Of a stretch of DNA of 64,000 nucleotides, positions 1 to 64,000 are shown piece by piece. Each line of letters opens with the position of its first letter. Position 1 is the first letter of the stretch. The DNA is from Candidatus Poseidoniales archaeon (GTDB lineage: Archaea; Thermoplasmatota; Poseidoniia; Poseidoniales; Thalassarchaeaceae). The position numbers and the translations under genes were made by a program. The stretch is taken from contig JAPOFX010000005.1 of the NCBI GenBank assembly GCA_028283505.1, positions 1 through 64,000 of the forward strand. Direction: 5' to 3'. The notes below the pieces were generated by a model that ran no database searches, was not told the origin of the DNA, and was given only the letters and a program-made list of their open reading frames with translations.

Positions 1-2
1 CT

Positions 3-425
3 GAAGATATCAGCGAAGGGGAGATATCAATTATCGCATCACATGTATCTCTTATGGCTGCGGAGGTCAGACTCGATGTGAGCATATTCCAGGGGACTGA
101 TGCAAGATCTCTGCACATAGAGGATGGTGATAGAGTGGAGGTCGAATATACTGTTTGGAACGCAGACACAGGAGAGGAGCTTGATAGCGGAACATGGACT
201 GAAAATGCTGGAGATCCATGGTGGTCAATAGAGGGCTTCGGTTGGTCCGCGATTGGCTTGGATATTGATGATGACAGAGGTTTGATACCTGGAGTGGAGA
301 CTGGGACTAAACACACTACTCTCTTACCTCCAGCCATAGCTTACGGGAACAGTGATGGTCATGAGCTTCAAGATGTCTGGCTCAGGTTTGAGATTGATCT
401 AGTTAGGGCTCCGATTTCAGGGTAA
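3..425 (+). CDS. FKBP-type peptidyl-prolyl isomerase-like protein (3' part)
   Basis: The reading frame is open from the left edge with no stop, so this is the C-terminal part of a gene that begins outside the window; the ATG at 54 is probably internal. The segment GDRVEVEYTVWNADTGEELD, followed by LIPGVETG and PPAIAYG, matches the FKBP core (beta strand, vipG-x-E and iPxxAYG motifs). FKBPs catalyse prolyl cis-trans isomerisation or act as chaperones. An acidic, tryptophan-rich insertion lies between the first strand and the LIPG motif, so activity is uncertain. The gene ends 17 bases before the next start and may share its transcript. Confidence 0.7.
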   Translation, partial: EDISEGEISIIASHVSLMAAEVRLDVSIFQGTDARSLHIEDGDRVEVEYTVWNADTGEELDSGTWTENAGDPWWSIEGFGWSAIGLDIDDDRGLIPGVETGTKHTTLLPPAIAYGNSDGHELQDVWLRFEIDLVRAPISG

Positions 426-442
426 ATTAGGAAGTTTTGAAA

Positions 443-1747
443 ATGTCTGAAGAGAATTCCCATGTTTCTGTTAAACCGTCTGAATCTGTATCAGAGGAGG
501 CGGAAAAAAGAGTAGAAAGAAAATCAGGTAGAAAGGGAGAGCCAGAGTTCCATCTGACAGAGCAAATGCGCAGGCTGTCTACACCTTGGGGTATTGCTCT
601 AGCTCGTGCAAGGCAGATCGATCCGGGATCGTTGGGGCCTGGTATAATCCTAGACGCGGCTGTGGGTTCGGGCTTGCAATTGATAGCTTATTCAAGTGTT
701 TTGAAAAGGCCTTCTTTAGGGGTAGAAATAGATGGTAATGTAGCTGTTTTATGTGCTGCAAATATGTTTTCAGTGGCTGGAAAAGATGATATTCAGAGAT
801 CTATGGACAGGGTGGTAATCGGAGATAGTACTGATTCTGTGGGAGTGATGAATGAGTTTTGGTCGAGTCTCAGGGAGTCAGGAACCAGAGCGCATCCCCC
901 GGTAGCAATGCTACATCTTGATCCTGCGAGACCACGGGACGCGCAGAAACATCACATAGACGAGATGGAGCCACCCATAGAATCTGTACTATCATCTTGG
1001 AAGCAATATTTGGAGCTCGGTCCCAGAGGACCTTGTATAATCCTAGACTTGTCCCCTAGATTGGATAACGAACAGAGATCAATGATTGATGAAATTGTTG
1101 AAAAATTGTTTCCGGGATGTGGAAGGACTTGGGAGTGGATGAGCAGAGGAGGAGGGAGAGTAGACAGACTGTCGTTGTGGATAGGATCTCTATCTTCTGG
1201 CGAAGCAAGGAGATGCATCAGAATGGGGACAAAGAAAATAATGTCCCAGATCGAGGGGGGTGGAGATGAAGTCAAGGCAATTAGACTACTAGATCCTCCG
1301 CCATTTGAATCTTGGATCACCATTGTGGATCCGGTAGTATTGGAGAGTGGTTTACAACATGAATGGATTTCAAGGGCCATTCCTGATGGATCTGGATACT
1401 CATGGATAAGGACCGATGGAAGGAGGCCACTACTGATACACACCGAGCCAATCAACGAAGACGATGACGTCAGAGGTTTCGTAGTTTCCACCGGTCAGGT
1501 GGTACAACACAGACTTTCGCCGCCCGAGGATCACACAATCTCTCAGATTGCATCATCTCTAGCAAGGCTGGAGATAGGTAGTTTGACTCTGAGATGCTCT
1601 TTAGATCCGGATATGCATCCAAAACTCCAGAGAAGGCTTCACAAAGCAATGAGAGAGATTGAGGGTTCTCGTTCTTTTATGGTTGATATCGAACTCTCCA
1701 GAGATACAGGTAATTACACCATGTTTGTGGTCTGTAGGGAAGATTAG
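443..1747 (+). CDS. Class I SAM-dependent methyltransferase, THUMP-like family
   Basis: A 435-residue protein. After a charged N-terminal tail of about 40 residues there is a Rossmann methyltransferase domain: the SAM loop LDAAVGSG (about residue 70), the acidic end of strand 2 in LGVEIDGN, and a motif IV-like LDPARPRDAQK near residue 155, which resembles the DPaRR motif of THUMP-like methyltransferases. These are thought to act on RNA; the substrate here is unknown. A TTG six bases upstream is in frame, but the ATG at 443 is the better start. It lies just upstream of the ribosomal protein operon, which fits a role in translation (inference). Confidence 0.65.
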   Translation: MSEENSHVSVKPSESVSEEAEKRVERKSGRKGEPEFHLTEQMRRLSTPWGIALARARQIDPGSLGPGIILDAAVGSGLQLIAYSSVLKRPSLGVEIDGNVAVLCAANMFSVAGKDDIQRSMDRVVIGDSTDSVGVMNEFWSSLRESGTRAHPPVAMLHLDPARPRDAQKHHIDEMEPPIESVLSSWKQYLELGPRGPCIILDLSPRLDNEQRSMIDEIVEKLFPGCGRTWEWMSRGGGRVDRLSLWIGSLSSGEARRCIRMGTKKIMSQIEGGGDEVKAIRLLDPPPFESWITIVDPVVLESGLQHEWISRAIPDGSGYSWIRTDGRRPLLIHTEPINEDDDVRGFVVSTGQVVQHRLSPPEDHTISQIASSLARLEIGSLTLRCSLDPDMHPKLQRRLHKAMREIEGSRSFMVDIELSRDTGNYTMFVVCRED

Positions 1748-1843
1748 TGGCCACAACTGCCTCCAATCGATTCAAATAGGGACGGTTGGTCGCCCGGGTG
1801 CTTAACAGCCACTGGGTGACCGGTGAACACGGGAGGACCGTAC

Positions 1844-2311
1844 ATGACAGGAATGGATGAGACACAATTAGGAGATGACTTCTCCTACATCATCAGAATA
1901 GCAGATACAGACATAGACGGGCTCAGAAAGATTTCCGTTGGCTTGTGCTCTATCAAGGGAATAGGGATGAGAACAGCCGAGATGATATGCCGTCTTTCAG
2001 GTATCGATGGCAGTAAACTAGGAGGACATCTCAGTGATGAAGAACAAGAAAAACTCAGGGACTCAATAGGGAGCTATGCAACCGAAATGCCATGGTGGCT
2101 GATGAACAGACAAAGAGATCTTGAGACCAATGAGGACGCACACATCGTTGCACTCGAGGTCAAGATGACTAGAGATGATGATATAGCCAGAATGGCTGGA
2201 ATCAAGACTTACCGAGGAATGAGGCACAGAAGTGGACACAAGGTCAGAGGCCAGAGGCTTAGAAGTAATGGAAGAAAGGGCTCAGCTCTTGGAGTTCAGA
2301 GGAAGAAGTGA
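1844..2311 (+). CDS. rps13: 30S ribosomal protein S13 (uS13)
   Basis: Archaeal uS13 of 155 residues. The helix-two-turn-helix region (SIKGIGMRTAEMICRLSG) and the basic C-terminus with the YRGMRHRSGHKVRGQR stretch are diagnostic. uS13 sits in the head of the small subunit and contacts P-site tRNA and the large subunit. A GTG at 1823 is also in frame, but GGGAGG at 1831-1836 lies at Shine-Dalgarno distance from the ATG at 1844, so that start was chosen. It is first in the operon rps13-rps4-rps11-rpo3, with nine bases to rps4. Confidence 0.97.
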   Translation: MTGMDETQLGDDFSYIIRIADTDIDGLRKISVGLCSIKGIGMRTAEMICRLSGIDGSKLGGHLSDEEQEKLRDSIGSYATEMPWWLMNRQRDLETNEDAHIVALEVKMTRDDDIARMAGIKTYRGMRHRSGHKVRGQRLRSNGRKGSALGVQRKK

Positions 2312-2320
2312 GGTGATTAC

Positions 2321-3004
2321 ATGGGCGATCCTAAGTTTGCAAGACCGAAGACACAAACACCTACGCATCCGTGGAAACAGGCCAGAATCGAGGAGGAGCA
2401 CGCCCTCAAGGCCAAGTATGGACTGAAGAAAGTTGGCGGGATGAGAGAAATTTGGAGAGAGAAATCTGCTCTCAGAAGGCACAGAAACCAGGCGATGAAG
2501 CTAATTGGTAGAGTGGATACCTCAGAGGGCCACTTCGCCAGAGAGAAAACTGACTTGATTAACTCCCTTACAAGGAGAGGGCTTCTTTCCGAAGGATCAA
2601 GCCTAGATAGCGTACTTCAGATAGATGTAGAGCTCATGCTTGCAAGGAGGCTCCAATCTCAAGTCTATTACAAGGGGCTGGCACCTTCGATGAGGGCAGC
2701 AAGAAACCTTATTGTTCACGGACACATATCAATTGGCAACCAGAAAATGACCGTCCCGGGCTATCACGTGCTGAGAGATGAAGAGGAGCTTCTCAGATAC
2801 ACGTCAGGGTCCAAGTATGAGAACCCTGAACATCCGTTTAGACAAGACCTTGAGAGAATGAGGGCGACTATCGATACTTCAGAGGAAGAAGCGGAAACAG
2901 TCGGTGGCCCGGTAAAGGTTGCAGATTCTTTCGTTGATGATATCAAAGCGGGTGAGGCCTCGGCCCCTACAGTGGAAGATACAATACCGGAGAGTGATGA
3001 TTAA
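2321..3004 (+). CDS. rps4: 30S ribosomal protein S4 (uS4)
   Basis: Archaeal uS4, 227 residues, a primary 16S rRNA-binding protein of the small-subunit body. The S4 RNA-binding domain is visible around residues 105-165 ([18 protein letters not shown], then [15 protein letters not shown]). A C-terminal acidic tail of about 50 residues ([11 protein letters not shown] to the end) goes beyond the usual fold. A start with GAGGTGA just upstream is well placed. Its stop overlaps the rps11 start by one base (TAATG), which suggests translational coupling. Confidence 0.97.
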
Positions 3005-3384
3005 TGCCACACAAGGCTATTCTACATATTTTTACAACACACAACAACGTGTTGATGACGGCTACGGATCTCACCGGATCTGAGACTATCTGCAAGGTTT
3101 CTGGCGGGATGGTGACAAAGGGTGGATCGGAAAAATCTAGTTCCTTCGCCTCAATGAGAGCTGCGGAGAGGATGGCTGAGATGCTTGTTGAGAAGGACTT
3201 CAATCAAGTGATTGTGAAGTATAGGGGAGCAGGTGGCAACAAGTCACATAGTGCTCCCGGCGCCACATCTGCAATCAGGGCTCTAACTAGAGCTGGGATG
3301 CAGATAACCAGGATTGAAGATGTCACTCCCATACCCACTGATGGTACCAAGTCAAAGGGAGGTCGCCGAGGTAGGCGAGTCTGA
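3004..3384 (+). CDS. rps11: 30S ribosomal protein S11 (uS11)
   Basis: Archaeal uS11, 126 residues, a platform protein near the mRNA exit channel. Family signatures include [18 protein letters not shown], the GGMVTKGG segment, [13 protein letters not shown] and the C-terminal [20 protein letters not shown]. The length is normal. The start overlaps the rps4 stop by one base and rpo3 follows after 10 bases, with GAGGTG in front of it, so the four genes form one transcription unit. Confidence 0.97.
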
Positions 3385-3394
3385 GGTGTGAATT

Positions 3395-4282
3395 ATGGTT
3401 AAGGCAGAGATTCTCTACGAAGATGATGAAAAAATCAATATTCTATTGAAAGAAACAGACAGGGCATTTGTGAATTCTATCAGGAGGACTCTTATTTCAG
3501 ATACTCCAAAGATGGCCATAGATACCGTAAAATTCGTCAAGAAGACTGAGGTTGAAGACGGTGAGGTATGGGAAACAGATGGGCCTCTTCCAGATGAAGT
3601 GATTGCTCAAAGGCTCGCAATGATACCCATTCCAACCAACCATGGAAGTTTCCACTTCCAACATGAATGTCCAGACTGTTCTGAGATGGTAGAAGAAGAG
3701 AGGGGGTGCATTCAATGCACTATGCTCTACTACTGCCAAGTGAAGGGATCAAGAGAGGGTGTTTGGGTTACGGCTGGAGACTTGAATTTCCTAGGAGATC
3801 CTGAGGGATTCATCCCTGAGAAGTATCGCCCAATACCGATAACTAAGCTATTCCAAGGCCAAATGATAGAGTTCTCAGCTACGGCTGTTATGGGCAGGGG
3901 AAGAGATCATGTCAAGTGGTCTCCTGTAAGTGGAGTTACATTCAATCCCAGACAGATAGGGGTCATCAAAATAAAGTCAAGAGCCAAAATCCTATGGGAC
4001 CTGGGTTTAGTGATAAAGGCCAGTGACTTCGACAAGGATGGTAAATTAGGGGACTTCGATAAGGTAGAACAACTTAGGAAGGACTTGAATCATGTGGGTT
4101 CTGGAACAGAAGAGTCCAGGGAGTTCAATGATGCTGTAGTTTTGGAAGATGTCCCCAATGAGTTCGTCCTGTCCTTCGAGACCGATGGATCAATGAGCCC
4201 GAAGGTAGCCTTTGAGATGGCTATTACTGAGCTTTCGCGAAGATTTAGTGGCATTGAGGATGACCTTAAGGCGGTTCTCTGA
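3395..4282 (+). CDS. rpo3: DNA-directed RNA polymerase subunit D (Rpo3)
   Basis: The archaeal counterpart of bacterial alpha and eukaryotic Rpb3; with Rpo11 it nucleates polymerase assembly. The N-terminal dimerisation element reads AFVNSIRRTLISDTPKMAID and the region AQRLAMIPIPTN is conserved. A cysteine cluster, CPDC then GCIQC and a further Cys within about 25 residues, begins near residue 91, close to where Rpb3 carries its zinc loop. No separate four-cysteine group typical of an Fe-S domain is seen later. At 295 residues it is slightly long. It closes the ribosomal operon: the usual L18e, L13, S9 and RpoN genes do not follow. Confidence 0.96.
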   Translation: MVKAEILYEDDEKINILLKETDRAFVNSIRRTLISDTPKMAIDTVKFVKKTEVEDGEVWETDGPLPDEVIAQRLAMIPIPTNHGSFHFQHECPDCSEMVEEERGCIQCTMLYYCQVKGSREGVWVTAGDLNFLGDPEGFIPEKYRPIPITKLFQGQMIEFSATAVMGRGRDHVKWSPVSGVTFNPRQIGVIKIKSRAKILWDLGLVIKASDFDKDGKLGDFDKVEQLRKDLNHVGSGTEESREFNDAVVLEDVPNEFVLSFETDGSMSPKVAFEMAITELSRRFSGIEDDLKAVL

Positions 4283-4320
4283 GCGGGATATATTATTTCC
4301 TTGAACAGCCGGGGAGTAAC

Positions 4321-5298
4321 GTGACTGATCTACTTGGTCGTGGATATAGCGGTGGCCACATCACTCTAATATTCACTGTGGAAGACGAAGCTGATGAGCT
4401 GACCGAACAAGGTAGTCTGGGGGCGGGTATTTGCCTGGAAGATGGTGTTGAGGTGATTACCAGAGGATGTGAAGGAGAAGGTGGGATCGTGGTTTCGTTC
4501 ATTGGCAACGAGGGAGATTCTGGGATGTACATTCATGCATTGGAGATTATCGGGGGAATTCTTCCAGAGATTCTGGAATATGACTGGGAGGTTACAGTAA
4601 ACCTCGGTCTACCAGCGGGACAGGGTTTTGGAATGTCAGCTGCAGGTTCAATTGCCTTCTGTGATTCCTTGCAACGGGCAGTCGGGATTCCATATGAGGA
4701 GAGCAAGAGACGCTCGTTGTTGGTTGCCCATCTAGTTGACAGAGAGAGATCAAGTGGCCTTGGAGATGTGACTGCGTTGGCATCGGGCGGAGTGGTGATT
4801 AGAAAGTCTCCTGGATCACCATACAGCGGACATCTATTGGAAAGAGGACCTGGAGAATCTCTTGGTTGGAGCTCTGATTCAGATATTATACTTGCATGGA
4901 ATGATAAGTATAGCAAACACACCTCTACATACATAGAGGATTCAAAATGGAAAACCGCAATTACAAGATCCGGGAATGAAAATCTAAGGGGCCTCTTAGA
5001 GGGGGGCTGGGATAAGTCGAGGTGGCATGATTTGGTGACAAGCTCAGAGGCATTCTCATTGGGTAGCGGACTTTCTGGAGAATCTGCCAGAGCTGATGTT
5101 CTGAATATTTGTAAATCTTCAATTCTAGAAGTCGGAATGGAGGAGGAGATTCGCCCGCTCCTTTGTATGCTAGGTACTAGCGTTGCCATAGTTCCCAGAG
5201 ATATAAATTACAATTTAGATAATCCCGAGAGAATTATTCAAAAATTAAATGAAAATGGATTGACAGCTGTCGTGTCGAGAATAGGGCAAATTCTATGA
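4321..5298 (+). CDS. Pantoate kinase (GHMP superfamily)
   Basis: A 325-residue protein starting at GTG. It has the GHMP ATP-binding loop in the pantoate-kinase form, LPAGQGFGMSAAGS (about residue 98), after a short N-terminal segment that contains GRGYSGGH. Archaeal pantoate kinase phosphorylates pantoate; phosphopantothenate synthetase then adds beta-alanine, replacing bacterial PanC and PanK on the way to CoA. That partner is encoded at 43447-44214. Other GHMP kinases are possible, but the QGFGMS loop and the archaeal setting favour this call. The last six bases overlap the end of the convergent nuclease gene. Confidence 0.85.
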   Translation: MTDLLGRGYSGGHITLIFTVEDEADELTEQGSLGAGICLEDGVEVITRGCEGEGGIVVSFIGNEGDSGMYIHALEIIGGILPEILEYDWEVTVNLGLPAGQGFGMSAAGSIAFCDSLQRAVGIPYEESKRRSLLVAHLVDRERSSGLGDVTALASGGVVIRKSPGSPYSGHLLERGPGESLGWSSDSDIILAWNDKYSKHTSTYIEDSKWKTAITRSGNENLRGLLEGGWDKSRWHDLVTSSEAFSLGSGLSGESARADVLNICKSSILEVGMEEEIRPLLCMLGTSVAIVPRDINYNLDNPERIIQKLNENGLTAVVSRIGQIL

Positions 5299-6366
5299 TT
5301 TGGACTCTTCGTGAAATTTATCCAGAAGAGTGAGATCTAGTGGACTCGCGTCTAGCTGTTCAGCACCATCAATCCTCAACCCCGAACAGAAGCCATGCCT
5401 GTAAACTATAGCGCCATGCCCGTATTCAGCAACGTATCTATCAACTTGTTTCTGGGTTTTCTTCCTCGGAAACTTCAAATCTGCTCCGAAGAAGTGCTTT
5501 GCATCTATCCAAGCACATGGAACTCCGTTAATCCTGACATCGTCAATCATCAGTAGATCTGGAGTTATAACTGCCCTTCCCTCTGCTTTCTTTTGTTCGG
5601 CCATTAGTTGATCCTGAGTCCTGTATCTGACCCCTATGGAGTCAAAAAACATGTACAATACGTCCTCAAAAACCATAGAAGCCTTGTGGGTTTCATCCTG
5701 ATTCACTGAGCTTACTCTGTCCATCGACTCAGCAAGTTCAAATTGCTCTCTATCCCTAGATTTCATCCTTGACGGTTGCTTAAGTGATTCCTTGATCCTG
5801 TTCTTTGACCACCCCCTGCCAGTCAGGATCGCTCTGAATGTGTTCACTGGAGGAGCGTCAAATCTCTTCGAAAGGGAAATTACATCCTCCCCAGAGTTAT
5901 ACCTACGGCTCAATTCATTGGATCTTCGCATGAGTTTGTGATGGGAATAAACGCTCTTCTCCTGATTCAATGCATTCCTGAGAGAGAGGGCCTGCTCGAG
6001 AGATATTGGGAGTCCTTCTAGTTCAGAGGCAATCTCATCCACCCTTTCTTGGGGGAGAAATCCAAATTCCCCTCTCCTGCTAACTATCTCGCCAGTCTTA
6101 TTCTGAACATCTCTGGATACGGCATTCAATTTCCATTTCACATCAATTTTTCTTGGCGGGGGGTCTATTTCTCTCGGGAATCCCATTGGAGGAGGTTCTA
6201 CATTGAATCTTCCTAATGCTCTCTTGATAGATTCTGAATCCATGTCTTGACCTCTTTTTTTAGAGGATTTTTCATCATCAGAATGGCGTCTATCTCTTCG
6301 ACGACCTCTTCGTCCCTTGGCTCTTTTCTCTTCGCTCAACAGCACTGCGAGGGTAGTGAACTCCAT
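5293..6366 (-). CDS. CDIN1/C15orf41-like nuclease (TPD-motif family)
   Basis: The C-terminal third matches the TPD-motif family that includes human CDAN1-interacting nuclease 1: VITPDLLM followed by WIDAKHFFGADLKF and then a GHGAIVYRHGF strand. TPD plus the D-A-K triplet form a PD-(D/E)XK-type nuclease core. The middle region (SLEQALSLRNAL to about residue 200) looks like helix-turn-helix repeats, as in the human protein, and the first 45 residues are very basic. Start chosen at ATG 6366, preceded by GGTGGG; a TTG at 6390 is the alternative. The role in archaea is not known; DNA or RNA processing is inferred from the fold. Confidence 0.8.
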   Translation of the reverse strand: MEFTTLAVLLSEEKRAKGRRGRRRDRRHSDDEKSSKKRGQDMDSESIKRALGRFNVEPPPMGFPREIDPPPRKIDVKWKLNAVSRDVQNKTGEIVSRRGEFGFLPQERVDEIASELEGLPISLEQALSLRNALNQEKSVYSHHKLMRRSNELSRRYNSGEDVISLSKRFDAPPVNTFRAILTGRGWSKNRIKESLKQPSRMKSRDREQFELAESMDRVSSVNQDETHKASMVFEDVLYMFFDSIGVRYRTQDQLMAEQKKAEGRAVITPDLLMIDDVRINGVPCAWIDAKHFFGADLKFPRKKTQKQVDRYVAEYGHGAIVYRHGFCSGLRIDGAEQLDASPLDLTLLDKFHEESKS

Positions 6367-6489
6367 GAACCCACCGAGTAAAAATGGCAATTATATGTGA
6401 TAAGCCAAAGTCTGAAGACCGTCTTGAAAGGATGGATGGTTGCCATCTGGAATGAGGAAGTATTGATTGAAAATATCCCCTTACTGATA

Positions 6490-9348
6490 TCAGAGAAATG
6501 CGATTCCGGGTTCCAATGGGAAAGACACTCTGGCCTTCCCAGCCACGTCCTCTCCCTCACCAACCCTGTAGGATTCCACATTTTCTATACCCAGAGAGTT
6601 TGCAATGAAGGACGAGTTCATGTTTATCATGGAAGATTCATCGAAACCATTTCTCAGTAATGTCTTTTGTCCGTAGGACCAGGTGTTTATCCTACCTCTT
6701 TTTTTCTTTGTACCCGAGGTCATTGACATCCAGGTCTGGAAGATTTCGCCTCTCAATGATTCATTGCTGAAAATTGGTAGATTTTTTAGATAATCCTGTC
6801 CCTTCGCTCTGAAGTCAAAATCTGAGAGTGACATCTCGATGGCATCGGAAGCTAACTCTGATTTCCATAGAGGTGATGTTTGTATGACCATCTTTGTTAG
6901 GGGCTTCTCAGAGTGCTTTTGTGCAAGAATCTTGATGTTCCTTGCGGAGTCAATCAATTCTCGTAAGTATTCCTCCATCGCCAATGTATGTGACCAATCC
7001 TTGGAAGAAAGATCGGAGAGATCTGAGAGAGTTTTTGAGGCCAAGAGACCGTCTCGACCTAAAGAATCCCAAAATTCCTCCGCCAAATGAGGTGTTGCTG
7101 GTGCCAACATCTCAGCCCAATTAGACATGTAGCGTTGAATTGTTGTTTTATTTGAACCCCCTCTTCTGCGATACCACTGCCAGTCAGAGAGCATTTCGAA
7201 GTGGCTAATCATAACACCTTCTCGGAGACTGACATTGTTCATCGCTTCAACCCATCTTGTCCGACTCTCAGATAGACGTCCCAGTAACCAATCGTCCATT
7301 CCACTTTGGTTAGATTCAATGCTTGGTGCGTTTCTGAAGGCCTCAACTATCTGATTCAGTTGGCGATTATTTGCTTCCAAGGCACTATCAGACCAATCCA
7401 TCCCCGCTTCTGGATTAGCTCCAAACAGAATGAAAAGGCGCACGGTATCGGCTCCAAACTTCTCGACCATTTCACCCGGGCTAATTGTATTGCCGAGAGA
7501 TTTGCTCATTTTTACCGATCGAGTGCTGAGTTTATTCCCACAGCTTGGGCAGTTTCCCCCGAAATTATCTACATGATATTCCGAATTGCAATCAACACAA
7601 AATGGCGCTGGGGCGTTTAGCATACCCTGACAAACTAAACGCCCAAAAGGCTCGCCAACCAGATTCATTCCTAAATCTCGCGTTGCCTTAGTGAAAAATC
7701 GAGCATAGAGAAGGTGCATCACAGCGTGCTCGATTCCTCCAATGTACAAGTCTACTCCTCCCTCTAACCAATAGTTCACCTTTTCTGATTCAAATGGCTT
7801 AGTTGAATTATCTGAATCAGCGAATCTCATGAAATACCAAGAGGAATCATAGAAAGTATCCATAGTGTCTGTCTCGCGTTTCGCTTCTCGGCCACAATCT
7901 GGGCATGTGGTCCGAAGAAACTCATTGTTTGAGGCTAGAGGATTTCCACTGTCCTCCCAGCTGAATTTGACATTCAAAGGGAGCTCTACCGGTAGATCCT
8001 CAGATCTAACGGGCACAACTCCGCATTCTTCACAGTGAACCATTGGTATTGGGGTCCCCCAGAACCTTTGTCGGCTCAGAAGCCAGTCTCTGAGCCTGTA
8101 TTGAACTGTTCCATGGCCAGAGCCCTCCTCCTCCAGAGTCGAAATTACTGCTTTCTTGGCCTCGTCACCAAACAGACCATCGAAGGATTCTCTATCTGAG
8201 TTTACCATCCAACCCAGACCGTCAAACACGGGATTCTCTTCCTCTGCCTCCAGCTCCCTTTTCCTCGCAAGTACTGGCCTAACTGGGATTCCATACTTCT
8301 TGGCGAAGTCATAGTCCCTCTGGTCATGACCAGGTACTCCCATTACTGCGCCAGTACCGTAACTTGCAACGACGAAATTACCAGCATAAATCGGAACCTC
8401 ATCTCCACTGAGTGGGTTGATTGCATTCTTTCCAAGAGGAACTCCTTTCTTCTCCTTGAGCATGTTAATTCTTTCGAATTCGGTCATTCTGGAGCACTCG
8501 TCCCTGAGTGCAAGGAATTCTTCTTCGTACTCTGTACCAGATACTAGTTTTAGACATAGGGGATGCTCTGGAGATAGAGTGACAAAGGTCACTCCAAAAA
8601 TAGTATCGGGTCGAGTTGTGAAAGCTCCAATTGTCAACTCGGTTTCAGCTACTTTGAAGTTGATATGGGCGCCCTGAGAGCGACCAATCCAATTCCTCTG
8701 CATTGTTTTCACGTTTTCTGGGAACTGTATTTCATCGAGCTCGTCTAATAGCTCATCAGCATAGGTGGTCATCTTGAGGAACCATTGAGCCATATCTTTC
8801 TGCACTACCTCGAGTCCGCATCTCCAACATCGGTTGTTCTTCACCTGCTCATTTGCCAAGACCGTGTCGCAATCGTTGCACCAATTAACCGGGGCGAATC
8901 TCCTCTCAACAAGTCCTGCCTCATAGAATTTCAAGAATATCTCTTGATTCCATCGATAATAATCAGGGGTTGAGGTTGCAAATATTCTTGTCCAATCATA
9001 TGAATATCCCATTCTCATTTGATCTTCTCTGATCATGGCGATGTTTCTCTCAGTGACAGTGTGTGGATGGGCGGATTCCTTCTTTGCGGCATTTTCTGCA
9101 GGCATTCCAAATGAGTCGTAACCCATTGGATACAAGACGTTCTTTCCCATCATTCTCTGAAATCTAGCCATGGCGTCGCCTATCGAGTAGTTTCTAACAT
9201 GCCCCATATGCATATTCCCAGAGGGGTATGGGAACATTTCAAGGCAGTAGAACTTGGGTTTGGAGGTATCTGCTTCGACCTCGAAAACTCTCTCATCTTC
9301 CCACACACGTTGCCATTTGTTCTCGATTTCATGGGCATTGTACGACAT
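6490..9348 (-). CDS. leuS: Leucyl-tRNA synthetase, bacterial-type core
   Basis: Class I synthetase charging tRNA-Leu. The N-terminus MFPYPSGNMHMGHVRNYSIG (HIGH variant HMGH) is the bacterial form. A zinc module (CNDC, then CWRCG, near residue 155) precedes the CP1 editing domain, which starts around TTRPDTIFGVTF; that order is bacterial, whereas archaeal LeuRS inserts CP1 differently. KMSKS lies near residue 610. Beyond the anticodon-binding helices the last 110 residues (VIQTSPLWKSEL to PLEPGIAFL) lack the bacterial C-terminal domain and resemble archaeal LeuRS ends. ATG 9348 follows GAGGTGA; an in-frame GTG sits nine bases upstream. Confidence 0.95.
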   Translation of the reverse strand: MSYNAHEIENKWQRVWEDERVFEVEADTSKPKFYCLEMFPYPSGNMHMGHVRNYSIGDAMARFQRMMGKNVLYPMGYDSFGMPAENAAKKESAHPHTVTERNIAMIREDQMRMGYSYDWTRIFATSTPDYYRWNQEIFLKFYEAGLVERRFAPVNWCNDCDTVLANEQVKNNRCWRCGLEVVQKDMAQWFLKMTTYADELLDELDEIQFPENVKTMQRNWIGRSQGAHINFKVAETELTIGAFTTRPDTIFGVTFVTLSPEHPLCLKLVSGTEYEEEFLALRDECSRMTEFERINMLKEKKGVPLGKNAINPLSGDEVPIYAGNFVVASYGTGAVMGVPGHDQRDYDFAKKYGIPVRPVLARKRELEAEEENPVFDGLGWMVNSDRESFDGLFGDEAKKAVISTLEEEGSGHGTVQYRLRDWLLSRQRFWGTPIPMVHCEECGVVPVRSEDLPVELPLNVKFSWEDSGNPLASNNEFLRTTCPDCGREAKRETDTMDTFYDSSWYFMRFADSDNSTKPFESEKVNYWLEGGVDLYIGGIEHAVMHLLYARFFTKATRDLGMNLVGEPFGRLVCQGMLNAPAPFCVDCNSEYHVDNFGGNCPSCGNKLSTRSVKMSKSLGNTISPGEMVEKFGADTVRLFILFGANPEAGMDWSDSALEANNRQLNQIVEAFRNAPSIESNQSGMDDWLLGRLSESRTRWVEAMNNVSLREGVMISHFEMLSDWQWYRRRGGSNKTTIQRYMSNWAEMLAPATPHLAEEFWDSLGRDGLLASKTLSDLSDLSSKDWSHTLAMEEYLRELIDSARNIKILAQKHSEKPLTKMVIQTSPLWKSELASDAIEMSLSDFDFRAKGQDYLKNLPIFSNESLRGEIFQTWMSMTSGTKKKRGRINTWSYGQKTLLRNGFDESSMINMNSSFIANSLGIENVESYRVGEGEDVAGKARVSFPLEPGIAFL

Positions 9349-9413
9349 CTTTCTCACCTCAAATCCCAGAAGAACTAGGCTACTTGTTTAGGCACCAGCA
9401 TTTCTGGTCGTCT

Positions 9414-9436
9414 CTCTCGTGAGAGCCCCATTGGGG
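9414..9436. promoter_or_regulatory. Two adjacent dyads in a divergent intergenic region
   Basis: CTCTC-GT-GAGAG is followed immediately by CCCC-ATT-GGGG, between the divergent leuS and MBL-hydrolase genes. They could be operators or RNA hairpins in a 5' leader. The sequence alone does not tell which. Confidence 0.3.
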
Positions 9437-9488
9437 ATATTCTTGCCATACGCCTCCTAGAGGACGGGCGATTTTGAACCCTGCCCCC

Positions 9489-10247
9489 ATGGACACTTCC
9501 ACCATAGCTATTGGATATGACTGGTTGCGGAAGGATATGCTGGAAGAGGGCGAGTTCGACAAGACTGTATCGGAGAATGGGATTGAAGTCTGGGTCACTC
9601 AAATGGGGGACTATATGAATATGAATACTGCATTTATAGACAGAGAAAATGAGGTAGTTGCCATTATCGACCCTTTCGATTCCTTGAGATGGGTCGAGGA
9701 GCTCGAACGTGAGGGTCTAACTCCAACTCACCTCCTGTATACCCACACTCACAGAGATCATGTTGTCGGCTACTCTTCAATGATCGAGCTGAATCCTGAA
9801 GTGGAGGTTTGGGGACATGAAGACGCAAGAGTCCCCGAGCTCGTTAACCATGTTGTCTTCGAAAGGGTTGACTTCACTAGGACTTGGAAAAATTCACCTA
9901 ATTCTTCTGTTGAATGGGGTGTTGGATCAATTTCACTGATTGTTACACATTCTCCAGGACATGCCCCTGGGCATGTTACTATCCACGGACATGGAGTCTA
10001 TCACGCTGGTGATCTTTTATTCACCAATGGCATGGGAAGGGTGGATTTACCCGGTAGCAATCCTAGGGACCAGTGGAGTAGTATTCGCCATGCAAGGAGA
10101 ATTCTCGAAAGTCTGCCAAAGGACTGGAGGCTGATACCGGGTCACAGGTACAATTGGATTGATGGGACTACACCTGATTGGGTGAGTGTGGGAGATGCTT
10201 TGTCGTACAACTATGCTCTGAATGACCCATCATTGGACAGATTGTAG
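9489..10247 (+). CDS. MBL-fold metallo-hydrolase
   Basis: Metallo-beta-lactamase fold with the metal motif THTHRDHVVG (HxHxDH type) near residue 90, a further histidine in SPGHAPGHV, the bridging aspartate in YHAGDLLF, and a late histidine in LIPGHRY. The layout resembles glyoxalase II and persulfide dioxygenase-like proteins, but the substrate cannot be read from the sequence. The ATG at 9489 is preferred over an upstream TTG at 9474; no strong ribosome-binding site is seen. It is transcribed away from leuS and converges on aceE. Confidence 0.85.
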   Translation: MDTSTIAIGYDWLRKDMLEEGEFDKTVSENGIEVWVTQMGDYMNMNTAFIDRENEVVAIIDPFDSLRWVEELEREGLTPTHLLYTHTHRDHVVGYSSMIELNPEVEVWGHEDARVPELVNHVVFERVDFTRTWKNSPNSSVEWGVGSISLIVTHSPGHAPGHVTIHGHGVYHAGDLLFTNGMGRVDLPGSNPRDQWSSIRHARRILESLPKDWRLIPGHRYNWIDGTTPDWVSVGDALSYNYALNDPSLDRL

Positions 10248-10259
10248 CATAAAATTTCC

Positions 10260-10364
10260 TTACTTTCTCCTGAGTCTGGAGATTACAGATCCTAATGTGG
10301 CTAAAATTATCTTGTTTCTCCAAATCCATGTAGCTAATTTTACAGCTCTTCTGAATCTACCCAT
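10260..10364 (-). CDS. Possible 34-residue basic membrane-type peptide
   Basis: A short frame begins with ATG two bases after the aceE stop codon and encodes 34 residues starting MGRFRRAVKLATWIWRNK and ending SRLRRK. The middle is hydrophobic (about 14 residues) and both ends are arginine/lysine-rich, like a small membrane-associated peptide. Its position would allow translation by reinitiation after aceE. It has no recognised family and could be a chance frame, because it fits between two convergent genes. Confidence 0.25.
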   Translation of the reverse strand: MGRFRRAVKLATWIWRNKIILATLGSVISRLRRK

Positions 10365-10366
10365 CA

Positions 10367-13027
10367 CTAGGCCGCCTTATCTTCCCTTATCCTACTGATT
10401 CCCATTTTTTCTGATTGTTCTTTCACCGTTCCTTCTTTCAACGTTCCCTCTCTTTCAAGAGTCGATAGCGCTGCTAGAACTATGCTCTTTGTATCAATCT
10501 CGAAGAATCTTCTGAGTTCCTCCCTTGTATCGGACCTTCCGAAACCGTCGGTTCCGAGTACAGTAAATCTACCCCCAACCCATCTCTGAATCATTTCTGG
10601 AACAGCCACAATGTAGTCAGATACAGCAATTGTTGGTGTGTCATCTCCAAAGCAATCAGAGACATAAGCAGATTTTTGCAATTGGGGGTTGAGTCTGTTT
10701 TGACGCTCGGACTCCATGCCCTCTCTTCTTAGCTCACCGTAAGATGTCACCGACCAAACTTCCGATGAGATCTCAAACTCAGATTCCAGGAAGGATGCCG
10801 CCTCTCGGGCATATTGAAGTATCGGGCCAGAACCTAAAATTCTCACATGTCCAAAATCTGATTTTTTGGATTCCTGAAGTTTGTAAGCACCTTTGACTAT
10901 CCCCTCATCACATCCGTCTGGTTTGGCGGGTTGTTGTTGGTTCTCATTGTACAACATGAGATAGTGAATAACGTCCTTATTCATGACCCACATCTCTTCA
11001 ATCCCATGTCTAATTATGGTAGCTAGCTCGTATGCATAGGCTGGATCCCATGCTCGACAGCTTGGCACAGTTGATGCGAATAGAAGACTGTGGCCGTCTT
11101 GATGCTGAAGTCCTTCACCATTGAGGGTAGTTCTTCCAGCTGTTGCACCCATCAAGAATCCTCTAGATCTTGAGTCAGCTGCCGCCCATACTTGGTCTGC
11201 TGTTCTCTGGAATCCAAACATGGAATAGAATATGTAGAACGGGAGAGTTGGTGATGATGAGTGGGAATAGGACGTAGCTGAAGCTGTCCATGTGGCCATC
11301 GATGTTGCTTCGGCGATACCTTCCTGAATGATTTGTCCTGAGTCTGACTCCTTGTAATTCATGAGCATCTTGTGATCGACAGGAGTGTAATTTTGCCCGA
11401 ACTGTGAGAAAATTCCAAATTCACTGAACAGAGGATCCATGCCGAAAGTTCTTCCTTCATCTGGAATAATCGGAACAACCCTAGGCCCGATTTCTGACTT
11501 CAGGAGTTTTCTCAGTAGTCTCACAAATACCATTGTGGTCGAGACTAGTTGCCCTTCTCTCGTACCCTCATCGAACTCGGAGAAAGTAGTCTTGTCGGGG
11601 ACTTCAATGTCGATAATCGGGGATTTTCTTGATGGTAGATATCCTCCTAGTGCCTCTCTTTTTCTTACCATGTACTCAATTTCCTCCGAGTCATCTCCCG
11701 GGTGGAAAAATGGGCTTTTTTCAAGTGATTCGTCATCTATTGGTAGTTGTAGAGAATCTCGATAGGCCATTAAATCTTCCATCGCCATCTTCTTTTTTTG
11801 ATGGGTCGAGTTTCTTCCCTCGAACGAGTCTATTCCCCATCCTTTGACGGTATGAGACAGTATAACAGCAGGTCCATGAGCAGCTTCCGCAGATTTGTAT
11901 GCTGCGTAGACTTTACGCGGATCATGGCCACCTCTGCGAAGATTTTCTATATCCTCGTCTGACAGTGATTCTCCTAAGCTAGAGAGATTGTCATCACCAG
12001 AGAAGAATTCCTTCCTGAAATCAGAAGGAGATAGGGTGCTCATCCTTTGCCAGTCTCCATCATTTATTCCTTCGATCCGTGACAGTACTACCCCCAGAGA
12101 GTCCTCATTCATTATGCGGTCCCACCCAGAAGACCAGAGTACCTTGATCACGGTCCATCCGGCCCCTCTGTAGAGCCCCTCCAGCTCCTGGATTATCTTG
12201 GAGTTCCCACGCACAGGGCCATCAAGACGCTGGAGATTACAGTTTACGACTACTATCAGATTGTCGAGTTTCTCTCTTCCAGCTATTGCGATAGAGGCTA
12301 TGGATTCCGGCTCATCCATCTCCCCATCTCCCAAGAAAGCGAATACCCTACTCTGAGAGGTATCTGCGAGACCTCTCTGATGCAAATACTTCCAAAACCT
12401 TGCCTGCATTACGGCCCCTAAAGCCCCTAGACCCATTGAGACAGTGGTATATTCCCAAAATTCTGGCATAAGTCTGGGATGAGGGTATGAGGAAAGCCCA
12501 TCTTTGAAGGCCTCCTGCCTGAAATTGAGCATCTGGTCAAGGGTTATTCTACCCTCCAAGAATGCCCTCGAGTAGATTCCCGGACTCACGTGCCCTTGGA
12601 CATATATGGCATCGCCAATTCCATTGTAATCTTTCCCTCTGAAGATATGATTGAATCCTACCTCGTAAAGAGTGGAGCTTGATGCATATGTGGATATATG
12701 CCCTCCTATTCCGTCAATCCTTCTATTGGAGTCCGACACCACAACGGCAGCGTTCCACAGAATTGCATTCTGAATTTTTCTCTCTATATCCAAATCCCCT
12801 GGATAGGGGGGTTGTTGATCGAGAGAGATGGTATTCAGATAGGGGGTTCGAGAAGGGGGCATTATTGGAATCGAAAGGTCATTGGCCTCGATCATCAATT
12901 CATGAAGGAGCAACCTTGCTCTCTCTGCTCCGTGTGAGTCGACTACATTTCTCAGTGACTCAAGCCACTCATCAGTCTCTTCGGGGTCCATATCAGGGAG
13001 CCGTTGTCTCGGTTTTGGACCTGCCAT
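10367..13027 (-). CDS. aceE: Pyruvate dehydrogenase E1, homodimeric (AceE type)
   Basis: At 886 residues this has the length of bacterial AceE. The thiamine-diphosphate site is clear: GDGEMDEPES followed by VVVNCNLQRLDGPVRGN near residue 230, and GHVSPGIYSRAFLEGR upstream matches AceE. It decarboxylates pyruvate and passes the acetyl group to lipoylated E2. No E2 or E3 gene is present in the window. Most archaea use pyruvate:ferredoxin oxidoreductase, so a single-chain E1 suggests transfer from bacteria. The start is well supported by AGGTGA before ATG 13027. Confidence 0.95.
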   Translation of the reverse strand: MAGPKPRQRLPDMDPEETDEWLESLRNVVDSHGAERARLLLHELMIEANDLSIPIMPPSRTPYLNTISLDQQPPYPGDLDIERKIQNAILWNAAVVVSDSNRRIDGIGGHISTYASSSTLYEVGFNHIFRGKDYNGIGDAIYVQGHVSPGIYSRAFLEGRITLDQMLNFRQEAFKDGLSSYPHPRLMPEFWEYTTVSMGLGALGAVMQARFWKYLHQRGLADTSQSRVFAFLGDGEMDEPESIASIAIAGREKLDNLIVVVNCNLQRLDGPVRGNSKIIQELEGLYRGAGWTVIKVLWSSGWDRIMNEDSLGVVLSRIEGINDGDWQRMSTLSPSDFRKEFFSGDDNLSSLGESLSDEDIENLRRGGHDPRKVYAAYKSAEAAHGPAVILSHTVKGWGIDSFEGRNSTHQKKKMAMEDLMAYRDSLQLPIDDESLEKSPFFHPGDDSEEIEYMVRKREALGGYLPSRKSPIIDIEVPDKTTFSEFDEGTREGQLVSTTMVFVRLLRKLLKSEIGPRVVPIIPDEGRTFGMDPLFSEFGIFSQFGQNYTPVDHKMLMNYKESDSGQIIQEGIAEATSMATWTASATSYSHSSSPTLPFYIFYSMFGFQRTADQVWAAADSRSRGFLMGATAGRTTLNGEGLQHQDGHSLLFASTVPSCRAWDPAYAYELATIIRHGIEEMWVMNKDVIHYLMLYNENQQQPAKPDGCDEGIVKGAYKLQESKKSDFGHVRILGSGPILQYAREAASFLESEFEISSEVWSVTSYGELRREGMESERQNRLNPQLQKSAYVSDCFGDDTPTIAVSDYIVAVPEMIQRWVGGRFTVLGTDGFGRSDTREELRRFFEIDTKSIVLAALSTLEREGTLKEGTVKEQSEKMGISRIREDKAA

Positions 13028-13097
13028 ACTGTCACCTGCTCCTACGGGGCAAACTTCCGAGTAGTGATTGTTTATTCAATGTTCGATAGTGTAGTGC

Positions 13098-13691
13098 TCA
13101 TTTAGTCGGACCTTTTGGACCAACAGTTACTACATGGCACTCATGCACGGTTCTCACGCCTGCTACTGTAATTGATGAGTCGCCTTCGATGCATCTCCTT
13201 CCGGACCACTTCCTGACAATCTTTGATACTGTACTCTTGCCGGGTATGTTTAGTGGATCGACCTTGAGCTCGATGTTAACTTCCCCAATTTCTCCCATCC
13301 ACTTCAAGACTGCTTCTATCGACTTACTGGCTATTCCATGATTCTGTTCAGAGCTTCTGACCCAGTATCCCAGATTCCATGTCGCTTGACCTGATCTAGT
13401 TACACGGTCAAAGCCTATGAGGCCTAGAGTCGAGTTATCCCATGGCCTAATCATGACCCAGTGATGTAGCAGTCCGGCTCTTCCCATCCTCTCGGTTTCT
13501 GAGAGAAATTCAGATATTTGTGCAGAAATATTGCCATCCGGGTTGATCCACGGCATCGCTCTATTTACCTCCGGCCATGTCTCCTCGAATGCCTCAATAA
13601 TTTCATGAGTACGTAATCTTGAGGCTGGTCTAAGAACTAGATCTTCGTCCACCCTGATTGAACTAGTTGCCCGCCTCATGGCATTTCGCAC
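13098..13691 (-). CDS. GNAT family N-acetyltransferase (RimJ-like)
   Basis: A 197-residue protein with the layout of the RimJ/RimL branch of GNAT enzymes: LVLRPASRLRTHEIIEAFEE at the start, WVMIRPWDNSTLGLIGFD as a central beta hairpin, the LGYWVRSSEQNHGIASKSIE acetyl-CoA region, and IELKVDPLNIPGKSTVSKI. These acetylate protein N-termini or small amines; the target is unknown. The start is uncertain: GTG 13691 or ATG 13679. It lies 70 bases upstream of aceE on the same strand. Confidence 0.8.
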   Translation of the reverse strand: MRNAMRRATSSIRVDEDLVLRPASRLRTHEIIEAFEETWPEVNRAMPWINPDGNISAQISEFLSETERMGRAGLLHHWVMIRPWDNSTLGLIGFDRVTRSGQATWNLGYWVRSSEQNHGIASKSIEAVLKWMGEIGEVNIELKVDPLNIPGKSTVSKIVRKWSGRRCIEGDSSITVAGVRTVHECHVVTVGPKGPTK

Positions 13692-13724
13692 GAGAGTCTA
13701 TCGAATGATACCTGCGGATTATCC

Positions 13725-14780
13725 TTAAGGCCTCAGTTTGGATTTTGCAGTCAGTACTGATTCGTCCTCTGGATGGGCACGAATGGCCGCTTCCAGTAAT
13801 CTGTCCACAGCTTGGGGCCTTCCCATTCTCTGTAGCAGTGCTCCAATTGGATAGACTAGCTTCGTCCTATCTCCAAGATGTGGTCCAACTTCATCCAATA
13901 TTACGGTGGCTTGAGCGATGTTTTTTGATTTTGCAGCTTCCATGGCAGACTTGACCTTCTGGGCTACATCTCTGCCAGACCATTCTTCCTGTTGCGCCCA
14001 TGGCCAAAAATTCTGGGTTTTTTCCTCAACAACTGGAATTGAGTCGATCACTGATAGATCAGGTGGAGGGGGAATAGGCATCGGGTCCTGATCCTCATCA
14101 ACTACTGGGGGAGCTATTTCGGGTCCCTTGTGGGGAGGTAGGTTAGTTGGGGGCGATGGTAGATTTTCTGACTGTTCAATGTCTTCCGTGGGAGGCTCTG
14201 GCTCATCTCGCTCAACCTCCTCTGTTGATACTTGATCTGGTATTTGCTCAGCTGGTACTGTCTCAACATCATCGGGGGATTCTGAGGTTGGTAATACGAG
14301 ATCAACCTGCTGTACTGTAATCTCTTCCAACATTTCTTCCTCAACATCGGGAACTTCAAACTTAGTAACGAACTCTGGCGCGTCATCAGGAGTCAGCTCA
14401 TACTCTTCTTCCTCTTCTCCGTCTACTATGGGTTTGGGTGTATCAACCGTCATAGCGAAGCTCGGTTTCTGCTTGGTTACCACTGAGTCATCTTTTCCAT
14501 ATTGTTTGACATCGATAGTCACATCGTCCATCGTGAATGTAGTTCTGGACCAGTCCACTACTTCCTCTTCTTTGTCCTCTTCAAAATCAGATAGGAGTTC
14601 ATCGAAAAGTTCAGTGGTCTCCTCTTCTTTGACATTAACAGCTTGTTGATGTGAAGCCAAGGTAAGTTGATAAGAGCATCTTGAACAAACCTCGGATCCT
14701 TCTAGATTCTTCTCTTGGCAAAGGGGGCATTCAATCGTATTTTCTACTGTTTTTCGATTAAATTTGAATCTGTCAAACAC
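13725..14780 (-). CDS. Zinc-ribbon protein with acidic linker and C-terminal helical domain
   Basis: No named family recognised. Residues 18-36 form a zinc ribbon (CPLCQEKNLEGSEVCSRC). About 230 residues of very acidic, proline-rich, low-complexity sequence follow, and the last 75 residues (from WSGRDVAQKVKSAMEAAKSK) look like TPR-type helices. There is no signal peptide or membrane segment, so it is probably cytoplasmic and may be a scaffold (inference). The GTG start at 14780 places the ribbon near the N-terminus. It precedes the acetyltransferase gene by 33 bases on the same strand. Confidence 0.75.
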   Translation of the reverse strand: MFDRFKFNRKTVENTIECPLCQEKNLEGSEVCSRCSYQLTLASHQQAVNVKEEETTELFDELLSDFEEDKEEEVVDWSRTTFTMDDVTIDVKQYGKDDSVVTKQKPSFAMTVDTPKPIVDGEEEEEYELTPDDAPEFVTKFEVPDVEEEMLEEITVQQVDLVLPTSESPDDVETVPAEQIPDQVSTEEVERDEPEPPTEDIEQSENLPSPPTNLPPHKGPEIAPPVVDEDQDPMPIPPPPDLSVIDSIPVVEEKTQNFWPWAQQEEWSGRDVAQKVKSAMEAAKSKNIAQATVILDEVGPHLGDRTKLVYPIGALLQRMGRPQAVDRLLEAAIRAHPEDESVLTAKSKLRP

Positions 14781-14916
14781 CTACGCATCCCCCCTCTAGT
14801 AACTACCTCCACTAAACACATCGTATAATCCTCACGGGGATATGAGTGGAATGACTGTCTCAAGTTAGTGACATTTCTCAGGTAATGGTGATGAGGGGGT
14901 TCTCTTACGGTTATGC

Positions 14917-16845
14917 GTGGATGCAGGTGATGAAGAGCTTCGGGCTCGCTTCAACAGGAGTCAGGATCATCATGAGCTTTATCAAAAGTTGATTCGCTGG
15001 GAGCTTGATGACGAGCTTTCTGCTACGGAAAAAAGACTTAGAGATTGGCCCAAGAAAAGACTAGTTTCTAATGGCTTAGCACTTTTTGATTTGATTGCCA
15101 AACCTGACGGGTGGCTATTCGATCAGAGAATAGTGAAACTAAGAAAAAGGGGTGGATCAGATCTGGGCCAGCATAGGTTTAGGCAGGGAGATATAGTAAT
15201 GTTGAGCAGAGGTGATCCATTGTCCGAAAGGCCAATAGAGGCGATAGTCAGTGATAGGAGAAGGGACTCGATTAGAATTGTACTTAATGAGGCCCCGTCC
15301 GACTTGAGGAAGGACTCCTGGAGAATGGATAGGGGAGCGAACAGAGTTGCATATGATCGGATGAGGGATTCTTTGAACTCAATTTTTCAAGAGGAGGGAG
15401 GCGTCCCTTTGAGAAATTTGATACTTGGTTCGGTACATGATCCTTCAGGGACCGCTTCCTTACCTCCACAACTCGGCAACTCCCGAGGTAGGACCTTCGT
15501 TTTGGACTCATCAATGAATGGGTCTCAGAAGAAAGCCGCCATGGCCGCAGTAGAACAGAGACTTACTCTGATTCAGGGTCCGCCAGGTACTGGTAAGACA
15601 CATACAGCGGTGAGAATAGTCGAGGCATGGTCACAGCAAGATTATGGGACAATCTTAGCGGTCGCCGACTCTAATGTTGCGGTTGATAATTTACTGGAGG
15701 GTTTACTCCAGCTTGGCGTGAGAGCAGTGAGACTTGGCCAGCCAGTAAAGGTTAGGGAGGGCTTGAGAGAAGCAACTATGGATGCTCTGATGGAGAAACA
15801 CCCGCTGAGAAAGGACTTGATTGATCATTTGGAGCTCAATGAAAAGCTTGGTCGAAAAATAAAGGGTATGAGAGGTGGCAAAGAGAAGGGCTTGGCACAT
15901 AGAGACCTGAGCAGGGGATGGAAAGAAGTGAGGAAGATTGAGGGGCAGATGAGAGACGATATATTAGACAGGGCACAGGTACTTTGTTGCACCTGCATAG
16001 GCTCTGGACATGAGATTTTAGATGGCAGGAGGTTTAGTCAGGTGTTAATTGATGAAGCTACTCAAGCTACAGAGCCGTCTACACTAGTTCCGATAGTAAG
16101 AGGCGCGAGACAGGTGGTTCTGGTAGGTGATCATCGACAGCTCTCGCCTACTGTAATTTCAAGAAGGGCCTCGGATGGAGGATTATCAAGAACACTTTTC
16201 GAACGAATCATGGATATGGGGGTGACACCCCATTTGTTAACAAAGCAATACCGAATGCATCCAGCAATTTCTGAATTTCCCAATCAACAATTCTACTCAG
16301 GTAAATTGGAGGACGGGGTTTCTGAATCGGAAAGAACAGCTCCTGCAGGGATTCTTTGGCCTGACTGGGAAAGGCCAGTTGCGTTCTTACCCGTGGAAGG
16401 AGGGGAGATGACAGGGCCCGATGGTGCTTCCAAGGAGAACAGGGTCGAGGCATCTTGGGTAGCGAAGATAGTTGGAGATATAATTGATGCTGGTGAGATT
16501 GAGGAAGATGGAATAGGAATAATTACACCTTATGCGGCACAGGTGAGGGCCATTCGAGATATTCTCCCCGAGACCCTCTCGAGCATTGAGGTAAAGACTG
16601 TTGACGGGTACCAGGGAAGAGAGAAGGAGGTGATTGTTTTCTCCTGTGTCAGATCTAATTCAGAAGGAAGGATTGGTTTCCTATCGGATCCTAGAAGATT
16701 GAATGTTGCACTCACTAGAGCGAAGAGAGGGTTGATAGTAATCGGAGACCCTTCAACACTGAGGGAAGATGAGAATTGGTCGGCTTGGTTGGAGCATGCA
16801 AGAAAACATAACCTTGAGGCGTGGCACATCATCGGAATGGTTTGA
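14917..16845 (+). CDS. Superfamily 1 helicase, Upf1/IGHMBP2-like
   Basis: A 642-residue helicase with all the main SF1B motifs: Walker A QGPPGTGKTHTA near residue 222, motif II VLIDEATQATEP, motif III VLVGDHRQLSP, motif IV LTKQYRMHPAIS, motif V TVDGYQGREKEVIVFSC and motif VI NVALTRAKRGL. Relatives (Upf1, IGHMBP2/SMUBP2, Dna2-like) unwind RNA or DNA 5' to 3'. The N-terminal 200 residues include an OB-like segment (RFRQGDIVMLSRGDPLS). The GTG at 14917 is the first usable start after an in-frame stop. The RDD gene follows after nine bases. Confidence 0.93.
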   Translation: MDAGDEELRARFNRSQDHHELYQKLIRWELDDELSATEKRLRDWPKKRLVSNGLALFDLIAKPDGWLFDQRIVKLRKRGGSDLGQHRFRQGDIVMLSRGDPLSERPIEAIVSDRRRDSIRIVLNEAPSDLRKDSWRMDRGANRVAYDRMRDSLNSIFQEEGGVPLRNLILGSVHDPSGTASLPPQLGNSRGRTFVLDSSMNGSQKKAAMAAVEQRLTLIQGPPGTGKTHTAVRIVEAWSQQDYGTILAVADSNVAVDNLLEGLLQLGVRAVRLGQPVKVREGLREATMDALMEKHPLRKDLIDHLELNEKLGRKIKGMRGGKEKGLAHRDLSRGWKEVRKIEGQMRDDILDRAQVLCCTCIGSGHEILDGRRFSQVLIDEATQATEPSTLVPIVRGARQVVLVGDHRQLSPTVISRRASDGGLSRTLFERIMDMGVTPHLLTKQYRMHPAISEFPNQQFYSGKLEDGVSESERTAPAGILWPDWERPVAFLPVEGGEMTGPDGASKENRVEASWVAKIVGDIIDAGEIEEDGIGIITPYAAQVRAIRDILPETLSSIEVKTVDGYQGREKEVIVFSCVRSNSEGRIGFLSDPRRLNVALTRAKRGLIVIGDPSTLREDENWSAWLEHARKHNLEAWHIIGMV

Positions 16846-16854
16846 GGAAGCGCA

Positions 16855-17430
16855 ATGGTAGATCATGATTCACCGATTTCTCTGTCTCCTGCTGGGGGTT
16901 CCATAGCAAGAGCGATAGTAGCTGAGAAGAATCCCGACCACTGGAACCTTCCTGAGGGAACAATACTTGCTTCTGCCACCAGAAGAGGTACCTCTTTTGC
17001 AATTGATGTGGTGATTGTTTCTACGATTTTGATGCTAGTAACGGATTTTCAATTGATGAACGTTTGGATTCTGGAGACTTGGACAACATCGACTCATCAT
17101 TCGGTCGCCTATAGTTTCGTCTTACTGGCATCTCACTGGCTCTACTGGAGGCTTACTGGAATTAAATTTTCTAGATCCCTCGGACAGAGAGCGATGGGGC
17201 TAGCCGTGGTCGCGGAGGATGGTAGTGAGATGACCAGTGAAATGTGGGACAGAAGGTCCTTCAGAAAGCTCATTCTTCTAATACCAGTCATCAACTTGTA
17301 CGTTGGAGCCTACGAGGTTGCAAGGATCTTTCAGAGGCATACTCACCAAACCAACACTGATCTGAGTGTGGGGTCGATCGTAGCACATGCGTATTCACTG
17401 CCTCCTGCAAACAGACGTCATATAAGGTAG
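16855..17430 (+). CDS. RDD family membrane protein
   Basis: A 191-residue protein with the RDD-type signature: ATRRGTSFAIDVVIVS (Arg and Asp at the start of helix 1), a second and third hydrophobic stretch, then SRSLGQRAMGLAVVAEDG, and a last helix KLILLIPVINLYVG. RDD proteins are small multi-pass membrane proteins of mostly unknown role, some linked to ion transport. It sits between the helicase and the Sua5-like gene with nine and five bases of spacing, so co-transcription is likely. Confidence 0.85.
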   Translation: MVDHDSPISLSPAGGSIARAIVAEKNPDHWNLPEGTILASATRRGTSFAIDVVIVSTILMLVTDFQLMNVWILETWTTSTHHSVAYSFVLLASHWLYWRLTGIKFSRSLGQRAMGLAVVAEDGSEMTSEMWDRRSFRKLILLIPVINLYVGAYEVARIFQRHTHQTNTDLSVGSIVAHAYSLPPANRRHIR

Positions 17431-17435
17431 GTAAT

Positions 17436-18038
17436 ATGGAAGATCCATTGTCAGTCCTCAGGCGAGGAGGTTGTGTGGTATATCCAACCTCCACTCAGCC
17501 TGCACTGGGTTGTATTCCTGAGAGCTCCGCATTGGATCTTCTCTACTCGATAAAAGGTAGGGAGAGAAGTCAGCCGGTTAGCCTAGGAGTAGCGAATCTA
17601 GAACAGGCACGTGAAATTGTGTTTGTTCCAAAAGAAGTGGAGGATTTATTGGATTACTTCCCCAAAGGCTCGATGACAGTGGTCCTAGACTCAAGAAATG
17701 ACCTTGATGAAAGACTCGGGAGGAACAGGGTTGCAATCAGAGTTGTTTCGCATAATGCAGCGGTGAGCCTTATCGAAGATATCGGGCCACTTACAGCTAC
17801 CAGTGCTAATTTGTCAGGTAGAGCCCCCATACTGGACACTGCAATAGCCGCTCAGTCTCTTTCCACTTCGAATATCAGGGTCCCCCATGTTAGTGGTATA
17901 TGTGGGGGCGACACACCCAGTACCTTGATATCTTGGCAATCGTCCACTCGCTCACCCGATGCTACAGGAACCAAGGTGCTCAGAGAGGGATTAGTCAAGA
18001 AGAAGGAGGTTTTTGATTGGTTGAAGAGTCAGATTTGA
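17436..18038 (+). CDS. Sua5/YciO/YrdC-family protein (TsaC-like)
   Basis: A 200-residue YrdC-domain protein. VVYPTSTQPALGCIP, the SIKGRERSQPVSL segment (the KxR..P motif) and LTATSANLSG are the family signatures. TsaC/Sua5 makes threonylcarbamoyl-AMP, the precursor that KEOPS transfers to A37 of tRNA. A KEOPS subunit (Pcc1) is encoded at 42224. It lacks the C-terminal Sua5 domain found in many archaea, so it could be the short TsaC form or a YciO paralogue. The stop overlaps the methionine aminopeptidase frame by about 20 bases. Confidence 0.85.
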   Translation: MEDPLSVLRRGGCVVYPTSTQPALGCIPESSALDLLYSIKGRERSQPVSLGVANLEQAREIVFVPKEVEDLLDYFPKGSMTVVLDSRNDLDERLGRNRVAIRVVSHNAAVSLIEDIGPLTATSANLSGRAPILDTAIAAQSLSTSNIRVPHVSGICGGDTPSTLISWQSSTRSPDATGTKVLREGLVKKKEVFDWLKSQI

Positions 18039-19030
18039 AGCAGTGGAGGGATGCAGGCCATGTGGCCAGAAGAACTCTGGAGGGCATCAAGGGAGAGATT
18101 GTAGCCGGAAAGGGCTGGAACGAAGTCATTGACTCCGCGGAGAGGTTCATACGAAGGCACGGTGGCCAGGCCGCCTTTCCTGTAACTATATCGGTAAACG
18201 ATTTTGCCGCTCATTACACCACAAATACCCAGTTAAGCCCCCCTGAAGGGTGGGAAAGGGAGATGGTATTCGAGAAAGGTGACTTGGTAAAACTGGATGT
18301 GGGGGTTCATATTAAAGGTGCATTGGGTGATAACGCGCTGACTTTGGAAGTTGGGAACGGAGGGAATCATACTGATCAGATTAAGGCCGCGAGAGAGGCT
18401 AGAGACGCTGCGATAGAGAAGATGCACCCCGGTACTCCGTGGCACGTTGTCGGAGCTGCATCGGAGCAGGTTACCAAGGACTATGGATTCATGCCGATCT
18501 CAAATCTATGCGGACACAAAATGGAGAGATGGAGCCTACATGATGGAGTTTCAATTCCCATGTACGCCTGTGGCGCAAATAACCCGAGTTTCAAGGGTTC
18601 AGTAGAACAGGGCGGGATATACGCCGTAGAGCCGTTCAATACAACGGGTAGCAGTGGATTGGTAGAAAATGTGAGTCCTCATAATTCTTCAAATATACTT
18701 AGAGTAACCGGGAACGTAAAGATCAGACGTGCCCTGGAAAAGAAAAAGCTCAAGCCGTTGGGTGCGAGATTAGCTCACTACATTGAGGAGAGGTACAACA
18801 CACTTCCATTTGCTGAAAGATGGGCTTTCCCATTACTAGAAAAGCCGTTTCCCGAGGAGGATGATGAGTCTCTTAGAAGAAAATGGGGTCAGTTGGTAAA
18901 GAAATTAACCTCCATAAGATTCCTTGAGGTATACTCCGCGCTAAAGGACCAAGACGGGGGCCACGTAGGCCAATTTGAGCACACTGTTTATGTTGCGGAG
19001 GGTGGAGCAGAGGTTCTATCCGTATCTTAA
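18017..19030 (+). CDS. map: Methionine aminopeptidase, type II
   Basis: Removes the initiator methionine. The pita-bread metal ligands are all visible: the substrate histidine in FAAHYTT, two aspartates in KLDVGVHIKGALGDNAL, histidine in NLCGHKMERW, glutamate in YAVEPFNT and glutamate in GQFEHTVYVAEGG. The insertion before the last strand marks the archaeal/eukaryotic type II. The start is TTG 18017, inside the upstream gene; a TTG at 18035 is an alternative. It probably ends the operon helicase-RDD-TsaC-map, since a T-run follows about 25 bases after the stop. Confidence 0.95.
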   Translation: MVEESDLKQWRDAGHVARRTLEGIKGEIVAGKGWNEVIDSAERFIRRHGGQAAFPVTISVNDFAAHYTTNTQLSPPEGWEREMVFEKGDLVKLDVGVHIKGALGDNALTLEVGNGGNHTDQIKAAREARDAAIEKMHPGTPWHVVGAASEQVTKDYGFMPISNLCGHKMERWSLHDGVSIPMYACGANNPSFKGSVEQGGIYAVEPFNTTGSSGLVENVSPHNSSNILRVTGNVKIRRALEKKKLKPLGARLAHYIEERYNTLPFAERWAFPLLEKPFPEEDDESLRRKWGQLVKKLTSIRFLEVYSALKDQDGGHVGQFEHTVYVAEGGAEVLSVS

Positions 19031-19056
19031 TGGGATGAAAATATTCGTAAAACTAC

Positions 19057-19062
19057 TTTTTT
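19057..19062 (+). terminator. Poly-T stretch after map
   Basis: Six T in a row inside the pyrimidine-rich stretch ACTTTTTTCCCTTT, 27 bases after the map stop. Archaeal RNA polymerase terminates at such T-runs without needing a hairpin. No gene is seen in 19031-19178. Confidence 0.4.
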
Positions 19063-19178
19063 CCCTTTATTTCCAACAACGATTATCTATCACCTGCTCC
19101 CAGTGGAGCACGTACGGGGCCGATAGGTTCTCGCTAAGTGCATCCCATCCCTTCGCAATTATCTCTCGCCCTGTACAC

Positions 19179-20108
19179 CTAGAAAGACTCAGGCTTTGCC
19201 TTAGCTTCACCAAACATTGTGACTGCGATAATGGCCGCAAAAATTAGAATCATCCCAGCCGACTGCTGTGATGACGGGGCTTCATCGAGAAGAAAGATGC
19301 CCCAAATTATGGTCAATACCGGCTGAATGAGGACTGCAAACGAGGTGTGGGCTCCAGGAAGCCTGGGAAGTGCATATGTTATTGCTATCCAACCCGCTAC
19401 CTGACAGGAAAGGGCTAGCATCAACAACCAAGCATGGCTTGGCCATGTTATCTCGAAATTAATCTGCTGGACTCCGATTGGTTCAAGTGGCATCAAGCCT
19501 AGAACTAGAAGACCAAAGGTAGCTCCAACCGTAGCATCAAACTGCGCATTAGCGGCCGGGGCCAACTGTCTGTTAGAGTACCTGTAGAGTATCAAAAATG
19601 ATGAGTAAAAGAACGCGGCTAAAACTGCCGCAAATACTCCCTTTGTCGGATCCTCTCCATAAGGCTCCCCATCCCATATTCCTGAAATTAAGGCTAGGCC
19701 CACTACCACAACAGGCAATGAGATAAGAATGGACCGATTTGGTCTCTCCCCCAAGAGCTTCCAGCTAACCAATGTAACAATTATGACTTGTGAGTTTCCA
19801 ATTAGGGTAGCGATTCCTGTTCCGACATAGTCTATGGCGCTGTGATATCCAAGGAAGTCGAATGCTATGATTATTCCAGCCAAGAAAGTCAGTCTCCTTG
19901 ATTTTAGATCACGAGTATCCTCTTTTCGGGAAAAATATACCACAATGAAGAGGAATGGTACGGCATAGGCCATACGGAAGAATGCACCAGTTGCAGGATT
20001 GGTTTCCGACAATTTATACAGAAGGGGGGCGAAGGAAATCGCTCCAGCACCTGCTAGTGCAATGAGCATTGTGCGTCGATCTTCGGACGACGGAGCGTTT
20101 CCCCTCAC
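19179..20108 (-). CDS. EamA-type drug/metabolite transporter
   Basis: A 309-residue integral membrane protein with about ten hydrophobic segments and the two-fold EamA repeat: the first starts IALAGAGAISFAPLLYKLSE, the second is marked by GVFAAVLAAFFYSSFLIL. The late segment LIQPVLTIIWGIFLLDEAPS is the classic end of the second EamA unit. Such carriers export amino acids, nucleotides or other metabolites; the substrate is unknown. Its start overlaps the glutaredoxin stop by four bases (ATGA type), so it is the last gene of the bolA-grx-EamA set. Confidence 0.9.
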   Translation of the reverse strand: MRGNAPSSEDRRTMLIALAGAGAISFAPLLYKLSETNPATGAFFRMAYAVPFLFIVVYFSRKEDTRDLKSRRLTFLAGIIIAFDFLGYHSAIDYVGTGIATLIGNSQVIIVTLVSWKLLGERPNRSILISLPVVVVGLALISGIWDGEPYGEDPTKGVFAAVLAAFFYSSFLILYRYSNRQLAPAANAQFDATVGATFGLLVLGLMPLEPIGVQQINFEITWPSHAWLLMLALSCQVAGWIAITYALPRLPGAHTSFAVLIQPVLTIIWGIFLLDEAPSSQQSAGMILIFAAIIAVTMFGEAKAKPESF

Positions 20109-20446
20109 GCACGGCCGGCTTCGTACATCTCTAGAAGGCTACCGTCTTGGAACATCTCAAGAACTATGTCACTTCCACCAATCAATTCACCATGAACGAA
20201 CACCTGTGGGATGGTAGGAAAGTCCGACCATTCTTTTAGCGCTGTCCTGGCTCTTGGATCAGACAAGACGTTTACACAGGCGAATTGCTCCAAGCCTACT
20301 TCCCTGGCGAATGCACTTACAATCTGAGAACCGCGACTAGAGAATCCGCATTGTGGCTGTTCCGGGGTTCCTTTCATGAAAATTACTAATTCGTTTCCAT
20401 CTACTATCTCTTGCAATTCACTTGGTGTCCAGTTAAATCCGCTCAT
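20105..20446 (-). CDS. Monothiol glutaredoxin (CGFS type)
   Basis: A 114-residue monothiol glutaredoxin. The active site QCGFSSRG is the Grx4/GrxD CGFS motif, with VIFMKGTPEQPQ before it and the glutathione-binding segments WSDFPTIPQVFV and GGSDIVLEM after it. Such proteins carry a [2Fe-2S] cluster bridged by glutathione or BolA. The frame extends upstream, but AAAGGAG directly before ATG 20446 fixes the start. The bolA gene ends four bases upstream, which makes a functional pair very likely. Confidence 0.93.
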   Translation of the reverse strand: MSGFNWTPSELQEIVDGNELVIFMKGTPEQPQCGFSSRGSQIVSAFAREVGLEQFACVNVLSDPRARTALKEWSDFPTIPQVFVHGELIGGSDIVLEMFQDGSLLEMYEAGRA

Positions 20447-20450
20447 TTTA

Positions 20451-20774
20451 TCACTCCTTTTTCGGTCTCCTGACATGAATGCCAAAGAATTCTTGCTTGC
20501 CCGAATGAGGATCAAAGGCAGTGTTACCAAGAGTTTTGGCTTGTTCGGGAGTCATGCATTTCAGATCCAGTGCATGGACAGTATTGTCCTGGATGAATTT
20601 CTTGAAGTGTTTCAGTACTGGCATCTGTCTCTGTAGGGGCCTCATTCCTATGAAGTCCTCTGAGATAATCCTGACATGGAAGTGATCACCAGATCCATGT
20701 AAATCGGTAGCTTCAACAGAGGCGTTTGGTAGAACTTTCCTAACTTCTGTAGCGACCCAATCTTCTGAGACCAT
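20451..20774 (-). CDS. BolA family protein
   Basis: A 107-residue BolA/YrbA-type protein: EATDLHGSGDHFHVRIISED (the region with the conserved histidine) and MRPLQRQMPVLKHF match the BolA fold, followed by the signature NTVHALDLKCMTPEQ. BolA proteins bind CGFS glutaredoxins and take part in iron sensing or Fe-S trafficking. The gene is directly upstream of the CGFS glutaredoxin, and the two are probably translated from one mRNA. Confidence 0.92.
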   Translation of the reverse strand: MVSEDWVATEVRKVLPNASVEATDLHGSGDHFHVRIISEDFIGMRPLQRQMPVLKHFKKFIQDNTVHALDLKCMTPEQAKTLGNTAFDPHSGKQEFFGIHVRRPKKE

Positions 20775-20813
20775 AATCTTGGATGGGGGGGTGTAATTTC
20801 AATGCGTTGATTA

Positions 20814-21494
20814 TTAGCCCTCTAGGGCCTTATTTATCTTGTCTAAATTCTGGGAGATTGAGCCTTTATCATTAATCAGTCCACTGCCAACTACCGCGAT
20901 GTCTATTCCCCAATCCCTTACAAGGGAGGCATTATGATGTTTTATTCCTCCATCGATCATCAAGATTGGTGTTTTTCCACCCTCCTTCTCTTGCTCATCG
21001 ATTGCTGATCTAATTTCTCTGACCTTGTCCTCCACCTGTGCCATGAATGATTGACCGCCTTTTCCGGGCACAACGGACATTACCAGGACCAAATCCAGCT
21101 CTGGTAACAGGGGCATGACCTCAGAAGCAGGCGTATCTGGATTTAGTACACATCCTACTTGGGTCCCTGTACTGTGGATTTTCTTAATTAAGCCCGGGAA
21201 ATCGTCCACTGCTTCGATATGCGCGATGACCATGTCAACTCCAGCTTCAACATACTGATTCCAAGTCTCCTCTGCATTGGTTACCATCAGATGACAATCG
21301 ATGAAGACATTCTCCCCAAGTTTTTCTCTCACTGATCTAATTAAGGCTGGTCCGAATGTAATTGTCTTGTTTACAACCCAGTTTCCGTCCATTACATCCA
21401 TGTGAATCCAATTTATACCTGCTTCAACGGCATTTTCAAGTATTTCACCGAGATTGCATAAGTCCGCAGTTAAGATACTGGGCGTGACTTCCAT
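20814..21494 (-). CDS. rpe: Ribulose-phosphate 3-epimerase
   Basis: TIM-barrel epimerase of 226 residues that interconverts ribulose-5-phosphate and xylulose-5-phosphate. Signatures are VTPSILTADLCNLGE, HMDVMDGNWV (metal-binding His and catalytic Asp), IDCHLMVTNAE, VMSVVPGKGGQSF and the second Asp in MIDGGIKHHNA. The length is normal. It lies about 40 bases upstream of bolA on the same strand, and its start faces the thioredoxin gene, so 21495-21600 is a divergent promoter region. Confidence 0.95.
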   Translation of the reverse strand: MEVTPSILTADLCNLGEILENAVEAGINWIHMDVMDGNWVVNKTITFGPALIRSVREKLGENVFIDCHLMVTNAEETWNQYVEAGVDMVIAHIEAVDDFPGLIKKIHSTGTQVGCVLNPDTPASEVMPLLPELDLVLVMSVVPGKGGQSFMAQVEDKVREIRSAIDEQEKEGGKTPILMIDGGIKHHNASLVRDWGIDIAVVGSGLINDKGSISQNLDKINKALEG

Positions 21495-21600
21495 GTCGCT
21501 CTAGACGCTGGGACGAGTTCTAGGTTCTCAATCCCTTGTATCAAAAGATTTGAGACACAGGTTGATACGAGGAGTCCCTCTCAGGTGTACAGGTGCACGT

Positions 21601-21918
21601 ATGGGACAAGTGATAGATACTACTGATTCAGATTTTGACGTGGTAACAAAAAACGGTGATTGGGTGTTAGTGGATTTCTGGGCTCCTTGGTGTGGACCCT
21701 GCAAAATGATTGCTCCAGTTCTAAATCAAATTGCGACCGAGAGAGACATAACAATCGCCAAAGTGAACACTGATGTCAATCCACTAAGTCCGGGAAGATT
21801 TGGTGTTAGAGGGATTCCGGCTCTCATCCTATTCAATAATGGTGTAGTTGTTGACAGAATGACTGGCGCTATGCCGAAAGCAGGAATGGATTCATGGCTC
21901 GACAGGCACATGTCCTAA
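21601..21918 (+). CDS. trxA: Thioredoxin
   Basis: A compact thioredoxin of 105 residues with the standard WCGPCKM active site near residue 33, the aspartate in LVDFWAPW and the cis-proline in GIPALILF. It reduces protein disulfides. A longer frame begins at TTG 21550, but the extra residues are not thioredoxin-like and AGGTG lies before ATG 21601. The last four bases overlap the end of the convergent STAND-ATPase gene. Confidence 0.95.
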   Translation: MGQVIDTTDSDFDVVTKNGDWVLVDFWAPWCGPCKMIAPVLNQIATERDITIAKVNTDVNPLSPGRFGVRGIPALILFNNGVVVDRMTGAMPKAGMDSWLDRHMS

Positions 21919-23459
21919 ACTTCGAGTGCGTCCTTCAACCTGCGTAATCTTTCTTCAAGAGGCCTCCCGACATCTCTCAGAAGCCTTGTTCTTATTGCCT
22001 CATGTAACCACATGCCATTACCTAGTTCCAACATTAGACCCCTGTCAATCAATTCCTCTGGGGGTGGACCGTCATGTTCAGCTGCTTTAGCGAGAACATC
22101 CCAAGGGACTGGTCTATCCGCGACTGACAGAATTGACAGGATCTCCCTACTTTCGGCGGGTAGGACATCCAATATCTCTTGATCCAAGAAGCGCATCCAG
22201 TCATCATGGACAGTTCTTCCATAAAGTTCCAAGAGTTCGACTGCTAGTGGATGGCCTCCTGTTATGCTGTGGATTTCATCTGCACCAGTTTCCTCGGGCA
22301 GGTCTATTGAGGAAACCCAGTCCTCCACCTCTTGAATTGATAATCCTGAAAGATCTAGTTCTCGCACTCTATTTCTGGTGTGGACATCTCTGGTATCGTA
22401 GAATGCCAATTTGGTTCTTGAGATCAAAATCAACCTGATTGAGGTGGTTTCTGCGACCTGAAGTAGAGCCCCAAACAGGTGGCTTCCCTCTGGACCTATA
22501 TTGTGGACATCGTCTAATACCACCAATAGTTCAGGAAAGTTTTCTGTTACAAGGTCTGACTCATCGATAAGATGGGCGCATAATCTTCTCCTGTATGAGT
22601 CAATATCGATTCTAGCACCAGGTTTCAGTGGCAAAGTCTCCAGTATCTTGTAAGGGTCCTGTTTGCCGTCTTCAACCCCTATGCCTAATCTATGTAGTAG
22701 GCTTGTTGCAATGCCCAGAGAGGTATCCCAGGGCTGACAAGGGTAGTACATTACTTGACTATCTGGATTCTTTGAAATAACATCATTGAGCCAGTGAGAC
22801 GTAAGAGTTGTTTTTCCGCAGCCAGCAATTCCTGATATCACGAACATGGGAACTTCGGAGGAATGCCATGAATCGAGCTTGTTCTTCTCCAACAGCCTAC
22901 CATGTACTGTCCTGGTGGAAGGAGGTAGATTATGGTAAGTTGAGTGCGCTCCAGAAAGTATTGATACTGTAGCCCTCCTTGATTCCTGGGGAGATACTAT
23001 TGCTCCAAATCTAATATCTCCAAAATTCAACACGCCCTCATGCTGGGCATGCATCAGAACCTGTAGAAGGGACAGGTTTGTCTCAAGTTTCTCTGCCGCC
23101 TCATCGGCTCTGATTTCCAATAGCTTCCCATCTCTTCCCCTTAGTAGGACCATATTAGCTCTCAGATTCAAAATTCTTGATCTGGCAACAGATCTACCAT
23201 CGTCGGTAAGTTGCCATGTCTTCTGACGGCGATCTTCCCCTCTGATTGTACGCATGTGCTCAGAAACCAATCCATCTGACATTAGGTCCCTCATGGCTCG
23301 TGATACATTTGGAGGATGCATAGCACAAACCTCGGAAATTCCAGGCCGTGTTACATCATTGGAGACAAGATAGTGGTCAGCCTGATGGTCCTGTTCCCAT
23401 AAGTGAAGCAATATTCTGTCGATAACGGGGACATTTACGCGCGGAATCCCCTCTGTCAT
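21915..23459 (-). CDS. MarR-like winged helix fused to a STAND-type ATPase
   Basis: A 514-residue multidomain protein. Residues 10-95 read as a winged helix (HPPNVSRAMRDLMSDGLVSE as helix-turn-helix, WQLTDDGRSVA as wing). A middle linker follows, then a NACHT/NB-ARC-like NTPase: Walker A GIAGCGKTTL near 210, Walker B LLVVLDDVHN, sensor LILISRTK, and a GGHPLAVELL motif typical of STAND proteins. A winged helix follows the ATPase. There are no obvious C-terminal sensor repeats, which is odd for this class. It is likely a signal-dependent transcription regulator; ligand and targets are unknown. Confidence 0.85.
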   Translation of the reverse strand: MTEGIPRVNVPVIDRILLHLWEQDHQADHYLVSNDVTRPGISEVCAMHPPNVSRAMRDLMSDGLVSEHMRTIRGEDRRQKTWQLTDDGRSVARSRILNLRANMVLLRGRDGKLLEIRADEAAEKLETNLSLLQVLMHAQHEGVLNFGDIRFGAIVSPQESRRATVSILSGAHSTYHNLPPSTRTVHGRLLEKNKLDSWHSSEVPMFVISGIAGCGKTTLTSHWLNDVISKNPDSQVMYYPCQPWDTSLGIATSLLHRLGIGVEDGKQDPYKILETLPLKPGARIDIDSYRRRLCAHLIDESDLVTENFPELLVVLDDVHNIGPEGSHLFGALLQVAETTSIRLILISRTKLAFYDTRDVHTRNRVRELDLSGLSIQEVEDWVSSIDLPEETGADEIHSITGGHPLAVELLELYGRTVHDDWMRFLDQEILDVLPAESREILSILSVADRPVPWDVLAKAAEHDGPPPEELIDRGLMLELGNGMWLHEAIRTRLLRDVGRPLEERLRRLKDALEV

Positions 23460-23504
23460 AGCACTTCCGGGAGCCTCAAACCCATCAAGAGTTCGGGAAT
23501 ATGT

Positions 23505-25325
23505 TTAGGCCATGCATTGAGGGTAAGGGTCTTGCATCGGGGGGAGGAACAGATCCGAACATTGTCTATTCACGGACGGAAGATTGAGGACACTCTCGCT
23601 GCCCATTGACAGTGTAACTGGCGAGGTTGAGACTGGGCTGGGAACATAATCTTCCCCAGTCTGGGAGATAATCAACTGTATGGCATCGCCTTCGGGGACC
23701 ACGACGTCCATACCGAAAAACTCCATTTTTGCAATAACAGTAGACCCAGGTAACAGGGTGCTTCCTTGTTTTCCTCCTTCGTGGAATCTAAGATCCATGA
23801 CTGCATGCCCAAGATGCATCTCTGTACTAGCCTGTACCATCTCCACGAACAGATGTCCACTAGTAGAAAATTGTGATATTGTCGCTTCGAGATGAATCGT
23901 TGGGGTTCCTACTATCCTTGTCTGGGAGTCGAATTCTGGACATTGCACTCTCAAACTGGATGATGAAGTGATCGTGTCACTTCCGCCCACTATTTGGCAT
24001 TCGTCCATGGTTAATGATATTGTATCAAGTTGCGGAGGGGGATATGTCTCTTCCACTCTCCAACCGCCCATATTATCCTGTACTTCCGCGACTAGTCTTG
24101 GTTTCGGGCCCTTATTCATCAGGTAGAAATCAAACCACTCGAGCATGTCATCTGCCCAATCCCATCGTAATGTGTAGGGATACGCTTCTCCACCTCTGCC
24201 CGATGAAAGTGACGCATGTCCTGCATCGCCATCTCTGTCTGGGTAATCATGAGCCCATTGTCCATACAGGCCTTTGACGTCGAAGCCCGCATCTATGGAC
24301 ATTTGATGAGCGGGGAAGGCCATGTGTGGATCGACATTCCAATCCTGCAGACCGTGGATGATGTAGATTGATCCGTTATAGATTTCCAATGCTCTACTTA
24401 GGAAGTGCCGTTCCTCCCAATAATCTGAGCCAGTCCATGCTAAATTATCCCCTGTCAGGTATGCTGCTGGACCTGCGTAGTATCCCTCTACATAACCTTC
24501 ACATGCATTTTCTATATCCCCACTGTCCCCATCCAATCCGAATGAGCCATATACGCCATTGTGCATTATTGCGCCTCTGGCCTCCATACTACCATTTCTC
24601 CACATCAGGTCATGCACCCCAATTAGTCCTGACATCGGAACTATGGTAGCCAGATAATCCGATCCAGATGCAGCTGCGTTCCATGGTGTGCTTCCATCGT
24701 ATGACTTTCCTATTGCGCCAACTCTACCATTGGACCATGGTTGAGACCCAAGCCAGTCCACAGCGGCTTTTATTCCGGCCTGTTCATCATGCCCCATTAG
24801 GTCCATGCAGTGATTTGATTGGCCAGTTCCAAAGACGGAGACTTGGGCTACGCCGTACCCATGTTGGACATAATTCTCGATTAGGAATCTCCCGAGCCTG
24901 TTAGCGGGTGTGAGTGCATCAACATCCCCATCATCATAATACGGACCTATCTCAGCAATGACCGGAACCTTACATTCTTCTAGAACTTCAAATAAAGTCA
25001 AATCACAGCCTTCTTTTTGTGGAAGCCACAATCCGAGATGAACTTCGGCCCCTCCCGTGAAACCTGCTCCCCCATCGGATGCAGAAATTGAAGGAACTGG
25101 CACAAAGATGGATTGTACCTCACCTGTGTCGAACGTGCCATTAATTGAAACCCTACTGAATACGTCATCATTTCTGTATTCCATTCCTGATCGTTCCTCG
25201 ACAGCTGGTAACCAATGTTCATATTGCTGCACACTACCATTTTCGCTGACTGGACCTGAACAGCCAGAAAGTGTTGGAGAGATGAGTACCAAGATTAGCA
25301 CAATCGCCGTCTTGCAGCGCACCAT
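23505..25325 (-). CDS. Secreted lipoprotein hydrolase, Xaa-Pro dipeptidyl-peptidase (S15/CocE) family
   Basis: The protein starts with a signal peptide (basic MVRCKTA, hydrophobic stretch, lipobox-like LSGC), suggesting a membrane-anchored extracellular protein. The alpha/beta-hydrolase core has the nucleophile in GAIGKSYDG, the acid in HGLQDWNVD and the histidine in GQWAHDYPD. The C-terminal jelly-roll of S15/CocE enzymes is represented by FSTSGHLFVEMVQAS. Likely substrates are proline-containing peptides or esters taken from the environment. ATG 25325 is chosen over GTG 25349 because it gives a clean signal peptide. Confidence 0.85.
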   Translation of the reverse strand: MVRCKTAIVLILVLISPTLSGCSGPVSENGSVQQYEHWLPAVEERSGMEYRNDDVFSRVSINGTFDTGEVQSIFVPVPSISASDGGAGFTGGAEVHLGLWLPQKEGCDLTLFEVLEECKVPVIAEIGPYYDDGDVDALTPANRLGRFLIENYVQHGYGVAQVSVFGTGQSNHCMDLMGHDEQAGIKAAVDWLGSQPWSNGRVGAIGKSYDGSTPWNAAASGSDYLATIVPMSGLIGVHDLMWRNGSMEARGAIMHNGVYGSFGLDGDSGDIENACEGYVEGYYAGPAAYLTGDNLAWTGSDYWEERHFLSRALEIYNGSIYIIHGLQDWNVDPHMAFPAHQMSIDAGFDVKGLYGQWAHDYPDRDGDAGHASLSSGRGGEAYPYTLRWDWADDMLEWFDFYLMNKGPKPRLVAEVQDNMGGWRVEETYPPPQLDTISLTMDECQIVGGSDTITSSSSLRVQCPEFDSQTRIVGTPTIHLEATISQFSTSGHLFVEMVQASTEMHLGHAVMDLRFHEGGKQGSTLLPGSTVIAKMEFFGMDVVVPEGDAIQLIISQTGEDYVPSPVSTSPVTLSMGSESVLNLPSVNRQCSDLFLPPMQDPYPQCMA

Positions 25326-25404
25326 GAAGTGTCGGAAATGCCTGTACACATGATGGATTCGGTCTATTGGATGAGTTCAATAGGGTCGGGCTTCGTGAAG
25401 TGTC

Positions 25405-26286
25405 ATGAACGAAGTGCGGTTGAAACGACTGCTTTCTCTTCAGAAGATGGAGGCGACCGAGGCTGAAGTTTATCGGCGACTGGCGAAAATTCAGAGAGAT
25501 CCAGTAAACAAAGCCATTCTCGAGGGAATAGCACTCGAGGAGGAGAGGCATGAATCGGTCATATCGAAAATCACCAAACAGAAGGTTAGGGCGAACTGGT
25601 TTCAGGTGATTAAACACTTAATACTCGCCAGGGTATTCGGTTTTACTTTCTCCATCATGTTGATGGAAAAAACCGAGCGGGACATATCATCCGAATACAG
25701 AAGTCTGGGACTAGTTGAAATCGCCGAAGAAGAGGAGGGGCATGAAAATGAGATGATCTCAATGCTAGATGAGGAGAGGCTCCAATACTCCGGAAGCATA
25801 GTGCTGGGAATGTCTGATGCTTTGATTGAGTTGACTGGTGCTCTGGCAGGTCTTACTTTCGCACTCAAGGATATGGACTTAGTAGCCCTAGCGGGCTTAG
25901 TTACTGGGATTGCGGCGGCTTTCAGTATGGGCGCATCGGAATATCTATCATCTAGGGCCGAAAAAAGAGGGGGTTCGGCGATAAAAGCTGCCTTTTTTAC
26001 TTGGATATCGTATCTAATTACTGTAATCCTCCTTGTCTCACCTTATCTGGTTCTTGACCCTACTAAAGAGGGACTGGCTGGCCTTGAGATGTATGAGACA
26101 TCACTAATCTGCACCTTCGCTATTGGGTTGTCCATCGTGGGGGTTTTCAATTTCTACACATCAGTAGTTGAGAGGGCCTCATTCAAGTCAAGGTTCATTG
26201 AAATGGCTGGGATATTAGGTGTGGTCAGTCTAATCTCATATGGAATAGGCGTTGCATTAGGTATTGCATTGGGCGTTGATGCTTAG
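25405..26286 (+). CDS. Ferritin-like domain fused to VIT1/CCC1 iron transporter
   Basis: Residues 1-125 form a rubrerythrin-like four-helix domain with repeated metal ligands (EATEAEVYRRL, ALEEERHES, LVEIAEEEEGHE). Residues 130-293 are a VIT1/CCC1 transporter: GSIVLGMSDALIELTGALAG, then SMGASEYLSSRAE, and three to four further membrane helices. In relatives such as MbfA, the ferritin part senses or oxidises ferrous iron and the membrane part exports iron or manganese. It is divergent from the lipoprotein gene, with 79 bases between, including the dyad CTATTG-N8-CAATAG. Confidence 0.9.
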   Translation: MNEVRLKRLLSLQKMEATEAEVYRRLAKIQRDPVNKAILEGIALEEERHESVISKITKQKVRANWFQVIKHLILARVFGFTFSIMLMEKTERDISSEYRSLGLVEIAEEEEGHENEMISMLDEERLQYSGSIVLGMSDALIELTGALAGLTFALKDMDLVALAGLVTGIAAAFSMGASEYLSSRAEKRGGSAIKAAFFTWISYLITVILLVSPYLVLDPTKEGLAGLEMYETSLICTFAIGLSIVGVFNFYTSVVERASFKSRFIEMAGILGVVSLISYGIGVALGIALGVDA

Positions 26287-26328
26287 AATGATGGCTTAAG
26301 TTATGAGCGACCTCCCCTCTCAAGTAAC

Positions 26329-27825
26329 ATGGATGCTTACGATGAGCTTCTGGAGATATTGAAAGAAATTGATCTAATGAGTCAGGTCAGGAGCCTTCTT
26401 GGTTGGGATCAAGAAGTCTTGATGCCTCCTAATGCTGCTAAATTGAGGGGTGAGCAATTGGCATGGATTTCCAGAGAGACGCACAAAAGAAAGACCTCGC
26501 CAAGAATTGGCAAGTTACTCGAAGAGTTGGAGGCTAATAGTGAATTAAGTGAAGTTGAGGAAGCTAACGTCAGGTTGGCTAGAGAGGCTTACGTCAAAGC
26601 CACAAAACTACCCACTGAGTTCGTCTCTGAGATGGCTAGGCATAACTCCAAGGCCGTCATATCCTGGACAGAGGCTAGGGAGAAGAATGACTTCTCAATA
26701 TTCAGGGATGACCTAGCCAAATCGATTGACTTCGCAAGAAAAAAGGCAGATTACTTGGGATATGAAACTCTTCGATACGATGCTCTCTTGGATATCTATG
26801 AATCCGGATTGTCAGTTGCACGTTTGGACCCATTATTTGATGGTCTCAGAAACGAGGTGGCTCCCCTCATAAAGTCCGTAGCCGAAAGAGGAGAAGGTCC
26901 TGACATGTCGTGGATTACGGATAATTCATGGAGTCGTGAAGGTCAGGAAAGGCTGAGTCAGAAGGTTTCAGAGGCAATTGGATTTGACTTCGATTCCGGA
27001 AGAAGAGATGCTTCCACCCATCCATTTTGTGGAGGTCCTAATCCTGATGATGTTAGATGGACGACGAGATACAATGATAATGATCCATTCGGGTCTCTCT
27101 ACGGCTCGATGCATGAAACTGGTCATGGAACCTATGAGCAGGGACGACCAAGAAATCTCGACTTCCAACCCGCGGGATATGCTAACGGTTTAGGGATTCA
27201 TGAAAGCCAAAGTAGGCTTTGGGAGAATCAGATAGGTCGCTCATATGAGTTCTGTCAATGGATACTTCCTCTGTGGAAAGAGGAGTTCCCTGAGAACACC
27301 AAGAATTTGGATGCCGAGTTACTCTGGAAGTCTGTCAATCTAATTGAGCCCAGCCTGATTCGTGTTGATGCAGATGAAGCCACGTACAATATTCATATTA
27401 TGATAAGATACGAGATTGAGAAGCTTCTGATTTCTGGAGAGCTGGAGGTGGATGATTTACCTGATAGGTGGGACGACATGTATGAGCAATACCTTGGTGT
27501 CAGAGCAGAAGACAGATCATCTGGCGTCCTACAGGACATTCATTGGTCGATGGGGGCGATCGGTTACTTCCCTACTTACACCCTGGGTAACTTGTATTCT
27601 GCTCAGCTTCTTGAGGCTGCTAGAGAGGACCTTCCGGAACATGATTCACAGATAAGCAGGGGGGAGTTTTCGCCTCTATTACATTGGATGAGAGAAAAGG
27701 TCCATCGAAGAGGGAGTATCCTGAGGCCGGCGGAGTTAATTCAAGAAGCATGTGGAGAACCCCCATCACCCGAGGCCTTTGTTGAATACTTGAAGAGAAA
27801 GGTGGCTCGTCTCTACGGGGTTTAA
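26329..27825 (+). CDS. Carboxypeptidase Taq-type metallopeptidase (M32)
   Basis: A 498-residue M32 carboxypeptidase. The zinc motif is MHETGHGTYEQ (HExxH), the third ligand lies in GIHESQSRLWEN, and the M32 motifs HPFCGG and VDADEATYN are present. It removes C-terminal residues from peptides; no signal peptide is seen, so it acts in the cytoplasm, probably after peptide uptake. The length is normal. It starts 42 bases after the iron transporter gene. Confidence 0.95.
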   Translation: MDAYDELLEILKEIDLMSQVRSLLGWDQEVLMPPNAAKLRGEQLAWISRETHKRKTSPRIGKLLEELEANSELSEVEEANVRLAREAYVKATKLPTEFVSEMARHNSKAVISWTEAREKNDFSIFRDDLAKSIDFARKKADYLGYETLRYDALLDIYESGLSVARLDPLFDGLRNEVAPLIKSVAERGEGPDMSWITDNSWSREGQERLSQKVSEAIGFDFDSGRRDASTHPFCGGPNPDDVRWTTRYNDNDPFGSLYGSMHETGHGTYEQGRPRNLDFQPAGYANGLGIHESQSRLWENQIGRSYEFCQWILPLWKEEFPENTKNLDAELLWKSVNLIEPSLIRVDADEATYNIHIMIRYEIEKLLISGELEVDDLPDRWDDMYEQYLGVRAEDRSSGVLQDIHWSMGAIGYFPTYTLGNLYSAQLLEAAREDLPEHDSQISRGEFSPLLHWMREKVHRRGSILRPAELIQEACGEPPSPEAFVEYLKRKVARLYGV

Positions 27826-27873
27826 TCCGTCGACCAACGAAAGCACGATATCTCAAGGTCTCCCGGAAGGTGC

Positions 27874-29040
27874 ATGGTAACGATAGCAGTTGATGCGGCC
27901 TCTTCTTTCATTCGTGACCTGGGGTCTCCCTGTACTGCTATCTCTCTAAGGGATGGTTCTATTATAGCTGGGTCCAAGGAAGGCTCACTAATTTGTTGGC
28001 TAGCCTCAACTGGGAAAGAGGTTTGGAGGGTATCCGTTGAAGGGCCCATTTCAGATATTGAAACAAGTCATGACCGTGTGTTTGTAACGGCCTCGTCTTC
28101 GCTCTATGCCATCGATGACTCGGACGGTTCGATCTTTTGGAAGAGAGAGCTGGAGGGTGCTAGTGATTACGTTCTATCCGTGGAAGGCTCGATTTGGGCG
28201 ACTTCGTCGGTGTATGAGATAGAGGTCGGAGATTACACCGAGTCATCAATATGGAGATTTAATCGATCCGGCGAGTTGGTGAAGCGATGGGTTATTCCAG
28301 AGAGATGCTGGTTTATTGGCCCCTCATTCGGGAAAATAATCTTGGGGCTGGGAAGACCTAGGTGTGGAATTCTAAGTATCGATGGTGATGATCTGGTTCA
28401 TTTTGAGATTGGGGATGGAAATCCGATAGTTTGTGGGGATTACACAACACAAGACGGTGGATCGGCAATATCCATACTTGGCCATTCCAGTGGCGCGGTA
28501 TCTTGGGTGGAAGGACATACTGAAGAAGTGAAAGACCAAAATCGGATCGGTTCGCCTTGGCGGGCCCCCATTATCGAAGAGTCAAGCGCGGCCTGCTGCA
28601 TTCTGGTTCCAGGCATCGGTTCCGAGTTCATTACAGCATACGAAAACGGGTTTATCAAGAGTAATTATGGATGGAGCTATGATGCTCAATCTGCAGTGTC
28701 TGCGATGGCAGTTGGGCCCTCTGGCGATGGAGAGACTAGACGGACCTATTGGGCCTGTGCAGGTCGGAGGGTTCTGGTACTATCAAGTCCAGATACAGCA
28801 GGGGATGTTGATAATTCTGAGGCTCCCGGAGGTCAATTGATATTGGAATTGAGGCATGAATGCCGTCTTGTCGAACCTAACTCAGAAGGAGATACAATAG
28901 TCCTCGGGGATGAAAGAGGCAGAATCTACTCGATTAACGGCCAATTCCTCCGCAGAAGGATAGAGGAAGGGGGCGTAGGGATTAACAGTGACAAAAGGAT
29001 ATCTGTAATGAGAGAGCGATTGAGGAAGCTCCGCGAGTAA
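27874..29040 (+). CDS. PQQ/WD40-like beta-propeller protein
   Basis: A 388-residue protein made of repeated four-strand blades: GSLICWLASTGKEVWRVSVE, SLYAIDDSDGSIFWKREL and others follow the PQQ-like pattern (strand, DxxGxxxW, strand). The C-terminal 30 residues are basic (RRRIEEGG to the end). No signal peptide is visible, so a cytoplasmic scaffold or ligand-binding role is likely; no enzymatic residues are recognised. It is the last gene before the large RNA locus. Confidence 0.7.
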   Translation: MVTIAVDAASSFIRDLGSPCTAISLRDGSIIAGSKEGSLICWLASTGKEVWRVSVEGPISDIETSHDRVFVTASSSLYAIDDSDGSIFWKRELEGASDYVLSVEGSIWATSSVYEIEVGDYTESSIWRFNRSGELVKRWVIPERCWFIGPSFGKIILGLGRPRCGILSIDGDDLVHFEIGDGNPIVCGDYTTQDGGSAISILGHSSGAVSWVEGHTEEVKDQNRIGSPWRAPIIEESSAACCILVPGIGSEFITAYENGFIKSNYGWSYDAQSAVSAMAVGPSGDGETRRTYWACAGRRVLVLSSPDTAGDVDNSEAPGGQLILELRHECRLVEPNSEGDTIVLGDERGRIYSINGQFLRRRIEEGGVGINSDKRISVMRERLRKLRE

Positions 29041-29044
29041 AAAA

Positions 29045-29088
29045 TTACAGTGGAAATTAACATTTACAGACCCTCATTTCCACTGTAA
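29045..29088. repeat. Perfect 13-bp inverted repeat
   Basis: TTACAGTGGAAAT at 29045-29057 pairs exactly with ATTTCCACTGTAA at 29076-29088, with an 18-base spacer. It lies four bases after the propeller gene stop and just upstream of the RNA promoter. It could end the upstream transcript or be an operator for the RNA gene. Confidence 0.7.
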
Positions 29089-29100
29089 ACGTGATACTAA

Positions 29101-29116
29101 GCGAAAGGTTTATTTG
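29101..29116 (+). promoter_or_regulatory. Archaeal promoter (BRE + TATA box) for the RNA gene
   Basis: GCGAAAGGTTTATTTG has a purine-rich BRE-like element followed by the TATA-like TTTATTT centred near 29112. Start of transcription is expected about 25 bases downstream, at roughly 29135-29141, just before the closing helix of the RNA. No protein gene follows on this strand. Confidence 0.6.
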
Positions 29117-29291
29117 CCGTCGCTTGTCCTGTTGACTCTGCCGCTCCGGGGGAGTGGTGTGGGCAAGCTTCGGCAAACCCGCGGGCCACAAAAACCGTAT
29201 CCGCAAAGTCGGAGAGGTAGAACCGGGATCCGAAAGGTGAACGGGGAACAGTTGAATCGTCTGTGGACGAGGAGACGGCAGTAGAACCGAT

Positions 29292-29325
29292 GTGGAAATA
29301 GCCGGACGCAAGGAAGGGGAAAGAA
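29292..29325 (+). repeat. Internal repeat in the large RNA, copy 1
   Basis: A 34-base segment containing CCGGACGCAAGGAAGGGGA; it matches copy 2 at 29474-29507 at 30 of 34 positions, 182 bases apart. It suggests a duplicated module within the RNA. Confidence 0.8.
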
Positions 29326-29473
29326 GCGACGGGGGAAGCTGGGGAAAACGAAACCGAACCCTTCGGGGGGAAAACACAAACCGTACCAGAAAACCATGCT
29401 GCAGAGGTACACGAGAAAAGGGAAAGGAACCAGAGATGGAAACGATCCTAGAAATCGGGTGTGGGGAACAAAA

Positions 29474-29507
29474 GTGGAGAAAACCGGACGCAAGGAAGGG
29501 GAGAGAA
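29474..29507 (+). repeat. Internal repeat in the large RNA, copy 2
   Basis: The second copy of the 34-base module. The four differences from copy 1 are at positions 6, 8, 10 and near the 3' end (A/G or T/A changes); the core CCGGACGCAAGGAAGGGG is unchanged. Confidence 0.8.
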
Positions 29508-29811
29508 ACTAGAGGGAAACACACCGGGAACGAGAGCAGGGAGACCTGTGGAGGACCGGTACCGATCGAGGATTAAAATGGTGACACTAGCCATGGAGAG
29601 AGACGACGAGGGCATTGAAGGAGCGATCCTTCAAGGGGGATATTACCCCAACAAGTCCAGAAAAAGACAAAGGGACCCTAGAGGCCCCAGAGTCATCTAC
29701 CCGGGAAATCCTAGGTAACTAGGAGGAACCGGACCCTGCGGAGTACGCAGGGGGGAAGCTTCCCCAAGCTGAACCCCTGCTGCTCCCACCCTTTCTTGGC
29801 CCTTTCAAACA

Positions 29812-29820
29812 TTTTTTTCT
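29812..29820 (+). terminator. Poly-T terminator of the large RNA
   Basis: Seven consecutive T (29812-29818) followed by CTT, about 25 bases after the closing helix of the RNA and before the end of the convergent fumarase gene. A T-run of this kind is the usual archaeal termination signal. Confidence 0.6.
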
Positions 29821-29830
29821 TACAAGGGTT

Positions 29831-31429
29831 CTACCTAGTACCTGTCATCAGTTCGGGTCTAACCCATTCATCGAATTGATCTTCCGTTAGTGCCCCTAAT
29901 TCCAATGCACTCTCTCTAAGAGTTAGGTTGTTTTTGTGGGCATTTTTTGCAATCTTCGCTGCATTGTCATACCCAATATGAGGGTTCAAGGCTGTCACTA
30001 ACATCAACGAGTTCTCCAAATGTTCAGCGATCCTAACCTCATTGGCCCTCAGGCCCTTGATGCAGTTATCAGTGAATGATCTGCAGCCATCAGAAATTAT
30101 CCTGATTGAGTGGAGCAGATTGTAAATCATCATTGGCTTGAAAACGTTTAGCTCGAAATTGCCCTGACTCCCTCCGATAGAGATAGCCATGTGGTTTCCC
30201 ATCACCTGACAACATATCATCGTCAAAGCTTCTGACTGTGTGGGATTGACCTTTCCAGGCATTATGCTAGATCCCGGCTCATTGGCTGGAAGGGACAATT
30301 CTCCTATCCCGCATCTGGGCCCCGAGCCCAGCCACCTAACATCATTGGCTATTTTCATCAAGGAGGCCGCAAGAGTATTCAGAGCGCCTGAAGCTGATAC
30401 AACTGCATCGTGGGCCGCAATCTGAGAGAATTTGTTGTGAGCACTAGTGAATGGTAACCCGGTTTTTGCGGCGATTTTTGATGCGACCAAATCTGGGAAA
30501 TCGGGATGAGTGTTCAGACCGGTACCTACTGCTGTTCCACCAAGAGCTAATTCGTACAGATCGATGAGGGAGAACTCAATCCTCCTAATATCTGCATCTA
30601 GCATTGAAACATATCCAGAGAATTCCTGGCCGAGGGTAAGAGGTACAGCATCCATGAGATGGGTCCTCCCGATTTTGACGATGGAGTCAAACTCCTTTGA
30701 TTTGAACGAAAGGGCTTCCCTTAGATAGTGTAGCGAAGGTAAAAGTACGTTTGTGATCTGTTCGACTGACGATATATGCATGGCTGTTGGAAAGGTGTCG
30801 TTACTGGACTGTGCCCTATTGACATGGTCATTAGGGTGCACTGGCGTCTTGCTCCCGAGCCTCCCTCCAGCAAGTTCGATCGCTCTATTGGCTATGACCT
30901 CGTTAGCATTCATGTTTGTCTGGGTACCGGAACCGGTTTGCCACACACTAAGAGGAAAGTGTTCGTCTAGACTTCCTGAAATGACCTCCTTGCACGAAGA
31001 TACAATCAGAGATTCTACGTCTTTATCTAATTCCCCGAGTTCAGAATTGGATTCAGCTGCCGACATCTTTAGGATTCCAAAGGCTCTGATTATTGATCTT
31101 GGCATTGTTTCCTCACCAATATCGAAATTTTCCAGAGATCTGGCAGTCTGAGCACCATAATATCTGTCGGCAGGGACTTCTATCTCTCCCATGGTATCAA
31201 CTTCTACCCTTAACTCAGATGGATTTGCCCTTGCAGACCTCGGTTCTGCGATAGGTTCATTGGCATCACTCAGCATATTTCGGGATAGTCCGTCCTCGAT
31301 CATCTTGGCAATTGTTGCCGACCTGCCACTAGATTTTCCTTTCCCTACCCTTCGATCTAACTTTCTAGCGGTTTCCTCGGGTATACTGATGCTTATGATT
31401 CTTCGATCTCCAGCGCGGTGCTTTGCCAT
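29831..31429 (-). CDS. fumC: Class II fumarate hydratase with N-terminal ribbon-helix-helix domain
   Basis: From about residue 72 ([20 protein letters not shown]) to the end this is a normal-length fumarase C, with [20 protein letters not shown] and the signature [10 protein letters not shown]; it interconverts fumarate and malate. The first 50 residues do not belong to fumarase: [20 protein letters not shown] followed by [18 protein letters not shown] has the strand-helix-helix pattern of a CopG/Arc-type DNA-binding domain. A variable linker joins the two in one open frame. ATG 31429 lies close behind an AT-rich dyad, so self-regulation is conceivable. A start at Met52 would give fumarase alone. 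Confidence 0.92.
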
Positions 31430-31439
31430 GTAGTTCCGA

Positions 31440-31468
31440 TTTATTAATTATTAATAAAATTAATTATT
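31440..31468 (-). promoter_or_regulatory. AT-rich dyad and TATA box at the fumC promoter
   Basis: 31440-31458 is a 19-base dyad with 9-base arms (TTTATTAAT-T-ATTAATAAA), and TTAATTATT occurs twice with a 16-base period (31444 and 31460). On the minus strand the segment TTTTATTAAT lies about 25 bases before the fumC ATG, which fits a TATA box of a leaderless mRNA. The dyad would let a regulator such as an RHH dimer block the promoter. Confidence 0.55.
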
Positions 31469-31491
31469 GGCTCGCCATACGACGATTATTA

Positions 31492-31977
31492 TTACAATCT
31501 GGTCACACTTATGATTTTCTGAGGATCGTATGGCCTATCTCCGGGCTTGGTATCACAGCCCTCAATCTTGTATACGTTCTCCATTCCCTCAATAACCTCT
31601 CCAAAAATTGCATGATTCCCATCTAACCATGGGGTTGGCACTGTTGTGAGGAAAAACTGTGATCCCCCTGTATTTGGGCCTGCATTCGCCATTGAGAATA
31701 ATCCTGGCCTATCATGCCTCTTTGCCAGAGCCGATGGCTCACAGTCAATCTTCCACCCTGGTCCCCCTGTTCCTGCTCTTCCATCAAATGGATCTTTGGA
31801 TCTGGGGCATCCTCCTTGAATCATGAAATTCTTGATTACACGATGGAAGTGCAATCCATCATAGAAACCATCGTCCACTAATTTCAGGAAGTTGCCTGTA
31901 GTTTCCGGGCAGTCCTCAGTGTACAGTGCAATATCAATATCTCCAGCGCTCGTCATCATCCTAACTGTGGTTGGCAT
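31492..31977 (-). CDS. Cyclophilin-type peptidyl-prolyl cis-trans isomerase
   Basis: A 161-residue single-domain cyclophilin. Active-site elements are FHRVIKNFMIQGG, the SMANAGPNTGGSQFFLT segment (the glutamine-phenylalanine core) and WLDGNHAIFGEV. It speeds prolyl isomerisation during folding; no signal peptide, so cytoplasmic. The length is normal. About 60 bases lie between it and fumC, holding the fumC promoter. Confidence 0.96.
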   Translation of the reverse strand: MPTTVRMMTSAGDIDIALYTEDCPETTGNFLKLVDDGFYDGLHFHRVIKNFMIQGGCPRSKDPFDGRAGTGGPGWKIDCEPSALAKRHDRPGLFSMANAGPNTGGSQFFLTTVPTPWLDGNHAIFGEVIEGMENVYKIEGCDTKPGDRPYDPQKIISVTRL

Positions 31978-31980
31978 GTA

Positions 31981-32025
31981 TGTGCGTGATGCACACAGTC
32001 CAATAGTGTAACTACTGTAAGTAGT
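31981..32025. promoter_or_regulatory. Two short dyads upstream of the cyclophilin gene
   Basis: TGTGC-GTGAT-GCACA (31981-31995) and ACTAC-TGTAA-GTAGT (32011-32025) lie in the 97-base gap before the cyclophilin start at 31977. They are candidate operators or leader hairpins. No other gene is seen in the gap. Confidence 0.35.
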
Positions 32026-32074
32026 AAGAATTCATACTTTGAAAATGCAGAAATTTGACTGAAGTAATCGAGAT

Positions 32075-32473
32075 TCAGGCCACCATTGATCCTGGAAGTA
32101 CGCCTTCTGGAAGATCTAACAGCCTTACAGAACCGTCGGGATCAAGTGCCCCTAAAACTAGGAATTGGGATACAAAACCTGTCGGTAAAGTCTTGTCACC
32201 TAAGTTGACAGCTCCTACTACCATTCTCCCTATCAAATCATGACGTGGGTAGTTCGTAATCTGGGCTGAGCTCCATAGCTTCCCGATTATCGGGCCAAAA
32301 TCAACCTGGATTTTGTATGATGGCTTATTCATCTCAGGGAATCTCTGGACGTCGACAATAACTCCGGCCCTCAAATCTAGATCGAAGTACGCAGATGCCC
32401 CTACGTATTCCTTTCTGGGCAGTTTTGTTGGATCGTATGGTTTTCCTTGCGAATCGATGATGTGTTTGTCCAA
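32075..32473 (-). CDS. CsaA-type tRNA-binding domain protein
   Basis: A 132-residue OB-fold protein of the CsaA/EMAPII type. FDLDLRAGVIVDVQRFPEMN, then PSYKIQVDFG and SSAQITNYPRHDLIGRMVVG, match CsaA, which binds tRNA and has chaperone-like activity in bacteria. The start is TTG 32473, immediately after the pyrE stop and preceded by GGGTGAT; the two genes are almost certainly co-translated. Confidence 0.9.
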   Translation of the reverse strand: MDKHIIDSQGKPYDPTKLPRKEYVGASAYFDLDLRAGVIVDVQRFPEMNKPSYKIQVDFGPIIGKLWSSAQITNYPRHDLIGRMVVGAVNLGDKTLPTGFVSQFLVLGALDPDGSVRLLDLPEGVLPGSMVA

Positions 32474-33061
32474 TCAATCACCCGTGACATCCGACCTTAG
32501 AATTAGAGGAATCAGTTTAATACCGGCTGATTTGAATGCTTCCATCCCTCCCTCTTCCCTATCAAGAATTGTCACGCAAGCTACTATTTCGCAACCCATT
32601 GATTTCATCATTGATGCTGCTTTCAGCGCGGACCCGCCTGTTGTAGTAACGTCTTCCAACAGAATCACTCTGTCTCCTGATCTAATCGTAGAACCCTCAA
32701 TGCCAGGTGGGTTTCCGGTTTTCCTACCTCCTCTTCCCTTTGGCTCTTTCCTTACCATGAAACCCCTTATTTTCGATCCTTTTCCAGCCTTTGAAATCGC
32801 TATTGCGGTCAAAGGGACTGCCCCGAGCTCAAGTCCTCCCACGGCATCGACTCCACCCAAGGAGTCAATACAATCATGAATCAATACTCCAATTAAATGC
32901 GCACAGTGAGGGTTCATCATTACTGGTTTCATATCGAAAAAATGCGGGCTCTTTCTACCGCTAGCTAGTGTAAATTGATCATCCGAGGAATGGAGATATG
33001 CTAATTCTCTTACTCTCTCAATTAGCTGGACCTTTGCTTTTTGTGGTGAAATTTGCTGCAT
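32474..33061 (-). CDS. pyrE: Orotate phosphoribosyltransferase
   Basis: A type I phosphoribosyltransferase of 195 residues that makes orotidine 5'-phosphate in pyrimidine synthesis. The PRPP loop is ILLEDVTTTGGSALKA, the flexible loop region is FMVRKEPKGRGG, and DAVGGLELGAVPLTA is also typical. ATG 33061 is preceded by GGAGGG; a TTG six bases upstream is an alternative. It is divergent from the DP2 gene, with about 130 bases between. Confidence 0.93.
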   Translation of the reverse strand: MQQISPQKAKVQLIERVRELAYLHSSDDQFTLASGRKSPHFFDMKPVMMNPHCAHLIGVLIHDCIDSLGGVDAVGGLELGAVPLTAIAISKAGKGSKIRGFMVRKEPKGRGGRKTGNPPGIEGSTIRSGDRVILLEDVTTTGGSALKAASMMKSMGCEIVACVTILDREEGGMEAFKSAGIKLIPLILRSDVTGD

Positions 33062-33189
33062 GACCAATTACCCTCCGGCGATAGGACTGGCATGAAGGTT
33101 CGGTTTAGAAATTGTCTAAAAGTGGATAAACACGGTCAATGTTCTTGTGCGGCCCGTCATGTGGGTTGGAATTACTGGGGGTCGGTGAG

Positions 33190-36100
33190 ATGAGTGGGGG
33201 CATAGGAAGTGTTTCTCAATTCGATCAACAAAGGTTGGTCTCAGAAGTTGAATCATACCAACTATGGTTAGACTCGAAGACTCAAGAAGCTTATGATATT
33301 GCTAAAATTGCCAAGGCAAAGGGTCATGATTTCAGTACTGAAATAGAAATTCCCAGGGCCTCTGATTTAGCCAGTAGAACTGAAAAACTACTTGAGGAGT
33401 ATCTGAAGGGATTGGAAATAGAAGAGGGATTAAGGGAGATTCTATTAAATACTGACAGAGAGAGTGCTTCTATTCAGATTGCAGTTGATGTATCAAAGAG
33501 GATGTATGCTCGCGATGGTGACCTGAGGGAGGCTATTGATTGTGGGCTCAGGGTTGGGCTCGCAGTACTAACCGAGGCCGTTCTTGTAGCTCCTCTTGAT
33601 GGGATAGGGGCTGTAAGAATTCTCAATAATTCAGATGGCTCGGAATTTCTATCAATAGACTTCTGCGGACCGATAAGAGCTGCTGGTGGCACAGCCCAAG
33701 CAATGTGCGTACTTATCGGAGATATGATTAGACGGGAATTGGGCATTGGTAGGTATACCCCTTCCACGAGTGAAGTGGAGAGAGTAAAGGAAGAGTTCGG
33801 GCTTTACAGAGTGGGGTTGCAATACAAGCCTCCTCCCGAGGAGGTTGAAGTGATTGTAAGAGCGTGTCCAGTTATGATCAACGGAGAGGAAACTGAGAAG
33901 CAGGAATGCGCCGGATTCAAGGAAGTAAAAAATATTCAGAACGAAAATGGCTCCTTTAGAACAAGGGTCAGGGGGGGTGTCATGCTGGTAATTGGTGAGG
34001 GGCTATGCCTCAAAGCCCCAAAAATCGTGAAGCATACAGAAAGAATGGAGATATCTGGGTGGGAATTCATATCACAATTCGCCCAGAAGGGAAAAGATGA
34101 TTCTTCCAAGTCCAAGAGTTTCAAAAGTCGTCAAATTCCCGAGATTTCAAGATACATGGATGATGTTATTGCTGGACGTCCAATATTTGGAGAGCCATGT
34201 GAGCCGGGGGGTTTTAGGCTGAGGTATGGCAGAAGCAGGGCTACTGGATTGGCGGCAGCTGGATTGAATCCTGTTTCCATGAAAGCAGCAGGAGGATTTC
34301 TTTCAGTCGGAACACAAATGAAAATTGAGCGTCCAGGTAAAGCCTGCGCTGTTACTCCATGTGCGGAAATAGAAGGCCCAATGGTAATCCTGGACAACGG
34401 AGAGTTTCGAAGAGTGGATGCCATGGAGGATTGGGAGAAAATCGAGGAGAGAGTCGTTTCAATCTGGGATAATGGGGAGATACTGATTGGATTTGGTGAG
34501 TTTCTTGAGAATAACAAGTCCCTGGTACCTTCCGCATACAATAGGGATTGGTGGGCTGCAGATTTAGCGGAATCCTTGGACCAGCCGCATAAAGTCATTG
34601 AATTTGCCGAGATAATGGGACTCGACGTCGGTCAGCTTCCAAGCGGTCTACCCTTCAACGGAGCGGTATCTCGAGGTGGAGAAGATCCTCTGGAAAGAGA
34701 ATGGCGGAAAAGAGCGTGGTATGTTTATCTTAGAGATCTGAAATTGGATTGGGTCCAATCAAAGAAAATTGGGGAGTCGTTTGGAACAGCGGTTCCCCCT
34801 CCTTGGAATCTATGGTGGTCGGATCTTCCAATCTCAATAGTAAATCCACTAACTGAATCATTAATTGGCTCGACTGTGGAAGAAGCGGGTCTGAGAATTT
34901 CCAATGCTTCTGAAGGATGGGGTTCCGGTTCAACATTTGGTTCAGATCTTTCGCAGGAGCCTGATTTTGATAGGTGGCCTTCTTGGATGTCAATAGAAGA
35001 ACACGGTATTACCAAGTCTGCTCTCATGACGCTGGGATTAGCTCATTTACATAGCAATGGTGATATCATAGTACCCAGAAATTGGGAAGGACTTCTTGAA
35101 GGGCTGGGCCTGATAAACGAATCTGGGGTTGTGAGCCGTTCAGTGGACTCCGCTGATCACATAGAAGATCGCCTTGGGAGAATTAAGGCGGCCAGAGAGA
35201 TAGTCGGAGCAGAGGAAGCGAGATTAAGAGATCTGGAGAGTAGAAAGGGGGTTGCAAGGGTTCGTGCTACAACTGTGGCAATGCAGGAAGGAAAGGGGAC
35301 ATTGGAAACCGAAGCAATTGGGGATAAGGCCTCCGAGGCAATCCAAGATCCTGGGCCCGCTGATAGTATCGAGCTCAGAAAATCTGTCTCATTGATAGAT
35401 GACCATACTGTCGATGGGGCACTTTGGCTGGTTAGGAAGGTTTCCTCATGCAGGTGGGAGGATTCAGCAACTTGTCGAATAGGTGCCAGAATGGGGAGGC
35501 CTGAGAAGTCCGGGGTAAGAGAGATGAAGCCTATGGTTCATGCACTTTATCCAATTGCTGAAACTGGTGGCCCACAGAGACTAATTGGGGAGTCTTCCTC
35601 AAAAGGTAGCATCAGGGTCCAGATGGGTCCGAGGATATGTACCGTATGTGGCTCCGAATCCCCCCATATCAGATGCCACAAAAGACCTGATCCAAATGTT
35701 CCAATAGAGTGTGGGGGAAGAACAGAGGAACGAAAGAAAAGAGGAGGCAATAGGAGGAGGAGGGGGGAATTCACCACTGTTCCAATTTCATCCATATTGG
35801 AGGTCAAAAGAAGATCCTTGGGTTTAGATAAGCTACCTTCAAAAATTAAGGCTGTTAAGGGGTTGATATCCATCGGACAATCCCCTGAGCCGTTGGAGAA
35901 GGGAATTCTCAGAGCGAAGCATGGTGTGTCAGTTTTCAGGGATGGTACTTCCAGATACGATATGAGTGATGTCCCGGTGACTCATTTCAAACCTGTTGAG
36001 ATTGGTACTCCGTGGGAGTCTTTGGTCAGACTTGGCTATACACATGATATTCGTGGGAATCAGTTGAGCTCCGATACTCAGATGCTTGAGTTGTTGCCCC

Positions 36101-37164
36101 AAGATTTCATACCTTCAATTAGATCTAAGGACCATCTTCTTGCTACTTGCGGATTCGTTGATGATCTTCTCATTCGTTTCTATGGCATGGAGCCGTTTTA
36201 CAACGCCTTGACCGAGATTGACTTAGTGGGCAGACTTGCTATCGGTCTTGCCCCTCATACTTCGGGAGGAGTCCTGTGTAGAATTATTGGGTGGACTTCT
36301 TCCTCTGCAGGGTATGCGCATCCATTGTTCCACGCTGCAAAAAGAAGAAACTGCGATGGGGATGAGGACAGTATAATGATGCTAATGGACGGTCTTTTGA
36401 ATTTCTCAAAGGAAATCTTGCCAGCTGGTAGGGGAGGGAGAATGGATGCCCCTCTTGTACTAACTACTAGGCTAAATCCTATGGAGATAGATAAGGAGGC
36501 ACTGAATGTAGACTGTTCCTGGAGTTATTCGAGGGCATTCTATGAGGCGTCCCTATCACAACCACACCCCAGTGAGGCATCTAATTTGGTAGATCTAGTG
36601 AGTGACAGGCTTGGGACGATAGGGGATCTCCGGGGATATGGATGGACCCATGACTCCGGAGAGTTAGATTCCGGGCCGATTAATTCCGCATACAAGACAC
36701 TAGTCAGCATGACTGACAAGATGGGCGAGCAATTGGCTCTTGGAAGTAGGCTTCGTTCTGTTAGTGTGGACAGGGTTGCGTCGCAGGTCATAGAATCTCA
36801 CTTCCTCCCTGATATGAGAGGGAACATGATGGCCTTCACGAGGCAGAAGGTTAGGTGTGTGAAGTGTGGTCACTCTTATCGGAGGATGCCTCTAGCAGGG
36901 AAGTGCATTCAAAGGGCTGGGGCTCTTTCAAGAGGGCCTAGGTTCTCCAGCTCCGACGATGGTGTGGCGACATGTGGGGGGAACGTTGTCTTGACCGTTT
37001 CCGAGGGAGCTGTGAGAAAGTATATCCAGGTAACCAAAGAGGTTATGGAAAATTATGGCGTTGATGATTACACGAAACAACGAGTTGATTGGATGTCGGA
37101 CAGCGTAGATTCTCTTTTCAATAACGACAAAGTGACTGTGATGACTTTGGAGGATTTCTTGTAG
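33190..37164 (+). CDS. polC: DNA polymerase D large subunit (DP2)
   Basis: The catalytic subunit of the archaeal replicative PolD, about 1324 residues and without an intein. Visible landmarks are the LSIDFCGPIRAAGGTAQAM region, FRLRYGRSRATGLAAAGLNP, the zinc module CTVCGSESPHIRCH near residue 818, the active-site motif NCDGDEDS near 1055, and the C-terminal zinc segment CVKCGHSYRRMPLAGKC. ATG 33190 follows GGTGAG; another ATG at 33139 adds 17 unconvincing residues. The DP1 exonuclease subunit is not in the window. Confidence 0.97.
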   Translation: MSGGIGSVSQFDQQRLVSEVESYQLWLDSKTQEAYDIAKIAKAKGHDFSTEIEIPRASDLASRTEKLLEEYLKGLEIEEGLREILLNTDRESASIQIAVDVSKRMYARDGDLREAIDCGLRVGLAVLTEAVLVAPLDGIGAVRILNNSDGSEFLSIDFCGPIRAAGGTAQAMCVLIGDMIRRELGIGRYTPSTSEVERVKEEFGLYRVGLQYKPPPEEVEVIVRACPVMINGEETEKQECAGFKEVKNIQNENGSFRTRVRGGVMLVIGEGLCLKAPKIVKHTERMEISGWEFISQFAQKGKDDSSKSKSFKSRQIPEISRYMDDVIAGRPIFGEPCEPGGFRLRYGRSRATGLAAAGLNPVSMKAAGGFLSVGTQMKIERPGKACAVTPCAEIEGPMVILDNGEFRRVDAMEDWEKIEERVVSIWDNGEILIGFGEFLENNKSLVPSAYNRDWWAADLAESLDQPHKVIEFAEIMGLDVGQLPSGLPFNGAVSRGGEDPLEREWRKRAWYVYLRDLKLDWVQSKKIGESFGTAVPPPWNLWWSDLPISIVNPLTESLIGSTVEEAGLRISNASEGWGSGSTFGSDLSQEPDFDRWPSWMSIEEHGITKSALMTLGLAHLHSNGDIIVPRNWEGLLEGLGLINESGVVSRSVDSADHIEDRLGRIKAAREIVGAEEARLRDLESRKGVARVRATTVAMQEGKGTLETEAIGDKASEAIQDPGPADSIELRKSVSLIDDHTVDGALWLVRKVSSCRWEDSATCRIGARMGRPEKSGVREMKPMVHALYPIAETGGPQRLIGESSSKGSIRVQMGPRICTVCGSESPHIRCHKRPDPNVPIECGGRTEERKKRGGNRRRRGEFTTVPISSILEVKRRSLGLDKLPSKIKAVKGLISIGQSPEPLEKGILRAKHGVSVFRDGTSRYDMSDVPVTHFKPVEIGTPWESLVRLGYTHDIRGNQLSSDTQMLELLPQDFIPSIRSKDHLLATCGFVDDLLIRFYGMEPFYNALTEIDLVGRLAIGLAPHTSGGVLCRIIGWTSSSAGYAHPLFHAAKRRNCDGDEDSIMMLMDGLLNFSKEILPAGRGGRMDAPLVLTTRLNPMEIDKEALNVDCSWSYSRAFYEASLSQPHPSEASNLVDLVSDRLGTIGDLRGYGWTHDSGELDSGPINSAYKTLVSMTDKMGEQLALGSRLRSVSVDRVASQVIESHFLPDMRGNMMAFTRQKVRCVKCGHSYRRMPLAGKCIQRAGALSRGPRFSSSDDGVATCGGNVVLTVSEGAVRKYIQVTKEVMENYGVDDYTKQRVDWMSDSVDSLFNNDKVTVMTLEDFL

Positions 37165-37923
37165 TCAAAAATCTAGTTTGAGTGATTTCAGAATTCTGCC
37201 CATCCACTGTAATTTCTCAAGTTTCGTACTTTTTACGGAGCTTCCGGACCATCTTCCAACCTCTTGCGTATTTGTCCCTAACAGAGTTATTCTCTCAATT
37301 GGTATCCCCAATGACAATGCTATACAGGCGGCTCTATCCCCGTCTGTGAATCCCCCGGGGTTATGCATCCCAGGTATCTCCTCTGGTGTCTGATGAGTTA
37401 GGATCAAAGGAGGAGGGGAGGGGGCCTCTATGGATATTTGGAGTATTTTTTTCAAATCCTCTCGATTGTCTCCATGTGCGTGCAAGAAGATTGTTTTTCC
37501 ACGTCTGGCGGCCTGAATTGTACCATCTCCGCCATCAGCATCACTGACCATGAATAACATTCTAGACCAGGCTCTCTCAGCAGAGGTATCTGGCAAAAGT
37601 GAGAATACGCCTGCGGCCCCGTCGGCAGCAATTAGCAGGGTTGGTGTTTCAAGAACTTGGACTAACTCTTCCATGTCTATGGCTGCACCAAGAATTGCAA
37701 CATTTTGTTCTCTCAATACAGCCCTTCTCTGTATGTTGGCAACTGTAGCGGCCCTATTGGGCCTACTCCACAAATCGATTCCTGAGTCCTCCACGATAGA
37801 AATTAGCTCCTTTGCACTAAGTTGGTCATGATCGAGCTCCCACCCAAAATGGGTCCTGAATTCATTTTGAATTGATACAACCTCCTTGTTATGGGGCAGG
37901 AGATCAGTGGGGGGTCTAAGCAT
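37165..37923 (-). CDS. mptE: 6-hydroxymethyl-7,8-dihydropterin pyrophosphokinase (MptE-like, DUF115)
   Basis: An archaeal DUF115 protein. The diagnostic segments are ADGAAGVF, FLHAHGDNREDL, LTHQTPEEIPGM and NPGGFTDGDRAACIA, as in the MptE enzyme of archaeal pterin synthesis, which adds pyrophosphate to the pterin alcohol. ATG 37923 with GGAGA just upstream is chosen; a GTG at 37995 would run into the divergent primase gene. It ends directly next to the convergent DP2 stop. Confidence 0.85.
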   Translation of the reverse strand: MLRPPTDLLPHNKEVVSIQNEFRTHFGWELDHDQLSAKELISIVEDSGIDLWSRPNRAATVANIQRRAVLREQNVAILGAAIDMEELVQVLETPTLLIAADGAAGVFSLLPDTSAERAWSRMLFMVSDADGGDGTIQAARRGKTIFLHAHGDNREDLKKILQISIEAPSPPPLILTHQTPEEIPGMHNPGGFTDGDRAACIALSLGIPIERITLLGTNTQEVGRWSGSSVKSTKLEKLQWMGRILKSLKLDF

Positions 37924-37988
37924 GTTTCTCCAGTGGAAGGGGTCGGTGATTGTTGAATAACCCTCTCGGTTCAATTGGTGTTGTGCCG

Positions 37989-39110
37989 ATGCCACTCCAG
38001 CCTCCGGATATCGAAGACCGGATTGTATTATCTAGATACCCTATGCTTCCACAAGGGAGGCAACATATCAGGAATGTACTGAACGAAAATGGAGTGACTG
38101 TAGCAGATTTGATCGAGGCTCCGTGGCTTGAGGAGGTGCGTACGAGGGGAAGGTTGCGTTTGCTTGAGTCTGTTATGCACAAAGATGGTGTTGATGACTC
38201 TACGACTGTTGATCTGTCAACGGATGCTGGCAAGATGACTGAGACTCTATCTTTCTTACATGCGATGTTGGTAGTATGCGCCTCTTTCGATGAGCGTTTG
38301 TTATCTAGATGGATAGAGGGGGAGGCGAGCAGAGCCGATGGCCTATTTGGTCGAGATAGCTCCAACTTCACAATAATTTGCTCTAGCTTTCTTTCCGATA
38401 TTAAATCAGAAAATGGGGGAGAGGAAATCTATTGGGTTCCAGTCGCAGACTTCATCGAGCTTTGCCCTAAAATCTCAGGGTCCTACTGGAGACTCGCAAA
38501 TAGGCCGGTCGAGGAGGGATGGGTCAGGATGGATCCAGCTTCAGGAGAAAACAGCAGAGAGAGGACTTCGAGGCTTCTGAAAGAAAGAGTCAGGTCTTTT
38601 TTGCACGCGACTTGTAGGGAGAGAATGGAGAAGATGACCGAGGAGTTTGCTGCTCAATTCTCTGAAGCTGTGGAAAGGATAACGGGCGTATTGGCACTAA
38701 GGGTGAAGGAGGAGATGCCGGTCTCTGCAGCGGTTAGGGAGGACTGGCCCCCTTGCTTCGAGTCAGCAATTTCAGAATTAAATCAGGGAGTTAACGTTAA
38801 CCATGTTGGCAGAGTATTCCTAGCATCATTTTCAAAGGCAATTGGTCATACACAAGAGCAAACCTGTGGTTTCTTCTCAGGAGCTCCTGACTATAATCCA
38901 GATACGACCTCTTACCAAGTTTCGCACATTTACGAGGGAAACTACACACCAAACGGGTGTGCTTCACTAAAGACTAATGCGAGATGTCCAGTTCAGGTAG
39001 GTGATGACAGACTCTGCGATCAAGAGTGGCTTACCCATCCACTCAAGTACATCAGGGCTAAGCAAAGGAGGAGATATTCCGAGAGTGACGGTACCGAGAT
39101 TGCCACATAA
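37989..39110 (+). CDS. priL: DNA primase large subunit PriL
   Basis: The non-catalytic subunit of the archaeal/eukaryotic primase. The C-terminal iron-sulfur domain is clear: cysteines in WPPCFES, EQTCGFF, NGCASLKT and NARCPV, with HIYEGNYTPNG between them as in PriL/Prim2. The N-terminal helical part starts with RIVLSRYPMLPQGRQ. The frame is open from TTG 37950, but ATG 37989 fits the family start. The catalytic PriS is not present here. It adjoins the DP2 locus, a replication neighbourhood. Confidence 0.93.
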   Translation: MPLQPPDIEDRIVLSRYPMLPQGRQHIRNVLNENGVTVADLIEAPWLEEVRTRGRLRLLESVMHKDGVDDSTTVDLSTDAGKMTETLSFLHAMLVVCASFDERLLSRWIEGEASRADGLFGRDSSNFTIICSSFLSDIKSENGGEEIYWVPVADFIELCPKISGSYWRLANRPVEEGWVRMDPASGENSRERTSRLLKERVRSFLHATCRERMEKMTEEFAAQFSEAVERITGVLALRVKEEMPVSAAVREDWPPCFESAISELNQGVNVNHVGRVFLASFSKAIGHTQEQTCGFFSGAPDYNPDTTSYQVSHIYEGNYTPNGCASLKTNARCPVQVGDDRLCDQEWLTHPLKYIRAKQRRRYSESDGTEIAT

Positions 39111-39181
39111 CTGAGGTTGTGGAGATGGTTTCGTGCAATTCTTCATATCGCTCTGTCTCTATCAAGGGGTGAGGCGGAGGA

Positions 39182-40366
39182 GTGGTACGAACCCTGATAT
39201 TGACTGTTGACCGAGACAATGACCTCGGTGTCAAGGCAGGTATCAGAGGCCCTGTGGTAGGAAGAAAGGCCACTTTGGCGGCTGCTCTGAGACTGGGAAT
39301 TGCGGACCCTGAGGAGTCTGATACGAATGCCATCTTGGGTGCACTTCACCAACATGATCGATTAGCTGAGGAAGTCATCGGGGACGATGAGGTTCAGATT
39401 GCACTGCTGACTGGAGATGTTAGAGTTGGGGCTAGGAGCGACAGGGAGATTGCGACACAGTTGGATGAGGTAATCCAAGATTTCCAACCTGACAAGGCGA
39501 TACTTGTGACGGATGGCGCGGATGATGAAGAAGCCCTGCCAATAATTACATCCAGAGTAAGAGTGGATCACATTGAGAAGATTATCGTTAGGCAGTCAAA
39601 GGGCATCGAGGGAACCTATTACTATGTGGCTAAGGCGATAGAGGATCCCAGATGGAGGGCTAGGCTTCTTGTCCCCATAGCTACGGTGATGATTATTCTC
39701 GGAATTGGTCTGATACTACCTTCAGATTATGGTAGCGCCTTAATCGGGACATTGCCGCTAATTATAGGAATCTGGCTACTTTCTCGGGGACTAGGTTGGG
39801 AACAGCAATTAGACCGTCTCATGGGGGATATGAGGGCTGCAACTACTGGGAGCTTGCTCACCTCAATGTTGTGGGCGCTTGCCTTGGTTTCGATGATGAT
39901 AGCAGTGGTAACCGTTATTCAAGTCCTATATGCTACGAGTCTTGAGATCGAGTCTTATGCCTCATCGATTCTCCCTTCGTCCACAAACTTTGATGTGAAT
40001 GCTGTGAATAGCGATATCGCAGTCTGGGTGATTGCTATTGACAATGCGTTGTCATGGATACTTGTTGCATTTTTCTCTCTATTCCTCTCATTGGGGGTCT
40101 TGAGATGGAAGGAGGGGCAGTTTACCGGACAAAGCATTATGCTACTGGCAACTGGACTCGTCGTCTATTTTGTGATCTCAGCTATTAATGAGGTATCCCT
40201 GAGTATGCTGGGAGGACAAGATGTCGATCTTAGGGTGGACTCGGTAGTTGAGACATGGGCTCTGCCTGTTGTTGCTATACTCGGGAGATATCTCATGAGT
40301 GTTATCGTCGACTCTCTCTCGGAGGGAGACGAGGGTGGAAGGGGAAGCGAGTTCTGGGGAGTTTAG
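39182..40366 (+). CDS. DUF373 family membrane protein
   Basis: The N-terminus LILTVDRDNDLGVKAGIRGP is the DUF373 signature, and the soluble part (about 160 residues, with AILVTDGADDEEALPII) is followed by roughly six transmembrane helices. DUF373 proteins are widespread in archaea with no known function. The start at GTG 39182 is set by this signature, with GCGGAGG directly in front, an unusually short spacing. The end overlaps the convergent zinc-ribbon gene by four bases. Confidence 0.88.
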   Translation: MVRTLILTVDRDNDLGVKAGIRGPVVGRKATLAAALRLGIADPEESDTNAILGALHQHDRLAEEVIGDDEVQIALLTGDVRVGARSDREIATQLDEVIQDFQPDKAILVTDGADDEEALPIITSRVRVDHIEKIIVRQSKGIEGTYYYVAKAIEDPRWRARLLVPIATVMIILGIGLILPSDYGSALIGTLPLIIGIWLLSRGLGWEQQLDRLMGDMRAATTGSLLTSMLWALALVSMMIAVVTVIQVLYATSLEIESYASSILPSSTNFDVNAVNSDIAVWVIAIDNALSWILVAFFSLFLSLGVLRWKEGQFTGQSIMLLATGLVVYFVISAINEVSLSMLGGQDVDLRVDSVVETWALPVVAILGRYLMSVIVDSLSEGDEGGRGSEFWGV

Positions 40367-40788
40367 TTCTCGAAGGTCGCCTCGTTCATGCAAGCTGGGC
40401 ATTTAATGGTAATCGGCCTGATAGAAGGAATTCCCAAGGCCGCATTACAATTCGGACAAACTATTGCCTGCTCAACCTCCGATTGTCTCTTCTTTCCTGA
40501 ATGGCTAGGATCATATGAAAATCGATATTTGTGGGTATTCTGGAGATACTTTGGAGAGCCCTCTCCCTCCTCCTTAGTAGTGAACTTACTTTCCCTATCC
40601 GGGAGAGAGTGGGCAGTTTTCGCTTGGTTTGATGGTTTAATCCCCCCACTCCGAAACTCCTCTAGCTGGGAAAGTATCTCATTTTCGGTGATTCCTAGCT
40701 CTCTAGAGATCTTGTCTATCGCTAGGGTCCTATCATACTCGCTCATGCCAACGAACTGTTGGAGGAGTACAGCAGGTATTCTTGACAC
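40363..40788 (-). CDS. Small zinc-ribbon protein with N-terminal helical domain
   Basis: Not assigned to a family. 141 residues: an N-terminal helical part (SEYDRTLAIDKISRELGI, then EILSQLEEF) that could be a winged-helix or ubiquitin-associated-like fold, a polar linker, and a C-terminal zinc ribbon with CPNCNAALG and CPACMNEATF. Such proteins often bind nucleic acid or other proteins. A start at Met15 would also be acceptable. It is separated from metK by 58 bases. Confidence 0.65.
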   Translation of the reverse strand: MSRIPAVLLQQFVGMSEYDRTLAIDKISRELGITENEILSQLEEFRSGGIKPSNQAKTAHSLPDRESKFTTKEEGEGSPKYLQNTHKYRFSYDPSHSGKKRQSEVEQAIVCPNCNAALGIPSIRPITIKCPACMNEATFEN

Positions 40789-40846
40789 GTTACCCGATAG
40801 AAGGGAGGGTTTTCAATGTCCACGGAAAGATGATCCCCTGATAGGA

Positions 40847-42136
40847 CTATTCCCGGTTTTCGATTGCTAATGCGAGAGCCTTTATTTTCTCTGGTTCTAA
40901 ACTCTCCCAGGGGAATAATCCGTCATCAGTGGGGACTCTTCCAAAATGGCCTCCAGATGATGTTGCAGAGTATATTGGTCGCTTCAGATCGAGATCCCTG
41001 ATCATTGCTGCGGGCCTCCAATCGAAGTGCATCAGCAGTAGCCTAGAAATCTCCTGATCGGGTTCAGTGCCTAGCTCCGGCCTTGAAGTACCGAAAGTTT
41101 CCACTCTGAGGCCCACTGGGTTGGTTTTTCCGATTGCATAAGCGACTTGGATTTCACACCTTTCAGCGATTCCGGAGGCTACAACATGCTTCGCTGCCCA
41201 CCTTGCATAGTATGCGGCCGAGCGGTCTACCTTGGATGGGTCTTTCCCACTAAATGCGCCTCCACCATGCCTTCCTCCACCATAGGTATCTACGATTATC
41301 TTCCTACCAGTTAAGCCAGCATCAGCATATGGACCTCCCGGATCTGGGAATGATCCGGTTCCATTGACAATGACCTCTGGATCGTTCATCAGGGATGATG
41401 GGATGGCATGCTCGATTACATGCTTCCTAATTTCCGCCTCGATGTAAAGCTTCCTTTCTTCTTCTGAGAGGTTGTTTTTGTCTGGCCAGTTGGGCCCTGC
41501 ATCGGAAGCGTGCTGAGCAGCAATTACAATAGTCGAAACCCTATCATTGGGATCATTTTTTTCACCAACATGTACAGTTACTTGGCTCTTGCCATCAGGT
41601 CTTATCCATGGGATGATTTGTTCGCTGTGGACTTGTTCAAGCCTTCTGGTTAGTCTCTGGGAAAGCGCGGCTGCGAGAGGAAAAAATCTTCCTCTAAGCT
41701 CCTCGGTCTGTTCGGTTTCAGAGCATGCGTATCCGAACATTACCCCCTGGTCACCAGCACCTTGAGTGTCAAAGTCCCCATCAACTCCCTGACTAATGAA
41801 CTGCGATTGGGTAGTGATGTATGTGAGAACATCACAAAGTTCACTCGAGGAAGCATCCATTCCTATTCTACTGTCAGTATATCCGACGGAGATCGCTTTT
41901 TCTCTGGCTATCTTCTCATATTCTGGGGCCCGTCCGTCAAGACTCACCTCCCCTGCGAGAATAATCACGGCCTCGCCCCCGATACCTTTGACCATGGTCT
42001 CCACGGCTACTCTGGCATTGGGATCTATTCTCAGACACTCATCCAATATGGCGTCCGATATGGCGTCACAGAGCTTATCTGGATGTCCAGATGTCACTGA
42101 TTCCGCAGTGTCTGACGGTGGCATGTATCCATGCAT
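40847..42136 (-). CDS. metK: S-adenosylmethionine synthetase, bacterial type
   Basis: A 429-residue MetK making SAM from methionine and ATP. Bacterial/eukaryal signatures are ESVTSGHPDKLCDAISDAIL, GAGDQGVMFGYACSET and YGGGRHGGGAFSGKDPSKVD. Most archaea instead use a divergent archaeal MAT, so this points to lateral acquisition. Length is slightly above the usual 385-400 because of an insertion around DPNDRVSTIVIAAQHASDAG and QEISRLLL. It is divergent from pcc1; the gap carries a small bulged hairpin (42177-42192). Confidence 0.95.
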   Translation of the reverse strand: MHGYMPPSDTAESVTSGHPDKLCDAISDAILDECLRIDPNARVAVETMVKGIGGEAVIILAGEVSLDGRAPEYEKIAREKAISVGYTDSRIGMDASSSELCDVLTYITTQSQFISQGVDGDFDTQGAGDQGVMFGYACSETEQTEELRGRFFPLAAALSQRLTRRLEQVHSEQIIPWIRPDGKSQVTVHVGEKNDPNDRVSTIVIAAQHASDAGPNWPDKNNLSEEERKLYIEAEIRKHVIEHAIPSSLMNDPEVIVNGTGSFPDPGGPYADAGLTGRKIIVDTYGGGRHGGGAFSGKDPSKVDRSAAYYARWAAKHVVASGIAERCEIQVAYAIGKTNPVGLRVETFGTSRPELGTEPDQEISRLLLMHFDWRPAAMIRDLDLKRPIYSATSSGGHFGRVPTDDGLFPWESLEPEKIKALALAIENRE

Positions 42137-42223
42137 GACATATGGAAGAGCCTCTCACTGATGATTGTTATTGATTCGCCCTGAAACAGGCGGTATGAAA
42201 AATGACTATCCCATCTCAACGTC

Positions 42224-42466
42224 ATGGAGGAAGCCATGGCGAGAGTTGATTGGATTGGACGTGGGGACATAGCTGAAGCTCTAATTAATTCGATTCAGCC
42301 CGATGATCCAGACTGCTTCAGATACGAAATCACTGAAATTGATGCTGGGGTAAAACTGAGTATTTTCGTGTCCTCGCGCGAATTGGGTAGATTGCGAGCA
42401 ACTATGGACGATATTCTGGCTTGTTTGTCCGCTGTTGAGGGGAGTCTAGGGGCTCTTGTAGAGTAG
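42224..42466 (+). CDS. KEOPS complex subunit Pcc1
   Basis: An 80-residue Pcc1/CTAG-type protein. LSIFVSSRELGRLRATMDDI followed by LACLSAVEGSL matches the C-terminal helix of Pcc1, which dimerises and anchors Kae1 in the KEOPS complex for t6A tRNA modification. It is very short, so the call rests mainly on this helix. ATG 42224 and a second ATG 12 bases later are both possible. Kae1, Bud32 and Cgi121 are not in the window. Confidence 0.75.
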   Translation: MEEAMARVDWIGRGDIAEALINSIQPDDPDCFRYEITEIDAGVKLSIFVSSRELGRLRATMDDILACLSAVEGSLGALVE

Positions 42467-42511
42467 GTTACAATTCGGACCATTCAAGTCTGAGTACGAC
42501 TGCCAAGTAAT

Positions 42512-43450
42512 ATGGACGCACTCCCTCATGACAGGTCCGAGCTTCTCTTTCGAGGAGGTCACCCAAGTCAAAAAATGACTGAATCAATAGATTCGTGGAC
42601 TCTGGCTATGACTACCGACGAACATGGAGGAGGAGAGGGTTCGGATCTCCAAATCACGGGGAGAGTTAGTTCCAAGGGCCGTGGGATCATTTCAGGATTG
42701 TTCGTGACAGACCGCTTGATTGGGGCTCATTTTCCTAGTTGTCGGATTCATTGGGCTCTGAAAGAAGGCGATTCTGTTGGAGATGGTGACGAGGTGCTCA
42801 GAATTTCAGGGCCATCCGGCGAAATCTTACGTTGTGAGAGGATTTTACTGAACATACTTGGAAGAATGTCAGGTATATCAACAAATACACAAAAATGGGT
42901 GTCAGAAGCGAGGAATATCGGAATCGCCTGCACAAGAAAGACTGATTGGGGGCTTCTAGACAAATGGGCGGTCCACGTTGGGGGAGGTCTCACTCACAGG
43001 CTCTCTAGAGCTGACGCTCTGATGATCAAGGAGAACGACTTAGCTTCTCTCGCTCCGGGCACATCTGATGAGTGTACTGCAGTTGATGTCGCAGTTGCCG
43101 GTATAGACATGTCCTCCCATGCAGAATTCGTGGTTGTAGAGGTCAGAGATGAATGTCAAGCTCTGGCAGCGTCGAGAAGGTGGGAAGAGATGCAACAAGA
43201 ACTTGGTGGTTGTGAGAGAATAGTTTTGTTACTGGATAATATGACCCCAGACATGTGTGCTATTATTCATTCCAGTTTGATTGAGAAAGGACTGCGTGAG
43301 TGGTGCATACTAGAGGGATCTGGGGGAGTGGTCTTTGATGACCTCAACAGATGGCAGGCATCGGGCGTAGACCTGGTCTCAACTAGTGCCTTGAATAGGG
43401 GAGTAGCCCCCCTTGATTTGTCGATGAAGGTGATTGAGGTGGTCGAGTGA
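42512..43450 (+). CDS. nadC: Nicotinate-nucleotide pyrophosphorylase (quinolinate phosphoribosyltransferase)
   Basis: A 312-residue NadC that makes nicotinate mononucleotide from quinolinate and PRPP in NAD synthesis. Motifs are ERILLNILGRMSGIST, ACTRKTDWGLLDKWAVHVGG (substrate-binding arginines and lysine), ADALMIKENDLASL, IVLLLDNMTP and the end LEGSGGVVFDD. NadA and NadB are not in the window. Its stop overlaps the next start by four bases (GTGA), so the two genes are coupled. Confidence 0.9.
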   Translation: MDALPHDRSELLFRGGHPSQKMTESIDSWTLAMTTDEHGGGEGSDLQITGRVSSKGRGIISGLFVTDRLIGAHFPSCRIHWALKEGDSVGDGDEVLRISGPSGEILRCERILLNILGRMSGISTNTQKWVSEARNIGIACTRKTDWGLLDKWAVHVGGGLTHRLSRADALMIKENDLASLAPGTSDECTAVDVAVAGIDMSSHAEFVVVEVRDECQALAASRRWEEMQQELGGCERIVLLLDNMTPDMCAIIHSSLIEKGLREWCILEGSGGVVFDDLNRWQASGVDLVSTSALNRGVAPLDLSMKVIEVVE

Positions 43451-44214
43451 CCAATATCCCTGATTCACATCCCAGAAAATCGTCACTCCTCTCTCGTCTG
43501 AAAATGGTCGATGGGGCGAAGAGGGGGCTTTTGGCAGATTCTGCGATGATTGCCCATGGTAGGGGGGAGGCGTACGACTATCTCTTGGGCGAGAAGACCA
43601 CTGCATCTGCCTCACTCGCAATTCGTGAAGCTGCTGCAAGGCTTCTTCATGCTAAGAGGCCTGTAATCTCGATGAACGGTAATTCGACAGTCCTCGCAGG
43701 GGCAGAGGCAATCAAAATTGCAGCTGTAGTAGGTTGCCCCATCGAAGTGAACATCTACTACAGAACAAAAGAAAGGATGACGCGACTTGTAGAAGAGCTA
43801 GAGACCATCAGAGAAGATCTCCTTGATAGTTCTCCTCCAGAAGAGAAAGATTCTATATCTGGGGTAGAAATACTGGGTTTAGTTTCTGATGGGAGAATTC
43901 GAGGACTGGAGGGGCCTAGGTCATTTTGTTCAGCAGATGGGATAGAGAAGGCCGATGTGGTCCTAGTTCCACTTGAAGATGGGGATCGCTGTGAGGCCCT
44001 GATTGCATTAGGCAAGGAGGTTATCGCCATTGATCTGAATCCTTTATCGAGAACCTCCAGGACATCAACGGTAACAATTGTTGATGAAGTTTCAAGGGCT
44101 CTCAGAGGAATCCTGAATGAGCTGTCTAGCAAGCCGGAGCCAAGCCCGTGGGACAATGATAGTGCCCTTAGAGGTGCCCTGGAAGTTATGAGAAATGCGC
44201 ATATGAGAATATGA
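43447..44214 (+). CDS. 4-phosphopantoate--beta-alanine ligase (archaeal phosphopantothenate synthetase)
   Basis: The archaeal enzyme that joins 4-phosphopantoate and beta-alanine. Family motifs: HPRKSSLLSRLKMVDG, MIAHGRGEAYDYLLGE, PVISMNGNSTVLA, ADVVLVPLEDGDRCEALIAL and IDLNPLSRTSRTSTVTIVDE. It works after pantoate kinase (4321-5298) in CoA synthesis. The GTG start overlaps the nadC stop, so two cofactor pathways share one transcript. The end lies next to the convergent dehydrogenase gene. Confidence 0.95.
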   Translation: MTNIPDSHPRKSSLLSRLKMVDGAKRGLLADSAMIAHGRGEAYDYLLGEKTTASASLAIREAAARLLHAKRPVISMNGNSTVLAGAEAIKIAAVVGCPIEVNIYYRTKERMTRLVEELETIREDLLDSSPPEEKDSISGVEILGLVSDGRIRGLEGPRSFCSADGIEKADVVLVPLEDGDRCEALIALGKEVIAIDLNPLSRTSRTSTVTIVDEVSRALRGILNELSSKPEPSPWDNDSALRGALEVMRNAHMRI

Positions 44215-44215
44215 A

Positions 44216-45400
44216 CTATGAAAATCTAGCTTTCAGCATTCTCGCGCACCTTTCGGCTATGGCTTCACCAACATCTGAGGTGCTAGCAGTGCCTCCCAAA
44301 TCATAAGTTACTGGTGCTCCCTCCTCGAAGTGTTGCCTTATCGCATTCTGCAATATTTCAGCACAGATATCGAGTGTTTCGTCCTTCTTTCTAAATCCTA
44401 ATGCCTCGAACATCATCTGGACTGATTGAATCATTGCAATTGGATTGACAATGTTCTTTCCTGCGTGTTTGGGAGCAGAGCCATGAACAGGCTCGAAGAG
44501 CATATGCCTTGGCCCCATATTCGCACTGGCTGACATGCCCATCCCTCCTTGGAGAACGCTGGCCAGGTCGGTGGCGATATCGCCGAACATATTCGGTAAG
44601 ACCACGATATCAAGATCTTCTGGATTTCTAACAAGCCACATGGTGAAGGCATCGATGTACGCCTCCTTGACAGGAATATCTTGATTGGAATCTGCGAATT
44701 CTCTGAAGATCTTTCTGAAAAGCTGGCAACCCCTAGTCACATTTGACTTGTCTACACACGTCACTGATTGGGGCTTTCCAGATTTTCTCTGCCTGACCTT
44801 TGCATAATCAAAAGCGAATCTAATTACTCTCTCGCTCCCACTCCTTGATATGGGGCGCGGGTCCCAAGCAACTTCCCCTTCAAGGCCTGGGAACTCCTCT
44901 ATAACAATCGGCTCGTCTTTCTTACCCAAGGCCCTCTGCTCCATCCTCCTAAGAAGAGAATGATAGAGGCCTTCGGTATTCTCACGAATCATGATTATAT
45001 CGACCAGATCCGGGTCCCAGACTTGCTTGTGAATACCATGGACCTTGTGTGTTACACCCGGATACAACCTGACTGGTCTGACATTTGCGTAAAGTTCCAG
45101 TCCGGAACGAAGGCCAAGGATAGTCTGCCCCCCTGCCATATCTCCGTTGGGAAGTCTGGCGTCAGGCCAACCAATAGCTCCCAGAAGAATAGCGTCTGAT
45201 TGGTCCCTACAATACTCAAATGAGCCTGCTGGCCACTCCTCCCCCGTTTCAAGGTAGTACTGTCCACCACAGGGAATTTCTTTGATTTCGAATGATAAAG
45301 GACTGTTTTCTTCGAATACTGATAGCACGCGTAGAGCTTCTCTCATAACTTCACGTCCGGTTCCATCACCCGGGAGAGCAGCCAGCCGATAGGTTGTCAT
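44216..45400 (-). CDS. Isopropylmalate/isocitrate-type decarboxylating dehydrogenase
   Basis: A beta-decarboxylating dehydrogenase of 394 residues. AALPGDGTGREVM, MIRENTEGLYHSL (the substrate loop), CVDKSNVTRGCQLF, LPNMFGDIATDLASVLQGGMG and EPVHGSAPKHAGKNIVNPI are family hallmarks. The pattern fits the LeuB/tartrate-dehydrogenase branch; the substrate could be 3-isopropylmalate, tartrate or a homologue and cannot be fixed by eye. No leu genes adjoin. ATG 45400 follows GGAGAG; an ATG at 45427 is an alternative. Confidence 0.85.
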   Translation of the reverse strand: MTTYRLAALPGDGTGREVMREALRVLSVFEENSPLSFEIKEIPCGGQYYLETGEEWPAGSFEYCRDQSDAILLGAIGWPDARLPNGDMAGGQTILGLRSGLELYANVRPVRLYPGVTHKVHGIHKQVWDPDLVDIIMIRENTEGLYHSLLRRMEQRALGKKDEPIVIEEFPGLEGEVAWDPRPISRSGSERVIRFAFDYAKVRQRKSGKPQSVTCVDKSNVTRGCQLFRKIFREFADSNQDIPVKEAYIDAFTMWLVRNPEDLDIVVLPNMFGDIATDLASVLQGGMGMSASANMGPRHMLFEPVHGSAPKHAGKNIVNPIAMIQSVQMMFEALGFRKKDETLDICAEILQNAIRQHFEEGAPVTYDLGGTASTSDVGEAIAERCARMLKARFS

Positions 45401-45498
45401 GCGGCTCTCCACTTGTTCATCGTTCATCAATTGAACCCTAACGACATTCCATCACTTGGAGAGTATAGTTCATAGACGGTCCCCGTAAATGGTGACAC

Positions 45499-46107
45499 GT
45501 GGAGCGCGCGCCCGAAGATGGTAAGGAAACCCCGCGTATCGATGTCAGGACACTCCCAGAATCGATTGCGAGGCTCTGGGAGACAATGCTCAGGCTCGAC
45601 CCATCATGGGATCTTGCGTCTTGGCTAGATGATAGAGCTGTGGAGGAGCTTGAGTTAGTAGAGAGCCACTTGGGCAGGGAGAGGCTGAGGTTAGAGCAAA
45701 GGCTTCACAGAATTGAGACTTTGGTTAAGCGACTCAAAAGGCAAAGGGAGGTTTCGGGAACTGGTGTCCAAGACCCTCACCAGAAAAATTTGTTCGACGT
45801 GTATGAACCCGAAAACAAGGCTGTGAAAGAAGCTGGCGAAGCCAGAGAAGAAGGGGAGGCGGCTGTCCAGTTCGGTTCACTTGATATTGGAGATGATCCT
45901 CTTCTGGCAATCGTAGCTGAGCATGTCCTTGGATTGCTGGAGCTCAATTCTTTAGATGGCCCTAGCCCCGTGCATTTCGACACTCTCATGGCAAGTCTGG
46001 TCCCTTTGGGAATCAGGGTGGACGATTTGGATGAGGCGATCGCTTGGTTACTCCAGAACGAGCTTATTTTGGAGATAGATGAGGATGCTTTCTGCTTAGG
46101 CGGATAA
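45499..46107 (+). CDS. Coiled-coil protein with C-terminal winged-helix-like domain
   Basis: No family recognised. A GTG-started protein of 202 residues. Residues 50-85 form a likely coiled coil (VEELELVESHLGRERLRLEQ onward), then an acidic linker, and the last 70 residues (LLAIVAEHVLGLLELNSLDG to EIDEDAFCLGG) look like a winged helix. Start 62 bases before the downstream methyltransferase-like gene suggests a joint role, for instance as a DNA-binding partner (inference only). Confidence 0.55.
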   Translation: MERAPEDGKETPRIDVRTLPESIARLWETMLRLDPSWDLASWLDDRAVEELELVESHLGRERLRLEQRLHRIETLVKRLKRQREVSGTGVQDPHQKNLFDVYEPENKAVKEAGEAREEGEAAVQFGSLDIGDDPLLAIVAEHVLGLLELNSLDGPSPVHFDTLMASLVPLGIRVDDLDEAIAWLLQNELILEIDEDAFCLGG

Positions 46108-46169
46108 GGAATAACCCCCACAAATATACAACCCTTCAAAAAAGGGGTTCTAGTCCTAGGTTTGGTAAC

Positions 46170-48137
46170 ATGGTTAGCGAAGCCTCGGGTTGGTATGCCA
46201 GATTGGATCAGGCCTGTCCTGATAGAATCGAGCAGATTCGCCGATGGTTGGACTTTTGGGAGGCTTCAACCATCTCTGGTACGCCAATTGCAGCATCATT
46301 ACCTAGCTCTTGGCCTACCCTTCCTGCCGGTCTCTTGACTGATCCGGGAGCGGTGTTGGATAGATTGCTATCCAGATTCGAAGCAGTCGCTGACGGTCGA
46401 TCACCAAAAGGTGCGTATTCCACTCCAAGTAGGCTAATAGGGTCGATTTTAGCCGATGAATTAGCGAGTGGCGGTCCATCTAAGAAGAAGGAATCTCCTC
46501 CATCAGTGTCACTTTCCGCTATCCCTCCAGCTTTCAGAGATTACGCTGAAAGACTCAATATGGAAGCGATGCTTAAACCCGGAAAGGACGACTATGATGA
46601 CAGCTCTGATAGTACATCTTCCGGCATCCCTCTTCCATTTGCCGACCCATGCTGTGGAGCTGGGGTTGTCGCCTCTCAGCTAATTAGGCTTCACTCTCAG
46701 AGGATTGAGCACTTGGACGAAGAACAGAGATGTTCTGACACTCTAAAGCTAATTGAGGGGATGCAATTGATGGATTCATCTGATATTGCTGTGGAATCCT
46801 CAAGGAGGAGGATACTGATAACGCTGGGTAAGGCTGGGCTAGTAGACTTGTCTGGAGACAGCAGAACTCAGATGATTGGTAGATCCGAGGCAGAGATGAT
46901 TCTCGAGAGCAGTGTTATCCAAGGAGACCCGCTTCTTGGAGAATGGCCATGGAACGAGGGACCCAGGCTACTGGTCAGCAGACCCCCTTGGATCAGAATC
47001 AAAGACAGATTTAGAGGTCATGAAAATGGCAGTATACTCAGAAAGAGTCTCTCAAGCAAGCTACGTAATGCTCTGGAAAGTGATGGTAGTCTGAGGTTCT
47101 CTGCTTTGAGAGGGAATGTCAACATGTACAGACTTTTCTTGGAGAGGTCTATTCAACTCGTTAGAGACGGTGGAAGGTTGAGGATGGTAGTTCCAGACTC
47201 ATTACTGAGGGAGAAAAGTAGCGTCCCTCTGAGGAAACTTCTGGTCGATGGCAACGATTGGTTCTCAACTTGGTCCTTCCCGGATTCTCAGAGAGTGTTT
47301 CCCGGCATAAGCCAAGGCGTCGCGGTAGTCGGTCTTGAAATCGGTGGAAACACTGCCAAAATGATGAGCTATGGTCCACTAACCGTGAATGACATCTCTA
47401 ATAATTCGGGTTTGTCCAGGGGGGCTCCCTGTCTGGAACTAGAAAGGGGGACATGGTCATCATGGACCGATGCAACGTGGGCTGTACCAAGAATGCCTGT
47501 AGACCCATATGAAAGAAGAGCGGTAGTTGATGCTATTGGCAGATTGGCGGACAAGCCAAGGCTATCCGAAGCAGGTAGTTGGCTGAATCCTGATGGTAAT
47601 TCCGTAAAGGTCAGAGTGGGGGAGATTGACCAAAGCTCTTGGTCGGACTGCATCGAGGATTGGAATGACGATGAGTTTGCAATACCCTTCATTAGGAGCG
47701 CTCACTTTATGTCCATTGATGGTGAGGTCAGACTGCATCATCCCTCATTTGAGGACGATGTAGAGGAAGGCGCAATTCAGATGTCCCAGTCCGTTTGGAC
47801 GGGAGAGAAAAAATCAACCGCTGGACCGCGGATTGCATGTCAAGCAATTCTCAATTCGAATGATGATAGGCGACTTCACTGGGCTGTGATTCCAGAGGGT
47901 TGCGTGCTCAGTAATTCAGTCAATTATCTAGATTTCTCCGACGAGGTATTGGAGTCAATAGTTAATCGCGGGACTGGGTCCCTTGTTTTGGGACTTGAGT
48001 GGCTCTGTAAGATTATGAATTCCAAGGATTTGGAGATTTGGTCCAAGACATGGGGAGCTAATAATAACGTGAATAATTACGAGATTGAGAGTCTCCCATT
48101 CCCTGTTCCGGAAGATGATTTGGCATTTTCAATTTAG
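46170..48137 (+). CDS. Eco57I-like DNA methyltransferase-fold protein with altered motif IV
   Basis: The layout is that of Eco57I-class N6-adenine methyltransferases: KGAYSTPSRLIGSILADEL, SAM motif I FADPCCGAGVVAS near residue 155, then GDPLLGEWPW, LVSRPPWIRIKDR at the place of NPPYIR, MYRLFLERSIQLVRDGGRL and RMVVPDSLLREKSSVPLRKL. The catalytic tetrapeptide [NDS]PP[YFW] reads RPPW here, with the usual Asn/Asp/Ser replaced by Arg, so target methylation is in doubt. No restriction nuclease is adjacent. It may be a defunct or repurposed enzyme, or it may bind DNA only. Confidence 0.75.
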   Translation: MVSEASGWYARLDQACPDRIEQIRRWLDFWEASTISGTPIAASLPSSWPTLPAGLLTDPGAVLDRLLSRFEAVADGRSPKGAYSTPSRLIGSILADELASGGPSKKKESPPSVSLSAIPPAFRDYAERLNMEAMLKPGKDDYDDSSDSTSSGIPLPFADPCCGAGVVASQLIRLHSQRIEHLDEEQRCSDTLKLIEGMQLMDSSDIAVESSRRRILITLGKAGLVDLSGDSRTQMIGRSEAEMILESSVIQGDPLLGEWPWNEGPRLLVSRPPWIRIKDRFRGHENGSILRKSLSSKLRNALESDGSLRFSALRGNVNMYRLFLERSIQLVRDGGRLRMVVPDSLLREKSSVPLRKLLVDGNDWFSTWSFPDSQRVFPGISQGVAVVGLEIGGNTAKMMSYGPLTVNDISNNSGLSRGAPCLELERGTWSSWTDATWAVPRMPVDPYERRAVVDAIGRLADKPRLSEAGSWLNPDGNSVKVRVGEIDQSSWSDCIEDWNDDEFAIPFIRSAHFMSIDGEVRLHHPSFEDDVEEGAIQMSQSVWTGEKKSTAGPRIACQAILNSNDDRRLHWAVIPEGCVLSNSVNYLDFSDEVLESIVNRGTGSLVLGLEWLCKIMNSKDLEIWSKTWGANNNVNNYEIESLPFPVPEDDLAFSI

Positions 48138-48158
48138 CACGAACGATACTAGCACCAA

Positions 48159-48178
48159 AACGGAAATAGATTTCCGTT
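48159..48178. repeat. Perfect 9-bp inverted repeat
   Basis: AACGGAAAT-AG-ATTTCCGTT, 22 bases after the methyltransferase-like gene and about 100 bases before the THEP1 gene. It could be a terminator hairpin (no T-run follows) or an operator. The GGAAAT/ATTTCC arms recall the repeat at 29045-29088. Confidence 0.6.
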
Positions 48179-48278
48179 CTTGGGAAGAATAGGACTTGCG
48201 GGACCGAATAGACTATTATCGTTGCTTATCCTACAATGGCTTACTATCACGTGAGTGAAGCAGAGAGGAGGCGTAATT

Positions 48279-48839
48279 ATGGGCATCAATCCTAAGATAG
48301 GGATAACTGGCCTCCCCCGATCTGGTAAATCTGCCGTACTAGACAAAGTTGTCAAGATGATTGAAGAGGAGCGGTCTGACTCTTCCGGAATACCTGTTAT
48401 CGCAGGAATGAGATCTGAAGCCATAATCGAAAATGGAGAGAGAGTTGGTTACGCCTGCGTTGACATCGTTAGTGGCGAGAGGGGAGTGATGGCTCACAAG
48501 GAAATCGACTCTCGGCACAGGGTCCTCGGATACGGTATAGACCCTAGTGAAATAGACAGGGTTGGGGTCCCAGCGATACTCAATGCTGTGGGTAACTGTC
48601 AATATTTGGTTGTTGATGAGGTTGGAAAGTTCACTGTGGAAAGTGAGGGTTTTGTTTCGGCCGTCAGAGAGGCGCTGAAGTATGATATGCCATCCCTATT
48701 GACTCTGCACAAAAAGAGCCGTCACCCTTTGCTCCAGGATATCAGGAGGAGGGATGATGGACGAATCTTAGAGGTGACTCCTGTAAATAGAGCCCTCCTT
48801 CCATACAAAATACTGAAGCTAATTCAACAAGACTACTAA
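48279..48839 (+). CDS. THEP1-type nucleoside-triphosphatase
   Basis: A small P-loop NTPase: IGITGLPRSGKSAV (Walker A), AGMRSEAIIENGERVGY, YLVVDEVGKFTVES (Walker B) and SLLTLHKKSRHPL are the marks of the THEP1/NTPase family. THEP1 hydrolyses NTPs slowly and has a debated cellular role. ATG 48279 with GAGGAGG upstream is chosen over a GTG at 48255. It is followed by a small membrane gene after 41 bases. Confidence 0.88.
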   Translation: MGINPKIGITGLPRSGKSAVLDKVVKMIEEERSDSSGIPVIAGMRSEAIIENGERVGYACVDIVSGERGVMAHKEIDSRHRVLGYGIDPSEIDRVGVPAILNAVGNCQYLVVDEVGKFTVESEGFVSAVREALKYDMPSLLTLHKKSRHPLLQDIRRRDDGRILEVTPVNRALLPYKILKLIQQDY

Positions 48840-48880
48840 CTTAGGTGAAGTTGATTCACTTAACCCTCCTCTGATATAGC

Positions 48881-49252
48881 ATGGAGTCTCCGGCAACACG
48901 GCTCGAGAGAGTTCTTCTCGGTGTTCTAATAGCCTTGGTTTTCCTAACCTCCATTTCAATAACAGATGGCATGATAGTTATTTTTAATGAGGATTCCACT
49001 ATGGAAGACAAGAGGGCTTTGGTATTCCCATTTCTTTCAATCATTATCGGGGTCTTTGTACTATCTTTGAGAAACGCAACAGGGAGGGAGCACGGTGAAT
49101 TCTTCCTCGATTCGTGGATAAGTAGAGAGCGTGAAGAGGAGATGATTCCCCGCCTGAAGAGGGAGCAGGAAGATGCTAGCGTAGAAAAAATGGGAGGAGC
49201 ATGGGCTGAGCTTGAGAAAGTACACCTAGAAAAAAGCTTGGAAGAGGAGTAG
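48881..49252 (+). CDS. Small membrane protein with C-terminal charged tail
   Basis: A 123-residue protein, no family recognised. Two hydrophobic segments (VLLGVLIALVFLTSISI, and LVFPFLSIIIGVFVLSL) form a hairpin, and the last 50 residues are highly charged and probably coiled (REREEEMIPRLKREQEDAS). The tail is likely cytoplasmic. The neighbours THEP1 and GcvH give no clear hint. Length and codon use look like a real gene. Confidence 0.55.
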   Translation: MESPATRLERVLLGVLIALVFLTSISITDGMIVIFNEDSTMEDKRALVFPFLSIIIGVFVLSLRNATGREHGEFFLDSWISREREEEMIPRLKREQEDASVEKMGGAWAELEKVHLEKSLEEE

Positions 49253-49302
49253 GGGGACGAAGGTTTGAGTGCCAAGTCCCTCTCGTGCATGGTGGTGAGG
49301 AT

Positions 49303-49686
49303 ATGAGCGAGGTCCCCGATGAGCTACGGTATACGAAAGAACACGAATGGATCAGGATCGAAGGAGATAATGTGGTAATCGGAGTCACTGACTATGCTCA
49401 GGATGCGTTAACAGATGTTGTATGGGTTGAATTGCCTGAAATTGGGGCCGTCGTAGGGTCAATGGAGTCTTTCGCAAGTGTAGAGTCTGTGAAGTCAGTA
49501 AGCGAGATCTACGCACCCGTCAGTGGTGAGGTACTCGAAGTGAATGATTCTCTAGAGGACTCTCCTGAACAAATCAATGAGGACCCTTATGGAAATGGCT
49601 GGATTTGCAAAATGGCCATAAGTGATCCTGCAGAGTTGGTAGATCTTCTTGATGGGGCTACTTATCGAAGTCTCATTGAGGAATAA
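49303..49686 (+). CDS. gcvH: Glycine cleavage system H protein
   Basis: A lipoyl carrier of 127 residues. YTKEHEWIRIEGDNVVIGVT, the LTDVVWVELPEIG strand and the lipoylation hairpin ASVESVKSVSEIYAPVSGEV (Lys64) are all typical. H shuttles the methylamine group between P, T and L proteins; in some organisms it also serves lipoate assembly. No gcvT, gcvP or lpd lies nearby. ATG 49303 after GGTGAGG is chosen. The stop overlaps the RNase H start by one base (TAATG). Confidence 0.95.
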   Translation: MSEVPDELRYTKEHEWIRIEGDNVVIGVTDYAQDALTDVVWVELPEIGAVVGSMESFASVESVKSVSEIYAPVSGEVLEVNDSLEDSPEQINEDPYGNGWICKMAISDPAELVDLLDGATYRSLIEE

Positions 49687-50225
49687 TGATGGGGAAAGAT
49701 TCCACGTACATCTACTTTGATGGATCTTGTAGTGAGAATAGGAATGTGGGCCCTGAGACGCCAGCTGGATGGGGTTTTTGTGTAATAATTGGAGATAATG
49801 GCATAGGAAAGGGCCATGGTGAGCTTGTCAAAGAGATGAGTGGTAAGGTAGTCACAGAGGCTGGTAAGGAAGGATATCTTGGTGCCACCGTGGGTTCCAA
49901 TAATACCGCCGAATTAAGTGCGTTTGCTCATGCATTGAGATGGGTCCTAATGAGTTGCAACTCAGGTATAGTAGTATTGAGGGGAGATTCGGAATATGCC
50001 ATCAATGTGGGTTCCGGAAAATGGAAGGGTAAGGCAAACAAGGAGTTGGTCAGGTCTGTACGAAACCTATGGAACGAGGTTTCATCATCAATCGAGGTCT
50101 CTGTCGAACATGTGCGAGCCCATGAAGGACATAGATGGAATGAGCGTGCAGATCATTTGGCATTTAGAGCCATGAAGGGAGAATCCGCTCTCCCGTTTCA
50201 ATTCTGGAAACCAGGTAGAAGATGA
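49686..50225 (+). CDS. rnhA: Ribonuclease HI
   Basis: A 179-residue RNase H1-type enzyme cleaving RNA in RNA/DNA hybrids. The four carboxylates are present: Asp in YIYFDGSCSENR, Glu in NNTAELSAFAHAL, Asp in LRGDSEYAIN and Asp in HEGHRWNERADHLAF, along with the flexible-loop histidine. Many archaea rely on RNase HII, so a type 1 enzyme here is an addition. A second ATG follows directly at 49689. It ends next to the convergent membrane gene. Confidence 0.93.
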   Translation: MMGKDSTYIYFDGSCSENRNVGPETPAGWGFCVIIGDNGIGKGHGELVKEMSGKVVTEAGKEGYLGATVGSNNTAELSAFAHALRWVLMSCNSGIVVLRGDSEYAINVGSGKWKGKANKELVRSVRNLWNEVSSSIEVSVEHVRAHEGHRWNERADHLAFRAMKGESALPFQFWKPGRR

Positions 50226-50750
50226 TTAGATGATTTGTAGAAGATATAGGAAGCCGAGAAAGGCGTGTATTATCACCAATACCGCCATCACATCTCCAAG
50301 TCTTCGATGAAGGTTTCTTGCTCTGGTAAATTCTTCCACATCTGCCCTAGAACGGCTTGCCTTGCGTCCCATGGACCATAGAATTGTCATTAGTATGAGT
50401 GCAAGTATTCCCGACCATCCATGATAATGCCCCGGTATGAGTTGCCTTGATGCCTCGCTCAATCCTTCACCAAGCATAATCGACTCAATTATTCTGGAGG
50501 AGAAAGCCACCACTATAACCAACAAAAGATATGCCATTATTCTGTTTCCATTCCTTTCGTGATTTCGTATTGCATTTACCATCTCTTTTTGTTCAATATC
50601 GATTTTCTGATGCCTCCAAGACCTCTGCCTCATGAATGCCCATATCAGCACCGTTGCCAGTACTGGATGCGCCATCAGAATGGCTATTCTGAGAAAATCC
50701 ACGATGCCCCCATGCTGTATCCACTTATTTCCTCTACTGACGCCTTGCAT
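50226..50750 (-). CDS. Four-helix membrane protein, possible b-type cytochrome
   Basis: A 174-residue protein with about four transmembrane helices. Histidines sit at helix edges (LMAHPVLATVLIWAF, GHYHGWSGILALIL, HRRLGDVMAVLVIIHAFLGF), a pattern seen in haem-binding DUF4405/4079-type proteins, so a haem-b protein is possible, not shown. The ATG at 50750 lies inside a perfect inverted repeat (50741-50759). A later start at Met25 is possible. It ends one base after the RNase HI stop. Confidence 0.5.
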   Translation of the reverse strand: MQGVSRGNKWIQHGGIVDFLRIAILMAHPVLATVLIWAFMRQRSWRHQKIDIEQKEMVNAIRNHERNGNRIMAYLLLVIVVAFSSRIIESIMLGEGLSEASRQLIPGHYHGWSGILALILMTILWSMGRKASRSRADVEEFTRARNLHRRLGDVMAVLVIIHAFLGFLYLLQII

Positions 50751-50759
50751 AGCAAGGCG
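50741..50759. repeat. Perfect 8-bp inverted repeat over a start codon
   Basis: CGCCTTGC-ATA-GCAAGGCG. It covers the presumed ATG of the membrane protein at 50226-50750, and sits in the promoter gap of the divergent PIN-domain gene. As RNA it would hide the start codon in a stem; as DNA it could be an operator. Confidence 0.65.
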
Positions 50760-50805
50760 ATGTGTTGATGTACAGAGCGCATAGGCCGTGAGGTAGGGTT
50801 GTACT

Positions 50806-53800
50806 GTGGAGGAGCGTCTTCTCGAATGCTTGGATGAGCTACGTAAAGCGGGTGACGATGTTCAAAGAAGGAAGAGCGTGATGCAGAGGTCATCTTCTTT
50901 CAAGGGTCTGAGCAAGGAGTGGAAAGCGATAGCGATGATTGCTGCCACCAAGGAAGAGGCTGTAAGACCAGATTCTGAAAGTAACAAAGTGGGCCCCTCG
51001 AGAAATAGAAGAGTCGGAAGGAGAGGAGGCAGGGGCAAGATCCGCGGATTAGAGGATGCGATGGCTTCAGCTGGGAGTATTATCGATGACAAGAGTCTCC
51101 CCATGGGATATAGGTTGGCAGTTCTTATCATACAAAGAAACAGGATGAGAGATTCCTGGAACGATGGATATGAGTCTGAAATGGAGCTGATTAGGGAGAG
51201 TTGCGAAACAGGAGTGCATCCAGTCTGGGAACGGATGGCGAGAGAGTCCCCCTTACTGGCAGAGTTAGGTTTATTCCCCGTTCAGGAGAAAGATGAGTCC
51301 TCTTGGGACCAAGAGGCATGGCTAGAAGGATCAAAAATAGACTATCAAGACACGGACGGTTTGAGTATGTGGTTGAAATTGGAAACGCCATTCTCTCTTT
51401 CTCTATCTCAAAGAGACACTATAAGCAAGATTAGGAAGGACTTGATTGGTAAACCTCGTTTCGATAAATGGGAGGAATGGATGAGTCATTCTCTTTCTGG
51501 GCTTGAAAATGAACAGGCCCTTTTGGAAGGAGTTCTTCTAGCCGCATCAGGCTCGGAAAAGGCAAAGAGTGTACTAAAAAATGTTAGAGGGGATGGGAAA
51601 AAAGTAGCGTATCAAATGTGTTTGCTGATGTCACTCAGAGATGGGGGTGTTTTGGACTGGGGTTCGGCTGTAAGGGGCAATGGGAACGATCCATTGTCTT
51701 TGTCAATTAAAATTGAGGCTTGGCTCAGGGATGATTTGTATCCGGACAAAATTCAGTCGGGCGAGATTATGGACGGAGTTGCGATAATCGAAGGAGCTGG
51801 AAGAACCATCCCAAACAAGCTGGCATGGCTTGCTTCGGAGGTACTGATGGAAAGGGGGGATTACGCCAATGCTTTGAAGTACATCGAAGGAAGAGTGGTA
51901 ACAGACTACAGAGGGCTTAATATCTGTCTGAGGCTAATTTTAGAGGATGCGGAAAATATCTCGTTAAACTCTATTATTTCTGGAATGGAAAATTTTGATG
52001 AGGAGTGTTTGAGATTATCCCTTACTCATCAAAACTCACCCACTCAGATAAGGTTAGAGGCATCCAAATTACTCAGGAAAATTGACCAAATGAGATACAC
52101 AGACGAGATTGTATCGTCATTTACTATGTCAGCGGAGATTAAGGGGCTAACAGAATTCCTAATTGAAGAGGGCTCTTTACAGAGGGCTTATCCATTTCGA
52201 GTCATGATGGCGTGGCACCTGATTACGGCAAGGGACTCAGTTGGTATTTCATCAGAGATGTATGAGGCTCGGAGGGTTGCTCTAGAATCAATTGAAGATG
52301 CTGAGAAAGATGAGGTTCTCTCTGATGTGAGCATTGGTTTGATTTCTCTACTTGACGGGATAAGCAGTAATCTTGATGCTGTCCATGACAAACTTGACTC
52401 CGATGGTCTAAGATCGCTGAATGAGGTCAGGATGGCTCTTGGGCCTGAGGGAGACGGAATTGTCAAGGAGGTAAGAATTGAGAAGCTCGTTGGTTCAGTG
52501 AGAGAAGCAGACTTGACGGTGTTGGAGAGGCGCTTATTTGAGGCTGTGATTAATGCTTTAATTCTGAACAGGGCTGCCGTAAATCTTCAGAATGGTGATT
52601 CTGGTAGAAGAGAAGAGGCCATCTCTTCTCTAGAAGAAATCATATCTAGAGATACAGTTTCAATGAGAACGATAAGATTTGCTTCTGATTTGGTTTTCGA
52701 GCACTCCGTGGGACTGGAGTCGCTTGATAGTTGGTACAGGGAGAATGATAGGGATAGTGCCGAGTATCGGATTGTTAAGGCGGCACTACTCGAAAGGGGT
52801 GGTGACCTCATTGGATCGGCTTGGTCATACAAAGAGGCGGCTATGAAGCTCATGGAGGATGATATTGAGAAGGCGGCTATCTTCCTAAGATGGTCCTTAA
52901 TTTCCTTCGCCCATGGAGGGGGATGGAAGGAGGCTGTCACATTGATAGATGCATACCCTACGCTATCAGCTTCGGTGACTAACCGATTCAAAATGTATCT
53001 AAGAGCGTGCTTGGACTGCGTTGAAAATAATCAGGTTGGTGCAACGTCCAGAATAATCGATCATGCAAATATTGAGCTCCGAGGAGAGGAGGAGGATCCA
53101 GGAGTGGTGTCGGTATTGGAGATCCTAGAATCCATAAAATTGTACCCTATTGAACATGGTCTCCCGCTTAATCCATTCCAAGGAAGAGTTCTAGCAGCCA
53201 TCAGGAAAAAAAGCCACACTTCTCAGACAAGGAGATCTGATCTAGAAGATAGATTTGATACCGAAATGAGATCTAAGGAAAAGGATACATACGCAATTGT
53301 GACAGTAATTGAGCAGGTTGCTGAATCTAGTCCTATACGCGCACTCAGGATGTTTGAGAGGGCCTTGGTCTCGGGCGAGTTCGGAGATAAGGACAACAAG
53401 ATTCTTCGCAGTAACCAGAGAAACTTGTTCACAAGACAGTTCGGAAAAATATCCGTTCGTGAAAGGAAGACTTTGAGTGGCTTGGGGTTGAAGCCTCTTA
53501 TTCTAGTGGACACAAATATTCTGATCGATGCACTCAAGGATGACCTATTGAGAGAAATTTCACAAGACAGCCTTGGTAGCCTAGGTTGGACGATGCAGAG
53601 GGCTTTCCATTGGAAGCTCAGGACCCTCGCCAAAGAAGGGCTTATACTACTTCACATACCTAAAGCCGCGATGAATGAATTCATGAATCGTGTGAAGTCC
53701 ACAGATTCTGCACTTGGACTGTTTGAAAACGTGTACATAGACAGGAAGGCGTGGAGGGATTCTATCTCTAATGAGGTCCTAGGAGAAAGAGTCTCTTCTA

Positions 53801-54171
53801 TTATCTCCGTGTTTGACAATTGGGAGCAAGGCGACTGGAAGGAGGAAAAGGCAGTGGATCTAGAAGGGTTCCTAACCGAACATAGAGACATATTCAGAGT
53901 CGTTGATCAACATAAACGAGAGCACAATACTGAGATAACTTCCAGGACAGAGATCAATGGGGAAGCCATCTATCCAGAAGACGGCGACTGTGAGATAATG
54001 AAGAGTGGCGCTCGTATTGCGGAGTCTTTCATTTCGGGAGTTGGTAGCGTAGTTGTCGCAACCAGAGACTCGGACTTCAAGCTGGTATCAAGAGCTCTTG
54101 AGGAGGAGTTCGGATTCGGAGTAGTAGGGGATGTTCAACAACTAAACAAACTGGCCTATCTGAGTCAGTGA
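50806..54171 (+). CDS. Large helical protein with C-terminal PIN nuclease domain
   Basis: A 1121-residue protein, no described family recognised. Residues 1-60 are helical, 65-82 are rich in arginine and glycine (SRNRRVGRRGGRGK), and about 85-880 look like helical repeats (TPR/HEAT-like), predicted to bind partners. The end is a PIN-like RNase domain: LILVDTNILIDAL (D902), AAMNEFMNRV (E958), EDGDCEIM (D1061, E1063) and VATRDSDFKLV (D1088, D1090). The four-acidic arrangement suits a metal-dependent RNase. GTG 50806 follows GAGGTAGG. The end overlaps the convergent NMO gene by seven bases. Role and target are unknown. Confidence 0.75.
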   Translation: MEERLLECLDELRKAGDDVQRRKSVMQRSSSFKGLSKEWKAIAMIAATKEEAVRPDSESNKVGPSRNRRVGRRGGRGKIRGLEDAMASAGSIIDDKSLPMGYRLAVLIIQRNRMRDSWNDGYESEMELIRESCETGVHPVWERMARESPLLAELGLFPVQEKDESSWDQEAWLEGSKIDYQDTDGLSMWLKLETPFSLSLSQRDTISKIRKDLIGKPRFDKWEEWMSHSLSGLENEQALLEGVLLAASGSEKAKSVLKNVRGDGKKVAYQMCLLMSLRDGGVLDWGSAVRGNGNDPLSLSIKIEAWLRDDLYPDKIQSGEIMDGVAIIEGAGRTIPNKLAWLASEVLMERGDYANALKYIEGRVVTDYRGLNICLRLILEDAENISLNSIISGMENFDEECLRLSLTHQNSPTQIRLEASKLLRKIDQMRYTDEIVSSFTMSAEIKGLTEFLIEEGSLQRAYPFRVMMAWHLITARDSVGISSEMYEARRVALESIEDAEKDEVLSDVSIGLISLLDGISSNLDAVHDKLDSDGLRSLNEVRMALGPEGDGIVKEVRIEKLVGSVREADLTVLERRLFEAVINALILNRAAVNLQNGDSGRREEAISSLEEIISRDTVSMRTIRFASDLVFEHSVGLESLDSWYRENDRDSAEYRIVKAALLERGGDLIGSAWSYKEAAMKLMEDDIEKAAIFLRWSLISFAHGGGWKEAVTLIDAYPTLSASVTNRFKMYLRACLDCVENNQVGATSRIIDHANIELRGEEEDPGVVSVLEILESIKLYPIEHGLPLNPFQGRVLAAIRKKSHTSQTRRSDLEDRFDTEMRSKEKDTYAIVTVIEQVAESSPIRALRMFERALVSGEFGDKDNKILRSNQRNLFTRQFGKISVRERKTLSGLGLKPLILVDTNILIDALKDDLLREISQDSLGSLGWTMQRAFHWKLRTLAKEGLILLHIPKAAMNEFMNRVKSTDSALGLFENVYIDRKAWRDSISNEVLGERVSSIISVFDNWEQGDWKEEKAVDLEGFLTEHRDIFRVVDQHKREHNTEITSRTEINGEAIYPEDGDCEIMKSGARIAESFISGVGSVVVATRDSDFKLVSRALEEEFGFGVVGDVQQLNKLAYLSQ

Positions 54172-55175
54172 AGTCTGGTATTGCTCCCAACAGACTCTCC
54201 TAGTCTCTTCATTATAACAGTAGCAGACTCCACGCTGTTAACCGATTCCACGCTCTTCCCAGCAGACCATAGGTCCTTGGATGAATTCTTCTTACCCTTG
54301 GCAAAAGCTCTCATTCTCCAGAATGATATTCCAGTAATCAAAACCCTCACCCTGTGTTTTAGCCTGCCGTTCAGAAGCCTTCTGATTAACCAGTTGTTTC
54401 GCTTATTCTTCCCATCTGTACTTATTACGGCTATTGGGACACCGGTAAGCTTAGTCGTCCACGTAATGTCTTCCTCTTTTGCGGCTACGATTGCATCCTT
54501 GTAGTCCTGTGGAGTTGTGCATTCATGAGTTGCTATGAATCTGGTCCCCATTTGAACTCCGTCATATCCCATCTCCAGGGCACGGTTCAGCTCAACTTCA
54601 CTTCCAATTCCTCCAGCACAAATAAGCGGAACCCCTAGATCTACCAGGTCGCTATACATTTCTTCCATACTCATCTCTCCTAAATGCCCTCCTGCCCTGT
54701 TATTGACACAAATCAGTCCGTCAACCCCACACTGTATTCCTTTCTCCGCATGAAATCTGTTGGTGACATCGTGATAGACGAATCCTCCCTTCTCGTGTAC
54801 TTTATCACAAACCCAATCGGGTTTTCCCAGGGAGGTCACGAAAAACCTGACTCCTTCTTCAAGAGCTATGTCTATCCACTCGGACATTCTTTGAAGGTAC
54901 CTATCGCTTCCCTTCTCTATAAGCGCATTGAATCCCAACGGCTTATCTGTCAAGGTCCTGATGTATCGAATTGCGGCCCTCAAGCCCTCCTTTGTGTCTG
55001 GCTTGTTGTATCCATGGACCATTGTAAGAGACACTGGTTGAATTATTGCAATTCCACCTCCCTCAGAGGCAGCGGCCACCAGTTCTGGATTGGAACATGG
55101 ATACATTGCTCCGCAGATTATTGGGTACTCAACTCCCGCTTGTTTGGTCAACCTCGTCTCCACCAACCTACTCAC
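54165..55175 (-). CDS. Nitronate monooxygenase / FabK-like FMN protein
   Basis: A 336-residue TIM-barrel FMN protein of the 2-nitropropane dioxygenase/enoyl-ACP reductase II group: YPIICGAMYPCSNPELVAAA, the VNNRAGGHLGEMS loop, VPLICAGGIGSEVELNRAL and GYDGVQMGTRFIATHE. It may detoxify nitronates or reduce an enoyl thioester. It is last in the beta-oxidation operon, with its start overlapping the DUF4442 stop by four bases, so an acyl-CoA-related role is plausible. The C-terminal 60 residues are basic. Confidence 0.88.
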   Translation of the reverse strand: MSRLVETRLTKQAGVEYPIICGAMYPCSNPELVAAASEGGGIAIIQPVSLTMVHGYNKPDTKEGLRAAIRYIRTLTDKPLGFNALIEKGSDRYLQRMSEWIDIALEEGVRFFVTSLGKPDWVCDKVHEKGGFVYHDVTNRFHAEKGIQCGVDGLICVNNRAGGHLGEMSMEEMYSDLVDLGVPLICAGGIGSEVELNRALEMGYDGVQMGTRFIATHECTTPQDYKDAIVAAKEEDITWTTKLTGVPIAVISTDGKNKRNNWLIRRLLNGRLKHRVRVLITGISFWRMRAFAKGKKNSSKDLWSAGKSVESVNSVESATVIMKRLGESVGSNTRLH

Positions 55176-55690
55176 TCCTTGTTAGACACGAGAAGGTTCC
55201 ACTTGAAGACCCATTCTGATACAATGTCCCCGGCGGAGTCCTTTCCCCGTGAGGTGAGATCGACCTCTACTGCCTCTCCCGTGGTGAGGCTTTCTTCGAT
55301 GGCTTCCCTAACTTTTGGAATGTCATTACAAGTGAATGTTATTCTTCCCTTCGCTCTTTTTACGAATTTAGCCTCTGTACCGACAACGAACATCCTGAGC
55401 CTCTCATCCATTGATCTGGATATTGCGAAAGGTGCTGCTCCTGTTGCCAGCTCTGCCCCCATTCCTTGAACTGCCCAATACATTGTCTTGAATGGATTCT
55501 GTGTCCTCCAACCACCAGGAAGCGAAGTGATGCATGTCTCATGGTCTATCTTGTCCATTCGTAGCCCCGAAAACCATGCGGCTGGCATGGATAGTGCCGT
55601 GAAGATTCTAAACTTCATCCGACCTCTCAATGACTTGTACTCACTATCCAATTTTGTCTCATTGATGGGCATTTTACCACTACTATCCAC
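55172..55690 (-). CDS. DUF4442 hotdog-fold thioesterase-like protein
   Basis: A 172-residue DUF4442 protein. The region GGWRTQNPFKTMYWAVQGMG followed by AELATGAAPFAI is the family hallmark; the fold is hotdog, related to acyl-CoA thioesterases. The position between ACBP and NMO in the fatty-acid operon favours acyl-thioester hydrolysis. Its start overlaps the ACBP stop by eight bases and its stop overlaps the NMO start by four. Confidence 0.85.
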   Translation of the reverse strand: MDSSGKMPINETKLDSEYKSLRGRMKFRIFTALSMPAAWFSGLRMDKIDHETCITSLPGGWRTQNPFKTMYWAVQGMGAELATGAAPFAISRSMDERLRMFVVGTEAKFVKRAKGRITFTCNDIPKVREAIEESLTTGEAVEVDLTSRGKDSAGDIVSEWVFKWNLLVSNKE

Positions 55691-55952
55691 TCAAATCATC
55701 GACTATGGAGCAGTATCTTTCCATGGCCTCGGTCTCTGACATTCCGCATATACCGTTCCACGCCTTCCACTTTGCCCTCTCTTTCATTCCGCCTCTCGCC
55801 CGGTCCTGACAATCTCCCTCAGTCGCCTGTTTGAATAATGCGTATAGTTCCAATAGCTGACTGTTCGAGGGCCTCTCAGGAAGATCCCATACCTTCTTTG
55901 ACGATCTCTTAAATTTGATTCTTAATGCTTGACTGGCCTTTCCTGACATCAA
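55683..55952 (-). CDS. Acyl-CoA-binding protein (ACBP)
   Basis: An 89-residue four-helix ACBP. The signature LPERPSNSQLLELYALFKQA, then TEGDC, and KERAKWKAWNGICGMSETEA are clear; these bind and shield long-chain acyl-CoA. ACBPs are mainly eukaryotic and appear in some bacteria; an archaeal one inside a beta-oxidation operon is notable. The start (55952) overlaps the FadE stop by four bases. Confidence 0.93.
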   Translation of the reverse strand: MMSGKASQALRIKFKRSSKKVWDLPERPSNSQLLELYALFKQATEGDCQDRARGGMKERAKWKAWNGICGMSETEAMERYCSIVDDLSG

Positions 55953-57751
55953 AACATCTCCGTTGGGTATTCCATAACCGACTTATGTCCGGACTGGATT
56001 TTCGCCGCTAAGCTTACTGTCTCTGGGTATATTCTCTTGAAGAAGAACCGCGCACTGGCTATTTTGGCATCATAGAAAGGATCGCCTTTCTTTTCCATTG
56101 CCTTCTTAGCCATCTTCGCCCACATGTAGGCCAACAAAACATTTCCAAAATACCTACAATAGTCTGTAGCGCCTGCTGCTAAGAAATGAGGATTGGCCTG
56201 CCCTTCTGCGATCATTAGTAGAGTGAGCTGCTGGAGTCCGCGGACTCCCTGATGTAGGGGCTTGTTGAATTCTAACATTTCAGGTATGTCTCGATTCTCC
56301 TCGATAAACTCGGTCAATGGCCACATAAGATGACGCAGATTCTTTCCCATGTTCTGGGTAATCTTTCTTCCTGCGAGATCTAGGGCTTGGACGCCGTTTG
56401 TACCCTCCCAAATCTTAGATATTCTCACGTCCCGATAGAACTGCTCTACCGCATATTCTGTACAGTAACCAGCACCCCCCATTACCTGCATGCAGGTACT
56501 AGCTGTTTCGCAGGCGACATCTGTAAAGTGTGCCTTTACTATAGGGGTAAATAGGGCAACTAGAGATGAGGCGTATTCAACCTCGTCAGGATCATCACTA
56601 TGCATCTGATCTAGGAGGATTCCTGTCCAGGCTGCAAGAGCTCTACAGCCCTCATTGTTGACTTTTGCCTCCAAGAGCATTCTCCTAACGTCTGGGTGGA
56701 CGAGAATATTATCCGCAGGCTCTTTGGGGTCCTTTGGACCTCTCAAATCCCTGCCCTGTCTCCTGTCTTTGGCCCAAGCTAGGGAATTTTGATATGCGAT
56801 TTCAGCCAGTCCTAACCCCATTATCCCTGTTGCAAGGCGCTCTTGGTTCATCATCTGAAACATTAGCTTCATCCCCGTGTGTAGGTCTCCGACCCTCCAG
56901 CCTACGCTGTTATCAAAATTCATAACGCAAGTAGGTGATGCGTGAATTCCCATTTTTTCCTCGCTTCCCGCACAGGTTACACCGTTGTGTTCTTGCATGA
57001 GATCATGGGACAGACCATCGAGGTCTCCAGATTTCCAGTCTTTGGGGAGATATTTTGGAACTAGGAACATGGTTATTCCCTTGGTTCCCTCTGGTGACCC
57101 TGGGGTTTTTGCCAAGACTAGATGAACAATATTTTCAGTCATATCGTGTTCGCCATATGTGATGAATATCTTAGTTCCTGTAACTCGGTATGACCCATCA
57201 TCTTGGGGTATGGCCTTGCTGGATATTATCCCAAGGTCGGTACCAGCGTGTGGTTCCGTCAGACACATTGTACCGGCCCAGTGGCCTTGTGCGAGATTGG
57301 ATGAGAAGTAGTCAACGAGGACTTGGTCCCCATGCTCATTCAAGACATCGTAGACACCAAGAGTAAGAGCGGGAAGAACACTCATGGCCATATTCGTGGC
57401 TGTAGCAATTTCCCCCCATATTACGGACTGGAAGAAGATAGGGGCCCCCATTCCTCCGTGTTCTGGCTTGGTGGATGTGGAAAACCATCCTCCCTCAATA
57501 CCCTGTTTGTAGGCATCCTTGAATTCTTGGGGCATTGTAATTTCGCCGTTTTCAAATTTCAATCCAACCCTGTCTCCAAGCTGATTTATTGGCAACCATA
57601 CTTCTTTGGCGTGGTCTGCCCATCCTTCAGCCAGCATTGACAGGAAGTCCTCATCGAAATCGTACCCGAGTCTCTTTATGGTCGGAGTCACGTCAAATAC
57701 TTCGTTAAACAAAAAATCATAATCTCTCAGTGGGGCTTCATATTCTACCAA
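55949..57751 (-). CDS. fadE: Acyl-CoA dehydrogenase, long FadE/DmdC-type
   Basis: A 600-residue acyl-CoA dehydrogenase with the N-terminal VEYEAPLRDYDFLFNEVFDV extension seen in the 590-600 residue class (Bacillus FadE and marine DmdC). FAD and substrate motifs: MCLTEPHAGTDLG, KIFITYGEHD, and the catalytic glutamate in SKIWEGTNGVQALDL. It removes hydrogen from acyl-CoA to give enoyl-CoA. DmdC-like use on 3-methylmercaptopropionyl-CoA cannot be excluded. The gene stands nine bases after fadN in the same direction. Confidence 0.93.
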   Translation of the reverse strand: MVEYEAPLRDYDFLFNEVFDVTPTIKRLGYDFDEDFLSMLAEGWADHAKEVWLPINQLGDRVGLKFENGEITMPQEFKDAYKQGIEGGWFSTSTKPEHGGMGAPIFFQSVIWGEIATATNMAMSVLPALTLGVYDVLNEHGDQVLVDYFSSNLAQGHWAGTMCLTEPHAGTDLGIISSKAIPQDDGSYRVTGTKIFITYGEHDMTENIVHLVLAKTPGSPEGTKGITMFLVPKYLPKDWKSGDLDGLSHDLMQEHNGVTCAGSEEKMGIHASPTCVMNFDNSVGWRVGDLHTGMKLMFQMMNQERLATGIMGLGLAEIAYQNSLAWAKDRRQGRDLRGPKDPKEPADNILVHPDVRRMLLEAKVNNEGCRALAAWTGILLDQMHSDDPDEVEYASSLVALFTPIVKAHFTDVACETASTCMQVMGGAGYCTEYAVEQFYRDVRISKIWEGTNGVQALDLAGRKITQNMGKNLRHLMWPLTEFIEENRDIPEMLEFNKPLHQGVRGLQQLTLLMIAEGQANPHFLAAGATDYCRYFGNVLLAYMWAKMAKKAMEKKGDPFYDAKIASARFFFKRIYPETVSLAAKIQSGHKSVMEYPTEMF

Positions 57752-57760
57752 TTTCTCACC

Positions 57761-60100
57761 TCAATTTCTAAGTGGCTTGCCTGTTTCTAACATATGCTGT
57801 ACTCTATCCAAGGTATCCATATTTTTGAGTAGGCTAGCAAAAGTCTCCTTCTCCATGGAAAGGATGTCGTCTTCCTCAAGGGTCTCCGTCATATCGGAAT
57901 CTCCTCCGGTCAGAATCTTGGCTAGCCTAGTCGCCACAACAACGTCATGAGGGGTGGCTTGACCGGACAAAGATAGGTCATTCAGTGCTAGACTTAGTGC
58001 GGCCATTCCACTTGGTCCTGGAAGTGTGTATGTTCTTGGCTCGGGTGGGGTGTAGTCCTCAGACAATTCTAAGGCCTTACTTTTGGCATCTGCGAGTAAT
58101 CTGTCCCTATTCATCGTAATCTGATCATCCGGACCCAGGAAGCCCAGTGACCTTGCTTGTTCTGCTGACTTGGCGACTTGTGCGGTTCCTATGGTCTCAA
58201 AGGCTTTCATCGCCGCGCCCATAGGCCCGTTTGTTACAAGGCCGTAGTCTTCCAATCTGCCCATTAGCTCTTTACAGCCACCCCACGCAGGAACCACCCC
58301 TACTCCAACCTCAACCAGGCCGACATAGGACTCAGCATGGGCTTGAACAGCGTCACAATGCATCAGAACCTCCGCACCTCCCCCAAGACAAAGACCAGCC
58401 GAGGCAGCAACTACAGGCACGTCACAGTATTTCAGGGTCTGATATGTGTCTTGGCCCAGAGTTATGAAGTCCTCAAGATCTTTCCAGGCTCCGAGGTTGG
58501 CGGCGAACAAAGCCAAACCAAGATTTGCCCCCGCACAAAAATTGGGTGCGTCATTTCCTATTACTATGCCCTTGTAATCCTCAGATTCCGCTATGTCAAC
58601 AGCATTTACTAACATCTCAATATTCATTGGGTCCATAGCATTCATCTTTGTGTGATACTCTACGAGTAACACCTCATCTCCCATATCCCAGATGCTAGCC
58701 GACCCGTTCTTCTTGAGTGGTTTTCCCCTCCTTTTGAGATCGGCAACAGTCAGGGTCGACTCTGGACGTTGAACGACTACCATTTCACCTGACGAAGAGA
58801 GTCTCGTTATCTCGCCATTCTCCAAGCCGTAGAAAGAGCCTTTCTCAGCGGCGAGGGATAGGAAATTAGGAACATTTTTTCCGGAGGACTTTAGCATATC
58901 CACAATAGACTGGGGACCAATGGAGTCCATCATCTCAAATGGGCCTCTCTTCCAGTTGTATCCTACCTTCATTGCTCCATCTATTGAGTAGATGTCGTCG
59001 CTGACGTCAGGGACGATGTAAGCAGCGTATGAAAGTGAGTCAAGAAGAACGTCAGTCACGAGCCTAGCCCCTTCGTCGTCGCAGTCCATTAGACTTGAAA
59101 GCCCCCTTTTCCCCATCTTTGCTGAGGGGAAAGCGGCCCGTCTGTCTGCCTTTCGATATTCCCCGGTGGAGAGATCTCTGGCTTCCTTGACCTTCTTTCC
59201 TTGGTCTCGATTCAATCTGTAGAATCCTCCCCTTCCTTTTCGGCCTGTATATCCGTCTTCAATCATTTTGAGAACTATTTCCTCGCCAGTTCCAGCTATC
59301 TCGTGGAACGGATCCTCATCGGGAAGATACGAAAGAAGGCTTTCTGTGACGTGTGGAATCAGGTCTATACCAACAAGATCCATTAGAGCGAACACTCCTG
59401 TCTTTGGTAGTCCGATTGGCCTTCCAAGCATGGCATCTGCCTGTTCAACAGAAAGCCCGAGATCTAGTGTCGCCTTGAATGCCCTCTGAATGAAATACAC
59501 CCCAAGCCTATTGCCGATGAATCCGGGTCTGTCATTGCAAATTGTAACCCTCTTACCAAGTCTGCGATCCGCGAAGTCAGTGAATCTGGATATTACATTT
59601 GCATTGACTTCTGGGCCTGACACTAATTCCAGAAGCGGTAGGTATCTAGGAGGATTAAAGAAGTGAGTAATCAGAAATCTTGAGGACAGATCTGCGGATA
59701 GTTCGGAGGTAAGCTCCGCTCTTGGGAGCGTAGATGTGTTTGAGGATAATATCGTGTTTGGACCTATATTCTCAGAGAGCCTCGAATACAGGCTTCTCTT
59801 GACATCGAGATTCTCGATAACCACCTCAACAACCCAATCGAAATCCTCGAGCAAATGCAGATCATCCTCTATGTTACCGGGCGTGATTCTCTTCGCGTTC
59901 CTCTTGTGCATGAGCATCTCTGGATTGGACTTATGCATCTTCTGAATCGCAGTCTTCGATAGTGAGTTTCTGTCTTCTGCTCCCTCGGGTACTATGTCGA
60001 GGAGGAGGACTTCGCATCCAGCATTGGCACAATGGGCCGCAATCCCCGCGCCCATTACACCGCTTCCTATCACGGCGACTTTCTGGATTCCGTCAACCAT
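57761..60100 (-). CDS. fadN: 3-hydroxyacyl-CoA dehydrogenase / enoyl-CoA hydratase (FadN-like)
   Basis: A fused enzyme of 779 residues: an NAD-binding dehydrogenase at the N-terminus (VAVIGSGVMGAGIAAH, SSNTSTLPRAELT, FLITHFFNPPRYLPLLELV) and a crotonase at the C-terminus (PNFCAGANLGLAL, SAGLCLGGGAEVLMHCDAV). This domain order is the FadN type, the reverse of FadB/FadJ. It performs the hydration and second oxidation step. ATG 60100 lies after AGGTG and eight bases after the thiolase stop; longer frames upstream overlap the thiolase. Confidence 0.95.
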   Translation of the reverse strand: MVDGIQKVAVIGSGVMGAGIAAHCANAGCEVLLLDIVPEGAEDRNSLSKTAIQKMHKSNPEMLMHKRNAKRITPGNIEDDLHLLEDFDWVVEVVIENLDVKRSLYSRLSENIGPNTILSSNTSTLPRAELTSELSADLSSRFLITHFFNPPRYLPLLELVSGPEVNANVISRFTDFADRRLGKRVTICNDRPGFIGNRLGVYFIQRAFKATLDLGLSVEQADAMLGRPIGLPKTGVFALMDLVGIDLIPHVTESLLSYLPDEDPFHEIAGTGEEIVLKMIEDGYTGRKGRGGFYRLNRDQGKKVKEARDLSTGEYRKADRRAAFPSAKMGKRGLSSLMDCDDEGARLVTDVLLDSLSYAAYIVPDVSDDIYSIDGAMKVGYNWKRGPFEMMDSIGPQSIVDMLKSSGKNVPNFLSLAAEKGSFYGLENGEITRLSSSGEMVVVQRPESTLTVADLKRRGKPLKKNGSASIWDMGDEVLLVEYHTKMNAMDPMNIEMLVNAVDIAESEDYKGIVIGNDAPNFCAGANLGLALFAANLGAWKDLEDFITLGQDTYQTLKYCDVPVVAASAGLCLGGGAEVLMHCDAVQAHAESYVGLVEVGVGVVPAWGGCKELMGRLEDYGLVTNGPMGAAMKAFETIGTAQVAKSAEQARSLGFLGPDDQITMNRDRLLADAKSKALELSEDYTPPEPRTYTLPGPSGMAALSLALNDLSLSGQATPHDVVVATRLAKILTGGDSDMTETLEEDDILSMEKETFASLLKNMDTLDRVQHMLETGKPLRN

Positions 60101-60108
60101 TGTCACAC

Positions 60109-61242
60109 CTATATCTTCTCCAAAACGGTGGCGATTCCTTGGCCTCCGCCCACACACATCGTTGCCAAGGCGTATTTTGCACCATTCTTGTTCAATAATT
60201 GTGACGCCTTGCCTGTGATTCTTGCCCCACTTGCCCCTAATGGATGCCCCAAGGCTATGGCCCCGCCCTCAATATTGACCTTGGAGGAATCCAATCCCAG
60301 CTCCTCGATAACTGCTAGGGACTGTGCTGCGAATGCCTCATTTAATTCCACTATGTCTATCTGATCTATTGACAGGCCAGCCCTCGACAATGCCTTGTTG
60401 GTGGCTTCGACAGGCCCAATGCCCATTATTTCGGGGGCGCATCCCGTGACTGCTGAGCTCACCACCCGGGCCAGAGGCTTGAGTCCGTTTTCTTTTGCGA
60501 AATTTTCTGAACACACCAGGACGAACGCCGCTCCATCGGTTAGTGGTGACGAGGTGCCTGCAGTCACGGTCCCATTAGAGAGGAATGCCGGACGAAGGCC
60601 CGACAGGGCCTCGGAATTAGTTTCAGGACGGAGACAGCCATCTTCTGAAACCACACCTCCTTCAGTCTCGACGGGTATAATCTCTGAATCTAAAAATCCA
60701 CTTTCCTTGGCCTTAGAGGCCCTTGTCTGACTCTCAATCGCAAATTTCTCTTGGTCTTCCCTGCTGATTGAGTACTTCTCGGCTAGGTTCTCGGCGGTAA
60801 TTCCCATTGATGTGAATGCCTCCGGGTATTCGGACCCCAATTTTGGATTAGGCATGGGATTATACCCTGTCATAGGAATCCTGGTCATGGACTCGATGCC
60901 CCCTGCGATGAACGCTTCACCGGATCCCATGGAAATCCTTCCTACTGCGTCATGAATTGCTTGCATCGAGGATCCGCAGAACCTATTCACAGTTACTCCG
61001 GGAACGCTCTCGGGGAGATCTGTAAGGAACGTGATCATCCTGGCAACATTGAATCCCTGTTCTGCCTCGGGGAAAGCGGTACCAACTATCAAGTCCTCAA
61101 TTAACGACGGATCTACTCCGGCATCTTTGATTAGCCCGTTTATCACCGTTGCTGCTATGTCGTCTGGTCTTGTTCTAGCTAGCTCCCCTTTCTTAGCGGG
61201 GGTGAATGGGGACCTAGCGTATCCGGCTATCACTGCGGGCAT
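60109..61242 (-). CDS. fadA: Acetyl-CoA acyltransferase (thiolase)
   Basis: A 377-residue degradative thiolase that releases acetyl-CoA. The catalytic cysteine lies in VNRFCGSSMQA, the histidine in GGAIALGHPLGASGARI and the second cysteine in MCVGGGQGIATVLEK. It is the first gene of the operon fadA-fadN-fadE-ACBP-DUF4442-NMO. The presumed TATA box lies about 27 bases before ATG 61242, so the mRNA may be leaderless. Confidence 0.96.
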   Translation of the reverse strand: MPAVIAGYARSPFTPAKKGELARTRPDDIAATVINGLIKDAGVDPSLIEDLIVGTAFPEAEQGFNVARMITFLTDLPESVPGVTVNRFCGSSMQAIHDAVGRISMGSGEAFIAGGIESMTRIPMTGYNPMPNPKLGSEYPEAFTSMGITAENLAEKYSISREDQEKFAIESQTRASKAKESGFLDSEIIPVETEGGVVSEDGCLRPETNSEALSGLRPAFLSNGTVTAGTSSPLTDGAAFVLVCSENFAKENGLKPLARVVSSAVTGCAPEIMGIGPVEATNKALSRAGLSIDQIDIVELNEAFAAQSLAVIEELGLDSSKVNIEGGAIALGHPLGASGARITGKASQLLNKNGAKYALATMCVGGGQGIATVLEKI

Positions 61243-61262
61243 GATTTACCATGGAAGGGGTG

Positions 61263-61320
61263 GATAATTAAATCTGGAGGTGAATTTTACTACACCGACT
61301 TTAATTTGATAAACCGGTTT
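61263..61320 (-). promoter_or_regulatory. Promoter region of the beta-oxidation operon with palindrome
   Basis: On the minus strand, TTTAATTA is centred about 27 bases upstream of the fadA ATG and fits a TATA box. Upstream lies the 10-base palindrome AAACCGGTTT (61311-61320), a candidate operator. The gap contains no gene; the next gene upstream ends at 61326. Confidence 0.45.
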
Positions 61321-61325
61321 TCTGT

Positions 61326-62027
61326 TTAAGGCAAGTCGGGATGGTGACTAGTGGCACGCTGCCAACTGCCGATGAAACGATGAACTTCTTCACCATGGAC
61401 CATCTCAATTGGGTAGGAAATTGATGTCAAGTCTAGATTGCCTCCAATCGAGAGGATGAAGTCTCTGCTCAATGGCCAGGGAGGACCTGGTGTTTCCAGT
61501 CTTGAGCTTTCTACACGCCCAACTGAGACCAGGCTGCCTCCAGGAGCTAGGAGGTCAGGGAGAATAGGCGCAGCTAAGACTCTTACATCCTCGGGTATCG
61601 CTTGGAGGATGTGGACCTCAACAACAAGGTCCCATTTGCGTTGCCACTCCATTGGAAGCTTCAGAAGGTCCTCTACTCTCCACTCGATATCCAGATTAGC
61701 ATAAGTTTCGGAAGCCCATTTTATCGCGGTTGGAGATATATCGAAAGCGGTTACTTTCCACCCAAGTTCTGACAGATAGGCGGCATCCTCCCCCAGGCCA
61801 CATCCAACCACAAGTGCCTTTCCTTGCGGAGGCTCACTGTCCAACCACTCGACAAGGAGGTGGTTTGGTTCCCCGTTGGACCATGGGATCATTTCTTCGT
61901 TTCCTTCCGAAGAGCTGTATAGATCTTCAAACCAGGTTAGAGGATTACCGTTGGACTCAGCCTCTTTGGCCATCTCCAAGATTCTCTCCCTAACGAGTTC
62001 TATATCCTCTTTGATGTGTTTACTCAC
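61326..62027 (-). CDS. SAM-dependent methyltransferase, thiol/TPMT-like
   Basis: A 233-residue class I methyltransferase. SAM motif I is LVVGCGLGEDAAYLSELG, then VTAFDISPTAIKWA and a WRVEDLLKLP motif; PWSNGEPNHLLVEWL at the N-terminus resembles the thiopurine/thiol methyltransferase family. The substrate is not known. The gene starts nine bases after icd, probably co-transcribed, and the 83-base gap to fadA has its own promoter. Confidence 0.75.
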   Translation of the reverse strand: MSKHIKEDIELVRERILEMAKEAESNGNPLTWFEDLYSSSEGNEEMIPWSNGEPNHLLVEWLDSEPPQGKALVVGCGLGEDAAYLSELGWKVTAFDISPTAIKWASETYANLDIEWRVEDLLKLPMEWQRKWDLVVEVHILQAIPEDVRVLAAPILPDLLAPGGSLVSVGRVESSRLETPGPPWPLSRDFILSIGGNLDLTSISYPIEMVHGEEVHRFIGSWQRATSHHPDLP

Positions 62028-62036
62028 TGTACCATC

Positions 62037-63266
62037 TCACATGTGAGAGATTATCTCATCGCCAAAACCCGAGCATGAGAGCAGTGTGGCCTCGTCCATC
62101 AGCCTCTCGAAATCATATGTGACCGTGCCAGCAGAAATCGCCCCTTCCATTCCCTTGACGATTAGGTCTGCTGCGTCCGTCCATCCTATGTGACGTAGCA
62201 TCATCTCAGCTGAGAGTATGAGGCTCCCAGGGTTCACCTTATCCTGTCCTGTGTATTTGGGGGCGGTTCCATGGGTAGCCTCGAAAATCGCGATACCGGT
62301 ATCATAGTTTATGTTGGCACCCGGCGCAATACCGATTCCTCCTACCTGTGCTGCGAGAGCGTCCGAGATATAGTCACCATTCAGATTCATGGTGGCCAAA
62401 ACTCCGTATTCCCTCGGCCGAGTAAGTACCTGTTGTAACATCGCATCGGCAATTACGTCCTTGATAGTGATGATTCTGTCGGTTTTTGGATTCTTGAAGG
62501 TGCACCACGGTCCACCTTCTAGAAGCTCTGCGCCGAATTCATCCCGGGCCAGTTTATACCCCCAATCCCTGAATCCTCCTTCTGTGAATTTCATGATGTT
62601 TCCTTTATGCACCAGTGTTACTGAGTCTTTGTCATTGTCAATTGCATACTTGATTGCGGCTCTGACTATCCTTCCAGTTCCCTCGGAGCTGATTGGTTTG
62701 ATTCCTATTCCCGAGGTCTCTGGGAATCTTATCTTATCAACGCCCATTTCATTCTGCAGGAATTCTATCAGCTTCCTTACCTCTGGGGTACCTGCTTCCC
62801 ACTCTATGCCTGCATACACGTCCTCACTGTTCTCCCTGAAGATGATCATGTCTACCGCCCCTGGGTCTCTAACCGGACTGGGTGTCCCCTCATACCACCT
62901 CACAGGCCTCACGCAGGCGAATAAGTCGAGCTTCTGGCGGAGGGCGACATTGAGGCTCCTTATCCCTCCTCCAACAGGTGTCGTAAGTGGCCCTTTGATC
63001 GAGACAAGTCCACTACGCATCGCCTCTAGTGTCTCATTTGGGAGCCATTCGCCGGTGGAGTCGAATGCCTTTTGTCCAGCCAACACTTCTGACCAATATA
63101 TATTCCTAGAGCCCGCATATGCCTTTTTGACTGCATTATCCACGACCTTGATCATTACAGGAGTGATGTCAATACCTATCCCGTCCCCCTCTATGTAGTG
63201 TATGATGGGATTTTTTGGAACTTGCAATTGTCCATCCAAGAGTGTTATTGTCGAGCCCTGCGTCAT
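62037..63266 (-). CDS. icd: Isocitrate dehydrogenase, NADP-type (bacterial form)
   Basis: A 409-residue decarboxylating isocitrate dehydrogenase: [69 protein letters not shown] and [20 protein letters not shown]. Residues in the last segments fit the NADP class of Escherichia coli type. It makes 2-oxoglutarate in the TCA cycle. GGAGGT at 63276-63281 is nine bases from ATG 63266 but adjacent to ATG 63275; the former is preferred. Divergent from the OsmC gene. Confidence 0.95.
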
Positions 63267-63297
63267 CTTACTCATACCTCCGAGCGTACGGACATTC

Positions 63298-63732
63298 ATG
63301 AAGCCAACCCTTGAAGAGGAGTATCCCCCGGACCAGGCTATGGATGGAGAAGTGCGCTGGACGGCAGATGAGGGTTATGTAGGCACTACATCCGGCGGGA
63401 AGGTCTTCGGGATATACGGAGAGTCATCCCCAAGCCCGATGGAGATGGTGTTGCATTCTCATGCGGCTTGTTCTCTGATTGACGTCATTGTCGGACTCAA
63501 GGAAAGAGCAGGGGACATTGATTCAGCGACGGTGAAAGTTGAGTCCGTCAGGGCCAGTGAGAGTCCAAGGGTTTTCACTTCGATTAATATGAGGTACATA
63601 GTGAAGGGAGATGTCCCAGAGAAGCTCGTTAGAAGACTGATAGAAAGTAGTCATGAGAAATATTGTAGCGTTGGGATAATGATTACCAGATCAGGAGCAA
63701 GCCTGGAATGGTCTTTGGAACTTGAAAGTTAG
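63298..63732 (+). CDS. OsmC/Ohr family protein
   Basis: A protein of 144 residues (from ATG 63298) or 130 (from ATG 63340). [19 protein letters not shown] with the redox cysteine, then [20 protein letters not shown] and [13 protein letters not shown] with the second cysteine, match OsmC. These reduce organic hydroperoxides or related compounds by a cysteine pair. Start is unclear; neither ATG has a strong ribosome-binding site. Confidence 0.85.
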
Positions 63733-63895
63733 AAATATCAAATTTCTCTACCTCCCAAGGTTGAGATTAATTCCGATTCTGCATCTTCAGTGTGGTTGGC
63801 TATACCAATCATTAAACACCCCCCATCCGGAAGACGGAATCCCTTGCGCCGCGGGACGTGTATGGAGAGAGCTGTAGAACGGGAGGATTGAGAGT

Positions 63896-64000
63896 ATGCA
63901 ACAGAAAATTAAGGGCAAAGAAAAGGAAGGAAAGACCGAGGAAGGCTTGGTAATAGAACGCCGATTCACATCCGCTGGCGAAGATCCCTTCGGAAAGTTC
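63896..64000 (+). CDS. nrdJ: Adenosylcobalamin-dependent ribonucleotide reductase (5' part)
   Basis: Only the first 35 residues are in the window, after GGGAGG and ATG 63896. A lysine-rich tail is followed by VIERRFTSAGEDPFGKF, which resembles the N-terminus of class II (B12-dependent) ribonucleotide reductase, where the chain continues with a W-E-R segment. The call rests on this short piece. No gene is seen in 63733-63895. Confidence 0.5.
   Translation, partial: MQQKIKGKEKEGKTEEGLVIERRFTSAGEDPFGKF

Follow-up and report, generated by a model that had tools for sequence, protein, structure and literature searches.

A probable new family of large structured noncoding RNAs encoded beside fumC in Poseidoniales archaea

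The window, by which we mean the whole 64,000-nucleotide stretch that was analysed (G000:C19:1-64000), comes from a genome of 1.30 Mb that is 89% complete. Within it, a conserved region lies between separate genes for a β-propeller protein and a class II fumarase (fumC), and a sequence-only reading had taken this region for a large structured noncoding RNA of a new class (Table 1). The order β-propeller gene, RNA, fumC was constant in Poseidoniales wherever a contig permitted the check, with the same neighbours found across homologues. In genus g16, the β-propeller gene abuts fumC directly. It also does so at L106 (G044:C100), where the RNA is cleanly absent, which makes this a natural empty site. 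The β-propeller gene evolves fast, has a conserved C-terminal LRxLR tail, and adjoins fumC in most genomes checked. Its product was considered as an obligate partner of the RNA and rejected, because the gene is also found in genomes without the RNA.

Table 1. Features of the RNA locus (positions in the window)
Feature	Position	Strand	Basis
PQQ/BamB-like β-propeller protein gene (flanking, separate)	27874..29040	+	Pfam PF13360; synteny
Inverted pair of TTACAGTGGAAAT half-sites spaced 31 bp apart, immediately before promoter	29045..29088	.	Fixed distance from RNA
BRE/TATA promoter GCGAAAGGTTTATT (GCGAAAG GTTTATT)	29101..29114	+	Fixed TATA-RNA spacing
Noncoding RNA, conserved core	29138..29790	+	Homology, covariation, invariant termini
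P1 hairpin GCCGCUCC/GGAGUGGU	29140..29158	+	98% paired; compensatory changes; both families
P2 hairpin, UUCG-type loop	29159..29182	+	Strong covariation, both families
Possible closing pairing GGG 29183-29185 / CCC 29734-29736	29183..29736	+	RNAalifold; invariant in one family, so unproven by covariation
Hairpins 29194-29218 and 29223-29244 (GAAA loop)	29194..29244	+	Covariation
Hairpin with conserved UGUG loop	29251..29276	+	Covariation
Long-range helix 29278-29283/29397-29402	29278..29402	+	Both-side changes in 6/6 pairs; pair 29280/29400 significant
Repeat hairpin copy 1, CCGGAC-GCAA-GGAAGGGG (GNRA loop, tandem G·A/A·G)	29302..29319	+	81 distinct copies compared
Long-range helix 29406-29410/29559-29563, enclosing three further helices	29406..29563	+	Covariation counts
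Helix GUGUG/CACAC 29459-29463/29520-29524, enclosing repeat hairpin 2 (29484-29501)	29459..29524	+	Covariation
Hairpin with GAGA/GNRA loop	29536..29549	+	Three significant pairs
Hairpin GAAGGA/UCCUUC	29617..29632	+	Four significant pairs, among them 29617/29632, which covaries most strongly in the alignment
Helix CCGG/CCGG enclosing variable hairpin	29701..29732	+	Pair 29704/29729 significant; UA/CG swaps
3' terminal hairpin GCGGAGU ... CUCCCA closing 8-pair covarying stem	29737..29788	+	GCGGAG...CUCCCA also in sister family
Class II fumarase gene (fumC), flanking, convergent to RNA	29831..31429	-	Pfam PF00206 and PF10415

A protein-coding reading of the region was not supported. No ORF was kept in frame among relatives, both plus-strand ORFs were hit by 1- to 2-base indels even inside the genus, and a test for codon-level conservation found none. 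This agrees with the earlier view that the purine-rich plus strand (66% purine) holds no credible protein gene. Known RNAs had also been judged not to match, and this judgement held. A scan of the whole 64-kb window against Rfam 15 gave nothing above gathering scores, and a scan of the RNA region alone gave no match up to E<=10, whether to archaeal RNase P RNA (RF00373), archaeal SRP RNA (RF01857), or any ribozyme family. ARAGORN found no tRNA or tmRNA. RNase P and SRP RNAs are, like this RNA, stand-alone structured archaeal RNAs, but they are encoded at other loci. The RNase P RNA of the same genome is at G000:C2:30254-30545, and its gene is elsewhere in 57 of 60 relatives; SRP RNA is elsewhere in 51 of the 60 and at the RNA locus in none. 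RF01857 gave no hit in the source genome itself, which probably reflects an assembly gap because most congeners carry SRP RNA.

The RNA occurs in every genus of Thalassarchaeaceae, the family of the window, and in three genera of its sister family. BLASTN of 60 relatives detected it in 13 of 15 congeners and in six further genera of the family. The two congeners without it also have no fumC, so the region is missing from their assemblies. A first covariance model, built on the 5' domain, matched 116 of the 293 genomes of the order, including sister-family genus g22, and a shorter two-family model added the remaining genera of the window's family and sister-family genera g15 and g17. In sister-family genera g12, g13, g14, g16, and g18, the RNA was detected neither beside fumC nor elsewhere; a 53-position model sets the sensitivity of these absences, and the E values of the purpose-built models are rough. 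One of the RNA-less genomes is a closed single contig. Therefore, the RNA is not universally needed. Because one locus holds it in both families, the gene was probably ancestral and then lost in some genera.

Among 84,980 species genomes, the 5' signature had 63 matches, and all 63 were in Marine Group II archaea (Poseidoniales), including Thalassarchaeaceae and 'Candidatus Thalassarchaeum'. It was not found in viral contigs, and viral carriage was rejected. Outside the order the models gave only weak matches, and the six of them inspected all lay inside long ORFs and were attributed to chance. At L180 (G130:C32, 3989-4054, flank to ~4500), between an RHH-like ORF and an ORF of no assigned function, the TATA arrangement recurs together with a 5' domain resembling P1/P2 (R3, 40 bits). 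The sequence downstream of this domain is unrelated to the RNA, and no other genome of the order contained it, so this second locus is either a paralogue or a contaminant contig.

Evidence for structure came from comparison of homologues. A full-length alignment of 55 homologues folded with RNAalifold into 158 pairs. Because plain shuffles ignore phylogeny, we built a phylogeny-preserving null with our own script rather than R-scape, in which the parsimony-change count of each column was kept and the branches were redrawn. By empirical null counts, 26 of the 158 pairs were significant, against 0.1 expected, and they included long-range helices. The mean covariation score of the structure pairs was 17.9, versus 0.0±0.33 in the null. 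Two pairs, both belonging to the structure, exceeded all whole-alignment null maxima. At looser whole-alignment thresholds many pairs outside the structure also scored high, at about twice the null expectation, so some phylogenetic signal is still uncorrected. Refolding of the null alignments, which controls for a structure picked from the same data, gave -159 to -189 kcal/mol and 0 or 1 significant pairs, versus -297 kcal/mol and 26 pairs. An exponential tail fitted to the null left one significant pair; we judged this too strict and replaced it with the empirical counts and a test of the structure set. The region is a structured noncoding RNA, with covariation beyond the phylogeny-preserving null.

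Hand-checked models of the two ends were also examined. Changes on both sides occurred in 14 of 31 pairs of the 5' domain (7.3 in shuffled alignments) and in 17 of 28 pairs of the 3' domain (8.2 shuffled), and none of 500 shuffles reached the observed score in either case. For P1/P2 across both families, 95% of cells were paired and the covariation score was 0.398 versus 0.167 shuffled, again reached by none of 500 shuffles. Alignment folding favoured the plus strand (-297 versus -249 kcal/mol for the minus strand), as expected for the plus-strand RNA that had been proposed. Single-sequence folding was unremarkable, with z scores of -1.5 (plus) and -1.8 (minus).

The fold is branched. P1 (strands 29140-29147/29151-29158) shows the swaps CUCC/GGAG, CUUC/GAAG, and CUCU/AGAG. 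The long-range helix 29278-29283/29397-29402 encloses an arm with the first repeat hairpin and a CCC-UUCG-GGG stem. Significant pairs in the GUGUG/CACAC helix were 29459/29524, 29461/29522, and 29462/29521, the last being one of the two above every whole-alignment null maximum, and a further long-range helix (29525-29527/29556-29558) was supported. The hairpins with UUCG, GUAA, and GAAA loops seen in the sequence-only reading are present and covary, as does the one with a GAGA loop. A 10-pair helix that had been proposed to close the molecule (29150-29159/29778-29787) found no support. Most of the helix does not vary, one compensatory cell occurs among the 55 sequences, and in some genera several of the pairs are disrupted; furthermore, its strands are parts of local hairpins, the 5' strand of P1 and the 3' strand of the terminal hairpin. 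The terminal core is conserved between the two families, whereas the interior is completely different.

The RNA is predicted to be transcribed from its own promoter. A BRE/TATA-like element had been noted, and it is present with a TTTA-to-RNA spacing of 25 bases in 61 of 61 homologues. Archaeal transcription starts roughly 22 to 27 bases downstream of the TATA box. With the spacing fixed in this way, transcription should start within a few bases of P1, and the predicted start is at ~29133-29138. Just upstream, the TTACAGTGGAAAT sites lie ~90 and ~60 bases from the RNA, at a distance kept in most Thalassarchaeaceae homologues. This dyad may be the binding site of a dedicated activator or other transcription factor. 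In the source genome there was no other perfect copy and one match with one mismatch, at the control level, and a dedicated regulon was not found there. At the other end, the T7 run read as the terminator proved specific to the genus: no more than 23 of 61 homologues have five T's at a distance of 60 bases or less from the conserved 3' end. Conservation stops with CUCCCACC at 29790, and the mature 3' end is predicted near this position. Because the T7 run is not conserved, the length is ~655 nt, which corrects both the 3' end and the length (~650-680 nt) proposed earlier. Across the family, the 5' and 3' signatures are 565-844 nt apart.

A repeat hairpin occurs as 81 distinct copies in 44 of 61 RNAs, with one to six copies per RNA. 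Counting from the loop, it reads C-GNRA-G, followed by A·G, G·A, and G·A (86-99%) and then by two Watson-Crick or wobble pairs (98-99%), the inner of which varies among CG, UG, and UA. Further out are about eight purine·purine appositions, and pairing resumes at positions 15-16. This ten-base spacing suggests one helical turn. In Thalassarchaeum there are as many as six copies, and the RNAs are up to 844 nt long. At L026 and L027 there are up to six purine hairpin copies, with a ten-base internal periodicity on both arms.

Order-wide homology and synteny, a covarying branched fold, fixed promoter geometry, no conserved ORF, and no Rfam entry come together at this locus, and we regard it as nearly certain that this is a real, new family of structured noncoding RNA. 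The reading from which the analysis started came through most of the tests run against it. As to function, we propose that the RNA would act in trans as a free-standing scaffold (architectural) RNA. The shared core would consist of its conserved ends, P1/P2 and, on the 3' side, GCGGAG-hairpin-CUCCCA, and would either be recognised or close the molecule. Long purine-rich arms, made of GNRA-capped helices with stacked purine·purine mismatches, would give it shape and may pack onto helices within one RNA molecule or between copies, with or without protein. Because arms are swapped and multiplied without loss of the core, a scaffold fits better than an enzyme. The conservation of ends and promoter, the interchangeable purine-rich arms, and the loss of the RNA from some genera together best fit a trans-acting scaffold. 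We hold this mechanism tentatively, at somewhat below an even chance; the whole statement, of an independently transcribed ~655-nt noncoding RNA that founds a new family in Poseidoniales and acts as a trans-acting scaffold, strikes us as evenly balanced.

Alternatively, the RNA might be a regulatory sponge or decoy, whose repeated CUGGAC-GNRA-GGAA hairpins bind and titrate an RNA-binding protein, as in CsrB or 7SK; repeat expansion would then set the copy number. That 44 of 61 RNAs have one to six near-identical hairpins would suit this role, and the conserved dyad before the promoter suggests regulated transcription. However, some genera have one or no copy, yet the rest of the fold is strongly constrained, and sister-family RNAs differ in their interior. 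We consider a sponge unlikely.

A separate question is whether the locus has already been seen in part. Our literature search found no description of the RNA, and the only candidate overlap, weighed by its published description, was Tan1, an abundant 229-nt noncoding transcript of Marine Group II archaea with homologues in Thalassoarchaea at 75-79% identity (PMC5069720). Tan1 comes from the same lineage and is likewise a complex structured RNA of no assigned role, and its homologue identities resemble the intergenus identities of this RNA. However, Tan1 has only about one-third of the length, and in the same study the lengths measured for RNase P and SRP RNAs were as expected (PMC5069720). That Tan1 is part of this RNA is rather improbable.

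An enzymatic role, as a ribozyme or as the RNA component of a ribonucleoprotein enzyme like RNase P, could explain a large, complex, and slowly changing core with long-range helices. This seems slightly less probable again, because the RNA is lost in related genera, its best-conserved parts are terminal hairpins and not an internal core joined across helices, and ribozyme families give no match. A cis element, as a UTR or attenuator of the β-propeller gene or fumC, would account for the constant position between the two genes but is highly improbable, because the fixed-distance promoter lies downstream of the β-propeller stop codon, the RNA is convergent to fumC, and both genes persist in genomes without it.

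Among known RNAs, the nearest counterparts include the large ornate bacterial RNAs OLE, ROOL, and GOLLD, each of which presumably has a model in Rfam 15. Scanning of all of Rfam 15 and sequence comparison gave no match to them in the RNA region. Unlike them, this RNA is archaeal, chromosomal, and adjoins fumC, and a prophage or tRNA-island setting was not seen. Like them, it is ~600-850 nt with its own gene (PMC12286853, PMC9723947), and it shares an elaborate branched fold, GNRA-type loops, and the lack of a settled biochemical role.

Archaea are a domain with few known RNA classes, and a family of 565-850 nt that is conserved in the greater part of an abundant surface-ocean order would open a new one. 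Conserved archaeal RNAs outside the ribosome are, to our knowledge, ~300 nt or shorter. It is possible, though doubtful, that this is the first large nonribosomal structured RNA class of Archaea, architectural in nature and part of an RNA-based particle in abundant ocean archaea. In such a class, the arms would be long, GNRA-capped helices of stacked purine·purine pairs, in which Watson-Crick pairs recur at intervals of about ten bases and which different lineages lengthen or multiply. With a covarying model, exact termini, and a promoter, the RNA is directly testable in metatranscriptomes and by in vitro folding. Furthermore, the repeat hairpin is of use to RNA structural biology, as a long purine·purine helix that occurs naturally in about 80 versions.
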